A program made the position numbers and the translations under genes. Positions 1 to 64,000 of a stretch of 64,000 nt of DNA are shown here, one piece after another. The notes beneath the pieces were generated by a model. The model was not told the origin of the DNA and did no database searches. It was given only the letters and a program-made list of their open reading frames with translations. Source of the DNA: Bacilli bacterium (GTDB lineage: Bacteria; Bacillota_I; Bacilli_A; RF39; UBA660); NCBI GenBank assembly GCA_017513865.1, contig JAFWMN010000005.1:1-64000 (forward strand), read 5' to 3'. How positions within the stretch are numbered: position 1 is the stretch's first letter; each line of letters opens with the position of its first letter.

Positions 1-339
1 ATTACTACTTGGCGTTGTTATTATATTATCTAATTTGGCATCGAATGTTCCTCTATTTGATATCGTTACATCGTAATCCATCGCTGATCCTTTATCATAT
101 AGATTCGCTTCCATATAGGCAGTTAAGTCTGTCCATGTTGGAGTACTTACGTTTTCAGCATCACCAGTTGCAACTCCGGTTGTTACATTGGTTATTCTTA
201 CATCCCAATTACTTGTTATTCTACTTGTCCCTCTTATTGTTAGGCTTGTTTGGAATGCGGCATAACCTACTGATATCATAAGTAATAATATGAGCAAACT
301 ACCTATTATTATGCTTCTATTTTTTCTAGCTCTATGCAT
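1..339 (-). CDS. Exported/surface protein, N-terminal part (cut by left edge)
   Basis: The reading frame starts at an ATG at 337-339 and is still open at base 1, giving 113 codons. The product begins with a basic stretch (MHRARKNRS) followed by a hydrophobic segment (IIIGSLLILLLMISVGYAAF), a typical signal peptide or signal anchor. After it comes a Thr/Ser/Asn-rich beta-type sequence (TSLTIRGTSRITSNWDVRI). This fits a secreted or wall-associated protein; N-termini of this form are common in gut Firmicutes surface proteins. No enzyme motif is visible in the part present. A good promoter lies upstream. The function cannot be named without the C-terminal part. Confidence 0.75.
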   Translation of the reverse strand, partial: MHRARKNRSIIIGSLLILLLMISVGYAAFQTSLTIRGTSRITSNWDVRITNVTTGVATGDAENVSTPTWTDLTAYMEANLYDKGSAMDYDVTISNRGTFDAKLDNIITTPSSN

Positions 340-369
340 GTTACCACGCCCTATTCTTACTATAGTAAT

Positions 370-398
370 ATTATATCATGTGTTGATGAATTGTACAA
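370..398 (-). promoter_or_regulatory. Sigma-A-type promoter of the left-edge gene
   Basis: On the minus strand TTGTAC (393-398) and TATAAT (370-375) are separated by 17 bases, with a TG one base before the -10 box. It lies about 30 bases upstream of the ATG at 339. The remaining AT-rich DNA between here and the rpoC terminator shows no gene. Confidence 0.75.
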
Positions 399-546
399 TA
401 AAAATTCTCATTTTTTGTCAAAGAGAGAATTTATTTATTTCTTCTGATTTTATTTTTAATTTTAATTCTTATTTATTTCATTCATTTTATTACTTTCCAA
501 TTATATTATATAAATTTTTTGTTTTAAGATTATTTGCTTTTTTTAC

Positions 547-574
547 AAAAAAACTAATGGTTTAATCCATTAGT
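547..574 (-). terminator. Intrinsic terminator of rpoC
   Basis: An 8-bp stem (ACTAATGG / CCATTAGT, 553-560 with 567-574) is followed on the minus strand by a run of six T. The rpoC stop codon sits in the loop. Confidence 0.85.
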
Positions 575-3500
575 TCTTGTTCTAAAGCTTCTAGCGGTTC
601 ATCTTGTAATAGTTCATTTTCTAAACTATATTCAGCTGTTTTATATTTTCTGGCTCCGGTACCAGCTGGTATTAATTTACCAATTATAACATTTTCTTTT
701 AGACCATTTAAGTGATCTATTCTTCCATGTACAGCAGCGTCAGTTAAAATTCTTGTTGTTTCTTGGAATGAAGCAGCCGATAAGAATGAATCTGTTTCAA
801 GTGAGGCTTTAGTAATACCAAGTAATACAGGTTTACCTGTTGCTGGTCTCTTACCTTCTAATAATAATTTCTTATTTTCTTCGGTAAAGTGATTTATATT
901 TATCATTGTTCCTGGTAAGAATAATGAATCGCCTGAATCAATAATTTTGATTTTTGAAATCATTCTTCTAGCCATTATTTCAACGTGTTTGTCGGATATA
1001 TCAACACCTTGTGAACGGTATACTTTTTGAATTTCAAATAGTATATATTGCTGAACGGTGATAGGGTCTGTTACAACAAGTAGTTCTTTAGGGTTAATAG
1101 CTCCGTGGGTAAGTCTAGTTCCAGCTTTTACCTCTTCGCCTTCTTCAACAGCAAGTTTTGATTCGTAATTTGTTATGTGTTCTTTAGTTTCAACATCATT
1201 TTTAACATATATTTTATATGTTCCACCATCTTCTTCAATTTTACTTACAACACCGTTTATTTCTGAAATAGTAGCTTTTCCTTTAGGGTTTCTAGCTTCA
1301 AATATTTCAGTAACACGTGGAAGACCTTGTGTGATATCGTCTCCTCCGGCAACTCCACCAGTGTTGAAGTTACGCATGGTAAGCTGAGTTCCTGGTTCTC
1401 CGATTGACTGAGCGGCCATAATACCTACAGCTTCACCGATTTCAACATCTGATCCAGTGGCTAAATTACGACCATAGCAGTGTTTACAAACACCATGATC
1501 AGTTTTACATGTTAAGACTGTTCTTATTGGAACTTTTGTAATACCAGCTTTAATTATTTTTTCAGCAATAGCTTCAGTAATATTTACGTTTTTATCGGCT
1601 ATTACTTCTTTTGTTTCTGGGTGTAAGATTTTTTTGCTGGTGTATCTTCCAATCATTCTTTCTTCTAATGGTTCAATTAATGTTCCATCAGTATTATAGA
1701 AAGCTTCAGCGATAATTCCTTGATCAGTACCACAGTCTTCTTCTTTAACTATAACATCTTGAACAACATCAACAAGTCTTCTTGTTAAGTATCCAGCATC
1801 TGCTGTTTTTAGTGCTGTGTCAACAGCTCCTTTACGAGTTCCGTGAGTTGATGTAAAGAATTCAGATACGGTCATTCCTTCACCAAATGATGATAAAATT
1901 GGAATTTCAACGTAATCACCAGTTGGTTTTGTCATAATTCCACGCATACCAGCCATTTGTCCATATTGATCAATTGAACCTCTGGCTTTTGATTCAATCA
2001 TCATGGTAATTGGTGAATATGGGTTTGATTTTAACTCTTTATCTAAATCAGCATATATTTTATCTTTAGCATCAAACCATGTTTGGATAACACTTTCATA
2101 TCTTTCAGCATCAGTAATTAAACCGCGTTTAAACTGTTTAGTTATTTTTTCAACTTTTTCTTTAGCATCTTTAATAACTTCTTCTTTTATTTTACTATCT
2201 TTGAATTCATCAATTGAGATGCTTATTCCTGATAAAGTTGAATATTTAAATCCTAAGTCTTTAATTGCGTCTAAGATAATTGATGTTTCAGTTGTTTGAT
2301 ATCTTTTATATATTTGGGCAATTATTCTGACAATAGCACCTTTATTAAATGGTTTTACTAAAGGCATGTTTTTAATTTCTTCAGGGATGTTTTTACCTTT
2401 ATCAATGAAATATTTTGCTGGGGTAATCTTTGTAGCATTTTCTTCACTTCCGTCATTTATATATTGGAATGAATCTGGGAAGATTTCATTAAAGATAATT
2501 TTACCTGGAGTTGTAACTAAGTATTTATCTAAATATTTATCTGGGAAGATTTTATATTTAAATGATTTTACCGGAATAGCAATACGAGTGTGAAGGGTTA
2601 TTTCTCTTCTTTCATATGCCATTCTAGCATCATTAGAATTTCTAAATACTCTTCCTTCACCTTCTTCGCCTTCTTTTTCCATGGTTAAATAGTAATTACC
2701 TAATACCATATCTTGCCCTGGAGTAGCAATTGGTGAACCGTTTGCTGGAGAAAGGATATTATTTGCAGAAAGCATTAATAATCTTGCTTCAGCTTGAGCG
2801 GCTTCACTAATTGGTACATGGACAGCCATTTGGTCTCCATCGAAATCGGCATTGAAGCCAGTACATACTAATGGATGTAATCTAATAGCTTTACCATCTA
2901 TTAATTTAGGTTCGAAGGCTTGTATTGAAAGTCTATGTAATGTTGGAGCACGGTTAAGTAATACAGGGTGTTCTTTTATTTTTTCTTCGACAATATCCCA
3001 TACTCTTTCATCTTGATTTTCAATCATTCTTTTTGCAGCTTTAATGTTGCTGGCAATTTCTTTAGATACTAAACCGTTAATTACGTGTGGTTTAAATAAT
3101 TCTAAAGCCATTTCTTTTGGAATACCACACTCATACATTTTAAGTGAAGGTCCCACGACAATAACTGAACGAGCTGAATAATCAACACGTTTACCAAGTA
3201 GGTTTTGACGGAAACGACCTTGTTTACCTTTTAACATACTTGAAAGTGATTTTAATGGTCTATTTCCTGGACCAGTTATATTTTTGCCACGTCTACCATT
3301 ATCAAATAAAGCATCAACCGCTTCTTGCAACATTCTTTTTTCATTTTGAATGATAATTGAAGGTGCTTGAAGATCAATTAATTTTTTTAATCTATTATTT
3401 CTATTGATGACTCTTCTATATAGGTCATTTAAATCGGAAGTGGCAAATCTACCACCGTCTAATTGAATCATTGGTCTTAACTCTGGTGGGATTACTGGTA

Positions 3501-4197
3501 AGGCATTTAGTATCATCCACTCAGGGCGATTTCCTGATTCCAAAAATGCATCTAAGACATCTAATCTTTTGATTAATCTGATACGTTTTTGACTTGATGT
3601 ATCTTTTATACCATCTATTTCTTTTTTAATTTCAGCTACTTCTTTTTCTAAGTCTACTTCTTTTAATAATTCTTCAATAGCTTCAGCTCCCATACCTACT
3701 CTAAATGTGTTTCCATATTTTTCGTAGTATGTTCGGTAATCTTTGTCACTTATTGTTTGTTTTTTCTCAAGCGGGGTGTCGCCTGGATCTAAAACAACAT
3801 ATGAAACAAAGTATAATACTTCCTCTAATTCTCTTGGTGACATATCAAGAACAAGACCCATTCTTGATGGAACACCTTTAAAGAACCAGATGTGAGATAC
3901 GGGTGAAGCAAGTTCAATATGACCCATACGTTCACGACGTACTTTTGATTTGGTTACTTCAACTCCGCATCTATCACATATAATATTTTTATATCTTAAT
4001 CTTTTGTATTTACCACATGAACATTCAAAGTCTTTGGTTGGTCCAAAAATCTTTTCACAGAAAAGTCCGTCACGTTCTGGTTTTAGGGTACGATAGTTCA
4101 TCGTTTCGGCTTTTTTAACTTCACCGTATGACCATGAACGGATTTTTTCTGGTGAGGCAATGGCAATTCTTAATCCTTCAAAACTATTTGCATCCAT
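562..4197 (-). CDS. rpoC: DNA-directed RNA polymerase subunit beta'
   Basis: Largest subunit of RNA polymerase, 1211 residues, a normal length for Firmicutes. The N-terminal zinc site ([20 protein letters not shown]), the active-site motif NADFDGDQM at residues 449-457 with the three Mg-binding Asp, and the second Cys cluster ([11 protein letters not shown]) in the C-terminal part are all visible. The trigger-loop and bridge-helix regions look complete. The ATG overlaps the rpoB stop by one base (TAATG), so the two subunits are translationally coupled. An intrinsic terminator ends the unit. There is no sign of insertion or damage. Confidence 0.98.
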
Positions 4198-7100
4198 TAA
4201 TTACCCTCCCCTTCCAAATGTTCTAATTCTTCATCAGTTGGTTCTTTTAACTCGAAATCTTCTAGTTCATCTTCAAGTTCTGTACTTTCATCATTTTCTT
4301 CTATTTCTTCTGGTGTTTCGTTATTTTCTTTTTGATTCATTTCTTTTTCTTTTAAAATTTCACTTTCTAAATCAGTGTCTGGCACATATGAATCTTTTTC
4401 AGCTTCTTCAAGCTCTTTTAATTCTACAAATCTACCTTCTTCATTTAGTACTGTTATATCTAGGCCTAAAGCTTGGAATTCTTTAATAACAACTCTGAAG
4501 CTTTCTGGGACTCCTGATTCAGGTAGTTCTTCACCTTTTACTAAGGCTTCATAAACTTTAACTCTTCCAGTTACATCATCTGATTTAACAGTCATCATTT
4601 CTTGTAATATATTGGCAGCGCCATAAGCATATAATGCCCATACTTCCATTTCTCCAAAACGTTGTCCACCAAATTGGGCTTTTCCGCCTAGAGGCTGCTG
4701 AGTAACTAATGAGTATGGTCCAGTTGAACGTGCGTGAAGTTTGTCATCAACCATATGGTCTAGTTTAATCATATACATAACACCGACGCTTATTCGATTA
4801 TCAAATGGTTCTCCGCTACGGCCATCATATAGTACCATTTTTCCATCTTCGTCTAAGCCAGCTTCTTTTAGGGCGTCTAATATTTCTTCACGAGTGGCGC
4901 CATCAAATACTGGTGTTGCTACATGGACACCCAAGGTTTTGGCAGCCATTCCTAAGTGTAATTCTAATATTTGTCCTAAATTCATACGTGAAGGAACACC
5001 TAGTGGATTTAGTAATATGTCGACTGTTTTTCCTTCTTTAGTGTATGGCATATCTTCTTCTGGAAGAACAAGTGATACAACACCTTTGTTTCCGTGTCTT
5101 CCGGAAATTTTATCACCAACGCCGATTTTTCTTTTTTGAGCAATGTATACTCTTATTTTTTTAGAAACACCGGCTGGTAAGTCATCATTATCTTCTTTTG
5201 ATAATACTTGGACATCGCAAACGATTCCACCACCACCGTGTTGTACTCTAAGTGATGTGTCTCTTACTTCTCTAGTTTTTTCTCCAAAAATAGCATGTAA
5301 TAGTTTTTCTTCTGAAGTAAGTTCAGCCATACCTTTTGGAGTAACTTTACCAACTAAAATATCATCATCTTTTACTTCGGTACCAATTCTGATAATACCA
5401 TTTTCATCTAAGTTTTTACGAGCCTCTTCTGAAACGTTTGGTATATCTCTTGTAAACTCTTCTGGTCCTAGTTTAGTATCACGACATTCAATTTCACAGT
5501 CTCTGATATGAATTGAAGTGAAAACATCATCTTTAACTAATCTTTCGTTTAAAATTACAGCATCTTCGTAGTTATAACCATCGTAGTTTACGAAGGCAAT
5601 TGTTAAGTTTTTACCTAGGGCCATTTCACCGTTATCGGTAGATGGTCCATCGGCAATAACATCACCAAATTTTACTTTATCACCTTTTCTTACTATTGGT
5701 TTTTGGTGGTAACAGGTTCCCATATTACTTCTTTCAAATCCATCCATATAGTAAGTGTCGGTTCCTTTAGCATTTTTAACAATTATTTTATTTGCGTCAA
5801 CATAGTCAACTACGCCATCGGCTTTGGCTATTATTACTACGCCTGAATCTTTGGCAGCAATTGCTTCAACACCTGTTCCAACTAAAGGAGCTTCTGCTTC
5901 TAATAATGGGATTGCTTGACGTTGCATGTTCGCTCCCATTAAGGCACGTTTTCCATCGTCATGTTCAAGGAATGGAATTCCACTTGTTGTTATGGAAATA
6001 ATTTGTTGTGGTGAAACATCCATGTAATCAACTTGTTCTTTATTTACAAGTAAGTTATCATTTTGATAACGAACAGGTATGCTATCTTCGATTATTTTTC
6101 CATTATTTGTTTTTATAGATGCTGGTGCAATATAATACTCTAATTCTTCATCAGCGGTCATGTATTTTATTTCATCGGTTAATTTTGTATTGTTTACTTT
6201 GCGATATGGAGTCATTATAAATCCATATTCATTTACTTTAGCATAGCTTGCTAAAGATGTTATAAGTCCGATATTAGGTCCTTCTGGAGATTCAACCGGA
6301 CATAATCTACCATAGTGTGATGGATTTACGTCACGAACTTCCATTCCAGCTCTATCTTTTGATAGACCACCTGGCCCTAGTGATGATAATCTTCTTTTGT
6401 TTGTGAGTTCCGCAATAGGGTTTATTTGATCCATGAATTGAGATAATTGGCTACTACCAAAGAACTCTTTAATAGCAGCTGTAAGAGGCCTAATATTTAT
6501 TAAACTTTTCGGAGTAACTTCAGTTATTTCTTGAGTACTCATTCGGTCTCTTATCATTCTTTCAATACGGCTTATACCAATTCTAAATTGATTTTGTAAG
6601 AGTTCTCCAACTTGTCTTACACGTCTATTTGATAAATGATCTATTTCATCAAAATGGCCAATTCCTTCTAATAAGTTTAAATAATATGAAAGTGAAGCAT
6701 ATATATCAGAGACAGTTAAACGTTTAACATCGATATTCTGATCGTTTCCAATTATTTTAACTATTTTTTCAGGATTTAATTTTGAATAAACATTAATAGT
6801 TTGTACTTCACTATATGTGTCTAAATCATTATTGATTAATGCTTCTTTTTTACCATAACCATCGGCGAAGATTGGTTTTAATTTTTCTAGTATTTCTTTT
6901 GTTACTTCTGTTCCTTCTTCAGCGATAACTTTACTATTTACTTTTATTGTTTCGGCAAGCTTGCAGCCTAAAAGACGATCAACAATATTTAATTTTTTAT
7001 TAAATTTATATCTGCCAACTTTAGCTAGATCATATCTAAATGCATCAAAAAATCTAGTGATTAATTGGTTTTTCGCACTTTCTAGTGTTGATGGTTCGCC

Positions 7101-7838
7101 TGGTCTTAATTTTGAGTGAATGTCAATTAATGCTTCGTCAGTGTTTTTATTTGTGTCTTTTTCAATTGTTTTAATTATGTAGTCATTTTCACCAAACAAA
7201 TCAATAATATCATTGTCACTTGAAAGACCAACTGCTCTCAAAAGTGTGGTTACTGGCACTTTTCTTGTTCTATCAATTCTCACATATACAATATCTCTAG
7301 CGTCTGTTTCATATTCTAACCACGTTCCTCTGGTTGGAATTATTTGACAACCAACGGTTATTTTCCCGTTTTTCTTATCTACTTCTTTTCCAAAGTATAC
7401 TGATGGAGATCTAACTAATTGCGATACAATTACTCTTTCAGCCCCATTTATTATAAATGAACCACTATCGGTCATTATTGGCATATCACCTAAATAAATT
7501 TCTTGTTCTTTTACTTCTCCTGTTTCAACATTAAATAGTCTTGCTTCTACTTTTAGTGGCGCAGCATATGTAGAATATCTTTCTTTGCACTTTTTAATGT
7601 TGTATCTTGGTTCATCAAAACTGTAATTTCCAAATTCTAACGACAAATTACCAGTGAAACTCTCCACTGGGAAAATATCTTCAAAGACTTCTTTGATACC
7701 TTCTGTTAAGAACCAATTGTATGATGTTTTTTGAATATCTAGTAAATTTGATAATTCAATTGCGTTTTCTGTTTTCGCATAATTTCTTCTTTCGCGTTTT
7801 GCGTTGATTTTTTGTATTTTATAAGCCAAATATTTCAC
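4197..7838 (-). CDS. rpoB: DNA-directed RNA polymerase subunit beta
   Basis: Second-largest RNA polymerase subunit, 1213 residues. The rifampicin-pocket region ([10 protein letters not shown] ... [14 protein letters not shown]) and the [13 protein letters not shown] and GRHGNKGV motifs are present. At the position of E. coli His526 this protein has Asn (residue 480, codon 6399-6401), a state reported in naturally rifampicin-insensitive Mollicutes. The last 60 or so residues are a very acidic tail (many Glu/Asp, for example [14 protein letters not shown]) beyond the conserved core, of a kind seen in some Firmicutes. Located between ybxB and rpoC as in Bacillus. Confidence 0.98.
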
Positions 7839-7898
7839 CCCTAAACCATGTTTTTAAGATTTTTTTATACCCTTAAAGGGTACATGTCGCCAATTTAT

Positions 7899-7926
7899 AA
7901 TTATAAAGACTTTTTATTAAAAAGTC
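7899..7926 (-). terminator. Weak hairpin terminator after ybxB
   Basis: A perfect 8-bp stem (GACTTTTT / AAAAAGTC, 7908-7926) overlaps the ybxB stop codon and is followed on the minus strand by an AT-rich tail starting TTTATAATT. It may be partly read through into rpoBC. No strong separate rpoB promoter is seen; TTGGCG-18-TATAAA upstream of rpoB is only a weak candidate. Confidence 0.45.
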
Positions 7927-8509
7927 AACGGTTTTTGGCCAGTATTATATAAAAACCTTTATTTTTTTTAATTATCTTTGTGTCGGCAATTTCATCTAAG
8001 TCTTTCATTGTTGTTTTGGCTCCTTGATTTTTATTAATTACGTAAATAAGAGAGCCATTTTCTTTTAAGTGTTTTAGTGAAGAAAATAATATGTCATTGA
8101 GTATTTTTTTACCTACTCTAATTGGTGGGTTTGTTATGATAAAATCATATTTTTTGTTTATGTTACTATAAATATTACTTTGGTAAATGTTTACTTTAAC
8201 ATTGTTTAGTATGGCGTTTTTTTTGGCTAAATTTAAAGCTCTTTCATTGATATCTACCATGTCAACATTCACATTACATACTTTTTTAATATATATTCCT
8301 ATTGGTCCATACCCACAACCGAAATCTAGAACATCACCTTTAATTTCATCTATATTGATGTTTTCTAAAAGAGATCTGGTTCCAAAATCTAGACCTTTTT
8401 TAGAAAATATCCCGTTGTCAACTATCATTTTTAAGTTTTGGTCATTAATGATTATTTTTATTTCTTTTTCTTCACTTTTTACCTTATCATTTGTAAAATA
8501 ATGTGACAT
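7925..8509 (-). CDS. ybxB: RsmC-like class I SAM-dependent RNA methyltransferase (YbxB family)
   Basis: A 194-residue methyltransferase. Motif I (VLDFGCGYGPIGIYI) binds S-adenosylmethionine, and the motif IV NPP (ITNPPIRVG) is typical of guanine-N2 or amino-group methylation of RNA or protein. The family includes the C-terminal half of RsmC (16S rRNA m2G1207). The protein is short, lacking the duplicated N-terminal half of E. coli RsmC, as in Bacillus YbxB. The position between rplL and rpoB is the same as in Bacillus subtilis, which strongly supports the assignment. It ends in TGA, consistent with the standard code. Confidence 0.88.
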   Translation of the reverse strand: MSHYFTNDKVKSEEKEIKIIINDQNLKMIVDNGIFSKKGLDFGTRSLLENINIDEIKGDVLDFGCGYGPIGIYIKKVCNVNVDMVDINERALNLAKKNAILNNVKVNIYQSNIYSNINKKYDFIITNPPIRVGKKILNDILFSSLKHLKENGSLIYVINKNQGAKTTMKDLDEIADTKIIKKNKGFYIILAKNR

Positions 8510-8528
8510 ATATTTCTCCTTTTAATAA

Positions 8529-8564
8529 ACGGGTAAAGCCCGCACTATAATATAGTGCAGGCTT
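8529..8564 (-). terminator. Hairpin between rplL and ybxB (partial terminator)
   Basis: A 13-bp stem with one U-G wobble (minus strand AAGCCTGCACTAT... / ATAGTGCGGGCTT, 8536-8564) follows rplL. Only three T follow the stem, so it probably reduces rather than stops transcription into ybxB-rpoBC. This would explain higher output of L7/L12 than of polymerase subunits; the functional effect is inferred. Confidence 0.55.
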
Positions 8565-8577
8565 AATTTGTTTATAA

Positions 8578-8949
8578 TTATTTAACTTCTACAGTAGCGC
8601 CAGCTTCTTCTAAAGCTTTCTTTAATTCTTCAGCTTCAGCAGTTGGAATATTTTCTTTAATTGCTCCACCGTTATCAGCAATATCTTTTGCTTCTTTTAA
8701 ACCTAAGCCAGTAGCTTCTTTAATTAATTTGATTACTGGTAATTTGTTAGGTCCAGCAGCAGTTAAAGTTACTGTTACTGTAGATGGTCCAGCAGCTTCT
8801 TCGGTAGCAGCGGCAGCAGCAGGAGCAGCAGCAACTGCGCTTGGATCTACACCATATTCCTCCTTCATAGCGTCTACTAATTCTTTAATTTCTAATAGAG
8901 ACATTTCATTTAAACTTTTAATAAATTCTTCTTTTGTAAGTTTTGCCAT
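8578..8949 (-). CDS. rplL: 50S ribosomal protein L7/L12
   Basis: A 123-residue stalk protein that recruits translational GTPases. It has the N-terminal dimerisation helix ([20 protein letters not shown]), the Ala-rich hinge ([16 protein letters not shown]) and the conserved C-terminal domain ([22 protein letters not shown]). It follows rplJ by 19 bases in the usual operon. Length and domain order are normal. Confidence 0.98.
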
Positions 8950-8968
8950 TTATATCATTCCTTTCTTT

Positions 8969-9469
8969 TTAATTTTCTTCTTTTTCTAAATCTTGAGCTC
9001 TTAAATCAAGACATATAGCTAAATTTCTTACAGTTCCTATTAAACCACCAGCAAGCATTGTAAGCAATCCTTCTCTTGATGGAATAGTAGATAATTCTCT
9101 CAATTTTGCTTCTTCAGTTATCTCACCATCAACTATTCCAGTTTTCACAACTAAAGCGTTATTTTTTTTCGCAAAATCGTATAAGACTTTAATTGGGGCT
9201 ACAGCATCATTTGAAAATGCGATAGCTTTTGGTCCTTTTAATTCTTCATTTAAATCAATTTTAAGTGAGTCAAATGCTCTTTTAACCAAAGTATTTTTAT
9301 AAATTTTAAATTCAGAATTATTTTCTTTGAGTAATCTTCTTAAATCATTTGTATCTTGGGTAGTAAGTCCTTGATATTCAAATAACACAACTGAATTTGC
9401 ATTTTTTGTTTTATCAGCAATTTCGTTAATTACTTCTTGTTTTTTATCTAGTATTTTTTGATTTGCCAA
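8969..9469 (-). CDS. rplJ: 50S ribosomal protein L10
   Basis: Stalk base protein that binds L7/L12 dimers and 23S rRNA; 166 residues. The core (VVLFEYQGLTTQDTNDLRRLL, then KIYKNTLVKRAF) and the C-terminal helix that carries L7/L12 are present. I take the TTG at 9467-9469 as the start (MANQKILDKK) because AGGAGG lies 8 bases before it. A GTG three codons upstream overlaps that ribosome binding site and is unlikely. The gene is preceded by an L10 leader with its own strong promoter. Confidence 0.95.
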   Translation of the reverse strand: MANQKILDKKQEVINEIADKTKNANSVVLFEYQGLTTQDTNDLRRLLKENNSEFKIYKNTLVKRAFDSLKIDLNEELKGPKAIAFSNDAVAPIKVLYDFAKKNNALVVKTGIVDGEITEEAKLRELSTIPSREGLLTMLAGGLIGTVRNLAICLDLRAQDLEKEEN

Positions 9470-9484
9470 CTCTAGCACCTCCTT

Positions 9485-9593
9485 AATATAAAAACTCTAC
9501 ACATTATGCGTAGAGTAAAAGACTTATTATAAATCCTCGGTAGGAAATTAAGCTTACGCACCTACTGTCTACGGCATAATATTTTTCATTTGC
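9485..9593 (-). ncRNA. L10 leader (ribosomal protein L10 autoregulatory mRNA leader)
   Basis: The minus-strand RNA contains the conserved pieces of the Firmicutes L10 leader: GACAGTAGGTGC, then CTTAATTTCCTACCGAGG (9535-9574), which fold back on each other. A 9-bp hairpin (ACTCTAC ... GTAGAGT, 9494-9516) with a TTTTATATT tail follows just before the rplJ ribosome binding site, so control by attenuation is likely. In the known mechanism L10 (with L7/L12) binds the leader and lowers expression of rplJ-rplL. Confidence 0.88.
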
Positions 9594-9599
9594 GTATTA

Positions 9600-9628
9600 A
9601 TTATAACACACTATTTTTTAGTTGTCAA
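9600..9628 (-). promoter_or_regulatory. Consensus promoter of the rplJ-rplL(-rpoBC) unit
   Basis: Minus-strand TTGACA (9623-9628), a 17-base spacer and TATAAT (9600-9605) form a perfect consensus. The -35 box lies inside the last codons of rplA, so rplJL has its own start site separate from rplKA. The L10 leader begins a few bases downstream. Confidence 0.92.
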
Positions 9629-10313
9629 AACTATTTACATCAATTTTGATGCCAGGTCCCATAGTTGAAGAGATTGAAATATTTTTAACAAATGCTCCTT
9701 TAACAACTGATGGTTTTGATTTGATAATTAAAGATACAAAGGCTTTTAAGTTATCAAGTAAATCTTCTTCTTTAAATGATACTTTACCGATAACAGCATG
9801 TACGTTACCGAACGAATCAGTACGATACTCAATTCGGCCTTTTTTAATTTCTTCTACAGCTTTTTTAGTATCTGTTGTAACTGTTCCAGTTTTAGGGTTT
9901 GGCATTAATCCTTTTGGCCCTAAAATACGTCCTATTTTACCTAAAGCTGGCATCATATCTGGAGTGGCAACTAATGAATCGAAATCAAACCAATTTTCTT
10001 TTTCGATTTTTTCAATTAAATCAGTATCTCCGACATAATCAGCACCAGCATCTTTAGCAGCTTTAGCTGCATCACCTTTAGCTAATACTAGTACTTTTTT
10101 AGTTTTTCCAGTTCCTTTTGGTAAAACTATTGCTCCTCTTAGTTGTTGATCAGCTTTTTTAGTGTCTAGGTTTAAACGCATAGCAACTTCAACAGATGCA
10201 TCAAAACTAGCATATGAAGTTTCTTTAACTAACTTTACTGCTTCTTCTTTTGTATAAGCATTGTGCTTATCAATTTTGCTTATTGCAGCTTCATACTTTT
10301 TACCTTTTTTCAT
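9618..10313 (-). CDS. rplA: 50S ribosomal protein L1
   Basis: A 231-residue L1-stalk protein that binds 23S rRNA and also represses its own operon. The diagnostic stretch [18 protein letters not shown] is present, followed by the [21 protein letters not shown] region. Length is normal. The start has GGAGG six bases upstream. It lies 54 bases after rplK, and the L1-binding-site mimic upstream of rplK suggests feedback control of both genes. Confidence 0.98.
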
Positions 10314-10367
10314 TATTTACCTCCTTGTGGTTTTTGCGGATAATTCCTCCCACATAAAATGTGGTAA

Positions 10368-10790
10368 TTATTCTTCGACTTTAACTCCCATGTTTTTTGC
10401 TGTTCCTTCAACAATTTTCATTGCAGAATCAACATCATAGCAATTTAAATCTGGAAGTTTAGTTTCAGCTATTTCACGTAATTGATCTTTTGTTAATGTA
10501 CCAACAGTATCTTTACTTCCATTAACAGAACCTTTTTTAAGTTTCAAAGCTCTTTTAATTAGGAAAGCTGCTGGTGGGGTTTTAATTACAAAATCGAATG
10601 ATCTATCTTCATAAATCGAAATTTCAACTGGTAATATATCTCCCATTTTATCTTTTGTTGCATCATTAAATTTTGTACAAAAATCTCCTATGTTAATTCC
10701 TGCAGGGCCTAGAGCAGTACCAACTGGTGGAGCTGGTGTTGCTTTTCCAGCAGGGATTTGAATTTTTATTTTTTTTGCTACATTTGCCAC
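10368..10790 (-). CDS. rplK: 50S ribosomal protein L11
   Basis: GTPase-centre protein that binds 23S rRNA with L10; 140 residues. The conserved [20 protein letters not shown], the C-terminal [17 protein letters not shown] and the final [13 protein letters not shown] are present. I place the start at the GTG at 10788-10790 ([10 protein letters not shown]) because AGGAGG is 8 bases upstream. A GTG three codons earlier lies within that binding site. The gene leads the rplK-rplA pair and is preceded by an L1 operator-like element. Confidence 0.97.
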
Positions 10791-10820
10791 GAAAAACACC
10801 TCCTCTTGTTTTTTTCCTGG

Positions 10821-10860
10821 AGTGGTTCAAATGATATCCGCTTTTCATTAATCTCCCACT
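10821..10860 (-). promoter_or_regulatory. Probable L1-binding operator upstream of rplK (23S rRNA mimic)
   Basis: The minus-strand leader reads AGTGGGAG, then TTAATGAAAAG, GATATCA and TTGAACCACT. The outer AGTGG/CCACT close a stem with an asymmetric internal loop. This resembles the L1 site in 23S rRNA helices 76-78, where GGUGGGAG and UUUGAAG face CUUGAAAUACCACC. L1 is known to repress rplK-rplA translation by binding such a mimic. Likeness was judged by eye only. Confidence 0.68.
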
Positions 10861-10917
10861 TGTATCTATATAAAAATATAGCCTTTTAATAGTACCACAA
10901 TTTTTGTGGTTTGTAAA

Positions 10918-11442
10918 CTAAGCTTTGGAAATTTGTGAAAATTCTAATTCGATTGTTGTTTCTTGTCCAAATAAGTCCACTAATACTTCAAGCATTGCTT
11001 TTTCAATATCAACAGTTTTAATTGTACCAAACATTCCTTCGAATGGCCCACTAATGATTTTAACTTTTTCGCCTTCTTTAAGATCACTTTCAGCATCTAA
11101 TCTGCTCATTCCTTGTGAGCTTAGTATTTTATCAACTTCGGCTGGTGTTAGTGGGAATGGCTTGGCTCCTTTACCTGATGATCCGATAAAACCAGTTACT
11201 CCTGGTGTGTTTCTTACGACAAACCATGCCTCATCAGTCATTACCATTTCTACTAATATGTAGCCTGGAAAAAGCTTTTTAATTTTTTCTTTACCGTTAG
11301 CATCAACTTCTTTAGTTTCTGGAACGACAACTCTTAGTATATAATCTTCCATACCCATTGAACTAGCACGCATTTCGAGTTTTTCTTTTACTTTACTTTC
11401 ATGCCCTGAATAGGTATTTACAACGTACCATTCTTTTTCCAT
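10918..11442 (-). CDS. nusG: Transcription antitermination/termination factor NusG
   Basis: A 174-residue NusG binds the RNA polymerase clamp and modulates pausing. The NGN domain (WYVVNTYSGHESKVKEKLE ... FPGYILVEM) and the KOW domain (KEGEKVKIISGPFEGMFGTI) are both complete. The ATG overlaps the secE stop by one base, and GGAGG lies in the secE coding end, so the pair is translationally coupled. A 7-bp hairpin just after the stop (10894-10910) has no T tail and probably belongs to the rplK leader region. Confidence 0.98.
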   Translation of the reverse strand: MEKEWYVVNTYSGHESKVKEKLEMRASSMGMEDYILRVVVPETKEVDANGKEKIKKLFPGYILVEMVMTDEAWFVVRNTPGVTGFIGSSGKGAKPFPLTPAEVDKILSSQGMSRLDAESDLKEGEKVKIISGPFEGMFGTIKTVDIEKAMLEVLVDLFGQETTIELEFSQISKA

Positions 11443-11627
11443 TATAGAGCCTCCAATATAGTTTTAGCAAAAGCAATTACTAAATCTGATAAAACAAAGA
11501 AAGCTGATAATACTAATATGCAGCTTAAAACAGCTACTGAATACTTTAGCATTTCTTTCTTTTTTGGCCATCTTACTTTTTTCATTTCTTTATGAACGTT
11601 ACCTAAAAATTTCTTTGGACTTGCCAC
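11442..11627 (-). CDS. secE: Preprotein translocase subunit SecE
   Basis: A short 61-residue SecE of the Gram-positive type with a single membrane segment near the C-terminus (YSVAVLSCILVLSAFFVL) after the amphipathic motif EMKKVRWPKKKE. It partners SecY in the Sec channel. The GTG at 11625-11627 (MASPKKFLGN) has AGGTG six bases upstream; a GTG three codons earlier (11634-11636) overlaps that site and is less likely. The rpmG gene that often precedes secE in Bacillus is absent here. Confidence 0.9.
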   Translation of the reverse strand: MASPKKFLGNVHKEMKKVRWPKKKEMLKYSVAVLSCILVLSAFFVLSDLVIAFAKTILEAL

Positions 11628-11692
11628 ATTATTCACCTACTTTAATTTTATGTTTTTTTCCAAAATAAAAACACTTTTTTGTGTCTACATAC

Positions 11693-11721
11693 ATATTAGC
11701 ATTAAATGTTTGTTTAGTCAA
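11693..11721 (-). promoter_or_regulatory. Promoter of secE-nusG
   Basis: Minus-strand TTGACT (11716-11721), 17 bases, then TAATAT (11693-11698) with TG one base upstream of the -10. A short hairpin (ACAC/GTGT core, near 11667-11685) with a TTTTTATTTT tail follows, which could act as a weak attenuator before secE. Confidence 0.8.
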
Positions 11722-11735
11722 GTGTTTTTACCATT

Positions 11736-12284
11736 TTATCTTCTTTTTGTATATGCTTTTGAAACTTCTTCTTTTACGAAGTATTCATCAATTTTTGCTA
11801 ATTTTAATTCTGTTAATAGTAATCTTAGTTTTTTCATTTTTAATTCAATTACAGCAGCATCTGGAGCTTTTACGTTTTTTATTATGTCTTTAAAGTCGAT
11901 GACGTTTGTTCTTTGCCCTTCTATAAATACTGTTCTACTGCAGTAATAGAAGATTTCTTCGCCAGCGGCGTAACCGATTTTGTAGTCATTTGTGTTGTGT
12001 GTTATTTTGTAATACTCTCCGAGTTCATCTTTTTCAGGCATTATATAGTTTTGCTTAGCATATTCACTTATGACATTAAATAGTTCTTCTATACATTCAG
12101 TGTTTTCTTTATTTTCTTCGGTTTCATCAGCGTCGCTGAATAAGTAAATATCATTGGTCATAAATGGAGAATTTTCAGAGTATTTATCTAACCAATTTAT
12201 GTAATCTTCATTTTCTTTAATTCTCTGCCTTCTTTTTAAACTTTTTTCTTCCATTTCATGATATCTATCTATAAGTTCATCCAT
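11736..12284 (-). CDS. Unknown protein, 182 residues, charged
   Basis: I do not recognise a family. The protein is hydrophilic, with no signal peptide or membrane segment. Residues 1-75 are charged helix-forming sequence (MDELIDRYHEMEEKSLKRRQRIKENEDY). The middle has a beta-type stretch (KIGYAAGEEIFYYCSRTVFIEGQRT), and the C-terminus is Leu/Lys-rich helix (ELKMKKLRLLLTELKLAKIDEYF). It follows another unknown gene by 14 bases and shares its promoter. AGGAGG precedes the start. A cytosolic protein is likely; no catalytic motif is visible. Confidence 0.8.
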   Translation of the reverse strand: MDELIDRYHEMEEKSLKRRQRIKENEDYINWLDKYSENSPFMTNDIYLFSDADETEENKENTECIEELFNVISEYAKQNYIMPEKDELGEYYKITHNTNDYKIGYAAGEEIFYYCSRTVFIEGQRTNVIDFKDIIKNVKAPDAAVIELKMKKLRLLLTELKLAKIDEYFVKEEVSKAYTKRR

Positions 12285-12298
12285 TATATTATTCCTCC

Positions 12299-12829
12299 TT
12301 AATTAGCAAGTAGATCGGTTAAAAAATCTAAACCATCACTTATAAAATCTAATGTTTTATATATTCTATCTTTTATTATTTTGTTTTTTGTTTTTTTATT
12401 ATTTACTGTTAATATAAATTTGTTTTTTTCTTCTATTAATTCTATATCATTAGTGTATCTTTCATATTTTTCTTTTAGATTATTTAAGTCTTTTTTGTCA
12501 CCATAAATATAAAGTTTGCCACAATTAATATATATGCTTCCAGGGATAAAGTGTCTTATGTGTTTTTTTATAATTTTATAATCACATAAGATATTATCGA
12601 TTGATTTTTTCTTAAAATGTTTTTTTAATTTTTTAATATTCACTGTTTTATTTTTTCCCTTTTTAAATAATTTAAATTTTTTTCCTTTATTATTATCATT
12701 ATTTAGGATATAACATAAGTTTATTTTATTATTGTTTTCTATTTTTTCAAGCATTTTAGTATCTTCTATTCCTATTCCAAGTAGTGAGCCTGACATTTTA
12801 TCTATTAAGTTTAATACTTTTTCTTTCAT
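12299..12829 (-). CDS. Unknown Lys/Asn-rich protein, 176 residues
   Basis: No family recognised. The N-terminus (MKEKVLNLIDKMSGSLLGIGIEDTKML) followed by a hydrophobic beta strand (INLCYIL) loosely recalls a degenerate Rossmann-like beginning, but there is no usable cofactor motif. The body is very basic (KGKKFKLFKKGKNKTVNIKKLKKHFKKKS) and the C-terminus is an amphipathic helix (TLDFISDGLDFLTDLLA). It is the first gene of a two-gene operon with the unknown gene at 11736-12284, under a near-consensus promoter. Basic character could suit nucleic-acid contact; that is speculation. Confidence 0.78.
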   Translation of the reverse strand: MKEKVLNLIDKMSGSLLGIGIEDTKMLEKIENNNKINLCYILNNDNNKGKKFKLFKKGKNKTVNIKKLKKHFKKKSIDNILCDYKIIKKHIRHFIPGSIYINCGKLYIYGDKKDLNNLKEKYERYTNDIELIEEKNKFILTVNNKKTKNKIIKDRIYKTLDFISDGLDFLTDLLAN

Positions 12830-12852
12830 ATAACCACCTAAATTACATTAAA

Positions 12853-12882
12853 ATTATATGATTTTTTTGGTATTTTTGTCAA
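12853..12882 (-). promoter_or_regulatory. Promoter of the two-gene unknown operon (12829-11736)
   Basis: Minus-strand TTGACA (12877-12882), an 18-base spacer and TATAAT (12853-12858), about 25 bases upstream of the ATG. It directly follows the terminator of the upstream operon. Confidence 0.82.
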
Positions 12883-12888
12883 TCTTTT

Positions 12889-12922
12889 TTAATAATAAAA
12901 CCTAACTTATTCGTTAGGTTTT
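12889..12922 (-). terminator. Terminator of the riboswitch-controlled operon
   Basis: A 10-bp stem (AAAACCTAAC / GTTAGGTTTT, 12897-12922) with loop GAATAA on the minus strand, followed by an AT-rich tail. The inner stem and loop are identical to those of the murC terminator at 14274-14295. Confidence 0.8.
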
Positions 12923-12927
12923 ATTAT

Positions 12928-13686
12928 TTATATTCTACGATAAACTTTTTGTTTGTTTTCTTCTGGATTATCATTTGTTCCTACGCCTAGTAATTCTAAT
13001 AATTGAAGGGCTTGTTCTTTGGTAGTTATTTTATCCATTATTTCTTCAATTGTTGGAACGCTCACACTACTAGTTAATGTTTCAGTTACTACTTTTGTAG
13101 CATCTTTGACTTTTTCAGCTTTTTCTACTTTTTTCTGCTGTCTTTTTTCTATACTATTTTTATGTTTTTCTTTATATTCTTCTATTCTTTTTAAGTTATA
13201 CTTTTGCATTAGAACGCAGTTAGCATTAATAAGCATAGTTAAACTATTAAACCCCATTAAAATAGCAGCCATAGATCCACTTATTAAAGCGGTCTTTAAT
13301 AGGACTATGATACCTATAATTGTTACCATGTTAAGTACTATTCCTTTTATGTGTACTCTTTTGTTCCAGTTTAATTCAGCAATAGTTTCTTCTAAATTAT
13401 CAAAATTTATATGATAGTTTTGGTTTTGTTTTAAGTTTCTTTCTTTTCTTAGTCTTAGTGTTAATAATTTATAATTATTTATTATTCTTTGTTTTTCTTC
13501 TTCTGTTTTAGCTTTAGCTAATTTTCTTTGTGTTTTTTCTTTTAATTTTCGCTCGTTATTTGCGTAGCTGTTTGGAAAGAATTTTTCTATTACTTTATAT
13601 TTTTGCTTTTCTAGGAAAAAAACAGCTTTTTGGCTTGCTTTAAACCATGATTTAACTATTTTGTTATAAAGTTTTGTTTTTGACAT
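12928..13686 (-). CDS. Unknown membrane protein with flanking coiled coils (second gene of putative Mn2+-responsive operon)
   Basis: No family recognised; 252 residues from the ATG at 13684-13686, which has GAGGTG seven bases upstream. Residues 1-110 are basic and helical (KEKTQRKLAKAKTEEEKQRI), likely coiled coil. A hydrophobic block follows with two membrane segments (GIVLNMVTIIGIIVLLKTAL and AAILMGFNSLTMLINANCVL). A second charged helix (EEYKEKHKNSIEKRQQKKVEK) and a Thr/Ser-rich linker come next, and the tail is an acidic helical motif. The start lies inside the end of the preceding gene (23-base overlap), so the two are translationally linked. It does not resemble MntP, TerC or P-type ATPase exporters that usually follow this riboswitch class. 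Confidence 0.8.
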   Translation of the reverse strand: MSKTKLYNKIVKSWFKASQKAVFFLEKQKYKVIEKFFPNSYANNERKLKEKTQRKLAKAKTEEEKQRIINNYKLLTLRLRKERNLKQNQNYHINFDNLEETIAELNWNKRVHIKGIVLNMVTIIGIIVLLKTALISGSMAAILMGFNSLTMLINANCVLMQKYNLKRIEEYKEKHKNSIEKRQQKKVEKAEKVKDATKVVTETLTSSVSVPTIEEIMDKITTKEQALQLLELLGVGTNDNPEENKQKVYRRI

Positions 13687-14038
13687 TTCCTCGCACCTCA
13701 CTATCAATTTCATCGTCAAATTCGATAAATTCAGTTAATCCTTCTCTTAGCTCTCTTAATTCATCTTCAGATAGTGTTTGTATATACTGGTTTGTTGTAT
13801 CTAAATTTTGTACGTTTTTTACTACACCGTCTGTATTTATATCATAAATCATCAAAGATGTTCCGATTGACGAACATGTTACTCCAGCAGATGAACACAT
13901 AAGTGAAGTAATGAAACTAGCATCGCTACTTTTACCATCTTCTCCACTTGAAAAGCATGTGGAACTGGTGATAAAAGCGTAACCACCTAAGGTTATTATA
14001 AATCCTCCCTCACCTAAAGATTGAAAAATTTCAAACAT
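13664..14038 (-). CDS. Unknown small Ser/Cys/Gly-rich membrane-type protein (first gene after putative Mn2+ riboswitch)
   Basis: A 124-residue protein with no recognised family. The first 65 residues contain two hydrophobic, Gly/Ser/Thr/Cys-rich segments (GGFIITLGGYAFITSS and FITSLMCSSAGVTCSSIGTSLM) that could form a membrane hairpin; three Cys lie in or near them. The second half is hydrophilic and acidic (SEDELRELREGLTEFIEFDDEIDSE). AGGAGG stands eight bases before the ATG. It overlaps the downstream gene by 23 bases. Acidic clusters could bind divalent metal, but that is only a guess from the riboswitch context. Confidence 0.78.
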   Translation of the reverse strand: MFEIFQSLGEGGFIITLGGYAFITSSTCFSSGEDGKSSDASFITSLMCSSAGVTCSSIGTSLMIYDINTDGVVKNVQNLDTTNQYIQTLSEDELRELREGLTEFIEFDDEIDSEVRGNVKNKTL

Positions 14039-14090
14039 ATTTTTATCCTCCTTTTATTCTTTTTCTTTATTTTATAATTTAAATGTATAT

Positions 14091-14222
14091 AAGAAAAAGC
14101 AAGACATTATACATTTAAATGTACAAAAGTCTTGCTTAATATTTTTTAATATCACTTAATCCGGAAATATAATTTCGACTGACGAGTTAAGTTTTTCAAA
14201 GCTACTCCCTTTCGGACGTGTT
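14091..14222 (-). promoter_or_regulatory. Probable yybP-ykoY (Mn2+) riboswitch with terminator platform
   Basis: The minus-strand leader holds CACGTCCGAAAGGGAGTAGC, then CTCGTCAGTCG, and closes with TTCCGGATTAAGTG (aptamer about 14151-14220). GGGAGUAGC and the CGUCA element are the hallmark loops (L1 and L3) of the yybP-ykoY class, and UCCG/CGGA with CAC/GUG can close its base helix. The predicted transcription start lies right at the 5' edge of the aptamer. A strong hairpin (AAGCAAGAC / GTCTTGCTT, 14097-14137) with tail TTTTTCTTAT follows as expression platform. L1 has three G rather than the usual four. In the known class Mn2+ binding favours read-through. Confidence 0.75.
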
Positions 14223-14224
14223 AT

Positions 14225-14253
14225 ATACTATCATAAAAGTCTTTTTTTGTCAA
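14225..14253 (-). promoter_or_regulatory. Promoter of the putative Mn2+ riboswitch operon
   Basis: Minus-strand TTGACA (14248-14253), 17 bases, TAGTAT (14225-14230) with TG one base upstream. Transcription should begin near 14218, exactly where the aptamer starts. Confidence 0.82.
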
Positions 14254-14265
14254 ATTCTTTTTAAT

Positions 14266-14297
14266 TATTAAAAAACCTAACTTATTCGTTAGGTTTA
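14266..14297 (-). terminator. Terminator of the tad-murC operon
   Basis: Stem AACCTAAC / GTTAGGTT (14274-14295) with loop GAATAA, which contains the murC stop codon, followed on the minus strand by TTTTTT. The stem-loop is identical to the one at 12899-12920. Confidence 0.85.
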
Positions 14298-15598
14298 TTT
14301 AATTCTTTATATTTTTCTATGTACTTGTTTTCAAAATCAGTAAGATCGTTTGGACTCATAAATAATATTACTGAATTATGATGATTTAATAAGCTATCAA
14401 AATTATCTATTCCTATTTTTTCAGCGTTTGGTATTTCTTTTATAATGTCTTCGGAGGTTATATTAAAGTCTTCCTTCTTTTCTCTAGCTCCATATATTTC
14501 CATTATATAAGCTTTATTTACTCCTTTTAAAACGTCTATATAGTCATCTTTAAAAGCTTCAGTTCTGGTATAGGTGTGTGGTCCCCATACAGCAACTATT
14601 TTTTTGTCTGGATATTTTTGTTTTGCTGATTTTATAGTACATTTTAATTCTGTTGGGTGGTGCGCATAGTCATCAACTAGAATATTATCTAAAACTTCAG
14701 TTTCTGAAAATCTTCTTTTGGCGCCTTCAAAGGTTTTAAAAACTTTAGCAACTTCTTTAGCATCTAATCTTTCATAAAAACAAATTCCAATAACAGCTAA
14801 AGCATTTAAAAGCATGTGTTTACCATATACAGGAATATCGAAGTGGCCGTAGTAGTTTTCTTCAACAAAGACGTCAAAGGTTACGCCGTTTTCGGTATAT
14901 TCAACATCTTTGGCAATTATGTCGTTATCTTCATCAAGTCCATAGAAGAAGATTGGTTTATTTATTTCTAAGCTGTGAGTATATTGATCATCACCACAAG
15001 CTATAACCATTTTTTCTGCTTTGTTGGCATATTCAATATAAGCGTCTCTAAGGTCATCCATATCTTTATAATAATCAACATGATCTAGTTCAATGTTTGT
15101 GATGATAGAATAATATGGTTCGTAGGCCAAAAAATGTCTTTTATATTCGCAGGCTTCTAATACAAAATATTTGTTATCTTTATTAGCACTTCCAGTACCA
15201 TCACCTATTAGGCAGTTTGAACCTGAAATATTATTTAATACGTGATGAAGCATTGAAGTTGTCGTGGTTTTTCCGTGACAGCCTGCTACAGTTATTGTTC
15301 TAAACATTTTAGCTATTTTAGCAACCATTTCTGGATATGTGTATATTTTTAGTCCTTTCACTTCAGCTCTTATTAATTCTGGATGGTCATCTTTAATGGC
15401 ATTACCTCTAATAATTGTCATATCTTTAGTGATATTATCTTCATTATATGGAAGAATTTCAATATTTCTTTCATTTAGTCCTTTTTCAGTAAAGAAATGC
15501 TTTTCTTGGTCGCTTCCTTTAACTTCATATCCTAAATCGCTTAAGATGCATGCAAGTGCGCTCATGCCAGTCCCTTTAATTCCAATTAAATAATACAT
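14282..15598 (-). CDS. murC: UDP-N-acetylmuramate--L-alanine ligase
   Basis: ATP-dependent ligase that adds the first amino acid of the peptidoglycan stem peptide in the cytosol; 438 residues. The N-terminal GIKGTGMSALA loop binds the UDP sugar. The ATP loop GCHGKTTTTSML and the central ELDHVDYY and DDYAHHPTE motifs are complete. It starts 10 bases after tadC with AGGGGG upstream, so it appears to be the last gene of the tad operon, an unusual place for murC. Its presence shows that this organism makes a cell wall. Confidence 0.96.
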   Translation of the reverse strand: MYYLIGIKGTGMSALACILSDLGYEVKGSDQEKHFFTEKGLNERNIEILPYNEDNITKDMTIIRGNAIKDDHPELIRAEVKGLKIYTYPEMVAKIAKMFRTITVAGCHGKTTTTSMLHHVLNNISGSNCLIGDGTGSANKDNKYFVLEACEYKRHFLAYEPYYSIITNIELDHVDYYKDMDDLRDAYIEYANKAEKMVIACGDDQYTHSLEINKPIFFYGLDEDNDIIAKDVEYTENGVTFDVFVEENYYGHFDIPVYGKHMLLNALAVIGICFYERLDAKEVAKVFKTFEGAKRRFSETEVLDNILVDDYAHHPTELKCTIKSAKQKYPDKKIVAVWGPHTYTRTEAFKDDYIDVLKGVNKAYIMEIYGAREKKEDFNITSEDIIKEIPNAEKIGIDNFDSLLNHHNSVILFMSPNDLTDFENKYIEKYKELNKPNE

Positions 15599-15607
15599 AT
15601 TATCCCC

Positions 15608-16300
15608 CTAACTTAAAAAGTTGATTAAATATGGTCCTAATATTAATATTAATATTAATGGCACAACAAATATTACTGATATAACACTTACTTTGTTTGG
15701 TATTTTATTTATTTGTTTTTTGATTTCTAATATTTGTTTTTCTCTTAAAAAATCAACTTGATTATATAGTGTATCTAATATACTATTACCAAATTCAGAT
15801 GTTTGGATTATATTTAATATAATGTTATTGATTGTACCTGAAGAAATTCTTTTTTGCATATCAGTTAATGCTTCGTTTAGTGATTTGCCGAGCTTTGTTT
15901 CTTCAAGTGTTTTTTGAAATTCATCAGCTATTTCAGAATCAACATTATCGCATGTTACTATTAAGGCATTTTCTAAATTTCTTCCCGATTCTAGTGTTAG
16001 TGTTAGTATTTCAAAGAAGTATAAAGCTTCGTGTTCTAATCTTAGATTTTTTTTATTTAATTTTCTTGTAATATTAATATAATAAAACAAATAGTAGTAT
16101 ATGAGTGTTATAAATGGTGCGGTTACATATCCAGATTTTGTAAAAATAACAATTATGATAAATAATATTAAACTAGTTAATATTCTATTTTTACAAAAAC
16201 TTGTAGCATTATATTTTGTGTCTTTTCCTAAGCACGTTAGATCGTGATTTAATTCATCTAAGGTTGTTTTTGAATATAATTTTTTAATTAGTGATTCCAT
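15608..16300 (-). CDS. tadC: Tad pilus platform protein, TadC/GspF family
   Basis: A 230-residue inner-membrane protein with a type II secretion F domain. Hydrophobic segments lie near residues 45-80 (LTSLILFIIIVIFTKSGYVTAPFITLIYYYLFYY) and at the C-terminus (VSVISVIFVVPLILILILGPYLINFL), flanking the cytosolic helical domain (LESGRNLENALIVTCDNV, LGKSLNEAL). TadC works with TadB as the pilus assembly platform. The start overlaps the tadB stop by one base. Order TadA-TadB-TadC is that of Tad loci. Confidence 0.85.
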   Translation of the reverse strand: MESLIKKLYSKTTLDELNHDLTCLGKDTKYNATSFCKNRILTSLILFIIIVIFTKSGYVTAPFITLIYYYLFYYINITRKLNKKNLRLEHEALYFFEILTLTLESGRNLENALIVTCDNVDSEIADEFQKTLEETKLGKSLNEALTDMQKRISSGTINNIILNIIQTSEFGNSILDTLYNQVDFLREKQILEIKKQINKIPNKVSVISVIFVVPLILILILGPYLINFLS

Positions 16301-17793
16301 TAAATCACCACCTTCATTATTTTACGCACTACTACAACAAAAATTATATAGTAAATTATCATAATTATCAATAGGATAACTCCGATATTTGTGGTTAAGA
16401 ATGGTATAAAATATTCGTGATTTATTAAATTTATTACAAGAACAAAGAAAAATGGCATTCCAAGTAATACGGAAACAACAATTTTACTGCCACTTGTTAG
16501 TGAAGCAAGTTCTAGTCTTAGTTTTCGTTTGTCAAACATATTTCTTTCAATTGAATCAAATACCTTTATAATGTCGCCACCTGTTTTGTTTAAAATTGTT
16601 AGTGAAGCGGTCAAATAATTTGCTTCTTCTAGATCGATTCTTTTAGCGAACCTTTTAAATACAACTTCTAATTCAAGCCCGTATAGTAGTTCTAAACTCA
16701 TTCTTTTGAATTCTTCTCCAACTGTTCCCGTTATTTCATTACTTACTATATCTATGGCCTGAGTTATGCTTTTTCCTGATTTAAAAGCATTGTTCATAAT
16801 TGTTATTGCAGCGATGAAATCGCTTTCAACTTGCCATCTAAATATTTTATATTTAATAAAATACAAAATATCTAATACGAAGAAGCCAAATGTAAATATT
16901 AATGTAATTTCGTAACCGGCAAGGAACTTAAATCTTATGGCTTGGAGTATTATGGCAATTATAACTAAGATAAACGCCATAATTAATTTACCTGAAAAAA
17001 TATCCATGCCAGAAGTGTGCAATTTACTTACTGGAATATATTTATTTAAACTTTTGGCATATTTTTTAGCTATTTCAGATTTTTCAAAACTTTTATTTAT
17101 TGTTTTTAGAATTTGTTGATATTTATTTATGGCTTTTTCAGATATTGATAATTTGTTATTGTTTACTGGTTTTAAGGTATATGGTTCAATCCTTTTTTCT
17201 ATTTTTAAGGCTTTTTGAATTTTTACAATTAAAGCTGTTAGTATTATGATAGCAATCGCAAATAAGCATGGCATTATGTATGTGTATGGTGTCTGGGTAA
17301 TTAATTTTACACTTATTTGTTTGCTAGTTTCATTTCCTGCTCTATCTACTACGGTATATGTTAATTTTTGAATTTTATTTGATTTTAAACCAGTTGTATC
17401 AAATTTTACTTGATTTGATAAATTACCATCAAAATTATCTTTAGCTTGGACGTTTTCACTTATTTTAGATATTTCGTTTTTGTTTATTTCTAATACTTCA
17501 TTTTTTACTTCAATTTCAGGGGCTTCTTTATCAATTATATAGAAACCTGAAGTTGTTTTTTTTGTTGTTTCATCATTTAATAAAGCGTTTATTTTTATTT
17601 GATAAACACCAGTTTCGTTTAAATTTATTGCTGTTTTTTGATTAAAATTGTTTGAGGTATTTATTTTTATATTATTTTTATATATTTCATATGAGTAGTA
17701 TTTTACATTATTAGATGGCGAAAAAACGACATTTATATTCTTATTTGTCGGTGTTTTAGTATATGCAATGTTAAAATTACCTACTTCGTTCAT
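16300..17793 (-). CDS. tadB: TadB-like platform protein with N-terminal Ig/cadherin-like domain
   Basis: A 497-residue protein of two parts. Residues 1-170 are beta-rich (YSYEIYKNNIKINTS, DKEAPEIEVKNEV, DFDG-type DNFDGNLSNQV, YTVVDRAGNETS) and resemble bacterial Ig/cadherin-like repeats of exported proteins. A membrane segment (MPCLFAIAIIILTALIV) follows. From about residue 245 comes a TadB-type T2SF domain with paired membrane segments, a cytosolic helical region (AITIMNNAFKSGKSITQAI, LNKTGGDIIKVFDSIERNM) and a C-terminal membrane segment. Ordinary TadB (about 300 residues) lacks the N-terminal domain. There is no signal peptide before it, yet AAGGGG precedes this ATG, so the start looks right. 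Confidence 0.83.
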   Translation of the reverse strand: MNEVGNFNIAYTKTPTNKNINVVFSPSNNVKYYSYEIYKNNIKINTSNNFNQKTAINLNETGVYQIKINALLNDETTKKTTSGFYIIDKEAPEIEVKNEVLEINKNEISKISENVQAKDNFDGNLSNQVKFDTTGLKSNKIQKLTYTVVDRAGNETSKQISVKLITQTPYTYIMPCLFAIAIIILTALIVKIQKALKIEKRIEPYTLKPVNNNKLSISEKAINKYQQILKTINKSFEKSEIAKKYAKSLNKYIPVSKLHTSGMDIFSGKLIMAFILVIIAIILQAIRFKFLAGYEITLIFTFGFFVLDILYFIKYKIFRWQVESDFIAAITIMNNAFKSGKSITQAIDIVSNEITGTVGEEFKRMSLELLYGLELEVVFKRFAKRIDLEEANYLTASLTILNKTGGDIIKVFDSIERNMFDKRKLRLELASLTSGSKIVVSVLLGMPFFFVLVINLINHEYFIPFLTTNIGVILLIIMIIYYIIFVVVVRKIMKVVI

Positions 17794-17803
17794 AATATAC
17801 CCC

Positions 17804-19129
17804 TTATTCTTTAAATATATCTTTTAAATCATCTAGTCCTTTGGCTTTTATGCGATCGTAAACTTTTGGTTTATATTTATTTAAGATAAACTCTCCTTTA
17901 ACGTCACCGTTTTCTAATACTCCGGTTTGATTAAATTCAAATATTTTTCTTTGTTTTATTTCGCCGTTTTCAATTCCAGTTATTTCTGAGATTGTACTAA
18001 TTCTTCTTCTACCATCGGATAATCTTTTAACTTGAACAACTATTTGAATAGCGCCTTCAATATATTCTCTTATGGCAGCTACGGGAATTTCAACGCCATT
18101 CATTAAAACCATGGTTTCCAACCTGTTTAGCGCATCTTCAGGACTATTGGCATGCATGGTAGTCATACTTCCTTCATGTCCGGTGTTCATGGCTTGAAGC
18201 ATATCAAATGCTTCTTTTCCTCTTACTTCTCCAACAATAATTCGATCTGGTCGCATTCTAAGTGAATTTATAACTAAATCTCTTATCGTGATTGCTCCTT
18301 CACCTTCATAGTTGTTTGATCTGGTTTCAAGCGAAATAATATGTGGCTGTTTTAGTTTTAATTCAGCAGCATCTTCGATCGTTATTATACGGTCATCGCT
18401 ATCGCAGAATGATGATAAAACGTTTAATAGTGTTGTTTTACCAGCACCAGTTCCACCAACAACTAAAATATTTAATTTAGCGTGAACACAAGCTTCTAAA
18501 AATCTAGCCATGTATGGTGTTAAGGTTCCGGTTCTTAAGAAGTCTTCGATATTTACTAATTCTCTTTTAAATTTTCTAATGGTTACTACTGGACCATTTA
18601 ATGATAATGGTGGTAGGATAGCGTTTAATCTTGAACCGTCATCTAGTCTAGCATCGACCATTGGATGTGCGGTATCAATTGTTTTTCCTATTGGTTGAAT
18701 TAGTCTTTGAACAACTCTAACTATATGTTCATCGTTTATAAAACTTACGCTTTCATCTTTGATTACTTTACCATCTAATTCAACATATATTTCATTTGGA
18801 CTATTAACCATTATTTCGGTTATATCTTTATCTTTTAACAATTCTGTTAATGGTCCATATCCATTTATTTCATTATCTATTAAATTATATATGTAATTTC
18901 TCTCACTATTTGTTAAATCATAGTCATTAATAATTTCATCGATACCATTTTTAACGAAATCATTTATTTTATTATTTAAAACTTCGCTGTCGATTAGGTG
19001 CTGGATAATATTATTTCTAAGTTTATCTAATAATTCTTTGTTTTGAAATTCATTATAATCGCTTGTTTGGTTTGTTTCTATTTTTTTGTCAGTTGCAGCA
19101 AATTCGGTTGTGAATTTTCTTTCTTTCAT
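17804..19129 (-). CDS. tadA: Tad/Flp pilus assembly ATPase TadA (CpaF)
   Basis: Hexameric secretion ATPase that powers Flp/Tad pilus assembly; 441 residues. Walker A (VVGGTGAGKTTLLNVL, near residue 225), the Asp box (TIEDAAEL), Walker B (RPDRIIVGEVRGKEAFDM) and the His box (GHEGSMTTMHANS) are intact. The N-terminal domain (GYGPLTELLKDKDITEIMVN) is typical of CpaF. It lies between tadZ and tadB with 10-11 base gaps. Confidence 0.95.
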   Translation of the reverse strand: MKERKFTTEFAATDKKIETNQTSDYNEFQNKELLDKLRNNIIQHLIDSEVLNNKINDFVKNGIDEIINDYDLTNSERNYIYNLIDNEINGYGPLTELLKDKDITEIMVNSPNEIYVELDGKVIKDESVSFINDEHIVRVVQRLIQPIGKTIDTAHPMVDARLDDGSRLNAILPPLSLNGPVVTIRKFKRELVNIEDFLRTGTLTPYMARFLEACVHAKLNILVVGGTGAGKTTLLNVLSSFCDSDDRIITIEDAAELKLKQPHIISLETRSNNYEGEGAITIRDLVINSLRMRPDRIIVGEVRGKEAFDMLQAMNTGHEGSMTTMHANSPEDALNRLETMVLMNGVEIPVAAIREYIEGAIQIVVQVKRLSDGRRRISTISEITGIENGEIKQRKIFEFNQTGVLENGDVKGEFILNKYKPKVYDRIKAKGLDDLKDIFKE

Positions 19130-19140
19130 TTCCAGCCCTC

Positions 19141-19872
19141 CTATTTTATAATATCTTTTACTATTTCTCTTATTATGTTTGTTCCTTTGTTATTTGGCTT
19201 TTCTAGTGTCAGAATTTTACCATCCATTATTAGTTTTTGAATGTTTTCTTCGCGAAAAGCTTTTGGTAAAGTGTAATCGATCTCTTTACCTAAAACTGTT
19301 TTTATTTCAAAGTTTGTTAAATTTCTTGATATACTTTCATTTAATATTAATTTATATTTATCTACTTCCATATCTTCATATATTGAAAGCATTGTTTTCA
19401 TATTTTTTAAATCCATTAAGTCATCAGTTATTACATAAAGAATTTCAGTACTTAAATCAAAGGTTATTAAGTTAATTTCGCTTGTGATATGATTAGTATC
19501 AATTACTATAATATCATATTTATATTCTAATTGTTTTATGATGTTATCAATATATTGCGGATATATTTTTAAAGTGTTTCTTGGATCGTTTGGGGCTGCT
19601 AGAATGTCGATATTTTCGTCATAACTTGTTATATATTTTTCAATTTGGTCATATCTATTATTCATCATATCATCAACTAGACTATATATATCTTGAGTTG
19701 GTTTAATATTTAAACTAGCTGCTATAACACCGCTACTTAAATCCAGATCGACTATTACTGTTTTTAATTCTTGTTCTTTTAATATTCCCGCTATACTTAA
19801 AGCGATTACTGATTTTCCAGTTCCACCTTTTACTGAAGTAACTGTTATAATTTTTGCTTTATTTGACGCCAT
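19141..19872 (-). CDS. tadZ: Tad pilus localisation ATPase TadZ/CpaE (ParA/MinD-like)
   Basis: A 243-residue P-loop ATPase of the MinD/ParA superfamily. The deviant Walker A (SVKGGTGKSVIALSIAGIL) lies near the N-terminus, with the strand VIVDLDLSSGVI and the DIIVIDTNH Walker B. In Tad systems this protein places the assembly machine at the membrane. The receiver-like N-terminal domain of Caulobacter CpaE is missing, which is common in Firmicutes. First ATPase gene of the operon, just before tadA. Confidence 0.87.
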   Translation of the reverse strand: MASNKAKIITVTSVKGGTGKSVIALSIAGILKEQELKTVIVDLDLSSGVIAASLNIKPTQDIYSLVDDMMNNRYDQIEKYITSYDENIDILAAPNDPRNTLKIYPQYIDNIIKQLEYKYDIIVIDTNHITSEINLITFDLSTEILYVITDDLMDLKNMKTMLSIYEDMEVDKYKLILNESISRNLTNFEIKTVLGKEIDYTLPKAFREENIQKLIMDGKILTLEKPNNKGTNIIREIVKDIIK

Positions 19873-19881
19873 TATATCCCT

Positions 19882-20253
19882 CTATTCTTTTTTTATGATT
19901 ACATTTTCGTTTTCCAGATGACCAACATATGTTACATTTATATCAAATTTGTCTTTGAAAATCATTCTATATACTGTTTTATATTCATTTTTTACATTTA
20001 TTTTTAGTGTTTCTCCTATAAATGTTATTGTTTTTTCGCCTTCGATATTACTATCTAGTAATTCTTTTATTTTTTGATTTATTTCTGGATCATCTTTATG
20101 AGTTAATCCGTATATAATTGCTTCTTTTGTTTCATTTTCGTATTTGCTTTGAACTACTGATAGGTTTCCAAGTTCCCATACTAATGTGATTAATATAAAA
20201 ATTATTGGCAAGAGGATTACGAATATTACTAGGCTCTGCCCTTTATTAGTCAT
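19882..20253 (-). CDS. TadE/TadF-like pseudopilin, second copy
   Basis: A 123-residue protein starting MTNKGQSLVIFVILLPIIFILITLVWELG: a short basic leader ending in KG, then a long hydrophobic helix, as in TadE/TadF pseudopilins. The residue five places after the expected cleavage Gly is Ile, not the usual Glu, so processing or membrane export may differ from the partner gene. The rest is soluble, with a beta-rich end (FIGETLKINVKNEYKTVY). The start ATG lies within the end of the preceding pseudopilin gene (8-base overlap) with GGTG six bases upstream. Confidence 0.8.
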   Translation of the reverse strand: MTNKGQSLVIFVILLPIIFILITLVWELGNLSVVQSKYENETKEAIIYGLTHKDDPEINQKIKELLDSNIEGEKTITFIGETLKINVKNEYKTVYRMIFKDKFDINVTYVGHLENENVIIKKE

Positions 20254-20590
20254 TTTCAGCACCATATATTGATTTAGATGTTTCTATTACATATTTTTTG
20301 CCAATTATATTTGATAAAATAGGAGCATTTATTTTTAATTCTTTTTTTATTGTTAACACGGTTAGATGATTATTCAAACTTTCTTCAAATATAATATTTT
20401 CGTTAGCAGCATATGCGAGGACTTCTTTTTTATCTCTATTTTGATATAAAGTTGTAATAGTATCTAACTCTTTATTTAGTTCGTATTTATTCATAAAAAT
20501 ATACCCTACATCAATTAATGACATAATTATTATTAATAGTATTGGTAATATTAGTATGAATTCTACAAGAGCTTGCCCTTTCTTATTCAT
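20246..20590 (-). CDS. tadE: TadE-like pseudopilin, first copy
   Basis: A 114-residue protein with the TadE signature: MNKKGQALVEFILILPILLIIIMSLIDVGYIF. The KKG-QALVE site has Glu at +5, matching a prepilin-peptidase substrate, followed by one membrane helix and a small soluble domain. It is the first gene of the tad operon and overlaps the second pseudopilin. No Flp-type major pilin gene is found beside it. Confidence 0.85.
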   Translation of the reverse strand: MNKKGQALVEFILILPILLIIIMSLIDVGYIFMNKYELNKELDTITTLYQNRDKKEVLAYAANENIIFEESLNNHLTVLTIKKELKINAPILSNIIGKKYVIETSKSIYGAEND

Positions 20591-20615
20591 ATTATCACAC
20601 TTTCTATTCTATATA

Positions 20616-20644
20616 ATTATATCAAAATTATATTTCAATTACAA
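20616..20644 (-). promoter_or_regulatory. Promoter of the tad-murC operon
   Basis: Minus-strand TTGTAA (20639-20644), 17 bases, TATAAT (20616-20621) with TG one base upstream of the -10. It lies about 25 bases before the first tadE start and directly after the mutS terminator. Confidence 0.75.
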
Positions 20645-20654
20645 TAAAATTGTG

Positions 20655-20682
20655 AAAAAAATATATGCAAATAAGCATATAT
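20655..20682 (-). terminator. Terminator of mutS
   Basis: Stem ATATATGC / GCATATAT (20661-20682) followed on the minus strand by six T, immediately after the mutS stop. Confidence 0.87.
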
Positions 20683-20683
20683 T

Positions 20684-23209
20684 TTATTTCTTTTCTTTTA
20701 GACTGTATAAGATGTTAAGAGCTTCCATTGGAGTTATTTCTAGTGGATTTATTTTTTCTAACTCTTCTTCTACTTTTGATTTTTTAGGTAATAGTTCGTC
20801 TAGTGGTAGTGCTTCTTGAATTTTTATATCTCTTTTTCTCTCTTTTGTTTCATATACTTTTAATATTTCGTCTGATCTTTTAATCACTTCTTCGGGAAGC
20901 CCAGCTAATTTAGCTACATGGATTCCATAGCTTTTATCTACGCTACCTTCTTTTATTTTGTGTAAAAAAATTAGTTTTCCATCTTCTTCGTAAGCGCTTA
21001 CATGAATATTTTTTAGGTGTTTTAGATTTTTTTCTAAATCGGTAAGTTCGTGATAGTGCGTTGAGAAAAAGGTTTTTGCTTTTATGTTTTCGTGGATATA
21101 TTCAATTATTGATTGAGCTAATGCCATACCATCAAAAGTAGCCGTCCCTCTTCCTAATTCATCAAATAGTATTAGGCTTTTATCGGTTGCATTTTCTATG
21201 GCATTATTAGCTTCAATCATTTCAACCATGAATGTTGATTCTCCACTTACTAAATCATCTGAGGCACCAATTCTGGTGTATATGGCATCAAAGATTGGTA
21301 TTTTAGCTTCTTTGGCAGGCACGAAGCAGCCTATTTGCGACATTATTATGGTTATAGCCATTTGCCTCATATATGTCGATTTCCCGGCCATATTTGGACC
21401 TGTTATTAATAATATATTGGTATTTTTATCCATGATTATGTCATTCGAAACAAATTCTGTTTCAATTACTTTTTCAACTACTGGATGTCTTGATTCTTTT
21501 ATATTTATTTCATTTTTTGTGAGTTCTGGTCTTATGTAATTATTGTTTTCACTCACAGTCGCAAATGAACATAAGACATCTATTTCACTTATTACCTTAG
21601 CTATATTTTGAAGTTCTTTAATGTGTTTTTTTGTTGTGTTTCTTATTTCTGTAAACAAATTATATTCAAGTTCAATTATTTTTTCTTCAGCATTTAATAT
21701 TTGTGCTTCTTTTTCTTTTAAAATTGGGCTTATAAATCTTTCAGCATTCACTAATGTTTGTTTTCTTTCATAACCCCACTCGTCTTTTACTGAAGATAAA
21801 TTTCCTTTACTTATTTCTATGTAGTATCCAAAAACTCTATTATAAGCAACTTTAAGATTTTTTATACCAGTTTTTTCTCTTTCTTCTTTTTCAAATTTGG
21901 CAATAAAATCTTTGCCACCTTTTCTTAGTTTTTTTAATTCATCTAGTTCAGTATTATAGCCTTCCTTTATTAAAAATCCTTCTTTGATATTTACTGGTGG
22001 TTCTTCGTAGATGCTTTCTTCTAATAAATCATATAATTCTTCTAGGGTATCAATATTTTTTTCATAATTAATTTTATTTAATATTCTTTTTATTTCGGGC
22101 ATTACTTTTAGGGAATTTTTTAGTTGTAGCATGTCTCTTCCGTTAGCATTTCCGAAGGCAATTTTTCCGGTTAATCTTTCAATATCGTAAACTTCAAGTA
22201 ATAGTTTTTCTAAATCACTTTTAATTATAAATTCTTTTAATAGGATTTCGACCATGTTATATCTATTTTCAATTTTTTCTTTATTTGTTAATGGGTTTAA
22301 AATGTATTTTTTTAAGAGTCTAGCTCCTCCGGCTGTTTTTGTTCTATCTAAAAGCCAAAGTAGTGAGTAATTTTTTTGTTTTTGCCTTATTGTTTCAATT
22401 AATTCTAAATTTCTTTTAGTGTGAATATCCATTTTTAAAGTGTTTTCATAGTTTTTAATTTGAAGTTTTTGGAGATGCGATAGATCGCTTTTTTGATTAT
22501 GGATTATATAGGCGATTAGGTGTTTAGTGGCTTCTATATATCTATAGTCATTGATATCTTCATAAATATAGGAATATTCTTCGCTTGTTTCATCAGTTAT
22601 GGTAATTGGAATATTAAATTCTTTATTTAAAACCGAATATATATCTTTATCAACTTTGCTGGTCATTATTACTTCTTTTATGCCTAGATTTATTATTTCA
22701 TTTACTAATTTTGTTTTTGTATGTTCTAGCAAAATGGCATTTATTTCACCAGTGGATACGTCGGCATAGCATATCGTATAAGCATGTTTAAAATCAGTAA
22801 TACTAGCTATATAATTAAAATCATTCGCATCTAGTGCTTCTGTATCCATGATTGTTCCTGAGCTAACTATTTGAATTATTCCTCTTTTGACTATTCCTTT
22901 TACGTTTTTAGGGTCTTCTAGCTGTTCGACAATTCCTATTTTATATCCTTTTTCAATTAATTTATCGATATAAGAACTGGCTGCATGAAAAGGCACACCA
23001 CACATTGGCACTCTTTCTTCAAGTCCACAAGATTTACCTGTTAGCGTTAGTTCTAATTCTCTACTTACTTTTTCAGCATCATCAAAGAACATTTCGTAGA
23101 AATCACCTAGTCTAAAAAAGATTATTAAATCTTCGTTTTCGTTTTTTATTTCTAGATATTGTTTCATCATTGGGGTTATTTTATTAATATCTACACTTTT
23201 TCGGTCCAT
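20684..23209 (-). CDS. mutS: DNA mismatch repair protein MutS
   Basis: Mismatch recognition ATPase, about 841 residues. The mismatch-binding N-terminal motif (FFRLGDFYEMFFDDA, containing the F-x-E equivalent), the Walker A (ITGPNMAGKSTYMRQ), the Walker B (LILFDELGRGTATFDGMALA) and the STHYHEL motif are all intact. The C-terminal end is short. I prefer the ATG at 23207-23209 (MDRKSVDINKITPMM); another ATG five codons upstream at 23222-23224 would leave almost no leader after the promoter. No mutL follows in this window. Confidence 0.95.
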   Translation of the reverse strand: MDRKSVDINKITPMMKQYLEIKNENEDLIIFFRLGDFYEMFFDDAEKVSRELELTLTGKSCGLEERVPMCGVPFHAASSYIDKLIEKGYKIGIVEQLEDPKNVKGIVKRGIIQIVSSGTIMDTEALDANDFNYIASITDFKHAYTICYADVSTGEINAILLEHTKTKLVNEIINLGIKEVIMTSKVDKDIYSVLNKEFNIPITITDETSEEYSYIYEDINDYRYIEATKHLIAYIIHNQKSDLSHLQKLQIKNYENTLKMDIHTKRNLELIETIRQKQKNYSLLWLLDRTKTAGGARLLKKYILNPLTNKEKIENRYNMVEILLKEFIIKSDLEKLLLEVYDIERLTGKIAFGNANGRDMLQLKNSLKVMPEIKRILNKINYEKNIDTLEELYDLLEESIYEEPPVNIKEGFLIKEGYNTELDELKKLRKGGKDFIAKFEKEEREKTGIKNLKVAYNRVFGYYIEISKGNLSSVKDEWGYERKQTLVNAERFISPILKEKEAQILNAEEKIIELEYNLFTEIRNTTKKHIKELQNIAKVISEIDVLCSFATVSENNNYIRPELTKNEINIKESRHPVVEKVIETEFVSNDIIMDKNTNILLITGPNMAGKSTYMRQMAITIIMSQIGCFVPAKEAKIPIFDAIYTRIGASDDLVSGESTFMVEMIEANNAIENATDKSLILFDELGRGTATFDGMALAQSIIEYIHENIKAKTFFSTHYHELTDLEKNLKHLKNIHVSAYEEDGKLIFLHKIKEGSVDKSYGIHVAKLAGLPEEVIKRSDEILKVYETKERKRDIKIQEALPLDELLPKKSKVEEELEKINPLEITPMEALNILYSLKEKK

Positions 23210-23232
23210 ATTATCCACATCCATTTTTATGT

Positions 23233-23262
23233 ATTATATCATGATCTTGTCTTTAATTTCAA
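23233..23262 (-). promoter_or_regulatory. Promoter of mutS
   Basis: Minus-strand TTGAAA (23257-23262), 18 bases, TATAAT (23233-23238) with TG one base upstream. The expected start point is near 23226, one or two bases before the upstream ATG of mutS. Confidence 0.75.
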
Positions 23263-23289
23263 ATAAAAAGCAGAATTTTATTTCTACTT
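23259..23289 (-). terminator. Terminator of ylbL
   Basis: An 8-bp stem with one G-U pair (23268-23275 with 23282-23289), followed on the minus strand by TTTTTATTT. It overlaps the ylbL stop and the -35 box of mutS. Confidence 0.75.
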
Positions 23290-24288
23290 TTCTAAATATC
23301 TTATGGCTTCTTCAAAAGTTTCTACGGGAATTATATCAATACTATATCCTTTTTCTTTTTTTATCTTTTTAGCTTCTTTATAATTATCTTCTGGTACTAA
23401 GAAAATATCGGCTTTTTCTTTGACGGCACCAATTAATTTATATTTAACTCCGCTTATTTCTCCTACATTTCCATTGATATCGATTGTTCCTGTTCCAGCT
23501 ATTTTTCTACCTTGCGTGAGATCTATTTTGTTTAAATTACTGTAAATTGTTAAGGCAATCATGAGACCGCCTGATGGCCCTGATTCTGCGTTTTTGAAAT
23601 TAAATTTTATTTTTCTATTAGATTCTATTTGAAAACTTTCAGTGATTAAAACACCTATTTTGGGTTCATTATTAACATTTATTAGGGTCGCTTGTTTTTC
23701 AATTTCTTTTTCATTATTTAAAACCGTTAATTTTATTTTATCTCCGATATTTTTCGAAGTTATGTATGTTAATAAAAAGTTTTTGTTTGGTATTTTATGA
23801 CCGTCAATTTTAATTATTCTATCTTTTATTTTTAAATTTGTTTTGGCTGCTTTGTCAATATAGGTCACATATATTTTTTCATGTTTTAATTCATATTCTA
23901 TGTTTGAATTTTTATAGGCAACTAATTCAGCTATTTTATTTGATTCGTTTAATAGCATCTTATTTCTATAATCCATATCTTTTATAGTCTCGCCACTGGA
24001 AATTACATCTTTTTCTTTTTCTAAGTCCCAGTCTTTTGCGACAAATGACCATATATATGTTGGTATGGTTGCGTGCATTTCAGTTACGTAAGCCATATTT
24101 AATGAACCTTTTAATCTAAAATTTTCATTTGTGTTTATTTTTTTACTTGTATCTATTAAGCCGCCTGGTGACGAAATAAAATATGGTAGGTGGTGAGTTA
24201 ATACAAAAAAAATAAAGGCGTATATAATAATTATTTTATAGTCTTCTTTAATAATTTTTTTTATCTTTTCATATATTTTATTAATCAT
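23284..24288 (-). CDS. ylbL: PDZ-Lon family serine protease (YlbL/SepM-like)
   Basis: A 334-residue membrane-anchored protease. One membrane segment near the N-terminus (YKIIIIYAFIFFVLTHHL) exposes the rest outside. A PDZ domain follows (AAKTNLKIKDRIIKIDGHKIPN). The C-terminal Lon-type domain has the catalytic Ser in SGPSGGLMIALTIY and the Lys in the GEISGVKYKLIGAV stretch, so the Ser-Lys dyad is intact. Bacillus YlbL and streptococcal SepM have this layout. The neighbouring divergent gene is ylbJ, and ylbJ/ylbL are neighbours in Bacillus too. Confidence 0.9.
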   Translation of the reverse strand: MINKIYEKIKKIIKEDYKIIIIYAFIFFVLTHHLPYFISSPGGLIDTSKKINTNENFRLKGSLNMAYVTEMHATIPTYIWSFVAKDWDLEKEKDVISSGETIKDMDYRNKMLLNESNKIAELVAYKNSNIEYELKHEKIYVTYIDKAAKTNLKIKDRIIKIDGHKIPNKNFLLTYITSKNIGDKIKLTVLNNEKEIEKQATLINVNNEPKIGVLITESFQIESNRKIKFNFKNAESGPSGGLMIALTIYSNLNKIDLTQGRKIAGTGTIDINGNVGEISGVKYKLIGAVKEKADIFLVPEDNYKEAKKIKKEKGYSIDIIPVETFEEAIRYLEK

Positions 24289-24332
24289 TGTTTGTCCTTT
24301 CTAGATAATTCTATTAATCCTTAGGTGAAATT

Positions 24333-25277
24333 ATGAAGAAACTTCAAAGTGTGTTTATAATATTTATTTTAGTTTTTATCAGTTGTTTAATTTTGATAAA
24401 TTCGGCTTCTGTAATAGAATCTGTTAGATATTCTTTATTTATTTTTAAAGAAAATGTTTTTCCTTCCTTATTTCCTTTTTTTATCCTTTCGGATCTTTTA
24501 ATTAATTATGGTTTTGTTGATTTTATTGGAAATATTTTTAAAGGATTTATGTACCATTTTTTTAAAGTAAATGGAAGTTGTTCGTTTATTTTCTTTATGA
24601 GTATTATATCAGGAAATCCAGCTAGTGCCAAGTATGTTAAAGAATTATATCTGTCTTCCAAAATAAACAGGTATGAGGCTACTAAAATGCTTTGTTTTTC
24701 TTCTTTTGCTTCCCCTCTTTTTGTAATTGGAATGCTTTCTTTATTTTTGAATAGTAAAGTTTCTCTTTTTATTTTATTTACTCATTATATAAGTAACATT
24801 GTTGTTGGGTTTATTTTGCGCTTTTATCATCCTAGTTTTTATTCTAAAGGTAGTTTGAAAATGGCAGTTAATGAAATGCATGAAAAAAGAATTAGTAGTT
24901 CTAATTTTGGAAACGTTATTACTAATTCTTTAATAAATAGTATAAATGATTTATTATTAATATTAGGTTCAATTACAGTATGTTTAGTTATGACGACTAT
25001 TATTAATAATTGTTTTCATTTAGAAGGTGTTTTTAAGTGCCTTTTAGATGGTTTAGTCGAAATGACGCAAGGTTTAAGTTATGTTAATGCAGAAAACATA
25101 TCACTTAAATTAAAAGCTTCTTTTAGTGCTTTGTTTATTTCATTCGGTGGACTTAGCGTACATTTACAAATGGTAAGTATTTTATCAGATACTGATATTA
25201 AATATTTTCCATTTTTGTTGTCGCGTATTTTTTGTTCTGTTTTTTCATTTCTATTGATTTTTTATGTAATTGGTTGA
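24333..25277 (+). CDS. ylbJ: Sporulation integral membrane protein YlbJ (nucleoside-recognition/Gate family)
   Basis: A 314-residue polytopic membrane protein with about eight hydrophobic segments. The motif SIISGNPASAKYVKELY and the helical-hairpin pattern (LFIFKENVFPSLFPFFILSDLL) are characteristic of YlbJ, a protein needed for spore cortex formation in Bacillus. AGGTGA stands five bases before the ATG. Its 3' end overlaps the convergent pilin-like gene by 16 bases, with no terminator between them. It is slightly shorter than Bacillus YlbJ. Presence fits the gerE, gerM and spoIIIAH genes elsewhere in the window. Confidence 0.87.
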   Translation: MKKLQSVFIIFILVFISCLILINSASVIESVRYSLFIFKENVFPSLFPFFILSDLLINYGFVDFIGNIFKGFMYHFFKVNGSCSFIFFMSIISGNPASAKYVKELYLSSKINRYEATKMLCFSSFASPLFVIGMLSLFLNSKVSLFILFTHYISNIVVGFILRFYHPSFYSKGSLKMAVNEMHEKRISSSNFGNVITNSLINSINDLLLILGSITVCLVMTTIINNCFHLEGVFKCLLDGLVEMTQGLSYVNAENISLKLKASFSALFISFGGLSVHLQMVSILSDTDIKYFPFLLSRIFCSVFSFLLIFYVIG

Positions 25278-25726
25278 GTGTAGTCATAGTAGAAGAATAT
25301 TGTTTCATATTTATATTTTGTTGATAAATTTGGGTGCTGTAACTCAAGATTAACTTTTAGATAGCAATTTTGCGTTCCGGTTGTGCATTCTTGTGTTAAA
25401 TTTCTATTACTTATTTGCACACCATCAGGAAATGTATATTCTTGATACCCAACAACAACTTTATCGGTATTTAGTTTTATATCAATGGCATTATTTACTT
25501 TACAGTTATATGTGTCACTACAACTAATTGTTGTCCCTCTTAAGGAAACTGCTCTTTTTATGTTTTTTGATATGACAGATAGTTTTTGTTGAATACTTGT
25601 TTTAATTGCTGTTTCAACATATATATCTTTAATATCTATTAAAACTTCGAAAAGAAAAACAGTGATGACCATTGTTAGAGCAAAAGAGGTAATTAACTCT
25701 ACTACAGTAAAACCTTTTTTATTCAT
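25262..25726 (-). CDS. Type IV pilin-like protein (minor pilin)
   Basis: A 154-residue protein with a type III (prepilin) signal: MNKKG then FTVVELITSFALTMVITVFLFEVLI, cleavage after Gly6, Glu at +5 and a long N-terminal helix. The C-terminal globular part has four Cys (SCSDTYNC and ECTTGTQNC), likely forming disulfides outside the cell. It follows the large BspA/LamG pilin by 13 bases, so the two are probably co-expressed minor pilins. The 3' end overlaps ylbJ on the other strand. Confidence 0.85.
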   Translation of the reverse strand: MNKKGFTVVELITSFALTMVITVFLFEVLIDIKDIYVETAIKTSIQQKLSVISKNIKRAVSLRGTTISCSDTYNCKVNNAIDIKLNTDKVVVGYQEYTFPDGVQISNRNLTQECTTGTQNCYLKVNLELQHPNLSTKYKYETIFFYYDYTQPIT

Positions 25727-25739
25727 ATGTTTCTCCTTT

Positions 25740-27860
25740 CTATTGATTATATTTTGTTTTCATGTAGTTATTTATTCTGGCTATATCGGCATCGGTTAAG
25801 GCTTTTTGATATATTAAGACTTCTTTTAATCTCATCTTGGCAAAGCCACTTACGCTAGTACCGCTTCCAGGGTTTGCTCCAATTACTAATCTTACGGTTG
25901 AGACGGTCATCGGTTTAACAAAGGCAGTCGTAGCTTTTAATTCACCGTTTAAATATATTTTTACATTTGTTCCATCATATACTCCAGCAATAAAGTCATA
26001 TTTAGTTGCATCATCTGCAGCATAAACTGATTTAAAACCTTTTGGTTCGGTTGATTGATGTACTTGGTATCCATATTGATTTGAAGTACTTTTCCACATT
26101 CCGCTTCCAGAGGCTTCCCAATCCCCTATTAAGTGATAGGTTGCGGATGGGGTTGTTGAAACATCTGCATATATGAGAAAGGAAATATGATCTCCGAAAT
26201 TCTTTTTTTCCATTCCGGTATATATATAGTCATTACTTCCATCAAATACTAAATCTCTATTGATACCTGATCCATTAAAACCGCTTGCGGTAGTATTATT
26301 GAATCCTGTTAAAGTTGCGGTAGTTGCTCCAGTCATTTTATTTCTTAATACACTGGTTGTGTTTGAAGGGTTTTTGGCTTCACCCCAGAGTAGTAAGCTG
26401 CTTATTGGTATGTCGTAGTCTTCTGAAGCTGTGAAATACCCGGTGTCTTTTCCATCAACTATTGCATATGTTTTATTTACGTGTGAACTATTGTATACTT
26501 TTCCATTTCCGCCTACTATGGCTGTACAACCATTAAACATATTTGTATCATTGGTTACTGCGGTTGTTTTGAACTTATCCCCTGTTACATAAATCTTTTT
26601 TAGGGCTGAACAATTGGCAAACATACTGTTCATGTTTGCTACTTTTGAAGTATCCCAATTTGATAGATTAATAAGCTGAACTTTACTACATCCATTAAAC
26701 ATGTGAAAGAATGATGTAACGTTGCTTGTGTCATATTTACTTAAATTTATTGAGGTAAATTGTTGTCCTGAGAACATGTCAGCCATCGTTTTAACATTGG
26801 TTGTATTAAAGTTTCCTATTCCAGGTATTGATTTTAATTTTCTTTTTGTATCGTCAGCCCATCCAGGCTTTCGATTATCATAAGCAGTAAACAAGCCTGC
26901 CATGTTTGTCACATTTGATGTATCAAATTTACTTACATCAATTTTTTCTAGTGCATTTCCCCCGGCAAACATATAACTAATATCGACAGCGTTGCTTGTG
27001 TCAAAATAATTTTCTTCAATATTTCCATTTGCATCAAGTTTACCAAATCTTATTTCATTTAATACAGCAAAATAGCGGAACAAATTTGAAGAATTGGTGT
27101 TTGCCATTACGCCACCTTTACCACCTATATGTAGATAGTATTTTGAACTATCTGCTGGATCAGCTGTTACCCAAGCGATTACTGGTTCATTGGGGTTTGC
27201 TGAAACATCCCATGTTGCTATGGCATTAGTTGTTACAATTTGATTTTCAAAAAAAACTTTAGTTATTTTATCTCTATAAGCAGTTGCGTGGAAATCAGTT
27301 TGATCATCACCTCCCCAGCTTTTGATTATTGGTTTTCTATTTTTTATAGTTGTATTTAATACTACGGTTACAAAATGTCCATTTTCAAGTTTTCCGATTA
27401 ATCTTCCCATACCTTCTACTGTTTGGGCATCAATTTTTTTAATGAATGTTTTTAGATCTTGAATGTTTTCATCATTTAAAGCAGTTTTTATATTAGATAT
27501 ATTGGAATTTGTATATATTATGTATTCAAATTTTCCAGCCGTTGCCATTTCATTACATGCGCCGCTACATAATGAATTTGCTTCAGCTTTTTTGTATATG
27601 TATATGTATGGATTAGCTGGCTGTCCTTCTGGTTGTAATTGATTTTTTATCGCATCTAGTTCATTTAAATTATTTTTGTAGTAATCACTTATTGAACCCA
27701 AGGTATATATATCTTCTATACTATTATATATATATGTTCTTTTGTTGCTGATCATTATGCTTCTAAATTGTATAAATAAAAATATTAATACTGTTAAGAC
27801 AAATGTTGATACTATTAGTGATTCGGCTAATAGAAACCCTTTATTATTTCTTTTCGACAT
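25740..27860 (-). CDS. Giant pilin-like adhesin: prepilin N-terminus, BspA-type (DUF285) repeats, LamG-like domain
   Basis: A 706-residue protein. It starts with a prepilin-type sequence (NNKGFLLAESLIVSTFVLTVLIFLFIQF; Gly then Phe+1, Glu+5), so it should be inserted in or on a type IV pilus. Residues 40-190 are pilin-like. Residues about 275-460 hold repeats of the BspA/DUF285 kind (FDTSNVTNMAGLF, YDTSNVTSFFHMFNGCS, WDTSKVANMNSMFANCS). Residues about 480-706 look like a concanavalin/LamG sandwich (LVFDGSNDYIYTG, ISFLIYADVS, VKIYLNGELKATT). Together this suggests a pilus-tip adhesin for glycans or host protein. It is divergent from pilB. Confidence 0.88.
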   Translation of the reverse strand: MSKRNNKGFLLAESLIVSTFVLTVLIFLFIQFRSIMISNKRTYIYNSIEDIYTLGSISDYYKNNLNELDAIKNQLQPEGQPANPYIYIYKKAEANSLCSGACNEMATAGKFEYIIYTNSNISNIKTALNDENIQDLKTFIKKIDAQTVEGMGRLIGKLENGHFVTVVLNTTIKNRKPIIKSWGGDDQTDFHATAYRDKITKVFFENQIVTTNAIATWDVSANPNEPVIAWVTADPADSSKYYLHIGGKGGVMANTNSSNLFRYFAVLNEIRFGKLDANGNIEENYFDTSNAVDISYMFAGGNALEKIDVSKFDTSNVTNMAGLFTAYDNRKPGWADDTKRKLKSIPGIGNFNTTNVKTMADMFSGQQFTSINLSKYDTSNVTSFFHMFNGCSKVQLINLSNWDTSKVANMNSMFANCSALKKIYVTGDKFKTTAVTNDTNMFNGCTAIVGGNGKVYNSSHVNKTYAIVDGKDTGYFTASEDYDIPISSLLLWGEAKNPSNTTSVLRNKMTGATTATLTGFNNTTASGFNGSGINRDLVFDGSNDYIYTGMEKKNFGDHISFLIYADVSTTPSATYHLIGDWEASGSGMWKSTSNQYGYQVHQSTEPKGFKSVYAADDATKYDFIAGVYDGTNVKIYLNGELKATTAFVKPMTVSTVRLVIGANPGSGTSVSGFAKMRLKEVLIYQKALTDADIARINNYMKTKYNQ

Positions 27861-27878
27861 ATTTTTCTCCTTTTATGA

Positions 27879-27907
27879 TTGTTTTTATCTTAAATATATT
27901 ATATAAT
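27879..27907 (+). promoter_or_regulatory. Promoter of pilB
   Basis: TTGTTT (27879-27884), a 17-base spacer and TATAAT (27902-27907), about 45 bases before the pilB ATG, which has AAGGGG upstream. Confidence 0.75.
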
Positions 27908-27952
27908 ATATTTAGGATAAAATCTAGTACTAAGTTTTAAGGGGCTGATAAG

Positions 27953-29476
27953 ATGATTAGAACTTTTGATTTTCAAAGGGTACCAATTGTTGATACATTA
28001 GACGATATTCTTGTGGATTCGGCTAAGAGAGGTGCGAGTGATATTCATTTCGATCCGCAAGCTGATCGATTACTTATTAGAATTAGGGTTGATGGAATTT
28101 TGCACGATTATGCTGAAGTTCCTAATGATATTAAAAATTATTTAATAACACGTATTAAAACAGTAGCTAGAATGAATATTACTGAATCCAGATTGCCTCA
28201 AGACGGCGCTATTAAAGCAACTTTACAAGGTATTGATTTAGATTTGCGTGTTTCTTCATTACCGATTAGTAATGGTGAAAAAGTGGTTATCCGTATTTTA
28301 GATTATTCTATGAGTATGTCTGGTTTAGAAGAACTTGGTTTTAGTGAAGAAAACTATAAAAAAATACTTGAAATGATAAGTGTTCCTAATGGCATCATTT
28401 TAGTTACGGGAGCAACTGGTAGTGGTAAATCAACAACAGTTTATTCTATTCTTCAATATTTAAATACATCAGAAACTAATATTATAACTGTTGAGGATCC
28501 AATTGAAATGGATATAGCTGGTATTAATCAAGTTCAAACAAATAGTAAAATTGGTCTTACTTTTGCGACAGCTTTAAGGTCTATTTTAAGACAAGACCCA
28601 AATATAATTATGATTGGTGAGATTCGTGATACTGAAACAGCCAAAATAGCAGTTCGTGCTTCTATTACTGGTCACTTAGTTTTGTCTACTTTGCATACAA
28701 ACACTTCTTTAAATACGATTGAGCGTTTAATTGATATGGATGTTCAAAAATATTTGCTTTCTGATGCTTTAGAAGGTGTTGTTTCACAAAAACTTGCTCG
28801 TAAATTATGTGATAAGTGTAAAACGCTACGTAAAACAACCAATTATGAAAAAGAAATTTTTAAAATAGTTCTGGGAACAGAAATTGATGAGATTTATGAT
28901 GCGGAAGGCTGCGAACATTGTAATGATGGATATCGTGGGCGTCTTCCTATACACGAAGTTCTTAAGATTAATCAGCAAATTCGTGATGCTCTTAGTGATG
29001 ATGTTCCTAAAGATGAGCTCCGTGATTTAGTTTATGGCAAATCAGATGTTATAACTATGCTTCAAGATGGTCTTCAGAAAGTGGTTGAAGGACATACTAG
29101 TTTTGAAGAAATACTAAAACTTATTGAACTTGAAGATGATGATCAGATAAGCGGTAAGAGTGCTTTAAAAGAAGCTATTAGTGAAACTAAAGCGGTTATG
29201 GCTGCTAGAGAAAATGCTCAGGCAAATAAACCAACTGAAAAAAATACAGCTACTTCTGTTCAAATGCAAACTCCAACAACTGAACAACCAGTTCAAGCAC
29301 AGAGTGTTACGCAGGCTCCCGTTGAGCAAACTACAATTCCTGTTCAACCTTCAGTTCAACCAACTGTTCAGACTGTTGTTCAAAATCAAGCCATTCAGCA
29401 ACCAATACAAGGGCAACCACCGATTCAACAGGTATCACCTACTGTTACTCAACCACAACAAAATACAGCACAATAA
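27953..29476 (+). CDS. pilB: Type IV pilus assembly ATPase PilB/GspE with Gln/Pro-rich tail
   Basis: A 507-residue extension ATPase. The N2 domain (GASDIHFDPQADRLLIRIRVDG), Walker A ([15 protein letters not shown]), Asp box (TVEDPIEMDI), Walker B (RQDPNIIMIGEIRDTETA), His box (TGHLVLSTLHTN) and the four-Cys zinc site (CDKC ... CEHC) are intact. The N1 domain of longer PilB proteins is missing. The last 105 residues are a low-complexity tail rich in Gln, Pro, Thr and Val, not part of the family core; it is probably disordered. It is divergent from the two pilin-like genes; no platform protein or peptidase gene follows. Confidence 0.93.
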   Translation: MIRTFDFQRVPIVDTLDDILVDSAKRGASDIHFDPQADRLLIRIRVDGILHDYAEVPNDIKNYLITRIKTVARMNITESRLPQDGAIKATLQGIDLDLRVSSLPISNGEKVVIRILDYSMSMSGLEELGFSEENYKKILEMISVPNGIILVTGATGSGKSTTVYSILQYLNTSETNIITVEDPIEMDIAGINQVQTNSKIGLTFATALRSILRQDPNIIMIGEIRDTETAKIAVRASITGHLVLSTLHTNTSLNTIERLIDMDVQKYLLSDALEGVVSQKLARKLCDKCKTLRKTTNYEKEIFKIVLGTEIDEIYDAEGCEHCNDGYRGRLPIHEVLKINQQIRDALSDDVPKDELRDLVYGKSDVITMLQDGLQKVVEGHTSFEEILKLIELEDDDQISGKSALKEAISETKAVMAARENAQANKPTEKNTATSVQMQTPTTEQPVQAQSVTQAPVEQTTIPVQPSVQPTVQTVVQNQAIQQPIQGQPPIQQVSPTVTQPQQNTAQ

Positions 29477-29502
29477 AACTAAGATTTTAAATCTTAGTTT
29501 TT
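29475..29502. terminator. Bidirectional terminator between pilB and the gene at 29494
   Basis: A near-perfect inverted repeat (AAAACTAAGATTT around 29488) with T-rich flanks on both strands, shared by two convergent genes. Confidence 0.85.
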
Positions 29503-29940
29503 AAATTCTCTAATTTTCTTAGTAACAACTTCTTTATATTTTCCTTTAGCAGTAGTGCTTATTTGCGTTTTTTCGTTTGGTTTTAATTTGCCTATTGTCG
29601 CTTTTAGACTAATAGAATTTTTTCCTGTTTTATCAATTAAATCAATATATACTTCTTCTATGGTATTTTCAGTATCTCCAGTATTGGTTACAGTAGCATT
29701 AAATGTTGTATATCCTTTGTCAGTAATTAATGAAATATTACTAAATTTAAGTTTTTCAAATTCCTCTTCATTAATTATTCCAGCATCTGTATGGGCAAAA
29801 GTTTCATAATTCTTTTTTACAGGTATTTTTTTACCATTGTTTTTTACATACCATAATGGGACAATGACTAAGATTAGGGCTAGTACGGCTGCAACAATTT
29901 TGACATTCTCCCCTTCAACTAGTTTTTTAATATTTTTCAT
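29494..29940 (-). CDS. Unknown membrane-anchored protein with FxLYD-like domain
   Basis: A 148-residue protein with one membrane segment (VKIVAAVLALILVIVPLWYV) after a short cytosolic tail. The extracellular part (KFSNISLITDKGYTTFNATVTNTGDTENTIEEVYIDLIDKTG, then LKPNEKTQI) has the layout of FxLYD-type beta-sandwich domains. It resembles in plan the protein at 35584-35991. A role in the cell envelope is likely, but no specific function can be given. Confidence 0.75.
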   Translation of the reverse strand: MKNIKKLVEGENVKIVAAVLALILVIVPLWYVKNNGKKIPVKKNYETFAHTDAGIINEEEFEKLKFSNISLITDKGYTTFNATVTNTGDTENTIEEVYIDLIDKTGKNSISLKATIGKLKPNEKTQISTTAKGKYKEVVTKKIREFKN

Positions 29941-30014
29941 ATAATCCCTACTTTCTTTATAATTATTATAAATTATTTTTTTAATTCTTTCAAGGTATAT
30001 ATGAAAATATTTTA

Positions 30015-30452
30015 TTATAAAAATTTTTTTAATTCTTCAGCATAGTTTTCTCCAAATTTTTTGAAATTTTTGGCTATTTTTAATATATCTTTATCTATAT
30101 AATTTTTAAAATTTTCTATTCTTTTTTCTATTTCTATATTTCCCATTGTTAGACCTTTTATTAGCATATCGGCGATACTAGCGTCACTGTTGTCGGTTAT
30201 TACTTCTTTTTTTATATTCATCTTACTCATAATATCTGCTATTGCGCCAGCGGTTTTAGGTTCTTTTTTGTTTTTCTTAAGTAGTTTTAAACTTTCTTTT
30301 TCATATTTTTCATATTCTTTGTTAATGTTTTCGGCTAATTTTCTTATTTTGTTATCTTTATCTTTTAATTCTTTTAGTAAATCTTCGGTACTACTGTGGC
30401 CCATATTGCTTGCTTTATAAATATATTCTAACATTTCAATGTTTTCATTCAT
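30015..30452 (-). CDS. Conserved unknown protein, helical, 145 residues
   Basis: I take the ATG at 30450-30452 (MNENIEMLEYIYKASNMG) because AGGAAG stands about seven bases upstream. The sequence is almost wholly helical and charged, with the N-terminal pattern IEMLEYIYKASNMGHSSTEDLL that I have seen in uncharacterised small proteins of many Firmicutes. The middle (KTAGAIADIMSKM) and a Gly-Met segment (IADMLIKGLTMGNIEIEKRI) are also typical. No membrane segment or catalytic motif. Function unknown. Confidence 0.78.
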   Translation of the reverse strand: MNENIEMLEYIYKASNMGHSSTEDLLKELKDKDNKIRKLAENINKEYEKYEKESLKLLKKNKKEPKTAGAIADIMSKMNIKKEVITDNSDASIADMLIKGLTMGNIEIEKRIENFKNYIDKDILKIAKNFKKFGENYAEELKKFL

Positions 30453-30483
30453 AATATCTTCCTTTCTAAGGATATTATGAGCC

Positions 30484-30503
30484 TTGTATAAATTTATATA
30501 CAA
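30484..30503. repeat. Inverted repeat TTGTATA-6-TATACAA
   Basis: Two 7-base arms separated by AATTTA lie between the SDR terminator and the start of the unknown gene at 30452. It could be an operator or a part of the SDR terminator region. No regulator gene is adjacent. Confidence 0.4.
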
Positions 30504-30526
30504 AAAAACTAGAATTAATCTAGTTT
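30502..30526 (-). terminator. Terminator of the SDR gene
   Basis: An 8-bp stem (AAACTAGA / TCTAGTTT, 30506-30526) with a TTTT tail on the minus strand, overlapping the stop codon. Confidence 0.82.
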
Positions 30527-31283
30527 AAACACATGTGTATCCACCATCTATTGGTAAAATTACTCCGGTTACATATGAAGCTTCATCAGATGCCAGAAAA
30601 ATAGCTCCGGCATTTAGTTCGCCGTTATGTCCATACCTTCCCATCGGAACTGTCTGTTTCATGTAGTTAGTAAATTCTTCGGTGTTTAATACGGCACTTG
30701 TAAGTTCTGTTTCAAAATATCCTGGGCATATTGCATTACAAGTTATATTGTATTTGGCTAGTTCAGCAGCGACAGCTCTTGTGAAATTAACTACTCCACC
30801 TTTTGATGAATGATAGGCAATAGTTCCCATTGCTGTATTTCCAACTAAGCCATACATTGATGCAATGTTTATGATTCTTCCATAATTATTCTTTTTCATT
30901 ATGTTACCAAAAGCTCTTGTCATTTTAAATACTGATGTTTGATCGGTAGCTATTGTGAAATCCCATTCTTCATCTGTCATTGTTAATACACCAGCATCTT
31001 TTGATGATCCAGCACAGTTTACTAAAATATCAACTTTACCAAATTCTTCTTCTACTTTTTTCGCTGCATTATTTATGTCTTCTGTTTTGGTTACATCACA
31101 TTTTATTGGTAAAACTTTTACTCCTAATTTTTCTAATTCTGTTTTGCTTTCTTCTAGTCTTTCAACTCTTCTAGCTAAAATTGCTAGATCTGCTCCTTGT
31201 TTGGCAAAAGCTTCAGCCATTTGTTTGCCGAGGCCTGAACTTGCTCCTGTTACTACAGCTACTCTTCCTTTTAAATTAAACAT
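30525..31283 (-). CDS. Short-chain dehydrogenase/reductase (FabG-like)
   Basis: A 252-residue NAD(P)-dependent oxidoreductase with the full classical SDR set: cofactor loop TGASSGLGKQMA, NCAGS, catalytic Ser in NIASMYG, and YHSSKGG with Tyr and Lys. The end (SDEASYVTGVILPIDGGYTCV) is typical of FabG-like enzymes and of sugar-acid reductases such as gluconate 5-dehydrogenase. The substrate cannot be told from sequence. The ATG at 31281-31283 has GAAGG upstream and starts one base after the stop of the GltD-like gene, so they form an operon. Confidence 0.88.
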   Translation of the reverse strand: MFNLKGRVAVVTGASSGLGKQMAEAFAKQGADLAILARRVERLEESKTELEKLGVKVLPIKCDVTKTEDINNAAKKVEEEFGKVDILVNCAGSSKDAGVLTMTDEEWDFTIATDQTSVFKMTRAFGNIMKKNNYGRIINIASMYGLVGNTAMGTIAYHSSKGGVVNFTRAVAAELAKYNITCNAICPGYFETELTSAVLNTEEFTNYMKQTVPMGRYGHNGELNAGAIFLASDEASYVTGVILPIDGGYTCV

Positions 31284-31284
31284 T

Positions 31285-32541
31285 TTATACCTTCTTTCCA
31301 TTTAAGTATTCTATTATTCCGTAAGCAGCATTTCTACCAGCACGTGCTGCCCACGCAACTGTTCCAATATTTCCAGCCACATCACCACCAGCAAACACTT
31401 TTTTCTTTGAGGTGTGCCCTTTTTTGTCTATTTTTATTCTTCCTTTGACAGTTGTTTCTAATCCTAATGAATTTATTGTTTTACTATTAGCGTGTGATCC
31501 TATTGCTCGTATGACATAATCACATTCTAGGTTGTGTCTGGTTCCTTTTACATTTACTAGTATTTCTTTATCTTTTACTTTTTTATAGTCTGTTTTTATT
31601 AAGTCAATACTTGTTACTTGTTTTTTGCCATTTATTTTTGTGATGTTATTTTTATATAAAAATTTAATTCCGTCTTTTTTGGCAGCATTTACTTCATCAA
31701 TATCAGCGGTTAGTTCTTTTTCTGTTTTGCGGTAAACGATAATTACTTTTTTAGCACCATCTCTTTTAACCGTTCTAGCTATGTCCATTGCAACATTGCC
31801 GCCACCTGAGATTATTACTGTTTTGCCATTTAAATCTATTTCTTTTTTGTTTTCTAGAAATTCGTTAGCGCCAAATACTCCTTTTAATTTTTCGCCAGTT
31901 ATTTTCATTTTATTTGATATATTGGCACCTATTCCTATAAATATGGCATCATATTTTCTGGTTAATTCGTTTAAAGTTATTGTTTTACCTAAAATTTCGT
32001 TATATTTTACATCTATGCCTAAATCTATTATTCTTTGAATTGTTTTTTCAGTTATTTCTTTTGGTAATCTAAATTCTGGTATGCCATGTGAAAGCAAACC
32101 ACCCAAGTAATTATGTTTTTCATATATTGTGACATTAATTCCGTTTTTCTTTAAAAAGGCTGCACAAGTAAGTCCAGCTGGACCACCACCAATAACAGCT
32201 ACGTTGTGTTTGAACTCGGTTTTACTTCTTATTTTCCATTCATTTTTAATTGCTAGATCACCAATGAAAGATTCTAATTCACCAATTTTCACTGGGGCTT
32301 TTTTTATTTCTTTATGACATGACCCTTGGCATTGTTTTTCATGAGGACATATTCTGCCGCAAATGCTTTCTAATATTGTTGTTTTTGATAGTATATTGTA
32401 AGCTTCTTTATAATCTTCATTTTTAATACTTTTTATAAAACCTTTTATATCGTTATCTAGAGGGCAGCCAACTGTGCAGGCTTTTTTTTGACATTCTAAA
32501 CATTTATTTGCTTTTTTTACAATGTCTTTTATACTTTTCAT
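31285..32541 (-). CDS. GltD-like NAD(P)-dependent flavoprotein oxidoreductase
   Basis: A 418-residue protein like the small subunit of glutamate synthase. The N-terminal part has the two Cys clusters for 4Fe-4S centres (CLECQKKACTVGCP and CGRICPHEKQCQGSC). It is followed by FAD binding (VIGGGPAGLTCAAF), NAD(P)H binding (IISGGGNVAMDIART) and the C-terminal FAD motif (VFAGGDVAGN). There is no gltB neighbour, so it may act as a stand-alone electron-transfer module as in other solitary GltD homologues. It is co-transcribed with the SDR gene. AGGAGGG precedes the start. Confidence 0.87.
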   Translation of the reverse strand: MKSIKDIVKKANKCLECQKKACTVGCPLDNDIKGFIKSIKNEDYKEAYNILSKTTILESICGRICPHEKQCQGSCHKEIKKAPVKIGELESFIGDLAIKNEWKIRSKTEFKHNVAVIGGGPAGLTCAAFLKKNGINVTIYEKHNYLGGLLSHGIPEFRLPKEITEKTIQRIIDLGIDVKYNEILGKTITLNELTRKYDAIFIGIGANISNKMKITGEKLKGVFGANEFLENKKEIDLNGKTVIISGGGNVAMDIARTVKRDGAKKVIIVYRKTEKELTADIDEVNAAKKDGIKFLYKNNITKINGKKQVTSIDLIKTDYKKVKDKEILVNVKGTRHNLECDYVIRAIGSHANSKTINSLGLETTVKGRIKIDKKGHTSKKKVFAGGDVAGNIGTVAWAARAGRNAAYGIIEYLNGKKV

Positions 32542-32593
32542 ATTTACCCTCCTTTATTCCTTTATTTAATTATACTACAAATTTGTGTTTTTG

Positions 32594-32623
32594 AAAATAA
32601 AAACCCAAACTGTAAAGTTTGGG
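32594..32623 (-). terminator. Terminator of tRNA-Glu
   Basis: Stem CCCAAAC / GTTTGGG (32604-32623) followed on the minus strand by TTTTTATTTT, about 14 bases after the tRNA 3' end. Confidence 0.87.
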
Positions 32624-32636
32624 CTTATTACTAAAG

Positions 32637-32713
32637 TGGTAGCCTGTACGGGATTTGAACCCGTGAGTGCCGCCTTGAGAGGGCGGTGTGTTAAACCCCT
32701 TCACCAACAGGCC
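32637..32713 (-). tRNA. tRNA-Glu (anticodon CTC)
   Basis: The minus strand from GGCCTGT to ACAGGCT-A-CCA folds into a full cloverleaf: 7-bp acceptor stem (with one G-U), D stem, anticodon stem CCGCC/GGCGG with loop CTCTCAA, and T arm with GGTTCAAAT. The CCA end is encoded. The anticodon CTC reads GAG. Body sequence is close to Bacillus tRNA-Glu. Promoter and terminator flank it, so it is a single-gene unit. Confidence 0.93.
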
Positions 32714-32727
32714 ATGAATGTATTAAC

Positions 32728-32756
32728 ATTTTAACATATTTAAAATATTAATACAA
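32728..32756 (-). promoter_or_regulatory. Promoter of tRNA-Glu
   Basis: Minus-strand TTGTAT (32751-32756), 17 bases, TAAAAT (32728-32733), with TG one base upstream, 14 bases before the tRNA. Confidence 0.7.
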
Positions 32757-32761
32757 TAATT

Positions 32762-33664
32762 TTATTCCCACAAATGGTTTGGATATGTTTTGCTTATTTT
32801 GGTTAATTTTTTTATTTCATTTTTCACATGTTCAGTATCTTCTTTATATGTTACACCTAGCCATTTCGATGTTGTCTTTATGACTTTAATTTTTATTTTT
32901 TTATTTTTTATTATTTTATCCAAAACATCTGGTAATAGAAATTCACAAGTTTCCATATTTTCTTTATTTTTTTCAAAAAATTTTACTATTTCTTTTTCTA
33001 ATTCTTCAAATATTATTGGTCTTAAACCAAACATAAGCATTGATACTGGATGATTTTCATCTATGGTAAAAGGTTTGTTTTCATTTAGAGGTTCACAATA
33101 TACTTTTGCATCTTTTTTTATAACTCTACTTTCAATAACGGCTGTTAAATAGCCATTTTCTTCCATACATACGCCTCGTTTTACTTCCCCTTTATCAGAT
33201 AGTGTTTCTCCGATATTATATCCAATTACACAAAAATCATTGCTTTCATTTAAAAAATCAGCAGCTTTCTTAAAAGCGTCATATCCAAAGAAATCATCGG
33301 CTGATATAATTGCAAAATCTTCTTTTACTTTTTCTTTGGCGCACAAAAGCGCGTGTCCTGTTCCATAAGGTTTTGTTCTATCTTTTGGATATTTAAAACC
33401 TTGGGGTAATGTTTCATTGTTTTGAAAAGCGTATTCTACTTTGATATGTGGTTCTACTCTTTTGCCTATTGTTTCTTTAAAAATTTGATAATTCTCTTCC
33501 TTGATAATAAAGACAATTTTAGTGAAACCGGCCTTTATAGCATCATATACTGAATAATCTATTATAAATTCGCCGTTGGGTCCCATTGGTTCTATTTGCT
33601 TTAATCCACCAAATCTACTGCCCATACCAGCGGCTAAAATAACTAGTGTTAGATCTTTTTTCAT
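32762..33664 (-). CDS. Sugar-phosphate nucleotidyltransferase (GalU-like)
   Basis: A 300-residue NTP-transferase fold protein. The N-terminal signature LAAGMGSRFGGLKQIEPMG binds the nucleotide and phosphate. GTGHALLCAK and the ISADDFFG metal motif follow. This resembles UTP-glucose-1-phosphate uridylyltransferase and related enzymes, but the exact sugar is not certain. UDP-glucose supply would fit galE at 42893. It starts eight bases after ackA and so may share its transcript. Confidence 0.82.
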   Translation of the reverse strand: MKKDLTLVILAAGMGSRFGGLKQIEPMGPNGEFIIDYSVYDAIKAGFTKIVFIIKEENYQIFKETIGKRVEPHIKVEYAFQNNETLPQGFKYPKDRTKPYGTGHALLCAKEKVKEDFAIISADDFFGYDAFKKAADFLNESNDFCVIGYNIGETLSDKGEVKRGVCMEENGYLTAVIESRVIKKDAKVYCEPLNENKPFTIDENHPVSMLMFGLRPIIFEELEKEIVKFFEKNKENMETCEFLLPDVLDKIIKNKKIKIKVIKTTSKWLGVTYKEDTEHVKNEIKKLTKISKTYPNHLWE

Positions 33665-33672
33665 TTTTACTC

Positions 33673-34851
33673 CTATTTTATTAAATTATATGTATCTCTA
33701 GCAATCATCAATTCTTCGTTTGTGGCAATTACGTAAACATCAATTTTTGATTTTTCACTGCTAATTTTAAATAATGATCCTCTTTTGTTATTTGCTTCTT
33801 CATCTATTTTTACACCTAGGCACTCTAATCTATTGCATACATCAGCTCTTGTAAGTGGCCCATTTTCACCAATTCCAGCGGTGAATACTATAACATCTGT
33901 ACCACCAAGTAATACATGATACTGTGCTATATAGTCGACGATTCTTCTTGAAAATTTCCCAAACGCAAGTTTAGCTTTTTCATTTCCTTTTTCTAATTCT
34001 GATTCAATATCACGCATATCACTACTGATTTCACTTAATCCAAGTAGCCCGCTTTTCTTATTTAGTCTATTTAACATTTCATCGATGTCAATGTTCTCTT
34101 TTTTCATAACAAAAGGCATTATTGAAGGGTCTACATCACCTGAGCGTGTTCCCATCATAATTCCAGCAAGTGGGGTAAAGCCCATAGATATATCCATACA
34201 TTTGCCATCTTTGATCGCACATATTGATGCCCCACTACCGATGTGACAGCTTATAATCTTTAAATCTTTTCTATTATATATATTTTCAACAGTTTCAGCT
34301 ATGAATCTATGGCTTGTTCCGTGAGCTCCATATTTTCTGACACCATATTTTGTATACCATTCATATGGGACAGCATACATATATGATTCTTTATCCATTG
34401 TTTGATGGAAAGCTGTATCAAAAACAGTTACCATTGGTACATTAGGTAATACTTTTTGAAAGGCTTTAATTCCAGCAACATTAGCTCCGTTATGAAGTGG
34501 GGCAAGTTCAATAATTGATTCTAATTTTTTCATAACTTCATCATCAACAATTACTGATCTATCAAATAAATCTTTTCCATTTACTATTCGATGACCTACA
34601 CCGCCAATCTCATCTAAAGATTCTACTATATGCATTTCATGTAATTTTTCTAATAGTAAATCAACGGCTTCGGTATGATTTTTCATGGGAGCTTCTTCTT
34701 TATGTTTTTCGCCATTATATTTAATTGTGAAACCGCTTCCATCAATACCTATTCTTTCGAAAACACCTGTTGCGATGACGTCTTCAGTTTCCATATCAAA
34801 CAAGCTAAATTTAAGTGAACTACTTCCAGCATTTACTGATAATATTTTCAT
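33673..34851 (-). CDS. ackA: Acetate kinase
   Basis: A 392-residue enzyme converting acetyl phosphate and ADP to acetate and ATP. The signatures MKILSVNAGSSSLKFSLFDM, VFDTAFHQTM, GAHGTSHRF, SCHIGSGASICAI and FTAGIGENGP are all present. It should work directly after the phosphoketolase encoded at 43938-46256. No phosphotransacetylase gene lies next to it. Confidence 0.97.
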   Translation of the reverse strand: MKILSVNAGSSSLKFSLFDMETEDVIATGVFERIGIDGSGFTIKYNGEKHKEEAPMKNHTEAVDLLLEKLHEMHIVESLDEIGGVGHRIVNGKDLFDRSVIVDDEVMKKLESIIELAPLHNGANVAGIKAFQKVLPNVPMVTVFDTAFHQTMDKESYMYAVPYEWYTKYGVRKYGAHGTSHRFIAETVENIYNRKDLKIISCHIGSGASICAIKDGKCMDISMGFTPLAGIMMGTRSGDVDPSIMPFVMKKENIDIDEMLNRLNKKSGLLGLSEISSDMRDIESELEKGNEKAKLAFGKFSRRIVDYIAQYHVLLGGTDVIVFTAGIGENGPLTRADVCNRLECLGVKIDEEANNKRGSLFKISSEKSKIDVYVIATNEELMIARDTYNLIK

Positions 34852-34912
34852 TTTATTCCTTCTTTCTTTTTAGTCGCTATATCAATTTTACCAAAACATC
34901 CCTAATATGTCC

Positions 34913-34943
34913 ATATAAAAACTCAAAGATTTTTCTTTGAGTT
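34913..34943 (-). terminator. Terminator of the ftsY-herA operon
   Basis: Stem AACTCAAAG / CTTTGAGTT (34920-34943) with T-rich tail on the minus strand, overlapping the last stop codon of the operon. Confidence 0.82.
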
Positions 34944-35570
34944 AGTGTTTGTTTTTTCTATTATATTTATTAAATCATCCGTGCTCATTCCAGGACTATA
35001 ATTGTCTGTAATATCGTATTGGGTTGTTCCTGTAATTAAAATCACTTGGGTGGTAACTCCCCCATTTCTATAGTCATAAACTATGAAGCCATTATTGTAT
35101 CTTGTAACTACAGCATGGTTTGATCTATCAATATATACTTCTTCAATGCCTCGGTAAGCGTTTGCCATAGCTGCTTCCCATTGTTCTCGTTGTTCTTGAT
35201 AATTTGCTTGTTCATTTTTTTTATTAAAGGCTTTTATTTGTGCGGCGATTTCTTCATTTGCAGATTTTTCAGCTAGTTTCATAAAATTTCTTCTAATTTG
35301 TTCAAGCTGCACATATCTTTCATCGTTTTGCATATATGGATATAGTTCATCCATGATTTTTTCAAATTCAAGCATTCCTTCGTTTAATCCTTCGTCATGT
35401 GCAAAGTAGTTGGGGTCTTCAAAATTTACTACACGTTCACTTGAATCCTCATAATATTTATAAAAATTTATTCTGTCTTCTCTACTGGTATGTGTTAATA
35501 TTTCTCTTGCTCTTTTTAGTTTTGCCTCTATTAAATTATAATCAAATTTATTATTGGGTATTGTTTCCAT
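34923..35570 (-). CDS. Unknown protein, 215 residues, helical with C-terminal beta domain
   Basis: No family recognised. Residues 1-140 are charged and helical (YNLIEAKLKRAREILTHTS, EQANYQEQREQWEAAMANAYRG), soluble, with no signal sequence. The last 75 residues alternate into beta strands (IEEVYIDRSNHAVVTRYNNGFIVYDYRNGG, TQVILITGTTQYDI). It is the last gene of the ftsY operon, 13 bases after a membrane protein and downstream of a HerA-type ATPase. A partner of that ATPase is possible but no nuclease motif is seen. Confidence 0.75.
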   Translation of the reverse strand: METIPNNKFDYNLIEAKLKRAREILTHTSREDRINFYKYYEDSSERVVNFEDPNYFAHDEGLNEGMLEFEKIMDELYPYMQNDERYVQLEQIRRNFMKLAEKSANEEIAAQIKAFNKKNEQANYQEQREQWEAAMANAYRGIEEVYIDRSNHAVVTRYNNGFIVYDYRNGGVTTQVILITGTTQYDITDNYSPGMSTDDLINIIEKTNTNSKKNL

Positions 35571-35583
35571 TTGTCACCTTTTT

Positions 35584-35991
35584 TTATTTATTAAAACTAA
35601 ATTCTGTGGTTTTAATCTTGCTTAAATCCTCTTTAGTTTCCATGGTAATTAGTTTATAGTCTTTTATTTTTATTTTATCTCCTATGTAACTTGTAAAGGT
35701 AATATCCTTATCACCCATTAACTTAACAGTTATTGGAGTGATATCGATGTCATAATTATTATTATTTTTGACTCTAGCGATAAAATAATACTTATTATTT
35801 TTAGAATATATTTTTATTTTTTCAAAATTTAAATTGTTTATTATTTGATCTTCATAATTAATATTTACATCTTTTTTTATTACTTTTTTTGGTCTATTTA
35901 TAAATAGTATAGTTAACATGGTACTAAATATAATTATTAATATTAGAATTATTTGCCATACTTTAATTCCGGAAACTTCTTTTTCATCCAT
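35584..35991 (-). CDS. Unknown membrane-anchored protein, 135 residues
   Basis: One membrane segment near the N-terminus (VWQIILILIIIFSTMLTILFI) and an outside part with the repeating strand pattern KNNKYYFIARVKNNNNYDIDITPITVKLMG, like FxLYD-type domains. General plan is like the protein at 29494-29940. It begins four bases before the end of the preceding ATPase gene's spacing (three-base gap), so the genes are tightly coupled. Function unknown. Confidence 0.75.
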   Translation of the reverse strand: MDEKEVSGIKVWQIILILIIIFSTMLTILFINRPKKVIKKDVNINYEDQIINNLNFEKIKIYSKNNKYYFIARVKNNNNYDIDITPITVKLMGDKDITFTSYIGDKIKIKDYKLITMETKEDLSKIKTTEFSFNK

Positions 35992-35994
35992 TTT

Positions 35995-37755
35995 TTATCC
36001 TTTTGATGCTGGCCATGTTTTAACAATATCGCAACTGCTACTTGAAGGTGCAGGATCTGGCATTTTCATTCTGACAATTGTTGGAACTTTAAATGCTCTA
36101 CCAAAAGCCATACAAGTTCCCGGTTGTAGTGTTTTTTGTTTTTCAACGATTTCAGCACTGATATTAGGTAGCATTTTTCTAATATATTCAACATCTCTTG
36201 GGTGATTTAATTTAAATATTAAGAAGTTAGCGCACTGTGAAATAACGGTTTCTGATATTTCTACTGGTCTTTGAGAGATAAGGTTAAATATAAGTCCATA
36301 TTTTCTTCCCTCTTTAGCAGCTCTTTCAAATATATTATATCCTATTAAATCAACATCGGTATCATTTTGAACATATCGGTGTGCTTCTTCAACAAAAATA
36401 TGAAATGGAATAGAAGCTCTATCTTTTAATCTTTTGCTAAAATTAAATAGCATTTTGGTGTATATTTTTGTTACTACTTTGGCAAACCAATCTTCAACAT
36501 CTTCTAAGTTAAAGTTTATTACTTGGGCTTTTTTGCCATTTGCTGAAACTAATGAAGCAATGTAATTTTCTATTGTAATAAAGTTTGGATATCTTAAATA
36601 TTTTGAATTTTCAGATATTGTAAGTGAATGAAGTCTTACTTTTAAGGTTATAGCATCAGCATATGTTTCTTCATTGTTTAAAAGACCTTCACTTATAAGG
36701 GTAAATGCTAAAGCTTTTTCTAAATCTTCTAAAGTGTAATATTTTATTTCTGTCGGTTCATATGTATCTAATGATTCATCAATAAAACTTGTTATATATT
36801 CAGTCATTAAGTTGCTTTCTGGAAAGTTTCCTTGAGTATCAATGACAAAACAATCTCTAAACTTACGAACATATCCAATTCCTTGAACTGGCGCTTCTAA
36901 ATTAAATTCTTTGGTTGAGCAAGTTGCGATTATTTTAAATACATCATTTCTTTTGCTGCTTGATGTTTGATTTGTATATAAAATTGTCATAATTGCCTTA
37001 GCTATTAAATGATTTTTGTATCTAACGGCCATTTCATCTTCAGATGCAAAAATATTAACAAGTTTTAGCATCCTTTCAATGATTGTAAGCTGTGAATGTT
37101 TATCAGCTCTTAATAATAAGGCATAATCATCAATATCTAATAACCAGATTGGAACACTTAAAACTTCACCATCTGTTTGTAGGGTGTTTGTAGTGTAAAA
37201 TTTAAATTTTAAATTAGGGTTTATTTGATCAATATTACTTAGGGCATTGTGGTATTCACCATAAGCATCAAATATAAAGAAATTAGATCTAAATGGAAGA
37301 AGTTTAGGGTTAGCAAAGATATTTTGTAAAAGTCTAGCAACACCGCATGATTTACCAGAACCACTGTTACCAAATATAGCCATATGACTACTAAATAAAT
37401 CATTAATGTCAGCTTTTATTTCTCTTCCATCATATAATGGACTTTCACCTATTACAAAAGTTGATGGTGTTTCGTCACCTAATAACAAGCCTACTTCTTC
37501 ACTACTAATTAATCTTAATTCAGCATTAAAGGTTGGTTTTCTAATGACTCCACCGATAAACTGCCCATTTTCAATTTCTCCTAGAAATCTAATTTTGATT
37601 ATTTCGGATCCTAAATCTTCTACTTCTCCTACTACTCTTTTTTCCCCATCAACGAATACGACATGCATATTCATTATATTTGTTTGTAATGACCCATCCT
37701 TTGGTGTTTCAACATGGGCCTCTGTATCACTTATATAAATTATTTTCCCAAACAT
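35995..37755 (-). CDS. HerA-like hexameric ATPase (DUF87/FtsK-HerA superfamily)
   Basis: A 586-residue P-loop ATPase. The N-terminal 90 residues form a beta-barrel-like region (HAS barrel) as in HerA. Walker A is HMAIFGNSGSGKSCGVARLL, a strand FFIFDAYGEYHNA follows, Walker B is IPFHIFVEEAHRYV, and the sensor/arginine region is RKYGLIFNLISQRPVEI. HerA proteins pump DNA, in archaea with NurA nuclease; in bacteria they also occur in defence and unknown systems. No NurA, Sir2 or other effector is adjacent. AGGAGG precedes the ATG, nine bases after ylxM. Confidence 0.87.
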   Translation of the reverse strand: MFGKIIYISDTEAHVETPKDGSLQTNIMNMHVVFVDGEKRVVGEVEDLGSEIIKIRFLGEIENGQFIGGVIRKPTFNAELRLISSEEVGLLLGDETPSTFVIGESPLYDGREIKADINDLFSSHMAIFGNSGSGKSCGVARLLQNIFANPKLLPFRSNFFIFDAYGEYHNALSNIDQINPNLKFKFYTTNTLQTDGEVLSVPIWLLDIDDYALLLRADKHSQLTIIERMLKLVNIFASEDEMAVRYKNHLIAKAIMTILYTNQTSSSKRNDVFKIIATCSTKEFNLEAPVQGIGYVRKFRDCFVIDTQGNFPESNLMTEYITSFIDESLDTYEPTEIKYYTLEDLEKALAFTLISEGLLNNEETYADAITLKVRLHSLTISENSKYLRYPNFITIENYIASLVSANGKKAQVINFNLEDVEDWFAKVVTKIYTKMLFNFSKRLKDRASIPFHIFVEEAHRYVQNDTDVDLIGYNIFERAAKEGRKYGLIFNLISQRPVEISETVISQCANFLIFKLNHPRDVEYIRKMLPNISAEIVEKQKTLQPGTCMAFGRAFKVPTIVRMKMPDPAPSSSSCDIVKTWPASKG

Positions 37756-37764
37756 ATTAGCCTC

Positions 37765-38064
37765 CTATATTAATTCTTCTATTTTTTTTCGTGTTTCTTC
37801 ATCAATGTTTTCAATTATTTTTTTTATTTTGCTTGCTTTTTCATAATTTTGTAATTTTTTTTCGTAATCTGTTAATTTTTTTTCAGATTCTTTTATGACT
37901 TTGTGAATAGCGGTTCTACTTACATTTTTATTTTCGCTTATTTCAGACAAACTATAATTTTTGAAATAATAATCCTCAAAATATTCCTTTTGTTTATCTG
38001 TTAAAAGGTCGCCATAATAGTCATATAAACTAATCATATAAAATGTTTTAATGTCCGATGACAC
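37765..38064 (-). CDS. ylxM: Putative helix-turn-helix protein YlxM (UPF0122), SRP-associated
   Basis: A 99-residue protein with a sigma-like HTH (LSEISENKNVSRTAIHKVIKESEKKL) and a helical C-terminus (IKKIIENIDEETRKKIEELI). YlxM is normally encoded with ftsY and ffh and is linked to the signal recognition particle. Here it lies one small gene after ftsY; ffh is not in the window. The start overlaps the preceding membrane-protein gene by 17 bases. Confidence 0.9.
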   Translation of the reverse strand: MSSDIKTFYMISLYDYYGDLLTDKQKEYFEDYYFKNYSLSEISENKNVSRTAIHKVIKESEKKLTDYEKKLQNYEKASKIKKIIENIDEETRKKIEELI

Positions 38065-38284
38065 TATATACCCCCCATCCTATCATTAATATTCCAGTTA
38101 AGATATATACTACGGTCATATATTTTCTTTTATAAAAATATTTATTATTATATCCGATGATAAGCAGTAATAATCCCATAATTATATGTGTATAAAAATA
38201 TACTTTGGTTATTAATGATGCAATTAGGGAGATTAATAAAACTATCATTCCTATAAACTGTATTATTAAACTATATTTTTTCAT
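38048..38284 (-). CDS. Small three-segment membrane protein, unknown
   Basis: A 78-residue hydrophobic protein with three likely membrane segments (IIQFIGMIVLLISLIASLI, THIIMGLLLLIIGY, MTVVYILTGILMIGWGVYSVI). It overlaps ftsY by four bases and ylxM by 17, so all three are translationally coupled. It is not a usual member of ftsY-ylxM operons. A link to membrane protein targeting is possible by position only. Confidence 0.78.
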   Translation of the reverse strand: MKKYSLIIQFIGMIVLLISLIASLITKVYFYTHIIMGLLLLIIGYNNKYFYKRKYMTVVYILTGILMIGWGVYSVIGH

Positions 38285-39255
38285 TCATCTATCCCCTTAA
38301 ATAGGCCATATATATATTTTTCGATGTCAAATACTCTTAAGTCTTCTTTTTTTTCACCTAGGCCAACAAATTTTACAGGAAGCCCTGTTTCTTCTTTTAT
38401 AGCTAGAACAATTCCGCCTTTGGCTGTTCCGTCTAATTTAGTTAAAACAATTCCTGTTATATTAGTTATTTCTTTAAAATTTTTGGCTTGACTAATGCCG
38501 TTTTGGCCGGTTGTGGCATCTATTACTAATAATGTTTCATGGGGTGCTTGTGGTAATAGTTTGCCGATAACTTTGTTTACTTTTTCAAGTTCTTTCATTA
38601 AATTTACCTTGTTTTGAAGTCTTCCGGCAGTGTCTATTAAAACAACATCAAAATTTCCTTCTTTGGCCTTATGGACTCCGTCATACATAACACTAACTGG
38701 GTCAGCATTTTCTTTATAGACTATTTCGCAATTGACTTTTTTAGCCCATTCTTTTAATTGCTCAGTAGCTCCAGCTCTGAAGGTGTCACCAGCAACCATT
38801 AATACTTTTTTACCCTCTTCTTTTAATTTATGAGCAATTTTTCCGATTGTAGTTGTTTTTCCTGAGCCATTTACACCAACAAATAATATTACAGTCGGTC
38901 CTTCTTCAGCATATTTTATTTTATTTACAATAATGTCATTATTAACATATATTATAAACATTTCATCAACTATGATATCTTTGAGCTGTTCTGGTGTGTT
39001 TATATTTTCTTTTTTGACTCTTTTTTTGAGTCTATCAATTATTTCCATAACAGTATTTACACCAATATCAGACATTATTAATATTTCTTCTAAGTTTTCA
39101 AAATAATTATCATCAATGATATGATGATTTTTATTTAAGTTAAGTAAAGCCCCTAAAAAATTATTTCTTGTTTTTTCAAGTCCTTTATCATATAGTTCTA
39201 CTTCTTTTTTTTCCTCTTTTTTAAAGACTTTTTTAAATTTGTCAAATATTCCCAT
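38281..39255 (-). CDS. ftsY: Signal recognition particle receptor FtsY
   Basis: SRP-GTPase that docks ribosome-SRP complexes at the membrane; 324 residues. A short charged N-terminal A domain ([20 protein letters not shown]) is followed by the NG domain with G1 ([16 protein letters not shown]), G2 ([11 protein letters not shown]), G3 (DTAGRLQNK) and G4 ([10 protein letters not shown]). I choose the ATG at 39253-39255; AAGGA lies eight bases upstream, whereas an ATG three codons earlier overlaps that site. It leads an operon with ylxM and a HerA-type ATPase. Confidence 0.95.
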
Positions 39256-39331
39256 TTCTATCATCCTTAACTATATTTAATTTTACACTATTTTTATTTA
39301 GATTTCAATAAAATATTGTTTTTTAATGAAT

Positions 39332-39360
39332 TTGCTATTTTGTTAAAAAAAAGATATAAT
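39332..39360 (+). promoter_or_regulatory. Promoter of the RNase J gene
   Basis: TTGCTA (39332-39337), 17 bases, TATAAT (39355-39360), 39 bases before the ATG, which has AAAGGAGT upstream. Confidence 0.78.
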
Positions 39361-39399
39361 GGTATAGTCAGTTTTAACTTTTAAAGGAAAGGAGTTTTT

Positions 39400-41079
39400 A
39401 TGAAATTTAACAAAGGCGAAAGTTATATATTCGCTTTAGGTGGACTTGGGGAAGTCGGTAAAAATATGTATTGTGTGATGCATAACGATGAACTCATTAT
39501 TATTGATGCGGGGGTTATATTCCCAGGTGGCGAACTTATGGGAATTGATTATGTTATTCCAGATTTTACTTTTTTAAAACAAAATGAATCTAAGATAAAG
39601 GGACTGTTTATTACACACGGTCATGAAGACCACATTGGTGCGATTCCATTTTTGTTATCGGAAGTTGCAATTCCAGCTATTTATGCGCCTAATCAAGCGG
39701 CTGCTTTAATTAGAAAAAAACTCGAGGATCGTGGAATAAAATATAACAATTTATTTGTTTATAATGAAAAAAACATTTATAAATATAAGGGTATTACAGT
39801 TGAATTTTATCGTACAACCCACTCTATTCCAGATTCACATGGAATTGTTGTTCATACACCAAATGGAACGGTTATGACAACAGGAGATTTTAAATTTGAT
39901 TTGACACCAATTGGACCGCTTGCTGATTTACACAAAATAGCTCGTCTCGGAAGTAAGGGAGTTACACTTCTTTTAAGTGATAGTACTAATGCGATGAATG
40001 AAGGTATTAGTAATAGTGAATCTAAAGTTGATGATGCTTTGGACGATTTATTTAGCAGGCATAATGGAAGAATTATTATTGCAACATTTGCTTCTAATAT
40101 ATACCGTTTGAAGCATATTGTTGATACTTCGAAACGACATGGTAGAAAAATTGCTATATTTGGCCGAAGCATGGAAAATAATATTGAAATTTCAATTGAT
40201 GGTGGATATATAAAGCATAGGGATGTTTTTGTTACCCCAGAAGAAGCAAATACGCTTCCTAATGATAAAGTATGTATTTTATGTACAGGGACCCAAGGTG
40301 AGCCATTAGCTGCTTTAAGTAGAATTGCCAATGGTAGTCATAAGCAGATTAAGCTTCAAAGTGATGATGTTGTGGTGTTTTCTTCTTCAGCTATTCCTGG
40401 TAATGCGTTAAGTATATCAAGAACTATTAATAAATTATATTTAAAAGGTATTACTGTATACACTAACACGTCATTTAGTGACATTCATGCATCTGGGCAT
40501 GCTAATGAAGAGGAACTTAAATGGATGATTAGATTAACTAACCCTAAATATTTTATGCCATTTCATGGTGAATACCGTATGCTTAAGAAGCATGCTGATA
40601 TCGCGGTAAGTTGTGATGTACCACGCGAAAACACTTTTGTTTTAGGTAATGGTGAAGTTCTTTCGATGAAGAATGGTGTTATTAAAAAGGCTGGTTATAT
40701 ACCAGCTGGGGACAGTTTTGTCGACGGTAATCGTGTTGGTGAAGTTAGTAATGCCGTTATGAAGGATCGTAAAATTATGGCGATGGATGGAATTGTTGTT
40801 GTAATTGCCAATATGGATATGCGTAACGGAAAATTACTCTCAACCCCTAGTATTGTCACTCGCGGTTTTGTTTTAGTTAATGATAATGCTGAATTGCTTA
40901 AAAAATTAGAGAATCTAGCACAAGATGCAATAAATAGCAAAGTTAAAACTGGTATTAATTATTCTGAGATCAAGTTAGAAATATCTAATGTTTTAAGTAA
41001 TTATATTAATTTACATACTGGAAGAAAACCAATTATATTACCAGTTATTATGGATATTAAAAAAAGCGTTAAAAATTAA
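39400..41079 (+). CDS. rnj: Ribonuclease J
   Basis: A 559-residue metallo-beta-lactamase/beta-CASP nuclease that acts as 5'-3' exonuclease and endonuclease in Firmicutes mRNA decay and maturation. The start (FALGGLGEVGKNMYCV), zinc motif THGHEDHIGAIPFLL (near residue 73), TGDFKFD, the LLSDSTNA motif and the beta-CASP motifs (GEPLAALSRIANG, SGHANEEELKWMIRL, PFHGEYRML) are intact. The C-terminal domain is complete. Whether this is J1 or J2 cannot be said. It shares a 3' hairpin with the convergent pilin gene. Confidence 0.96.
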   Translation: MKFNKGESYIFALGGLGEVGKNMYCVMHNDELIIIDAGVIFPGGELMGIDYVIPDFTFLKQNESKIKGLFITHGHEDHIGAIPFLLSEVAIPAIYAPNQAAALIRKKLEDRGIKYNNLFVYNEKNIYKYKGITVEFYRTTHSIPDSHGIVVHTPNGTVMTTGDFKFDLTPIGPLADLHKIARLGSKGVTLLLSDSTNAMNEGISNSESKVDDALDDLFSRHNGRIIIATFASNIYRLKHIVDTSKRHGRKIAIFGRSMENNIEISIDGGYIKHRDVFVTPEEANTLPNDKVCILCTGTQGEPLAALSRIANGSHKQIKLQSDDVVVFSSSAIPGNALSISRTINKLYLKGITVYTNTSFSDIHASGHANEEELKWMIRLTNPKYFMPFHGEYRMLKKHADIAVSCDVPRENTFVLGNGEVLSMKNGVIKKAGYIPAGDSFVDGNRVGEVSNAVMKDRKIMAMDGIVVVIANMDMRNGKLLSTPSIVTRGFVLVNDNAELLKKLENLAQDAINSKVKTGINYSEIKLEISNVLSNYINLHTGRKPIILPVIMDIKKSVKN

Positions 41080-41086
41080 CGTTTTT

Positions 41087-41089
<3 letters not shown>
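41066..41089. terminator. Bidirectional terminator between RNase J and pilin genes
   Basis: Stem CGTTAA / TTAACG (41067-41081) with T7 on the plus strand and T7 on the minus strand; both stop codons lie in or next to it. Confidence 0.85.
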
Positions 41090-42678
<1,589 letters not shown>

Positions 42679-42722
42679 CTAGTATTTATTATAACATATT
42701 TTATATATTTTCTAAAATATGC

Positions 42723-42751
42723 TTGAATTTTTTTATTTATTGTAGTATACT
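42723..42751 (+). promoter_or_regulatory. Promoter of tRNA-Arg
   Basis: TTGAAT (42723-42728), 17 bases, TATACT (42746-42751), 15 bases before the tRNA. A divergent TATAAT with TG one base upstream near 42688-42693 on the minus strand probably serves eno. Confidence 0.72.
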
Positions 42752-42766
42752 TTATATGTTCGAGTT

Positions 42767-42843
<77 letters not shown>

Positions 42844-42854
42844 TTTTAGTTATT

Positions 42855-42877
42855 AAATCCATATTTGGATTTTTTTT
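42855..42877 (+). terminator. Terminator of tRNA-Arg
   Basis: Stem AAATCC / GGATTT with loop ATATTT and a run of T (42871-42877). Confidence 0.8.
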
Positions 42878-42882
42878 ATTTT

Positions 42883-42912
42883 AAAACTCTCATTATTGAG
42901 AGTTTTTTTCAT
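42883..42912. terminator. Second, bidirectional hairpin between tRNA-Arg and galE
   Basis: Stem AAAACTCTC / GAGAGTTTT (42883-42906). In plus direction it has T7 after the stem; in minus direction (galE) only four T follow. The galE stop lies in the loop. Confidence 0.72.
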
Positions 42913-43897
42913 AATTCCAAGCGTCTTTTAACATGTCTTCTAGGTTATACTGCACTTTAAAATTTAGTTCTTTTTGCGCTTTTGATGGATCACTATAGCA
43001 TGTAGCGATGTCACCGTCTCTTCTTTCAGTAATTTTATATGGTATTTTTATATTATTAACTTTTTCAAATGTTTTTATTATATCTAAAACACTGCTTCCT
43101 TTACCAGTTCCTAGATTATAGATGTATAAACCTTTTTTTTCATTTTCCAATTTTTGAAGGGCTTTTATATGCCCTATGGCTAAATCAACAACGTGGATAT
43201 AATCTCTAACGCCAGTTCCGTCTTTTGTGTTATAATCGTTACCAAAAACTTTTAAATATTCTAACTTTCCTTTAGCAACTTGAGTTACATATGGTACTAA
43301 ATTAGCGGGGATGCCGTTTGGATCTTCACCAATTATTCCTGATTTATGTGCGCCTATGGGGTTAAAATATCTTAAGATACATATATTCCATGAATTATCA
43401 CTTTCATATAAATCTTTTAAAATTTTTTCAACCATTAGTTTACTGGTTCCATATGGATTAGTTGTGTTGCCGGTTTTAGTAGTTTCTTTTATTGGCATTT
43501 CTTCGGGATTTCCATATACTGTTGCACTACTACTAAAAACTATAGTTTTGACATTGTTTTCCTTCATTATTTTGAGAAGATTTAATACACTAGACACATT
43601 GTTTGTATAGTATTCTATGGGATTTTTTACTGAATCTCCTACGGCTTTATATGCGGCGAAATCAATAACAGCGTCTATCTTATTTTCTTTAAAAATTTTA
43701 GTTAAAATATTTTTGTCTAACATATCGCCTTCATAAAACTTGAAATCTTTTTTTGTTATTTGCTTTATTTTATCTATTGTTTCTTTTTTGCTGTTACTAA
43801 AATTATCTAATCCAACAATTTCATAGTTTTGATTTAGTAATTCTACAGCAGTGTGACTTCCAATATATCCACACATACCTGTTACAAATATCTTCAT
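42893..43897 (-). CDS. galE: UDP-glucose 4-epimerase
   Basis: A 334-residue extended SDR enzyme interconverting UDP-glucose and UDP-galactose. It has the NAD loop (VTGMCGYIGSHTAVELL), the catalytic Ser in FSSSATVYG and the YGTSK catalytic Tyr/Lys. The substrate region is ILRYFNPIGAHKSG...IPANLVPYV, and the end is DPSKAQKELNFK. It follows phosphoketolase but has its own promoter inside that gene's terminator. Confidence 0.95.
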   Translation of the reverse strand: MKIFVTGMCGYIGSHTAVELLNQNYEIVGLDNFSNSKKETIDKIKQITKKDFKFYEGDMLDKNILTKIFKENKIDAVIDFAAYKAVGDSVKNPIEYYTNNVSSVLNLLKIMKENNVKTIVFSSSATVYGNPEEMPIKETTKTGNTTNPYGTSKLMVEKILKDLYESDNSWNICILRYFNPIGAHKSGIIGEDPNGIPANLVPYVTQVAKGKLEYLKVFGNDYNTKDGTGVRDYIHVVDLAIGHIKALQKLENEKKGLYIYNLGTGKGSSVLDIIKTFEKVNNIKIPYKITERRDGDIATCYSDPSKAQKELNFKVQYNLEDMLKDAWNYEKNSQ

Positions 43898-43912
43898 ATA
43901 ATCACCATTTAA

Positions 43913-43941
43913 ATTATACTAAAAAGATATCTTATATTCAA
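43913..43941 (-). promoter_or_regulatory. Promoter of galE inside the phosphoketolase terminator
   Basis: Minus-strand TTGAAT (43936-43941), 17 bases, TATAAT (43913-43918). The -35 and spacer are formed by the terminator hairpin of the upstream gene. Confidence 0.75.
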
Positions 43942-43952
43942 GATATCTTTTT
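43918..43952 (-). terminator. Terminator of phosphoketolase gene
   Basis: An 11-bp stem (AAAGATATCTT / AAGATATCTTT, 43923-43950) with TTTTT on the minus strand; the stop codon lies in the loop. Confidence 0.87.
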
Positions 43953-46256
43953 TACTCCTTGCCAGTGCCAATCCTTTATTTCACCCATGTCTATTCCATT
44001 TTCTTTAATATATTTTTCATTTTTTTCTAATTTTTCAAGCATTTTTTCAATTATTAAGTCACCTTTTTTGTTTAAATTTAATTTTTTAACTACGTCGATA
44101 ACTATGTGATAACGGTCAATTTTATTTCTTGCACGCATATCAAATGGGGTTGTTATTGAACCTTCTTCTTCATAGCCATGAACTGTTATATTTTTGTTTT
44201 GTCTATTATGAGTTAATGAATATATTAATGATGGATAGCCGTGGAACACAAAAATTATTGGCTTGTTTTGGGTGAATAATTCATTATATATTTCATTTGG
44301 AAGGCCGTGTGGGTGTCCTTCTTTTAATTTCATTAAATCTAACACATTTACATATCTTATTTTTAGTTTTGGTAATTCCTTATTTAGAATTGATACTGCG
44401 GCTAATGTTTCAACTACTGGAGTATCGCCTGCTGAAGCAATGACAATATCTGGATTATCTTTAGTGTATGTGCTGGCCCAACCCCAAATACTGACACCGT
44501 TTTTTAAGTGTTTTTCAGCTTCACTCATTGTTAGCCACTGATAACTTGGGTGTTTTGAAGCTGTTATAACATTAATTTTATTTTTTGTTTTTAAAGCATG
44601 ATTGACTGTTACTATTAAACTATTGGCATCAAATGGTAAATATATTCTTGATATGGCATCTTTTTTATCAGCTATATGATTTAAGAAGCCTGGTTCTTGG
44701 TGTGTATAGCCATTATGATCTTGTTGCCAAATATGTGATGTTAAAATATAATTTAAAGAAGCAATATCTTTTCGCCAAGGTATTTCGTTACATACTTTTA
44801 GCCATTTAGCGTGTTGTGAAGCCATTGAATCTATCACTCTAATGAATGCTTCATAACTTACAAATAAACCATGTCTTCCGGTAAGTAAATACCCTTCTAA
44901 CATTCCTTCACACATGTGTTCGGAAAGGTAGGAATCCATTATTTTACCATTTTTACTTAAATATTCGTCACTATTTTGTATTTGCTTTTGCCAATCACGA
45001 TTTTGAACATCGAAAATTCGATATAGTCTATTGGACATGGCTTCGTCGGGGCTAAATAGTCTAAAGTTGTCGTTATTGCGGTATGTGTCGCGCAAATATT
45101 TACTTAATTCAATCATATCTTCGGTTTGATAAATGCCGCGCTTGTTATATTTTACAGCATACTCATATATATCTGGTAATTTTAATTCTTTTAGTTTTTT
45201 GCCACCATTAGCATTAGGATTTGAGCCCATTCTTTTGTCTTCTTTTGGCAAATGATCTCTAATTTCTTTTAATAAACAGCCATTTTCATCAAATAGTTCT
45301 TCAGGGTGGTAGCTTCTAAGCCATTTTTCTAATTTTTCAACATCTTCGTCATCATCAATTTGAAGTGGTACTTGATGAGCTCTAAAAGTTCCTTCTATTT
45401 GTCTTCCGCGGACTACGCTTGGACAAGTCCAACCTTTAGGGGTTTTTAAAATTATCATTGGGTATAAAACTTCTTCTTTTTCATTTTTTATATCTTTAAT
45501 ATCTTGCATAACTTTTTCTAAAGTTATGTACATTTTTCTATGAATTTCTCTTATGTCATCAGCTTCTACCAAATATGGATGATAACCTAAACCATAGAAA
45601 AAACTTCCTAATTCTTTTTTTGTCATTCTAGCTAAAACAGTAGGATTGCTGATTTTATAACCGTTTAAGTTTATGATTGGTAATACTATGCCATCTTTTT
45701 TAGGGTTTAAAAACTTGATTCCATTCCAAGCGGTTGCAAGGGGTCCTGTTTCGGCTTCACCATCACCAATTACCGTAGCCGCAATTAAGTCCGGATTATC
45801 TAAAACCGCTCCAAAGGCATGGGCTAAAGAATATCCTAGTTCGCCACCTTCATGAATCGAACCTGGAGTTTCAGGAGCAGCATGACTAGGAATTCCTCCT
45901 GGGAATGAGAAACTTTTAAATAGTTTTTTTAATCCTTCTTCATCATAGGTTATTTCTTTATATATTTCACTATATGTTCCTTCTAGATATGTGTTGGCTA
46001 CTGGACTATTACCGCCATGGCCTGGACCTGATATATATATCATATTTAAATCATAGTCCTTTATTAATCTATTTAAATGAGCGTAAATAAAGTTTTGAGC
46101 AGGCACAGTTCCCCAGTGACCTACTATCTTTTTCTTAATATCGCCCTTTGTTAATTTCCTTTTTAATAGAGGATTATCTAACAAATAAAGCTGGCAGGCA
46201 GAAATATAATTTGCTGCGTTAAAATAGGCATCGATTATTTTTAATTTTTCTTCCAT
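43938..46256 (-). CDS. xpkA: Xylulose-5-phosphate/fructose-6-phosphate phosphoketolase
   Basis: A 772-residue thiamine-diphosphate enzyme that splits xylulose 5-phosphate (and/or fructose 6-phosphate) with phosphate to acetyl phosphate and an aldose phosphate. The N-terminal motifs (GHWGTVPAQNFIYAHLNR, ISGPGHGGNSP, GGIPSHAAPETPGSIHEGGELG), the ThDP-binding GDGEAETGPLATAWN and the C-terminal DVQNRDWQ and RFDMRARN-type regions are present. With AckA it gives acetate and ATP. Sequence alone does not tell single from dual substrate use. It has its own promoter and terminator. Confidence 0.96.
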   Translation of the reverse strand: MEEKLKIIDAYFNAANYISACQLYLLDNPLLKRKLTKGDIKKKIVGHWGTVPAQNFIYAHLNRLIKDYDLNMIYISGPGHGGNSPVANTYLEGTYSEIYKEITYDEEGLKKLFKSFSFPGGIPSHAAPETPGSIHEGGELGYSLAHAFGAVLDNPDLIAATVIGDGEAETGPLATAWNGIKFLNPKKDGIVLPIINLNGYKISNPTVLARMTKKELGSFFYGLGYHPYLVEADDIREIHRKMYITLEKVMQDIKDIKNEKEEVLYPMIILKTPKGWTCPSVVRGRQIEGTFRAHQVPLQIDDDEDVEKLEKWLRSYHPEELFDENGCLLKEIRDHLPKEDKRMGSNPNANGGKKLKELKLPDIYEYAVKYNKRGIYQTEDMIELSKYLRDTYRNNDNFRLFSPDEAMSNRLYRIFDVQNRDWQKQIQNSDEYLSKNGKIMDSYLSEHMCEGMLEGYLLTGRHGLFVSYEAFIRVIDSMASQHAKWLKVCNEIPWRKDIASLNYILTSHIWQQDHNGYTHQEPGFLNHIADKKDAISRIYLPFDANSLIVTVNHALKTKNKINVITASKHPSYQWLTMSEAEKHLKNGVSIWGWASTYTKDNPDIVIASAGDTPVVETLAAVSILNKELPKLKIRYVNVLDLMKLKEGHPHGLPNEIYNELFTQNKPIIFVFHGYPSLIYSLTHNRQNKNITVHGYEEEGSITTPFDMRARNKIDRYHIVIDVVKKLNLNKKGDLIIEKMLEKLEKNEKYIKENGIDMGEIKDWHWQGVKKIS

Positions 46257-46280
46257 AATTATCCCCTCTATTCTTATTTA

Positions 46281-46309
46281 ATTATATAATTTTTTTTTTA
46301 AAACAGCAA
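46281..46309 (-). promoter_or_regulatory. Promoter of phosphoketolase gene
   Basis: Minus-strand TTGCTG (46304-46309), 17 bases, TATAAT (46281-46286), 24 bases before the ATG, which has GAGGGG upstream. Confidence 0.75.
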
Positions 46310-46317
46310 TAGTTTAT

Positions 46318-46349
46318 GAAAAAAATGCCTATTTTATTTTGGCATTTTT
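46318..46349 (-). terminator. Terminator of gerM
   Basis: Stem AAAAATGCC / GGCATTTTT (46321-46349) followed on the minus strand by T-rich sequence; the stop codon is inside. Confidence 0.83.
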
Positions 46350-47267
46350 ACATGTTTTTTTCTCTGTGTTTAGAAATATTTCGTCAATATCATAATTATC
46401 GCAAATTGATAAAGATATTGTTTTGTTTATGTTACTAGTTATTTCTTCATTAGTTATATCATTTTCGTTTTTTAATTCTAGTTTTATTTTTCTTTCTTCG
46501 ATGGTACTAGATATTAATTTAATATCGTTGTTTAAGAAACTTTTTAAGTGTTTGTTGGGATTAAAATTTATTGTTAATTCGTCAATAATAATATTTATTT
46601 TATCTCTTTCATCATTTAAGTACTTTGTAACGGGAACATAATAATAATTTTCGTTTATTTGATTTATATAGTAAACGGTAACATCTTTAATGTTTTTAGT
46701 GTTTGTTAAATCAAATTCTTTATTTATTCCGAATGATCTATCTAAGGTACTTGGAAGGTTTATTTTAGTTTTGGGAAGTTTGGTTAATATATCCCCTTCC
46801 ACATATATGATTATTTTATCAACTTTTTCTATTGATGTTAATGTATAGACAATAGCTTCTATCATTTTTTCTTCTAATTTTTCATCAATATCTAATATAT
46901 CTTTGGAAAAATTTATTTTTAAAACATTGTGATCATAGCTAATATTTAGAATTTCAGTATCTGGGGGAATTATGGCACTAAAGCCGCTTGGAACTTTACT
47001 ATCCATTCCACCAACGGTAAGTATTTTAATTAACTCTCTGGCTTTTTTTTCAATATTATTTTCGGCAACGCGAGCTTCAGTTAAAGCAACGTAGCTATTT
47101 TTATCCATAAGAAAAATAGGGGTACTTAATGTTTGGGATTCAACATACTTTAGTTCTTCTTTTATGTGCAGATTTGCATTATTTGTAGGAAACAAATACA
47201 TTAAAATAATAGCGAATAGTGCGGCTGATGATATGCAAAGTTTTCTTTTTGATATTCTTTTCAACAT
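46329..47267 (-). CDS. gerM: GerM-like protein with two GerMN domains
   Basis: A 312-residue protein with one membrane segment near the N-terminus (LCISSAALFAIILMYLF) and two tandem GerMN-type repeats outside. The first is near residues 45-180 (TPIFLMDKNSYVALTEARV, ARELIKILTVGG, EAIVYTLTSIEKVDKIIIYVEG). The second is near 190-305 (KDVTVYYINQINENYYYVPVTKYL, KINIIIDELTI). This layout is that of Bacillus GerM, a sporulation and germination protein. It lies just downstream of gerE, as in Bacillus. The ATG at 47265-47267 has AGGTGA six bases upstream; the GTG three codons earlier overlaps that site. Confidence 0.85.
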   Translation of the reverse strand: MLKRISKRKLCISSAALFAIILMYLFPTNNANLHIKEELKYVESQTLSTPIFLMDKNSYVALTEARVAENNIEKKARELIKILTVGGMDSKVPSGFSAIIPPDTEILNISYDHNVLKINFSKDILDIDEKLEEKMIEAIVYTLTSIEKVDKIIIYVEGDILTKLPKTKINLPSTLDRSFGINKEFDLTNTKNIKDVTVYYINQINENYYYVPVTKYLNDERDKINIIIDELTINFNPNKHLKSFLNNDIKLISSTIEERKIKLELKNENDITNEEITSNINKTISLSICDNYDIDEIFLNTEKKTCKNAKIK

Positions 47268-47291
47268 GTTAATCACCTATTTAATGATATG

Positions 47292-47317
47292 AAAAAAAAG
47301 GTTATTTATAACCTTTT
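47292..47317 (-). terminator. Terminator of gerE
   Basis: Stem AAAGGTTA / TAACCTTT (47297-47316) with loop of four and TTTTTTTT-type tail on the minus strand. Confidence 0.85.
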
Positions 47318-47522
47318 ACAATGATAATTCTCCTAACTTTAACAGTTCTATTACAGCTCCGGCTCGTCCTTTCACATCTAGTTTTTGCATGGTGTTTGAT
47401 ATATGGTTGCGGACTGTTTTGTCACTAATATTTAGTTTCCTAGCTATTTCGTTTGTACTATTATTTTTTATTAATAATTCGAAAACTTCACGTTCTCTTT
47501 TTGTTAGAATACTATTATTCAT
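47316..47522 (-). CDS. gerE: Spore coat gene regulator GerE (LuxR-type HTH)
   Basis: A 68-residue protein that is one LuxR/GerE helix-turn-helix: LTKREREVFELLIKNNSTNEIARKL, DKTVRNHISNTMQKL, and the end AVIELLKLGEL. Size (Bacillus GerE is 74 residues) and close sequence match across the whole length point to GerE itself, not a stray response-regulator domain. In Bacillus GerE is made late in the mother cell and controls coat genes with sigma-K RNA polymerase. Upstream sequence contains a sigma-K-like promoter, and gerM follows, as in Bacillus. Confidence 0.92.
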   Translation of the reverse strand: MNNSILTKREREVFELLIKNNSTNEIARKLNISDKTVRNHISNTMQKLDVKGRAGAVIELLKLGELSL

Positions 47523-47568
47523 AACTCCCTCACTTTCTTATGATGGGTGGTTTATATTTATTCATAAG

Positions 47569-47595
47569 TAATATATGCGCTAAAATGTTTTAAGT
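47569..47595 (-). promoter_or_regulatory. Candidate sigma-K-type promoter of gerE
   Basis: Minus strand reads AC (47594-47595), 16 bases, then CATATATTA (47569-47577), which fits the sigma-K pattern AC-N16/17-CATA-NNN-TA. No good sigma-A promoter is seen here. Bacillus gerE is transcribed with sigma-K, so this is consistent, but short motifs can arise by chance in AT-rich DNA. Confidence 0.5.
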
Positions 47596-47610
47596 GAGAA
47601 AATTAGCCTA

Positions 47611-47636
47611 TTAAAAACTTTCATTATATGAAAGTT
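47611..47636 (-). terminator. Terminator of spoIIIAH
   Basis: A 9-bp stem (AACTTTCAT / ATGAAAGTT, 47616-47636) followed on the minus strand by TTTTTAAT, overlapping the stop codon. Confidence 0.83.
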
Positions 47637-48132
47637 ATTTTTGAAATTTTACAGAAATGGTCATTCCTTTATCAAAATTTGATTGAACTTGCCTCATTAT
47701 TTTATTAGCTATTGTGGCGTCGTGTTTTTTGCTGTCAATATTTACATTTACGGTATTTCCTTCAATACTTACAAATGATTTATAGTTTAAACTTTTTTCA
47801 ATCTCTTTTTCTATTTTTTCTTCTTCACTTCTATTTTTGTTTAGTTTTTGAAGTTCTTCAAATGCTTTATTTTTTTCTTCAGTAGTGGATTTGGGGTTTG
47901 TTAAAACTTTTTTTAGTTCCGTAACTTTATCAAGCATTTTTTCTTCTGATTCTACTCTTAGGGCTACTAATTCAGCATTTTCTTCTTTAGTAACAGACAC
48001 TTCTTTTTCTTTTGTTTTATTGCCGTTATTAGTTGCTATTAAAAGCTCGCTTGGCATGGTTATATAGTATACGCTTAACACTAGAATTAAACTAAATAGT
48101 GTTAAGAACCACAAACTTCTTTTATTAATCAT
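47635..48132 (-). CDS. spoIIIAH: Stage III sporulation protein AH (SpoIIIAH-like)
   Basis: A 165-residue protein with an N-terminal membrane segment in a characteristic context (INKRSLWFLTLFSLILVLSVYYI), very like SpoIIIAH. A charged helical linker (KVTELKKVLTNPKSTTEEKNKAFEELQKL) follows, and then a YscJ/FliF-type ring-building domain (SFVSIEGNTVNVNIDSKKHDATIANKIMRQVQ). In Bacillus it binds SpoIIQ from the forespore and forms the channel between the two cells. Here it stands alone, far from any other spoIIIA gene in the window. It is shorter than the 218-residue Bacillus protein. Confidence 0.85.
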   Translation of the reverse strand: MINKRSLWFLTLFSLILVLSVYYITMPSELLIATNNGNKTKEKEVSVTKEENAELVALRVESEEKMLDKVTELKKVLTNPKSTTEEKNKAFEELQKLNKNRSEEEKIEKEIEKSLNYKSFVSIEGNTVNVNIDSKKHDATIANKIMRQVQSNFDKGMTISVKFQK

Positions 48133-48189
48133 TATTATCCCTCCTAGTACATTTCTAATAAATTATATTTCCTTTTTTTGTTTTTTATG

Positions 48190-48215
48190 ACAAAAAAACG
48201 GTTTTATCCGTTTTT

Positions 48216-48218
<3 letters not shown>
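48190..48218 (-). terminator. Terminator of lysS
   Basis: A 10-bp stem (AAAAAAACGG / CCGTTTTTTT, 48192-48217) with built-in T run on the minus strand. Confidence 0.88.
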
Positions 48219-51860
<3,642 letters not shown>

Positions 51861-51883
<23 letters not shown>

Positions 51884-52193
51884 AATATTCTCTCCTTTTT
51901 ATTTTTGGTTCATTACGTTCTTCTACTAAACAAAATGGGTTTTTATATGGAGCAACATTTCCGTATCCGTCGATTACTAAAACGACTTCTCCACTAGCAA
52001 CCATTTCTCTAGTTAGTGTTTGAAAACATGTCCGTTTTATTTCTATGCCATATAGTTCTAATACTCTTTTTATGTCTTTATGGGTTAAACGTGTTAAGTT
52101 GTTTAGTAATTCTTGATTTGTAATTTCATAGTAAGTTTCTAAAAAATATTTCATATCAATTTTTACACTTCTTTGTATTTCTTTTTTATCCAT
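51861..52193 (-). CDS. Unknown 110-residue protein in the Thr T-box operon
   Basis: No family recognised. It starts at the ATG at 52191-52193 (MDKKEIQRSVKIDMKYFLETYY), with GGGGG seven bases upstream. The sequence is soluble: helices (NQELLNNLTRLTHKDIKRVLEL), a Cys (KRTCFQTLT), a short beta hairpin (EVVLVIDGYGNVAPY) and a basic tail (KIKRREYYDKYQRR). It lies between the T-box and thrS, in the place held by ytxC in the Bacillus dnaB-dnaI-ytxC-thrS region, but shows no visible likeness to YtxC. A small tRNA- or ribosome-related role would fit its control by the T-box. Confidence 0.75.
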
Positions 52194-52207
52194 AATATAC
52201 CCCCATA

Positions 52208-52425
52208 TAAAAAACCTTGCCGAAAAAAATCGTGCAAGGAGCGCAGTTATGCGCGGTACCATCCTAGTTTATTACTTAATTAGATAACGGTTTTATCCGG
52301 ATTATAATAATCAGCTCCAAGGTAGTAATTATTAACGTTGTTTTCTTTGGCTTACACTATCCCAAATTCGCTATAAAATACTTTTTAATAATGTTGTCCT
52401 TTTCAGCGCCATTACTGTTATTTTA
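52208..52425 (-). promoter_or_regulatory. T-box leader, threonine-type
   Basis: Minus-strand RNA has a Stem I region (AGCGAAUUUGGGAUAGUG distal part), the T-box AGGATGGTACCGCG (about 52252-52265) and a terminator hairpin CCTTGC / GCAAGG (52215-52239) with six T. The specifier region reads ACT-ACC-TTGGAGC (ACC at 52321-52323); both ACU and ACC are Thr codons. thrS downstream supports Thr sensing. Uncharged tRNA-Thr would favour the antiterminator and allow read-through to the small gene, thrS and lysS. Confidence 0.9.
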
Positions 52426-52467
52426 TCACATTTTTTAGTATTTCAAAATACTATTTCGTTATTTTTT

Positions 52468-53391
52468 TTATTCTCTAAGGTTTTTGCTTATTAATTCTTC
52501 ATATTCTGTTAATTGCTTTATTCTAGAAATTATTCTTCCGGCTTTTATTATTTCATCACCTTTACTGGTTATGGCTAAATGATTTTCTAAGGCTTTTAGG
52601 TCTAAATTTGAAGTGAAAAATGTCGGTAATTTTTCATCCATACGATATTGTAAGATTGGGCACAATATTTCATCTCTAGCCCAAGCAGATACGCTTTCCG
52701 CACCGATATCATCTATAAGAAGTAATGGTGCTTTTTTCACTTTTTCATATTTTGTTTTAAATTCTGATTTAACTGGTGAATTAAAAGTCATTTTTAAATC
52801 ATTTAAAAATTCTGGCCAGAATATAATTGCACTTTTAGTGCCTTCTTTAGCTAGTTCATTTATCATGGCCGCAATTAAATAGCTTTTACCACTACCAAAA
52901 TTGCCACACAAGTATAATCCCTTTTGTTGTTTGTTTTCTTTGTATTTTTTGATAAAGTCGGAAAGCCATATAATCACATTATATCTAGCTTTATCTGTTT
53001 TATAAATTTTTTTCATGCTGGCATTTTTTATTTCTTCAGGCACACTATACAAGTACACATTTTGATGATACTTTGTTTCTTTGTCCATTTTCTTTTTATA
53101 TTTGCAAGCACGATATGAAAATTCTAATGTTCCATTATTAACTTTGGGAAGATAAGCATATCCTTCTAGTTTGTTTTTACATTCTAGTAAGTTTTTGCAT
53201 TCTTGGCAATTGTTATATTCGTTCTTACTTTCTTCTAGAAGTGATGTGTATTTTTTTAGCTGTTCTTTTTTTAATTTTATTTTACTGACAAATTCTTTAA
53301 AGCTTTTATCTTTTAGTGCATCATCATAAGCTTCGTCTAAAATGTCATTTAAATTGTTTTTGGGATTTAAACGGTCTTTTATTTTTTGCAT
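52468..53391 (-). CDS. dnaI: Primosomal protein DnaI (helicase loader)
   Basis: A 307-residue AAA+ protein that loads the replicative helicase. The N-terminal domain carries Cys residues (CQECKNLLEC ... YRACKYKKK) of the DnaI zinc region. Walker A is LCGNFGSGKSYLIAAM, Walker B is PLLLIDDIGAESVS, and sensor motifs (TFFTSNLDLKALENHL) follow. It starts 10 bases after dnaB, and dnaB-dnaI-thrS order is that of Bacillus. Confidence 0.93.
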   Translation of the reverse strand: MQKIKDRLNPKNNLNDILDEAYDDALKDKSFKEFVSKIKLKKEQLKKYTSLLEESKNEYNNCQECKNLLECKNKLEGYAYLPKVNNGTLEFSYRACKYKKKMDKETKYHQNVYLYSVPEEIKNASMKKIYKTDKARYNVIIWLSDFIKKYKENKQQKGLYLCGNFGSGKSYLIAAMINELAKEGTKSAIIFWPEFLNDLKMTFNSPVKSEFKTKYEKVKKAPLLLIDDIGAESVSAWARDEILCPILQYRMDEKLPTFFTSNLDLKALENHLAITSKGDEIIKAGRIISRIKQLTEYEELISKNLRE

Positions 53392-53401
53392 ACTTGTCCT
53401 C

Positions 53402-54673
53402 CTATAAACTATTCAATTTTTTTTCTAATTCTTTTATGTCTTCTTCGGTAGCTATATTTTCCTCGATTGTTTTGTTATACCAATCAGGTTTTTCTTCTTT
53501 TTTAATTGTTTTGGTTTTTGGTTTTTTAGATTTGTTTTCTTTTTTACATAATTCTATTGCTTCTTCAACAGTGTTTATGTTGCTTCTTTTCCACTGAGAG
53601 GCAATGGTTAAAACAAAGTTTTTAGTAAGTTTATTTTCATTTATTTTAAGGACATAATCAATTAAGACGTTAACTACTCCTGGATTTAATTCATAATCTA
53701 AAAGTAGGGTTTCTAGTAAATTTAAATCGGTTTTGCTTGGTTTTACTCCTTTATTCTTACCTGTTAGAAAATCATATGGGGTTGTCGTTTCAAAGGTGTA
53801 TATTAATTTCGATTTTTTTGATGTATCACTTACAGCTTTTCTTAAGTATTCAGGTTGTTTTTTGTAAATTAATGATGGTGAAGAGTTTTTATTTTCAAAT
53901 GTATAGAAATTATGACAATTTTCCCTTAATTTATCTTTATCGATTGCTTTTTTTTCATTTACGGAATTTCTTATTAATTCGCTTAAAATTTCTTCATCCA
54001 AATTATATATAAACGATAATTTATATATTAAATTTTTTATTTCTTTACTAATACTTCGGTGGTTTAAGATATCATTTGGAATGATACTTAAGACACTATT
54101 TATATCTATTTTTTCATCAACAGTTATTTCGATGTTTTTAACTTTTTTTATATTTTCGGTATCGAAAACTTCGGATGTGTTTATAATATCGAAAGTGTCA
54201 CTAAATTTTGAGGTTATATCTTTATAACCAGCCAAATCTACTTTTGGTATGGTAAAAGCTTTAATTAGCTTTTTAAATTCTCTTTTACCAATATTGCTTT
54301 CTAAAGTGGTGGCAAGGATTGGATTGTCTAGAAACTCTTTTGGGTCTAATGGTGAATATAATTCATAAACATAATTATTTATACTATCTTCTCTAAGATA
54401 AGTTTTCATAAGACCAATGCCTTCTAGTTTTTCTCTGGCTTCTAAAATATCTTCTAATTTTAATCTCATGGTCGCCATTAAACTGTGATGGGTATAATCA
54501 GTTGATATTATATCTAATGTATCTAGATTAGCCCATAAGGTGAAGTATAGGTTTATTGCTGGTGCGCCGATAACTGGTTCATACAATTTTATTAATGTAA
54601 GTCTATCTTCATTATTTAGAATAGTGGCGTTTTTTACAATGTAAGTATCGGCTGGGAAAAGATTTTTTACCAT
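53402..54673 (-). CDS. dnaB: Replication initiation and membrane attachment protein DnaB (Firmicutes type)
   Basis: A 423-residue DnaB/DnaD-domain protein (not the helicase) that helps open the origin and load helicase with DnaD and DnaI. The N-terminal winged-helix part (RLTLIKLYEPVIGAPAINLYFTLWANLD) and the C-terminal DDBH2 region (LNLLETLLLDYELNPGVVNVLIDYVL, ... IASQWKRSNINTVEEAIELCKK) are clear. The end is a charged coil. It is the first gene of the dnaB-dnaI unit. Confidence 0.92.
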   Translation of the reverse strand: MVKNLFPADTYIVKNATILNNEDRLTLIKLYEPVIGAPAINLYFTLWANLDTLDIISTDYTHHSLMATMRLKLEDILEAREKLEGIGLMKTYLREDSINNYVYELYSPLDPKEFLDNPILATTLESNIGKREFKKLIKAFTIPKVDLAGYKDITSKFSDTFDIINTSEVFDTENIKKVKNIEITVDEKIDINSVLSIIPNDILNHRSISKEIKNLIYKLSFIYNLDEEILSELIRNSVNEKKAIDKDKLRENCHNFYTFENKNSSPSLIYKKQPEYLRKAVSDTSKKSKLIYTFETTTPYDFLTGKNKGVKPSKTDLNLLETLLLDYELNPGVVNVLIDYVLKINENKLTKNFVLTIASQWKRSNINTVEEAIELCKKENKSKKPKTKTIKKEEKPDWYNKTIEENIATEEDIKELEKKLNSL

Positions 54674-54716
54674 ACTTTCACCTTCTTTCTATATCTAGTT
54701 TATCACATTTTTAATT

Positions 54717-54740
54717 ATTAAAAAAGAGCTTTTGCTCTTT
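54717..54740 (-). terminator. Terminator of the rnc-yebC-dnaJ-like operon
   Basis: Stem AAAGAGC / GCTCTTT with a four-base loop (54723-54740) and T-rich tail on the minus strand. Confidence 0.8.
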
Positions 54741-54761
54741 AAAATTGTATTATTATATGTA

Positions 54762-55616
54762 TTATCTTTTATTTTGAGTATCTTTTAATTTACTATTAAT
54801 AAGCTCTTCCATTTTTTCTTTTAAATACTTTTCTAGTTCTTCCATAACTTGTGATTTATGTTTGTTAATATACGTATATATTTCTTGATCAGCTTGTATC
54901 TTTTTTATTTTTTCATTAAGATACTTTATCATTGTAATAAAATTAGCATTGGTGTTTTTTTCACAATTTTTGAAAATATCATCCAAAATATCATAGATAA
55001 CCTTAATTGTTATTTCTTTAGCTTTTTTATGTGGGCTAATACCGTGATGTATTAGGACATCGGTCTCTTTTAATTTAGTAATCAAAAAATCTATAATTAC
55101 AGTAGGGTCACTTATTTGTGTATATAAAGTTTGAGGTGCTGAAGAAATTATTGTTTGATAAAAACTCTCTTTTATTTCTTTTTCATTATTATTTCTGGAT
55201 GGTAGCTTTGTATAGTAAATAATTAATATATCAATTTTTTTCCATTCTTTTTCTAATTTTTGAAAATTTTCAGCATTATTATTTGTCGTTTTCTTTCCTG
55301 TTTGTGTTGGTCTTCTAGTTGATCTTTTTGAAGGTGATGTTGGTCTTGGCTCGCTAGAGCTAGCTTGTTTCTCTGGTGAAGATGTTTGTCCTTGCTGTTT
55401 TATTCTCAATCTAGCATCATATTGTCTTCTTTTTGTTTCATTCGATAATATGGTATAACTTTCTGATATTCTTTTCATTTTCTCTTCAGCATCTGGATCT
55501 TTACATACATCTGGATGATATCTTCTGGCTTTCTGTTGGAAAGCTCTTCTGATTTCATCTGTTGTGGCTGTTGATGGCACCCCTAATATTTCATAATAAT
55601 TTTGTTCAATATTCAT
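54762..55616 (-). CDS. J-domain protein with unknown helical C-terminal domain
   Basis: A 284-residue protein. Residues 1-70 are a J domain (QNYYEILGVPSTATTDEIRRAF, HPD in RRYHPDVCKD) able to stimulate a DnaK-type Hsp70. A Ser/Pro/Thr-rich linker (SSSEPRPTSPSKRSTRRPTQT) covers about residues 77-115. The last 165 residues are helical, with no zinc or Gly/Phe region, so it is not DnaJ. It is a type III (C) J-protein of unknown target. It is the last gene after rnc and yebC. Confidence 0.85.
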   Translation of the reverse strand: MNIEQNYYEILGVPSTATTDEIRRAFQQKARRYHPDVCKDPDAEEKMKRISESYTILSNETKRRQYDARLRIKQQGQTSSPEKQASSSEPRPTSPSKRSTRRPTQTGKKTTNNNAENFQKLEKEWKKIDILIIYYTKLPSRNNNEKEIKESFYQTIISSAPQTLYTQISDPTVIIDFLITKLKETDVLIHHGISPHKKAKEITIKVIYDILDDIFKNCEKNTNANFITMIKYLNEKIKKIQADQEIYTYINKHKSQVMEELEKYLKEKMEELINSKLKDTQNKR

Positions 55617-55627
55617 ATTTTTCCTTC

Positions 55628-56344
55628 TTATAATTCTACGTTATGATAAACATTTTGAACATCTTCAATTTCATCTAGCATTTCTGTTAAACGATTAAAT
55701 GTTTCTAAATCTTCACCTGTTAATGTTACTTTTTCTTTCGGAAGCATAGTTATTTCATCCATATCAAATTCGATGTTTGGCATTTTTTTAATAATGGCTT
55801 CTTTTATTTTAAATAAATCATTTGGAGCTCCATAAACAATTGTTTCACCGTCTTCAGTTTCAATATCGATGACATCTATTCCTTCTTCAATTAAAGTTTC
55901 TAAAGTTTCCTCGTCAGAAAGTCCTTTAAAACTAACAACTGCTAGGTTATCATACATGTAACTAACACTACCTTGTGCGCCCATTTTAACATGGCATTTG
56001 TTTATTACAGCTCTTATGCTGCTAACACTTCTATTTACATTGTCAGTTAGGCATGTAGCAATTACGGTAGATCCCGCTGGTCCAAATATTTCATAACTTG
56101 CAGCGGTATATGTTTCATCTACTCCGCTGCCAACTTTATCTATTGCTCTTTTTACAATGTCATTTGGAATTTGATCTTTTTTAGCTTTTTCAAGTAACCT
56201 TTTTAGAGTTGGGTTGCCTTCTGGTTCAATCCCTCCATTTTTGGCAGCTTGATATATTTCTCTAGCATACATCGAATATAATTTGGCTTTTGCAGCTCCT
56301 GTTTTTTGAATACTGGCTTTTCTTACTTCATAGGCTCTTCCCAT
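55628..56344 (-). CDS. yebC: YebC/PmpR family protein
   Basis: A 238-residue protein of the YebC/TACO1 family, seen as DNA-binding regulators or as translation factors acting on ribosomes at Pro-rich stretches. The signatures MGRAYEVRKASIQKTGAAKAKLYSMYAREIY, PNDIVKRAIDKV, YEIFGPAGSTVIA and MGAQGSVSYMYD are present. It overlaps rnc by 22 bases. Gene order rnc-yebC is not the usual ruvC-linked setting. Confidence 0.93.
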   Translation of the reverse strand: MGRAYEVRKASIQKTGAAKAKLYSMYAREIYQAAKNGGIEPEGNPTLKRLLEKAKKDQIPNDIVKRAIDKVGSGVDETYTAASYEIFGPAGSTVIATCLTDNVNRSVSSIRAVINKCHVKMGAQGSVSYMYDNLAVVSFKGLSDEETLETLIEEGIDVIDIETEDGETIVYGAPNDLFKIKEAIIKKMPNIEFDMDEITMLPKEKVTLTGEDLETFNRLTEMLDEIEDVQNVYHNVEL

Positions 56345-57012
56345 TTAAATCTTCCTTTCTGTGCTTTTGAAATCGCGTCTTTTGCAGCTTTTTGTTCTGC
56401 AGCTTTTTTACTTCCGGCTATTCCTACTCCATAAACAATGCCATCAATAATGGCTTCAACTTTAAATTCTCTATTATGGGCCGGTCCTTTTTCTTCGATT
56501 AACTTGTATTCTAAACTTTTTTTATCGGTTTGAACATATTCTTGAAGAACTGATTTATAATCGTCAAAAAAATCAATTTCATGGTTTTCAATATGTGGAA
56601 TTATATTTTCATTGAAAAATTTTTTTACTACATCTAACCCTTGGTCTAGATATAGGGCTCCTAGAAATGATTCAAATATGTCAGCTAATATGGCTTTTCT
56701 ATTTCTACCTCCACTGGCTTCTTCGCCTACTCCTAGTTTTAAGTACTTTTCTAAACCTAACATTTTAGAATACTCATAATTAGCAGTAGTGCATACATAA
56801 TGGGCTCTTAACTTGGTCATTTCACCTTCGTCGTATTCATATCTACTATAGAGATATTCGCTCATTAAAAGTTCTAAAACGGCATCTCCTAAAAATTCTA
56901 ATCTTTCATAACTAATGGTATCATTTTCATTTGCGTATGATGTGTGGTAGAAAGCGGTTTCATATAAATTTATAAGATTGGGTTTTATCTTTAAATTATC
57001 TAATAGTTCCAT
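56323..57012 (-). CDS. rnc: Ribonuclease III
   Basis: A 229-residue double-strand RNA nuclease for rRNA and mRNA processing. The signature YERLEFLGDAVLELLMSEYL carries the catalytic acids, and a second acidic site is in ADIFESFLGALYLDQG. The C-terminal dsRNA-binding domain (YKSVLQEYVQ ... IAGSKKAAEQKAAKDAI) is complete. The ATG at 57010-57012 has AGGTGA six bases upstream; a GTG three codons before overlaps that site. The usual acpP/smc neighbours are not here. Confidence 0.95.
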   Translation of the reverse strand: MELLDNLKIKPNLINLYETAFYHTSYANENDTISYERLEFLGDAVLELLMSEYLYSRYEYDEGEMTKLRAHYVCTTANYEYSKMLGLEKYLKLGVGEEASGGRNRKAILADIFESFLGALYLDQGLDVVKKFFNENIIPHIENHEIDFFDDYKSVLQEYVQTDKKSLEYKLIEEKGPAHNREFKVEAIIDGIVYGVGIAGSKKAAEQKAAKDAISKAQKGRFKWEEPMK

Positions 57013-57107
57013 TCGAATCACCTTTACTATTATAGCATATTTTCTTGTTTTTTTGACGCTTATTTACTTTTATATTTATTATATGTGTCAATCCAAAAAG
57101 TTTTATT

Positions 57108-57136
57108 TTACTTTTGCCTTTATTTTATAGTATAAT
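57108..57136 (+). promoter_or_regulatory. Promoter of yidD-lipoprotein pair
   Basis: TTACTT (57108-57113), 17 bases, TATAAT (57131-57136), 14 bases before the yidD ATG; the -35 is weak. Confidence 0.6.
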
Positions 57137-57150
57137 TATTTTGAGGATAT

Positions 57151-57384
57151 ATGAAAAAAATATTAATTGGTTTTATTAAAATTTATCAAAAAATTCCTGG
57201 TCCATGGCATAAAGCTTGTCGGCATATACCAACTTGTTCAAATTATGCGATTGAAGCTATTGAGACTTATGGCGGCTTTAAAGGGGGAATTATGGCTTTA
57301 AAACGAATTTTGAGATGCACGCCGTGGGGAACCAGTGGATATGATCCCGTTATTAAGGAGGTTACATATGAAAAAAATAATTAG
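57151..57384 (+). CDS. yidD: Membrane protein insertion efficiency factor YidD
   Basis: A 77-residue YidD: KILIGFIKIYQKIPGPWHKACRHIPTCSNYAIEAIETYG with the three conserved Cys, and GGIMALKRILRCTPWGTSGYDPV. The family has an amphipathic helix at the membrane and aids YidC-dependent insertion. Its usual rnpA-yidC neighbours are absent. Its last 17 bases overlap the start of a lipoprotein gene, whose AAGGAGG lies inside yidD. Confidence 0.95.
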   Translation: MKKILIGFIKIYQKIPGPWHKACRHIPTCSNYAIEAIETYGGFKGGIMALKRILRCTPWGTSGYDPVIKEVTYEKNN

Positions 57385-58222
57385 TTTGTTTTGTGTTTTA
57401 ATTGTTTGTTTTGGTGTTACAGGTTGTATAAAAAGGGATAGTATGGAAAATATTACTATTTATACCACTAACTATCCTTCATATTTTGTCACGAAGAAAC
57501 TTTATGGCAAATTCAGTAAAATTGAAAGTATTTATCCTAAAGGAGTTAATATCGGTAAATATAATTTAACAGAAAAGCAAGTAAAGGATTATAGTGATTC
57601 TAGCCTATTTATATTTAATGGTCTTAGTAAAGAGAAAAAAATAGTTAATAAAATGCGCAAGTACAACAAAGATTTAAAAATTATTGATACTACTTTATCT
57701 ATGGAATATACCTATGATATGAATGAACTTTGGCTTGATCCAGCTAATCTACTGATGATGGCACAAAATATTAAAACTGGTTTTAATGAGTATATTGATA
57801 GTTATTATTTATCTAATAATATTGATCAAAATTATGAAAATTTAAAAATTGAGGTTTCTAATTTAGATGCAAAGTTCAAGGATGTTGTTTTAAATGGTAA
57901 TACTAAAGTTATTGCTGCTTCTAGTAATATGTTTAAATATTTAGAAAAATATGGTTTGACTGTTTATGTTCTTGATCCTAATGATTCTAATATTCAGATT
58001 ACTACTAATGAGGTACGTAAATTAATTAATAGTGGTAGACTTAAGTATGTGTTTGTTAGAAATGATGAGGAAGAAAATGAGGTTATCAAAGGATTGGGAG
58101 CCCAAACTCAAAAATGGCATACTTTAGCTAATTTATCCGAGTCTGATAGTAATGATCATAAAGATTATTTTGATATTATGAATGAGAATTTGGAACTACT
58201 TAAAAATGAATTATATAAATAA
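57368..58222 (+). CDS. TroA/ZnuA-like solute-binding lipoprotein with lost metal ligands
   Basis: A 284-residue lipoprotein from the ATG at 57368 (AAGGAGG upstream). The lipobox is VTGC at residues 17-20. The fold pattern of metal-binding TroA-family proteins is seen: ENITIYTTNYPSYFVTKKLYG, DSSLFIFNGLSKEKK, NELWLDPANLLMMAQNI, FKYLEKYGLTVYVLDP, and LINSGRLKYVFVRNDEEE. The family His at PxGxxxH, at HxWLDP and at HxAFxYL are here Gly/Asn, Asn/Glu and Ser/Asn, and the late acid is not in its usual place. It thus probably does not bind Zn or Mn. There is no permease or ATPase gene beside it. Confidence 0.82.
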   Translation: MKKIISLFCVLIVCFGVTGCIKRDSMENITIYTTNYPSYFVTKKLYGKFSKIESIYPKGVNIGKYNLTEKQVKDYSDSSLFIFNGLSKEKKIVNKMRKYNKDLKIIDTTLSMEYTYDMNELWLDPANLLMMAQNIKTGFNEYIDSYYLSNNIDQNYENLKIEVSNLDAKFKDVVLNGNTKVIAASSNMFKYLEKYGLTVYVLDPNDSNIQITTNEVRKLINSGRLKYVFVRNDEEENEVIKGLGAQTQKWHTLANLSESDSNDHKDYFDIMNENLELLKNELYK

Positions 58223-58248
58223 CGAGCTAAAAAATAGCTCGTTTTATT
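58221..58248. terminator. Bidirectional terminator between lipoprotein and carboxypeptidase genes
   Basis: A 9-bp stem (AACGAGCTA / TAGCTCGTT, 58221-58243) with TTTTATTAT on the plus strand and an AT-rich tail on the minus strand. Confidence 0.82.
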
Positions 58249-59405
58249 ATTATGGCTAGTAATATTAGAATTATAATTATTAGGATATTTTCTTTTAAAA
58301 TATTAATAATACTTAAATGTATTTTTTCTTTTAAGTATATTTTTTGAGTATCTATTAATTTATCTTTGTAATAAATATTTATTTTACCTATTTTTTCTTT
58401 AGTAAATGGGGTTATTTCTTCTATTCCCTTATATTTAATTTTAACATCTTCTTTATTATAGTTGTTTGGTAAATACTTTATCACGTCTTTTGATGGGCAT
58501 ATTTTAATTTTTTCTTCTTTAGCGTATTTAGTTTTTAATGTTTTAAAGCTTTTGTTTTTATCAATTATTTTTATGTTGCTGTAATTTTCTATAAAATAAT
58601 CATAAATTGTTTTGGCGTCTTCAATATGATGTGGTGCTTTTTTATCGTATAGTGCCCCTAAAGTGATTAATATATAATTTACATCTTTTTCTTTAGCAAC
58701 AGTGGCTAAACACAGGCCTGCTCCACTTGTAGTTCCAGTTTTTCCGCCCATTATGTATGGTACTTCAATATTAAATGTTTTGGCATTTTTTTGAATTGTA
58801 CTTTTTAATACTATTTTTCCATCTGTTGTTTTATATTCTTTTGTTTTAATCATTTTGGAAAATTCTTCGTTTTTTAAAGCTTCTTTAAATACTGTTAGTA
58901 TATCTTCAGCCGTTGAATAATTATTATCATCATCTATACCTATAGTATTGTTAAAGTGAGTGTTCTTTAATTTTAATTCTTCTACTTTTTTATTCATTAA
59001 CTTTATAAATTCTTCTTCGGTGTTTGTCGTATTTCTGACTAGTGCTTTAGCTGCATCGGCTCCTGAAGGTAATAATAGTCCGTATAATAGATCTCTATAG
59101 GTAACTGTTTCTCCTACCGTAAATCCGGCAGTAACTAAGTTGGCTTCAGTTACACCTTTAAAATCTTCTTTTGTTATGATAATTTGTTTGTCTATGTCTT
59201 GAATATTTTCTAGCGCTACTAAGGCGGTCATTATTTTTGTTAGTGAGGCTATTTGAACTTTACTATCAGAATCTTTTTTATATAATATTTCATTACTGTC
59301 TATGTTGTATAGTATAGCGTTTTTTGAACTTATATTTAATTCTATAGCATTTACTTTAAATGGTAAAATGACTAATATTAATAACAATATTTTTATTTTT
59401 TTCAT
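58227..59405 (-). CDS. D-alanyl-D-alanine carboxypeptidase (PBP5/DacF-type)
   Basis: A 392-residue penicillin-binding protein that trims peptidoglycan stem peptides. It has a signal peptide (IKILLLILVILPFKVNA). The SxxK motif is SLTK at residues 54-57, the SxN-type motif is SGAD (in LLLPSGADAAKAL), and the KTG motif is GGKTGTTSGAG. The last 30 residues (ILKENILIIIILILLAIIIKRAIF) form a membrane anchor. In the second motif Asn is replaced by Asp-containing SGAD, otherwise typical of DacF-like enzymes where SGN is common. Confidence 0.92.
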   Translation of the reverse strand: MKKIKILLLILVILPFKVNAIELNISSKNAILYNIDSNEILYKKDSDSKVQIASLTKIMTALVALENIQDIDKQIIITKEDFKGVTEANLVTAGFTVGETVTYRDLLYGLLLPSGADAAKALVRNTTNTEEEFIKLMNKKVEELKLKNTHFNNTIGIDDDNNYSTAEDILTVFKEALKNEEFSKMIKTKEYKTTDGKIVLKSTIQKNAKTFNIEVPYIMGGKTGTTSGAGLCLATVAKEKDVNYILITLGALYDKKAPHHIEDAKTIYDYFIENYSNIKIIDKNKSFKTLKTKYAKEEKIKICPSKDVIKYLPNNYNKEDVKIKYKGIEEITPFTKEKIGKINIYYKDKLIDTQKIYLKEKIHLSIINILKENILIIIILILLAIIIKRAIF

Positions 59406-59416
59406 AACATCACCTA

Positions 59417-59441
59417 TTTAAAAGGCATTTTCTAATGCCTT
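59417..59441 (-). terminator. Terminator of the deacetylase gene
   Basis: An 8-bp stem (AAGGCATT / AATGCCTT, 59422-59441) with a four-T tail on the minus strand; it overlaps the stop codon. Confidence 0.75.
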
Positions 59442-60663
59442 AATTTATCATTTTAATAATAGACTCTAAAGAGTTAGTATTCGAAATTCCATATCTCGGT
59501 ATTTTATATTTATTTACTCCTCTTGTTACTTTTCTACCACCACCAGCAAATGCCATTGTAAATCCAGCTTCTTTTAATGCTTCTATAGCGTGGTCGTTAT
59601 ATTCGTAAAATGGATAAGCAAAATATTTGGTATTATTTAAACTTTCACTACTTTTTTTTAGATCTTCTACTATTTTATCTTTGTCTTTGCATAAAATGGC
59701 CCCGCCTCTACCAATTGGGCATTCTCCTAAATTGTGCATATTCCAAGTGTGTGAATGTATTTCTAAACTTTTTGATTTATAGGCTTCTGGTGACGCTAGG
59801 TGACCAATTAAAAATAAAGTGGCATGAAGGTTATATTTTTCTAATATTTCAATATTTCGTGGTAAATACCAGCCATCATCAATTGTTATGATGACTGTTT
59901 TTTCTGGAAGATTTATTTTTCCATCTATCCACTGCTCTAATTCTTCTAATGTGGCTGTATAGTAACCATTTTCTTTTAGATATTTCATTTGTTCATCGTA
60001 CTGATAGTCTCTTAAGCATATGTTTTGTTTACACTCTTTTGCTTCTTCTTCATTTATAACGTAGTGATAGTTTATTATGGCAATAGCTTCTGTTCCTTTA
60101 TATTTATCTATTTCTTTTTCTTCTTTGATATCTTCTTTATTTATGTATACTTTTTTATTGTTAAAAATAAAGTAATATTTTTCATCAATTACTATTGGAT
60201 TAAAAGTTATTTCTTTCTTTAGTTTATAGTATGAGTCCTCGTCTATATAAATAGTAGCATTTTCTTTGGTTGTTACTTCTTTATTAAAAGGAATTATTTT
60301 TGTTTCATATTCTTCAATTTTTTCTATTTTTGTAATGTCTTTATATGAAATGTAAGCATCTAAATCTTCAATATAAAAATATTTCGTGTTTTTATTTATT
60401 TTCTCTTTTTTTAATTTTAATTCTATGTTTGAAAGCTCACCAATCATATTTTCATCTTTGTCATATATTTTTACTTTTTCTTTTGTTTTGACATATGGGT
60501 TATAAGCTTTTTCTATTTTATCTACTATTTCTTTTTCTTTTATTTTAGCTTTTTTTATTTCTTTTTCTTTATTTTGTTTTATTAAAAACAGTATTGAAGA
60601 TATTGATAGAACCATGATAACTAAAATTATGATTGGCCCTTTTTTTAATTTTCTTTTTTTCAT
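59440..60663 (-). CDS. Membrane-anchored polysaccharide deacetylase (NodB domain)
   Basis: A 407-residue protein with one N-terminal membrane segment (GPIIILVIMVLSISSILFLI). Residues 35-190 are Lys/Glu-rich with repeated beta strands (KVYINKEDIKEEKEIDKYKG), perhaps SH3-like. The NodB domain is at about 220-400: motif 1 VIITIDDGW (second Asp for metal), motif 2 LEIHSHTWNMHNLG, motif 3 YFAYPFYEYNDHAI. This family deacetylates peptidoglycan or other surface glycans. It stands next to the D,D-carboxypeptidase, fitting wall modification. Confidence 0.88.
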   Translation of the reverse strand: MKKRKLKKGPIIILVIMVLSISSILFLIKQNKEKEIKKAKIKEKEIVDKIEKAYNPYVKTKEKVKIYDKDENMIGELSNIELKLKKEKINKNTKYFYIEDLDAYISYKDITKIEKIEEYETKIIPFNKEVTTKENATIYIDEDSYYKLKKEITFNPIVIDEKYYFIFNNKKVYINKEDIKEEKEIDKYKGTEAIAIINYHYVINEEEAKECKQNICLRDYQYDEQMKYLKENGYYTATLEELEQWIDGKINLPEKTVIITIDDGWYLPRNIEILEKYNLHATLFLIGHLASPEAYKSKSLEIHSHTWNMHNLGECPIGRGGAILCKDKDKIVEDLKKSSESLNNTKYFAYPFYEYNDHAIEALKEAGFTMAFAGGGRKVTRGVNKYKIPRYGISNTNSLESIIKMIN

Positions 60664-60710
60664 ACTATCACCATATTCATATTATCATATTATTATTAAT
60701 ATTTAAAGTA

Positions 60711-60744
60711 TATAAAAACTTTAGATTATTTTCTAAAGTTTTTT
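60711..60744 (-). terminator. Terminator of uvrA
   Basis: An 11-bp stem (AAAACTTTAGA / TCTAAAGTTTT, 60715-60742) with a TTTTTATA tail on the minus strand. Confidence 0.88.
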
Positions 60745-63548
60745 AAGTACGGATTTAAATATTTTCCGGTGTAGCTTTTTTCACATTTTATTATTTCTTC
60801 AGGAGTTCCTGTAAATACTATTTGCCCTCCTTCGTCGCCACCTTCTGGTCCTAAATCGATAATATGATCAGCAACTTTAATAACATCTAAATTGTGTTCA
60901 ATAACAATTACAGTGTCACCATTATCGACTATTCTATCTAGAATTACTAGTAGTTTTTTAATATCGTCTGTGTGCAGACCGGTTGTTGGCTCATCTAGTA
61001 TAAATAAGCTTTTGCCAGTAGGTTTTTTTTGCAATTCTTTGGCTAATTTTATTCTAGCGGCTTCTCCACCTGATAAAGTTGGGGCTGATTGTCCTAATTT
61101 GATATATGAAAGTCCAACATCCATAAGCATGCTTAATTTGTGTTTTATTTTTGGATGATTTTCGAAAAATCCTAGGGCTTCTTCAACAGTCATCTCTAAA
61201 ACTTCGGAAATGTTTTTACCTTTATATTTTATTTGTAGGGTCTCACTATTATATCTTGTTCCGTGACATACTTCACAAGGTACATAGACATCTGGAAGGA
61301 AGTGCATTTCAATTTTTTTAACGCCATCTCCCCAGCAAGCTTCGCATCTTCCGCCTTTTACATTGAAGGAAAATCTTCCTTTATCATAGCCTCTTATTTT
61401 GGCTTCTTTGGTTTCTGAGAAAACTTCTCTGATATCGTCAAACACACCGGTATAAGTTGCTGGATTACTTCTTGGAGTTCGGCCAATTGGGGCTTGTGAT
61501 ATATCAACAACTTTATCAATGTTTTCTAAGCCTTTTATTTTTTTAAATTTTCCTGGTTTTGTTTTTGATTTATATATGTTAGAAGCGACAACTTTGTATA
61601 ATATTTCATTTATAAGTGTACTTTTGCCAGATCCAGATACACCCGTTACACATATAAATTTACCTAATGGAAATTTCACGTTTATGTTTTTTAAATTGTT
61701 TTCGTTAGCTCCCGTTATTTCAATACATTTTTTATTTCCTTTTCTTCTTTCTTTTGGAATTTCTATTTTATATTCACCAGTTAAATATTTAGCAGTTAGG
61801 CTGTTTTTGCTTTTCATAACTTCTTTGGGGGTTCCTTGCGCTACTACTTTGCCCCCGTGAACTCCGGCTTTTGGCCCTATATCAACTAAATAATCAGCGG
61901 CAAGCATGGTGTCCATATCGTGTTCAACAACGATTAAAGTATTACCTAAATCACGCATTTCTATTAATGAGTTTATTAATCTATTGTTATCTCGTTGATG
62001 AAGTCCGATTGATGGTTCGTCTAAAACATATAAAACGCCAGTTAATCTCGATCCTATTTGAGTTGCGAGTCTTATTCTTTGAGCTTCTCCACCTGATAAA
62101 GTTTTGGCTTCTCTGGACAAGGTTAAGTATTCTAGTCCAACATTGATTAAAAAGTTTAGTCTTGATTTTATTTCTTTTATTATTAGGTTTGATATTTCTT
62201 TTTGTTCTTTTGTTAATTTTAGATTACATAAAAAATCATACAGTTTCCCTATTGAAAGTTCGGTTGCTTCATGGATGTTTTTTCCACCAATTAACACTGA
62301 TAAAACACTATCATCTAATCTTGAACCACGGCACTTTGGACATTCTAATTCAGTCATATAATTTTCAATCCACTGTCTTATCCAGCTACTTTTTGTTTCA
62401 ATATATCTTCTTTCTAGGTTTGTTATAATTCCTTCATATAAACCTTTTGTAGTTCTAGTATTTCCATTTTTAGACTTATAATTAAAAGTCATTATTTCAT
62501 CAGAGCCATATAAAACTATATCTAACTGTTTTCTGGTTAGTTTTTTTATTGGTGAGTTCATATCTATTTTGTAGTAGGTGCATGCTGTTTCTAAATTGGT
62601 ATATGTTATGTTAGTTTCATCACTACTGATGGTTGCAATTGCTCCTTCGTTGATACTTTTTTCTTTATCGGGGATAATTAAGTCTTCATCTATTTTAAAT
62701 TTTACACCTAGACCTTTACATTCAGAACATGCTCCCCATGGTGCATTAAAGGAAAACATTCTTGGTTCTAATGCTGGAAGTGAGAAATTGCAATGTGGAC
62801 AGGCATATGTTTCACTCATTAACATTTTTTCTTTTCCTATAACGTCGATTATAACTTTTCCTTTTCCAAGTTTAACTGCTGTTTCCATGCTTTCATATAG
62901 TCTGCTTCTAATATCTTTTTTTATTATTAGTCTATCTATAATTACTTCGATATTATGTTTTTTGTTTTTTTCTAAATCTATATTTTCTGATAAATCATGT
63001 TCTGTCTCATCGATGATGGCCCTTACGTATCCGTCTTTTCTTAATTCTTCTAGTAAATCTTTGTGAGTTCCTTTTTCTAGTGATATTACTGGAGCTAAAA
63101 CTCTTATTTTCGTGTTTTCTTCTATTTCTAAAACGTCATTTACCATTTCTTCTACTGACTGACTGCTTATTGGAATATGATGGTTTGGACAATATGGAGT
63201 TCCTATTCTTGCATATAAAAGTCTTAAGTAATCATATATTTCTGTTACGGTTCCAACCGTACTTCTTGGATTTTTGTTGGTTGTTTTTTGATCAATACTA
63301 ATTGACGGACTTAAGCCTTCAATACTGTCGACATCAGGTTTGTCAGAACCACCTAAAAACTGTCTAGCATAAGCACTTAGACTTTCAACATATCTTCTTT
63401 GACCTTCCGCGTATATTGTATCAAAAGCAAGCGAGCTTTTACCCGACCCTGATACACCTGTCATGACTATCAATTTATCTTTTGGAAGGGTTATATCAAT
63501 ATTTTTAAGGTTGTTTTCTCTAGCTCCTTTAATAATTATTTCGTCCAT
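60726..63548 (-). CDS. uvrA: UvrABC system protein A
   Basis: Damage-recognising ABC ATPase of nucleotide excision repair, 940 residues. Two ABC modules are present: Walker A GVSGSGKSSLAFDT and GVSGSGKSTLINEI, signatures LSGGEAQRIRLA and LSGGEAARIKLAKEL, Walker B VLYVLDEPSIGLH and LFILDEPTTGLH. Zinc Cys pairs are CPHCNF...CSECKG and CEACWGDGV...CEVCHG. In Bacillus uvrA follows uvrB; here uvrB is not adjacent. No SOS box of the Bacillus LexA type is visible upstream. Confidence 0.97.
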   Translation of the reverse strand: MDEIIIKGARENNLKNIDITLPKDKLIVMTGVSGSGKSSLAFDTIYAEGQRRYVESLSAYARQFLGGSDKPDVDSIEGLSPSISIDQKTTNKNPRSTVGTVTEIYDYLRLLYARIGTPYCPNHHIPISSQSVEEMVNDVLEIEENTKIRVLAPVISLEKGTHKDLLEELRKDGYVRAIIDETEHDLSENIDLEKNKKHNIEVIIDRLIIKKDIRSRLYESMETAVKLGKGKVIIDVIGKEKMLMSETYACPHCNFSLPALEPRMFSFNAPWGACSECKGLGVKFKIDEDLIIPDKEKSINEGAIATISSDETNITYTNLETACTYYKIDMNSPIKKLTRKQLDIVLYGSDEIMTFNYKSKNGNTRTTKGLYEGIITNLERRYIETKSSWIRQWIENYMTELECPKCRGSRLDDSVLSVLIGGKNIHEATELSIGKLYDFLCNLKLTKEQKEISNLIIKEIKSRLNFLINVGLEYLTLSREAKTLSGGEAQRIRLATQIGSRLTGVLYVLDEPSIGLHQRDNNRLINSLIEMRDLGNTLIVVEHDMDTMLAADYLVDIGPKAGVHGGKVVAQGTPKEVMKSKNSLTAKYLTGEYKIEIPKERRKGNKKCIEITGANENNLKNINVKFPLGKFICVTGVSGSGKSTLINEILYKVVASNIYKSKTKPGKFKKIKGLENIDKVVDISQAPIGRTPRSNPATYTGVFDDIREVFSETKEAKIRGYDKGRFSFNVKGGRCEACWGDGVKKIEMHFLPDVYVPCEVCHGTRYNSETLQIKYKGKNISEVLEMTVEEALGFFENHPKIKHKLSMLMDVGLSYIKLGQSAPTLSGGEAARIKLAKELQKKPTGKSLFILDEPTTGLHTDDIKKLLVILDRIVDNGDTVIVIEHNLDVIKVADHIIDLGPEGGDEGGQIVFTGTPEEIIKCEKSYTGKYLNPYLKNFRK

Positions 63549-63633
63549 AGTACCTCTCCTTTTCCTTATATTATTATAACAAATGTGTCAACTATAATCA
63601 TACTTTTCTCTTAAGAATTTGTCAATGATTGTT

Positions 63634-63662
63634 TTGCTTTTATTGATGGAATGTGCTAATAT
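63634..63662 (+). promoter_or_regulatory. Promoter of mscS
   Basis: TTGCTT (63634-63639), 17 bases, TAATAT (63657-63662) with TG one base upstream; AGGTGGAG precedes the ATG. Confidence 0.72.
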
Positions 63663-63680
63663 GATAATAGAGGTGGAGTT

Positions 63681-64000
63681 ATGAAATTGGATGATTTTTA
63701 TAAGATTTTGTTTAGTAATAAAATTATTAGTTCTATAATTGTTATTATTATTAGTTTTATCATTTATAGATTAATAAAAAATATTATTTTTGAAAAGGCT
63801 AGTAATGGAAAAATTAAATTTATGATTAGTAGCAAAAGTGAAACTTATTTGAAGTTAGTCAGTAGTATAATCAAATATATTTTTATTATAGTTACTGCAC
63901 TTGTTGTTTTGCAGATAAATAATGTTAATGTCAGTGGCATGCTTGCTGGAGTTGGAATCGTGAGTGTTGTTCTTGGTCTTGCTGTTCAGGATGCTTTAAA
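63681..64000 (+). CDS. mscS: Small-conductance mechanosensitive channel MscS (cut by right edge)
   Basis: The ATG at 63681 opens a frame that runs past the window (106 codons seen). Two membrane segments (IISSIIVIIISFIIYRLI and IIKYIFIIVTALVVLQI) lead to the MscS pore helix: VSGMLAGVGIVSVVLGLAVQDALK, with the Gly/Ala packing pattern and the conserved QD. Such channels open under membrane tension to release solutes. The cytosolic beta domain is outside the window. Confidence 0.9.
   Translation, partial: MKLDDFYKILFSNKIISSIIVIIISFIIYRLIKNIIFEKASNGKIKFMISSKSETYLKLVSSIIKYIFIIVTALVVLQINNVNVSGMLAGVGIVSVVLGLAVQDAL

Follow-up and report, generated by a model that had tools for sequence, protein, structure and literature searches.

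A Mn2+-type riboswitch module that precedes many unrelated small genes in a family of uncultured bacteria

Introduction

RNAs of the yybP-ykoY class are used for predicting Mn2+ export genes. The locus described here raises the question of what such an RNA controls when neither of the genes that follow it looks like an exporter. It lies on the minus strand of a 64 kb stretch of bacterial DNA (hereafter the window), where an RNA leader stands upstream of two small genes, designated prot1 and prot2. An earlier note on this DNA had proposed that the pair forms a new type of Mn2+-export or Mn2+-stress module. We therefore consider in turn the class of the leader, the way in which it might act, the genes that it precedes elsewhere in the family, and the two proteins themselves.

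Results and discussion

Architecture of the locus

On the minus strand, murC (14282-15598) is followed by a promoter, the RNA leader, an intrinsic terminator and the two small genes. The promoter (14225-14253) is of the sigma-70 type by its sequence, with a -35 element TTGACA (14253-14248), a 17-nt spacer and a -10 element TAGTAT (14230-14225), and it is kept in all paralogous copies of the module. The expected transcription start at about position 14219 corresponds to the edge of the aptamer, in agreement with the near-consensus promoter and start point that the earlier note had described. An AGGAGG sequence is located at 14052-14047 on the same strand. The prot1 gene (13664-14038, minus strand) encodes 124 amino acids, with a hydrophobic N-terminal half rich in Ser, Cys and Gly and a C-terminus that reads ...NVKNKTL. 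The prot2 gene (12928-13686, minus strand) encodes a helical protein of 252 amino acids with a predicted hydrophobic hairpin at about residues 118-158 between coiled-coil helices. The two open reading frames indeed overlap, by 23 nt. Elsewhere in the window, positions 9480-9592 of the minus strand carry an ordinary ribosomal protein L10 leader (77.5 bits).

Class assignment of the leader

A covariance model with 22 pairs (R1) was prepared from 40 aligned yybP-ykoY aptamers of named genomes, which were gathered by a motif scan of genome_contigs and from which the window was left out. R1 matches positions 14120-14217 of the minus strand with 53.1 bits (E 5e-12), the sole match in 64 kb, although this score is partly circular because the window also fits the scan pattern of the training set, and its anchor motifs therefore cannot count as independent support. 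What is independent is comparative: 27 relatives show pairing and covariation in the stretch between the anchors, and the same genome has two further copies.

The aptamer comprises helices P1.1 (14214-14209:14129-14124), P1.2 (14202-14200:14136-14134), P3 (14191-14183:14163-14155 and 14176-14172:14168-14164) and P4 (14154-14148:14143-14137), with a GCAAGAC element at 14135-14129. Alignment A4, which holds 27 family sites as rows, was fitted to the model structure, and this favours pairing somewhat, but the margin is large: 93.5% of cells are paired, versus 26-50% after the partners have been shifted by 1-3 columns. Two-sided changes are present in 19 of the 22 pairs, and none of 500 shuffles reaches the observed values. 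The weakest helix is P4, with 73%.

These results bear on whether the motifs might be a chance resemblance in an AT-rich genome, as could be argued from a folding z-score of 0.17 for the aptamer alone and from the failure of Rfam model RF00080 to yield a match over its cut-off in the window, in its own genome or in 145 family genomes. However, the same model missed all seven canonical leaders used as controls, TerC and ATPase leaders among them, and so its negative result is uninformative and is not evidence against the leader. Checks with RF00080 and for covariation in homologous leaders had been suggested in the earlier note; the first fails here as it does for the controls, whereas the covariation is present. 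Chance resemblance is refuted by the R1 match, the covariation and a terminator in 27 of 27 sites, which leave it a negligible probability. The library copy of RF00080 at issue (‘Manganese’, 177 positions) finds 0 of 7 canonical yybP-ykoY leaders, and surveys based on that copy will undercount the class.

R1 also matches two other sites of the same genome (49.0 and 48.1 bits, with the window copy scoring highest), one site in a genus relative (42.7 bits) and further sites in 15 of 150 genera of the family sample. An exact motif search across the family matched the window alone, because most family members carry U-A where the pattern had C-G. Matches to looser patterns within the genus were read as coding sequence or chance and were rejected, and no copy of the promoter-aptamer-terminator module was found in viral contigs. 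At the level of sequence and predicted structure, the leader is thus confirmed as a genuine yybP-ykoY (Mn2+-type) riboswitch, as the elements listed in the earlier note had indicated.

Published structures place Mn2+ between loops L1 and L3, with the N7 of one invariable L3 adenosine as the discriminating contact, and identify P1.1 as the switch helix, whose stabilization blocks the terminator (PMC6754395, PMC9190785). The window leader shares with the Lactococcus lactis yoaB and Xanthomonas oryzae RNAs an L1 of GGGAGUAG (14202-14209), an L3 of CGUCA (14180-14184) and the N7-donor adenosine, and likewise a P1.1 3′ strand common to the intrinsic terminator (PMC6754395, PMC9190785). L1 is invariant in all 35 family sites read. 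The A of L3 at position 14180, the counterpart of the Mn2+-contacting A41 of L. lactis, is intact along with both loops, and this position is A in every aligned family site. Unlike those two RNAs, the window aptamer is a short form that lacks the P2 hairpin, the P1.2 C-G pair is usually U-A in the family with the terminator arm changed to match, and the genes downstream are not Mn2+ homeostasis genes.

A terminator that competes with the aptamer

The intrinsic terminator, AAGCAAGAC...GUCUUGCUU followed by a run of U nucleotides, occupies positions 14091-14137 (minus strand), with a stem of -18.0 kcal/mol formed by 14137-14129:14105-14097 ahead of the U nucleotides. Within its 5′ arm lie the 3′ strand of P1.2 and part of that of P1.1, and formation of the terminator excludes the aptamer fold. 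A competing U-tailed hairpin that captures the P1 3′ strand is present at all 27 aligned sites, the window included, and the two arms change in step: they read GCAAGAC:GUCUUGC in the window, ACAAGAC:GUCUUGU in most relatives and ACGAGAC:GUCUCGU in three others (L190, L192 and L199). The strong terminator reported in the earlier note is therefore present, and it competes for the P1 strand.

By its anatomy the leader should be a transcriptional ON switch, with metal binding and read-through as the predicted steps. The promoter, aptamer and competing terminator all stand upstream of prot1 and prot2, which supports the reading that the riboswitch drives the two genes. With little metal present, the nascent P1 3′ strand (AAGCAAGAC) would fold into the terminator and transcription would stop near position 14091. 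Mn2+ would dock L1 on L3 through A14180 and hold P1.1 and P1.2 in place, such that the terminator could not form and prot1 and prot2 would be transcribed. A nearest-neighbour model gives -9.2 kcal/mol for the aptamer fold versus -30.1 for the terminated state, and metal docking must therefore do the work.

Duplication of the module and insertion after murC

The promoter-aptamer-terminator module of ~190 bp is present in three copies in its own genome, before three unrelated gene sets, and also in other genera of the family, before many small lineage-specific proteins. Between the promoter and the position just ahead of the start codon, the three copies in the genome of the window share 85-88% identity, and the genes downstream are unrelated. 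In two other genera, a genome carries a pair of modules with 97% identity, over 141 bp in one case and 198 bp in the other, before unrelated genes (L199/L200 in G250 and L178/L196 in G391). Since near-identical modules precede unrelated genes within the same genome, new genes appear to have received the module by its duplication as a whole.

In four close relatives (G034, G006, G035 and G005), murC is directly followed by orf176, orf182 and secE, and the site is empty. In the window, murC and orf176 are separated by the module together with prot1 and prot2, and 45-nt direct repeats with 82% identity stand on either side of these. The upstream repeat (14260-14304) is the murC terminator and the downstream repeat (12885-12929) is the terminator after prot2; each contains the terminator sequence CCTAACGAATAAGTTAGG. 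The comparison with the four relatives shows that the module and its two-gene cassette are a lineage-specific insertion at this junction. Because other genomes of the genus carry different small ORFs downstream of murC (L234, L235 and L236), this junction may be a hot spot at which orphan genes are inserted.

Genome G006 carries a decayed copy of the module (L171, contig C24). A second copy in that genome (L149, contig C55), located near polA, has an intact aptamer module and drives just a 12-codon ORF; the counterpart of this region in the genome of the window (L146) carries a lipoprotein gene. Such copies might suggest that the window leader, too, is a riboswitch that travelled with its promoter but has decayed, and that it now acts only as a weak promoter-terminator unit. 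However, the window copy retains every pair and loop, shows a full match in its P1 and terminator arms and outscores the other copies of its genome, which makes decay highly improbable here.

Genes under the switch across the family

General bacterial yybP-ykoY leaders, which have the same aptamer and were the source of R1, mostly precede TerC, P-type ATPase, GDT1 or Na_Ca_ex genes: in a set of 75 first genes, these families account for 35, 8, 8 and 2, respectively. A known cation-exporter family stands before 1 of 35 sites in the window's family, versus ~53 of the 75 first genes of the general set, a total that assumes no overlap between the four family counts. At the family sites found first, none of 39 downstream proteins belongs to any of the four families. 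In this family the module instead precedes many unrelated small genes, and lipoproteins, Band_7, AdoMetDC-like and orphan proteins are encoded downstream of the 35 sites.

These targets fall into recurrent groups that are mostly unnamed. Group A proteins are lipoprotein-like, with the pattern ...NTVPV...FGTP (L146, L179, L189 and L198); group B proteins have ~193 amino acids (L147, L181, L182 and L192, and later L227); and group C proteins have ~175 (L178 and L180, and later L221, a double copy by inspection). Groups D (L185, L188, L222 and L224) and E (L190 and L195) are Nuc_deoxyri_tr2-like and AdoMet_dc-like, respectively, and a further group is of the Band_7/HflK type (L187, L193 and L226). 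In L182 (1711-2316) two ORFs stand in place of the single group B gene of L181 and L192, probably because of a frameshift or an assembly error. A second draw at the order level yielded eight new sites, all from the same family, one of which (L225) controls an Na_Ca_ex exporter (E 6e-67). No Nramp gene (PF01566) was found in the genome of the window. Because the family switch precedes so many unrelated proteins, a position under it does not by itself mark an exporter.

This distribution could mean that the RNAs are yybP-ykoY variants with altered metal specificity, responding to another divalent ion, which would explain a gene set not devoted to Mn2+ export. The gene contexts are markedly unlike those of the general set, the contrast in exporter frequency would also fit a changed ligand, and such variants have been predicted in a review (PMC7266159). 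In addition, five family sites carry a U-to-A change in L3 (CGACA in L146, L185 and L222; CAAYA in L193 and L226). However, the adenosine whose N7 specifies Mn2+ is kept at all sites, L1 and L3 of the window are fully canonical, and one site controls an Na_Ca_ex exporter. The remaining gene context leaves room for altered specificity, but we regard it as unlikely. The intact metal site and the exporter at L225 favour Mn2+ as the ligand, and we infer that this is the ion sensed. Among the L3 changes, those of the two Band_7/HflK-linked aptamers, L193 (G186) and L226 (G507), replace CGUCA with CAAUA and CAACA and compensate the closing pair, and these RNAs are a candidate specificity variant.

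The proteins encoded by prot1 and prot2

Searches with prot1 and prot2 gave no match above cut-off in Pfam or NCBIfam, and no profile match to the MntP, TerC, GDT1, P-type ATPase, Na_Ca_ex or CDF families of Mn2+ exporters; the earlier note, by eye, had likewise placed both proteins outside the families known for the class. Only weak matches (E 0.026 or worse) were obtained with the PADLOC and PHROGs collections of anti-phage defence and phage proteins. The structure model of prot1 has low confidence (pLDDT 46). That of prot2, built with eight sequences, shows long helices and a hydrophobic hairpin (pLDDT 80, pTM 0.59), and a fold search against the PDB retrieved generic helical bundles alone (best E 0.66). 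We regard the two proteins as a predicted membrane-associated pair.

In Vibrio parahaemolyticus, the Mn2+ detoxification genes for MneA and TerC are reported to lie downstream of the Mn2+ riboswitch (PMC13274385). The genes there are controlled by the same riboswitch class as prot1 and prot2, but they encode known exporters, and the window proteins resemble neither MneA nor TerC.

Homologues of prot2 with 31-37% identity are encoded at other loci in seven other genomes of the genus, and in five of the seven a prot1 homologue adjoins. No aptamer was found near these seven loci even with filters off; the best candidate (12.6 bits over 29 nt) lies inside a coding region. Because the prot2 homologues occur without the aptamer, the gene pair can be separated from the riboswitch and does not form an obligate Mn2+ module. 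No relatives of prot2 were found in genome_contigs or viral_contigs.

The proposal of a new Mn2+-export or Mn2+-stress module draws on the facts that prot1 and prot2 would be transcribed from this switch and that both are predicted to be membrane-associated. It does not survive the comparison well: seven genus genomes have homologues without the aptamer, neither a metal-transport family nor a transporter fold was matched, prot2 has a single hydrophobic hairpin that by inspection carries no acidic membrane residues, and unrelated proteins stand under the same switch elsewhere. We therefore consider this proposal very unlikely. Prot1 and prot2 would be a small membrane-associated pair recruited by the module, not demonstrated exporters.

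A shared C-terminal motif

A K[T/K]L motif recurs at the C-terminus of many proteins under the switch, often as KTL followed by a few residues, as in prot1 (...NVKNKTL), L179 (...VKTLR), L196 (...IKTLK) and L200 (...NKTLKK). Among 26 first genes, 9 have KTL somewhere in the final ten residues of their products, compared with 6 of 433 background genes (p 5.5e-9, post hoc); a simple ORF rule was used to take these background genes from parts of five related genomes and from the window. When each protein group is represented by a single member, KTL is found in a mean of 5.8 of 18 groups; no tripeptide reached 6 when sets of 18 background tails were drawn at random 20,000 times. At the eight later sites, KTL is present in 0 of 8 and K[T/K]L in 3 of 8, versus 17 of 433 in the background (p 0.004). 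The motif was noticed before testing, and its enrichment is suggestive. It is conceivable, though doubtful, that the duplicating module maintains a family-wide metal-responsive regulon whose K[T/K]L tag is read by common machinery for sorting, compartment loading or proteolysis. A 157-aa orphan protein of the same genome (L203, 8457-8930), found without a riboswitch, ends in KTKTLK and is a possible further carrier.

Conclusions

The best explanation overall, which we hold to be probable, is a Mn2+-class ON riboswitch module that has been duplicated onto orphan genes, prot1 and prot2 among them. Rather than a new export module, the locus is better described as one instance of an ON riboswitch module of the Mn2+ type, copies of which precede orphan accessory genes across this uncultured bacterial family. 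By spreading through duplication, the module would make the expression of orphan proteins, whether of the envelope or accessory, depend on metal.

For this family, in which targets are mostly orphan proteins despite an intact aptamer, the usual guilt-by-association inference fails. Whether some yybP-type RNAs respond to other metals, as has been proposed (PMC7266159), could be tested on natural examples from this family, notably the Band_7-linked L3 variants. The family also provides an example of a riboswitch module that, promoter and terminator included, appears to have been copied to new genes within one and the same genome.
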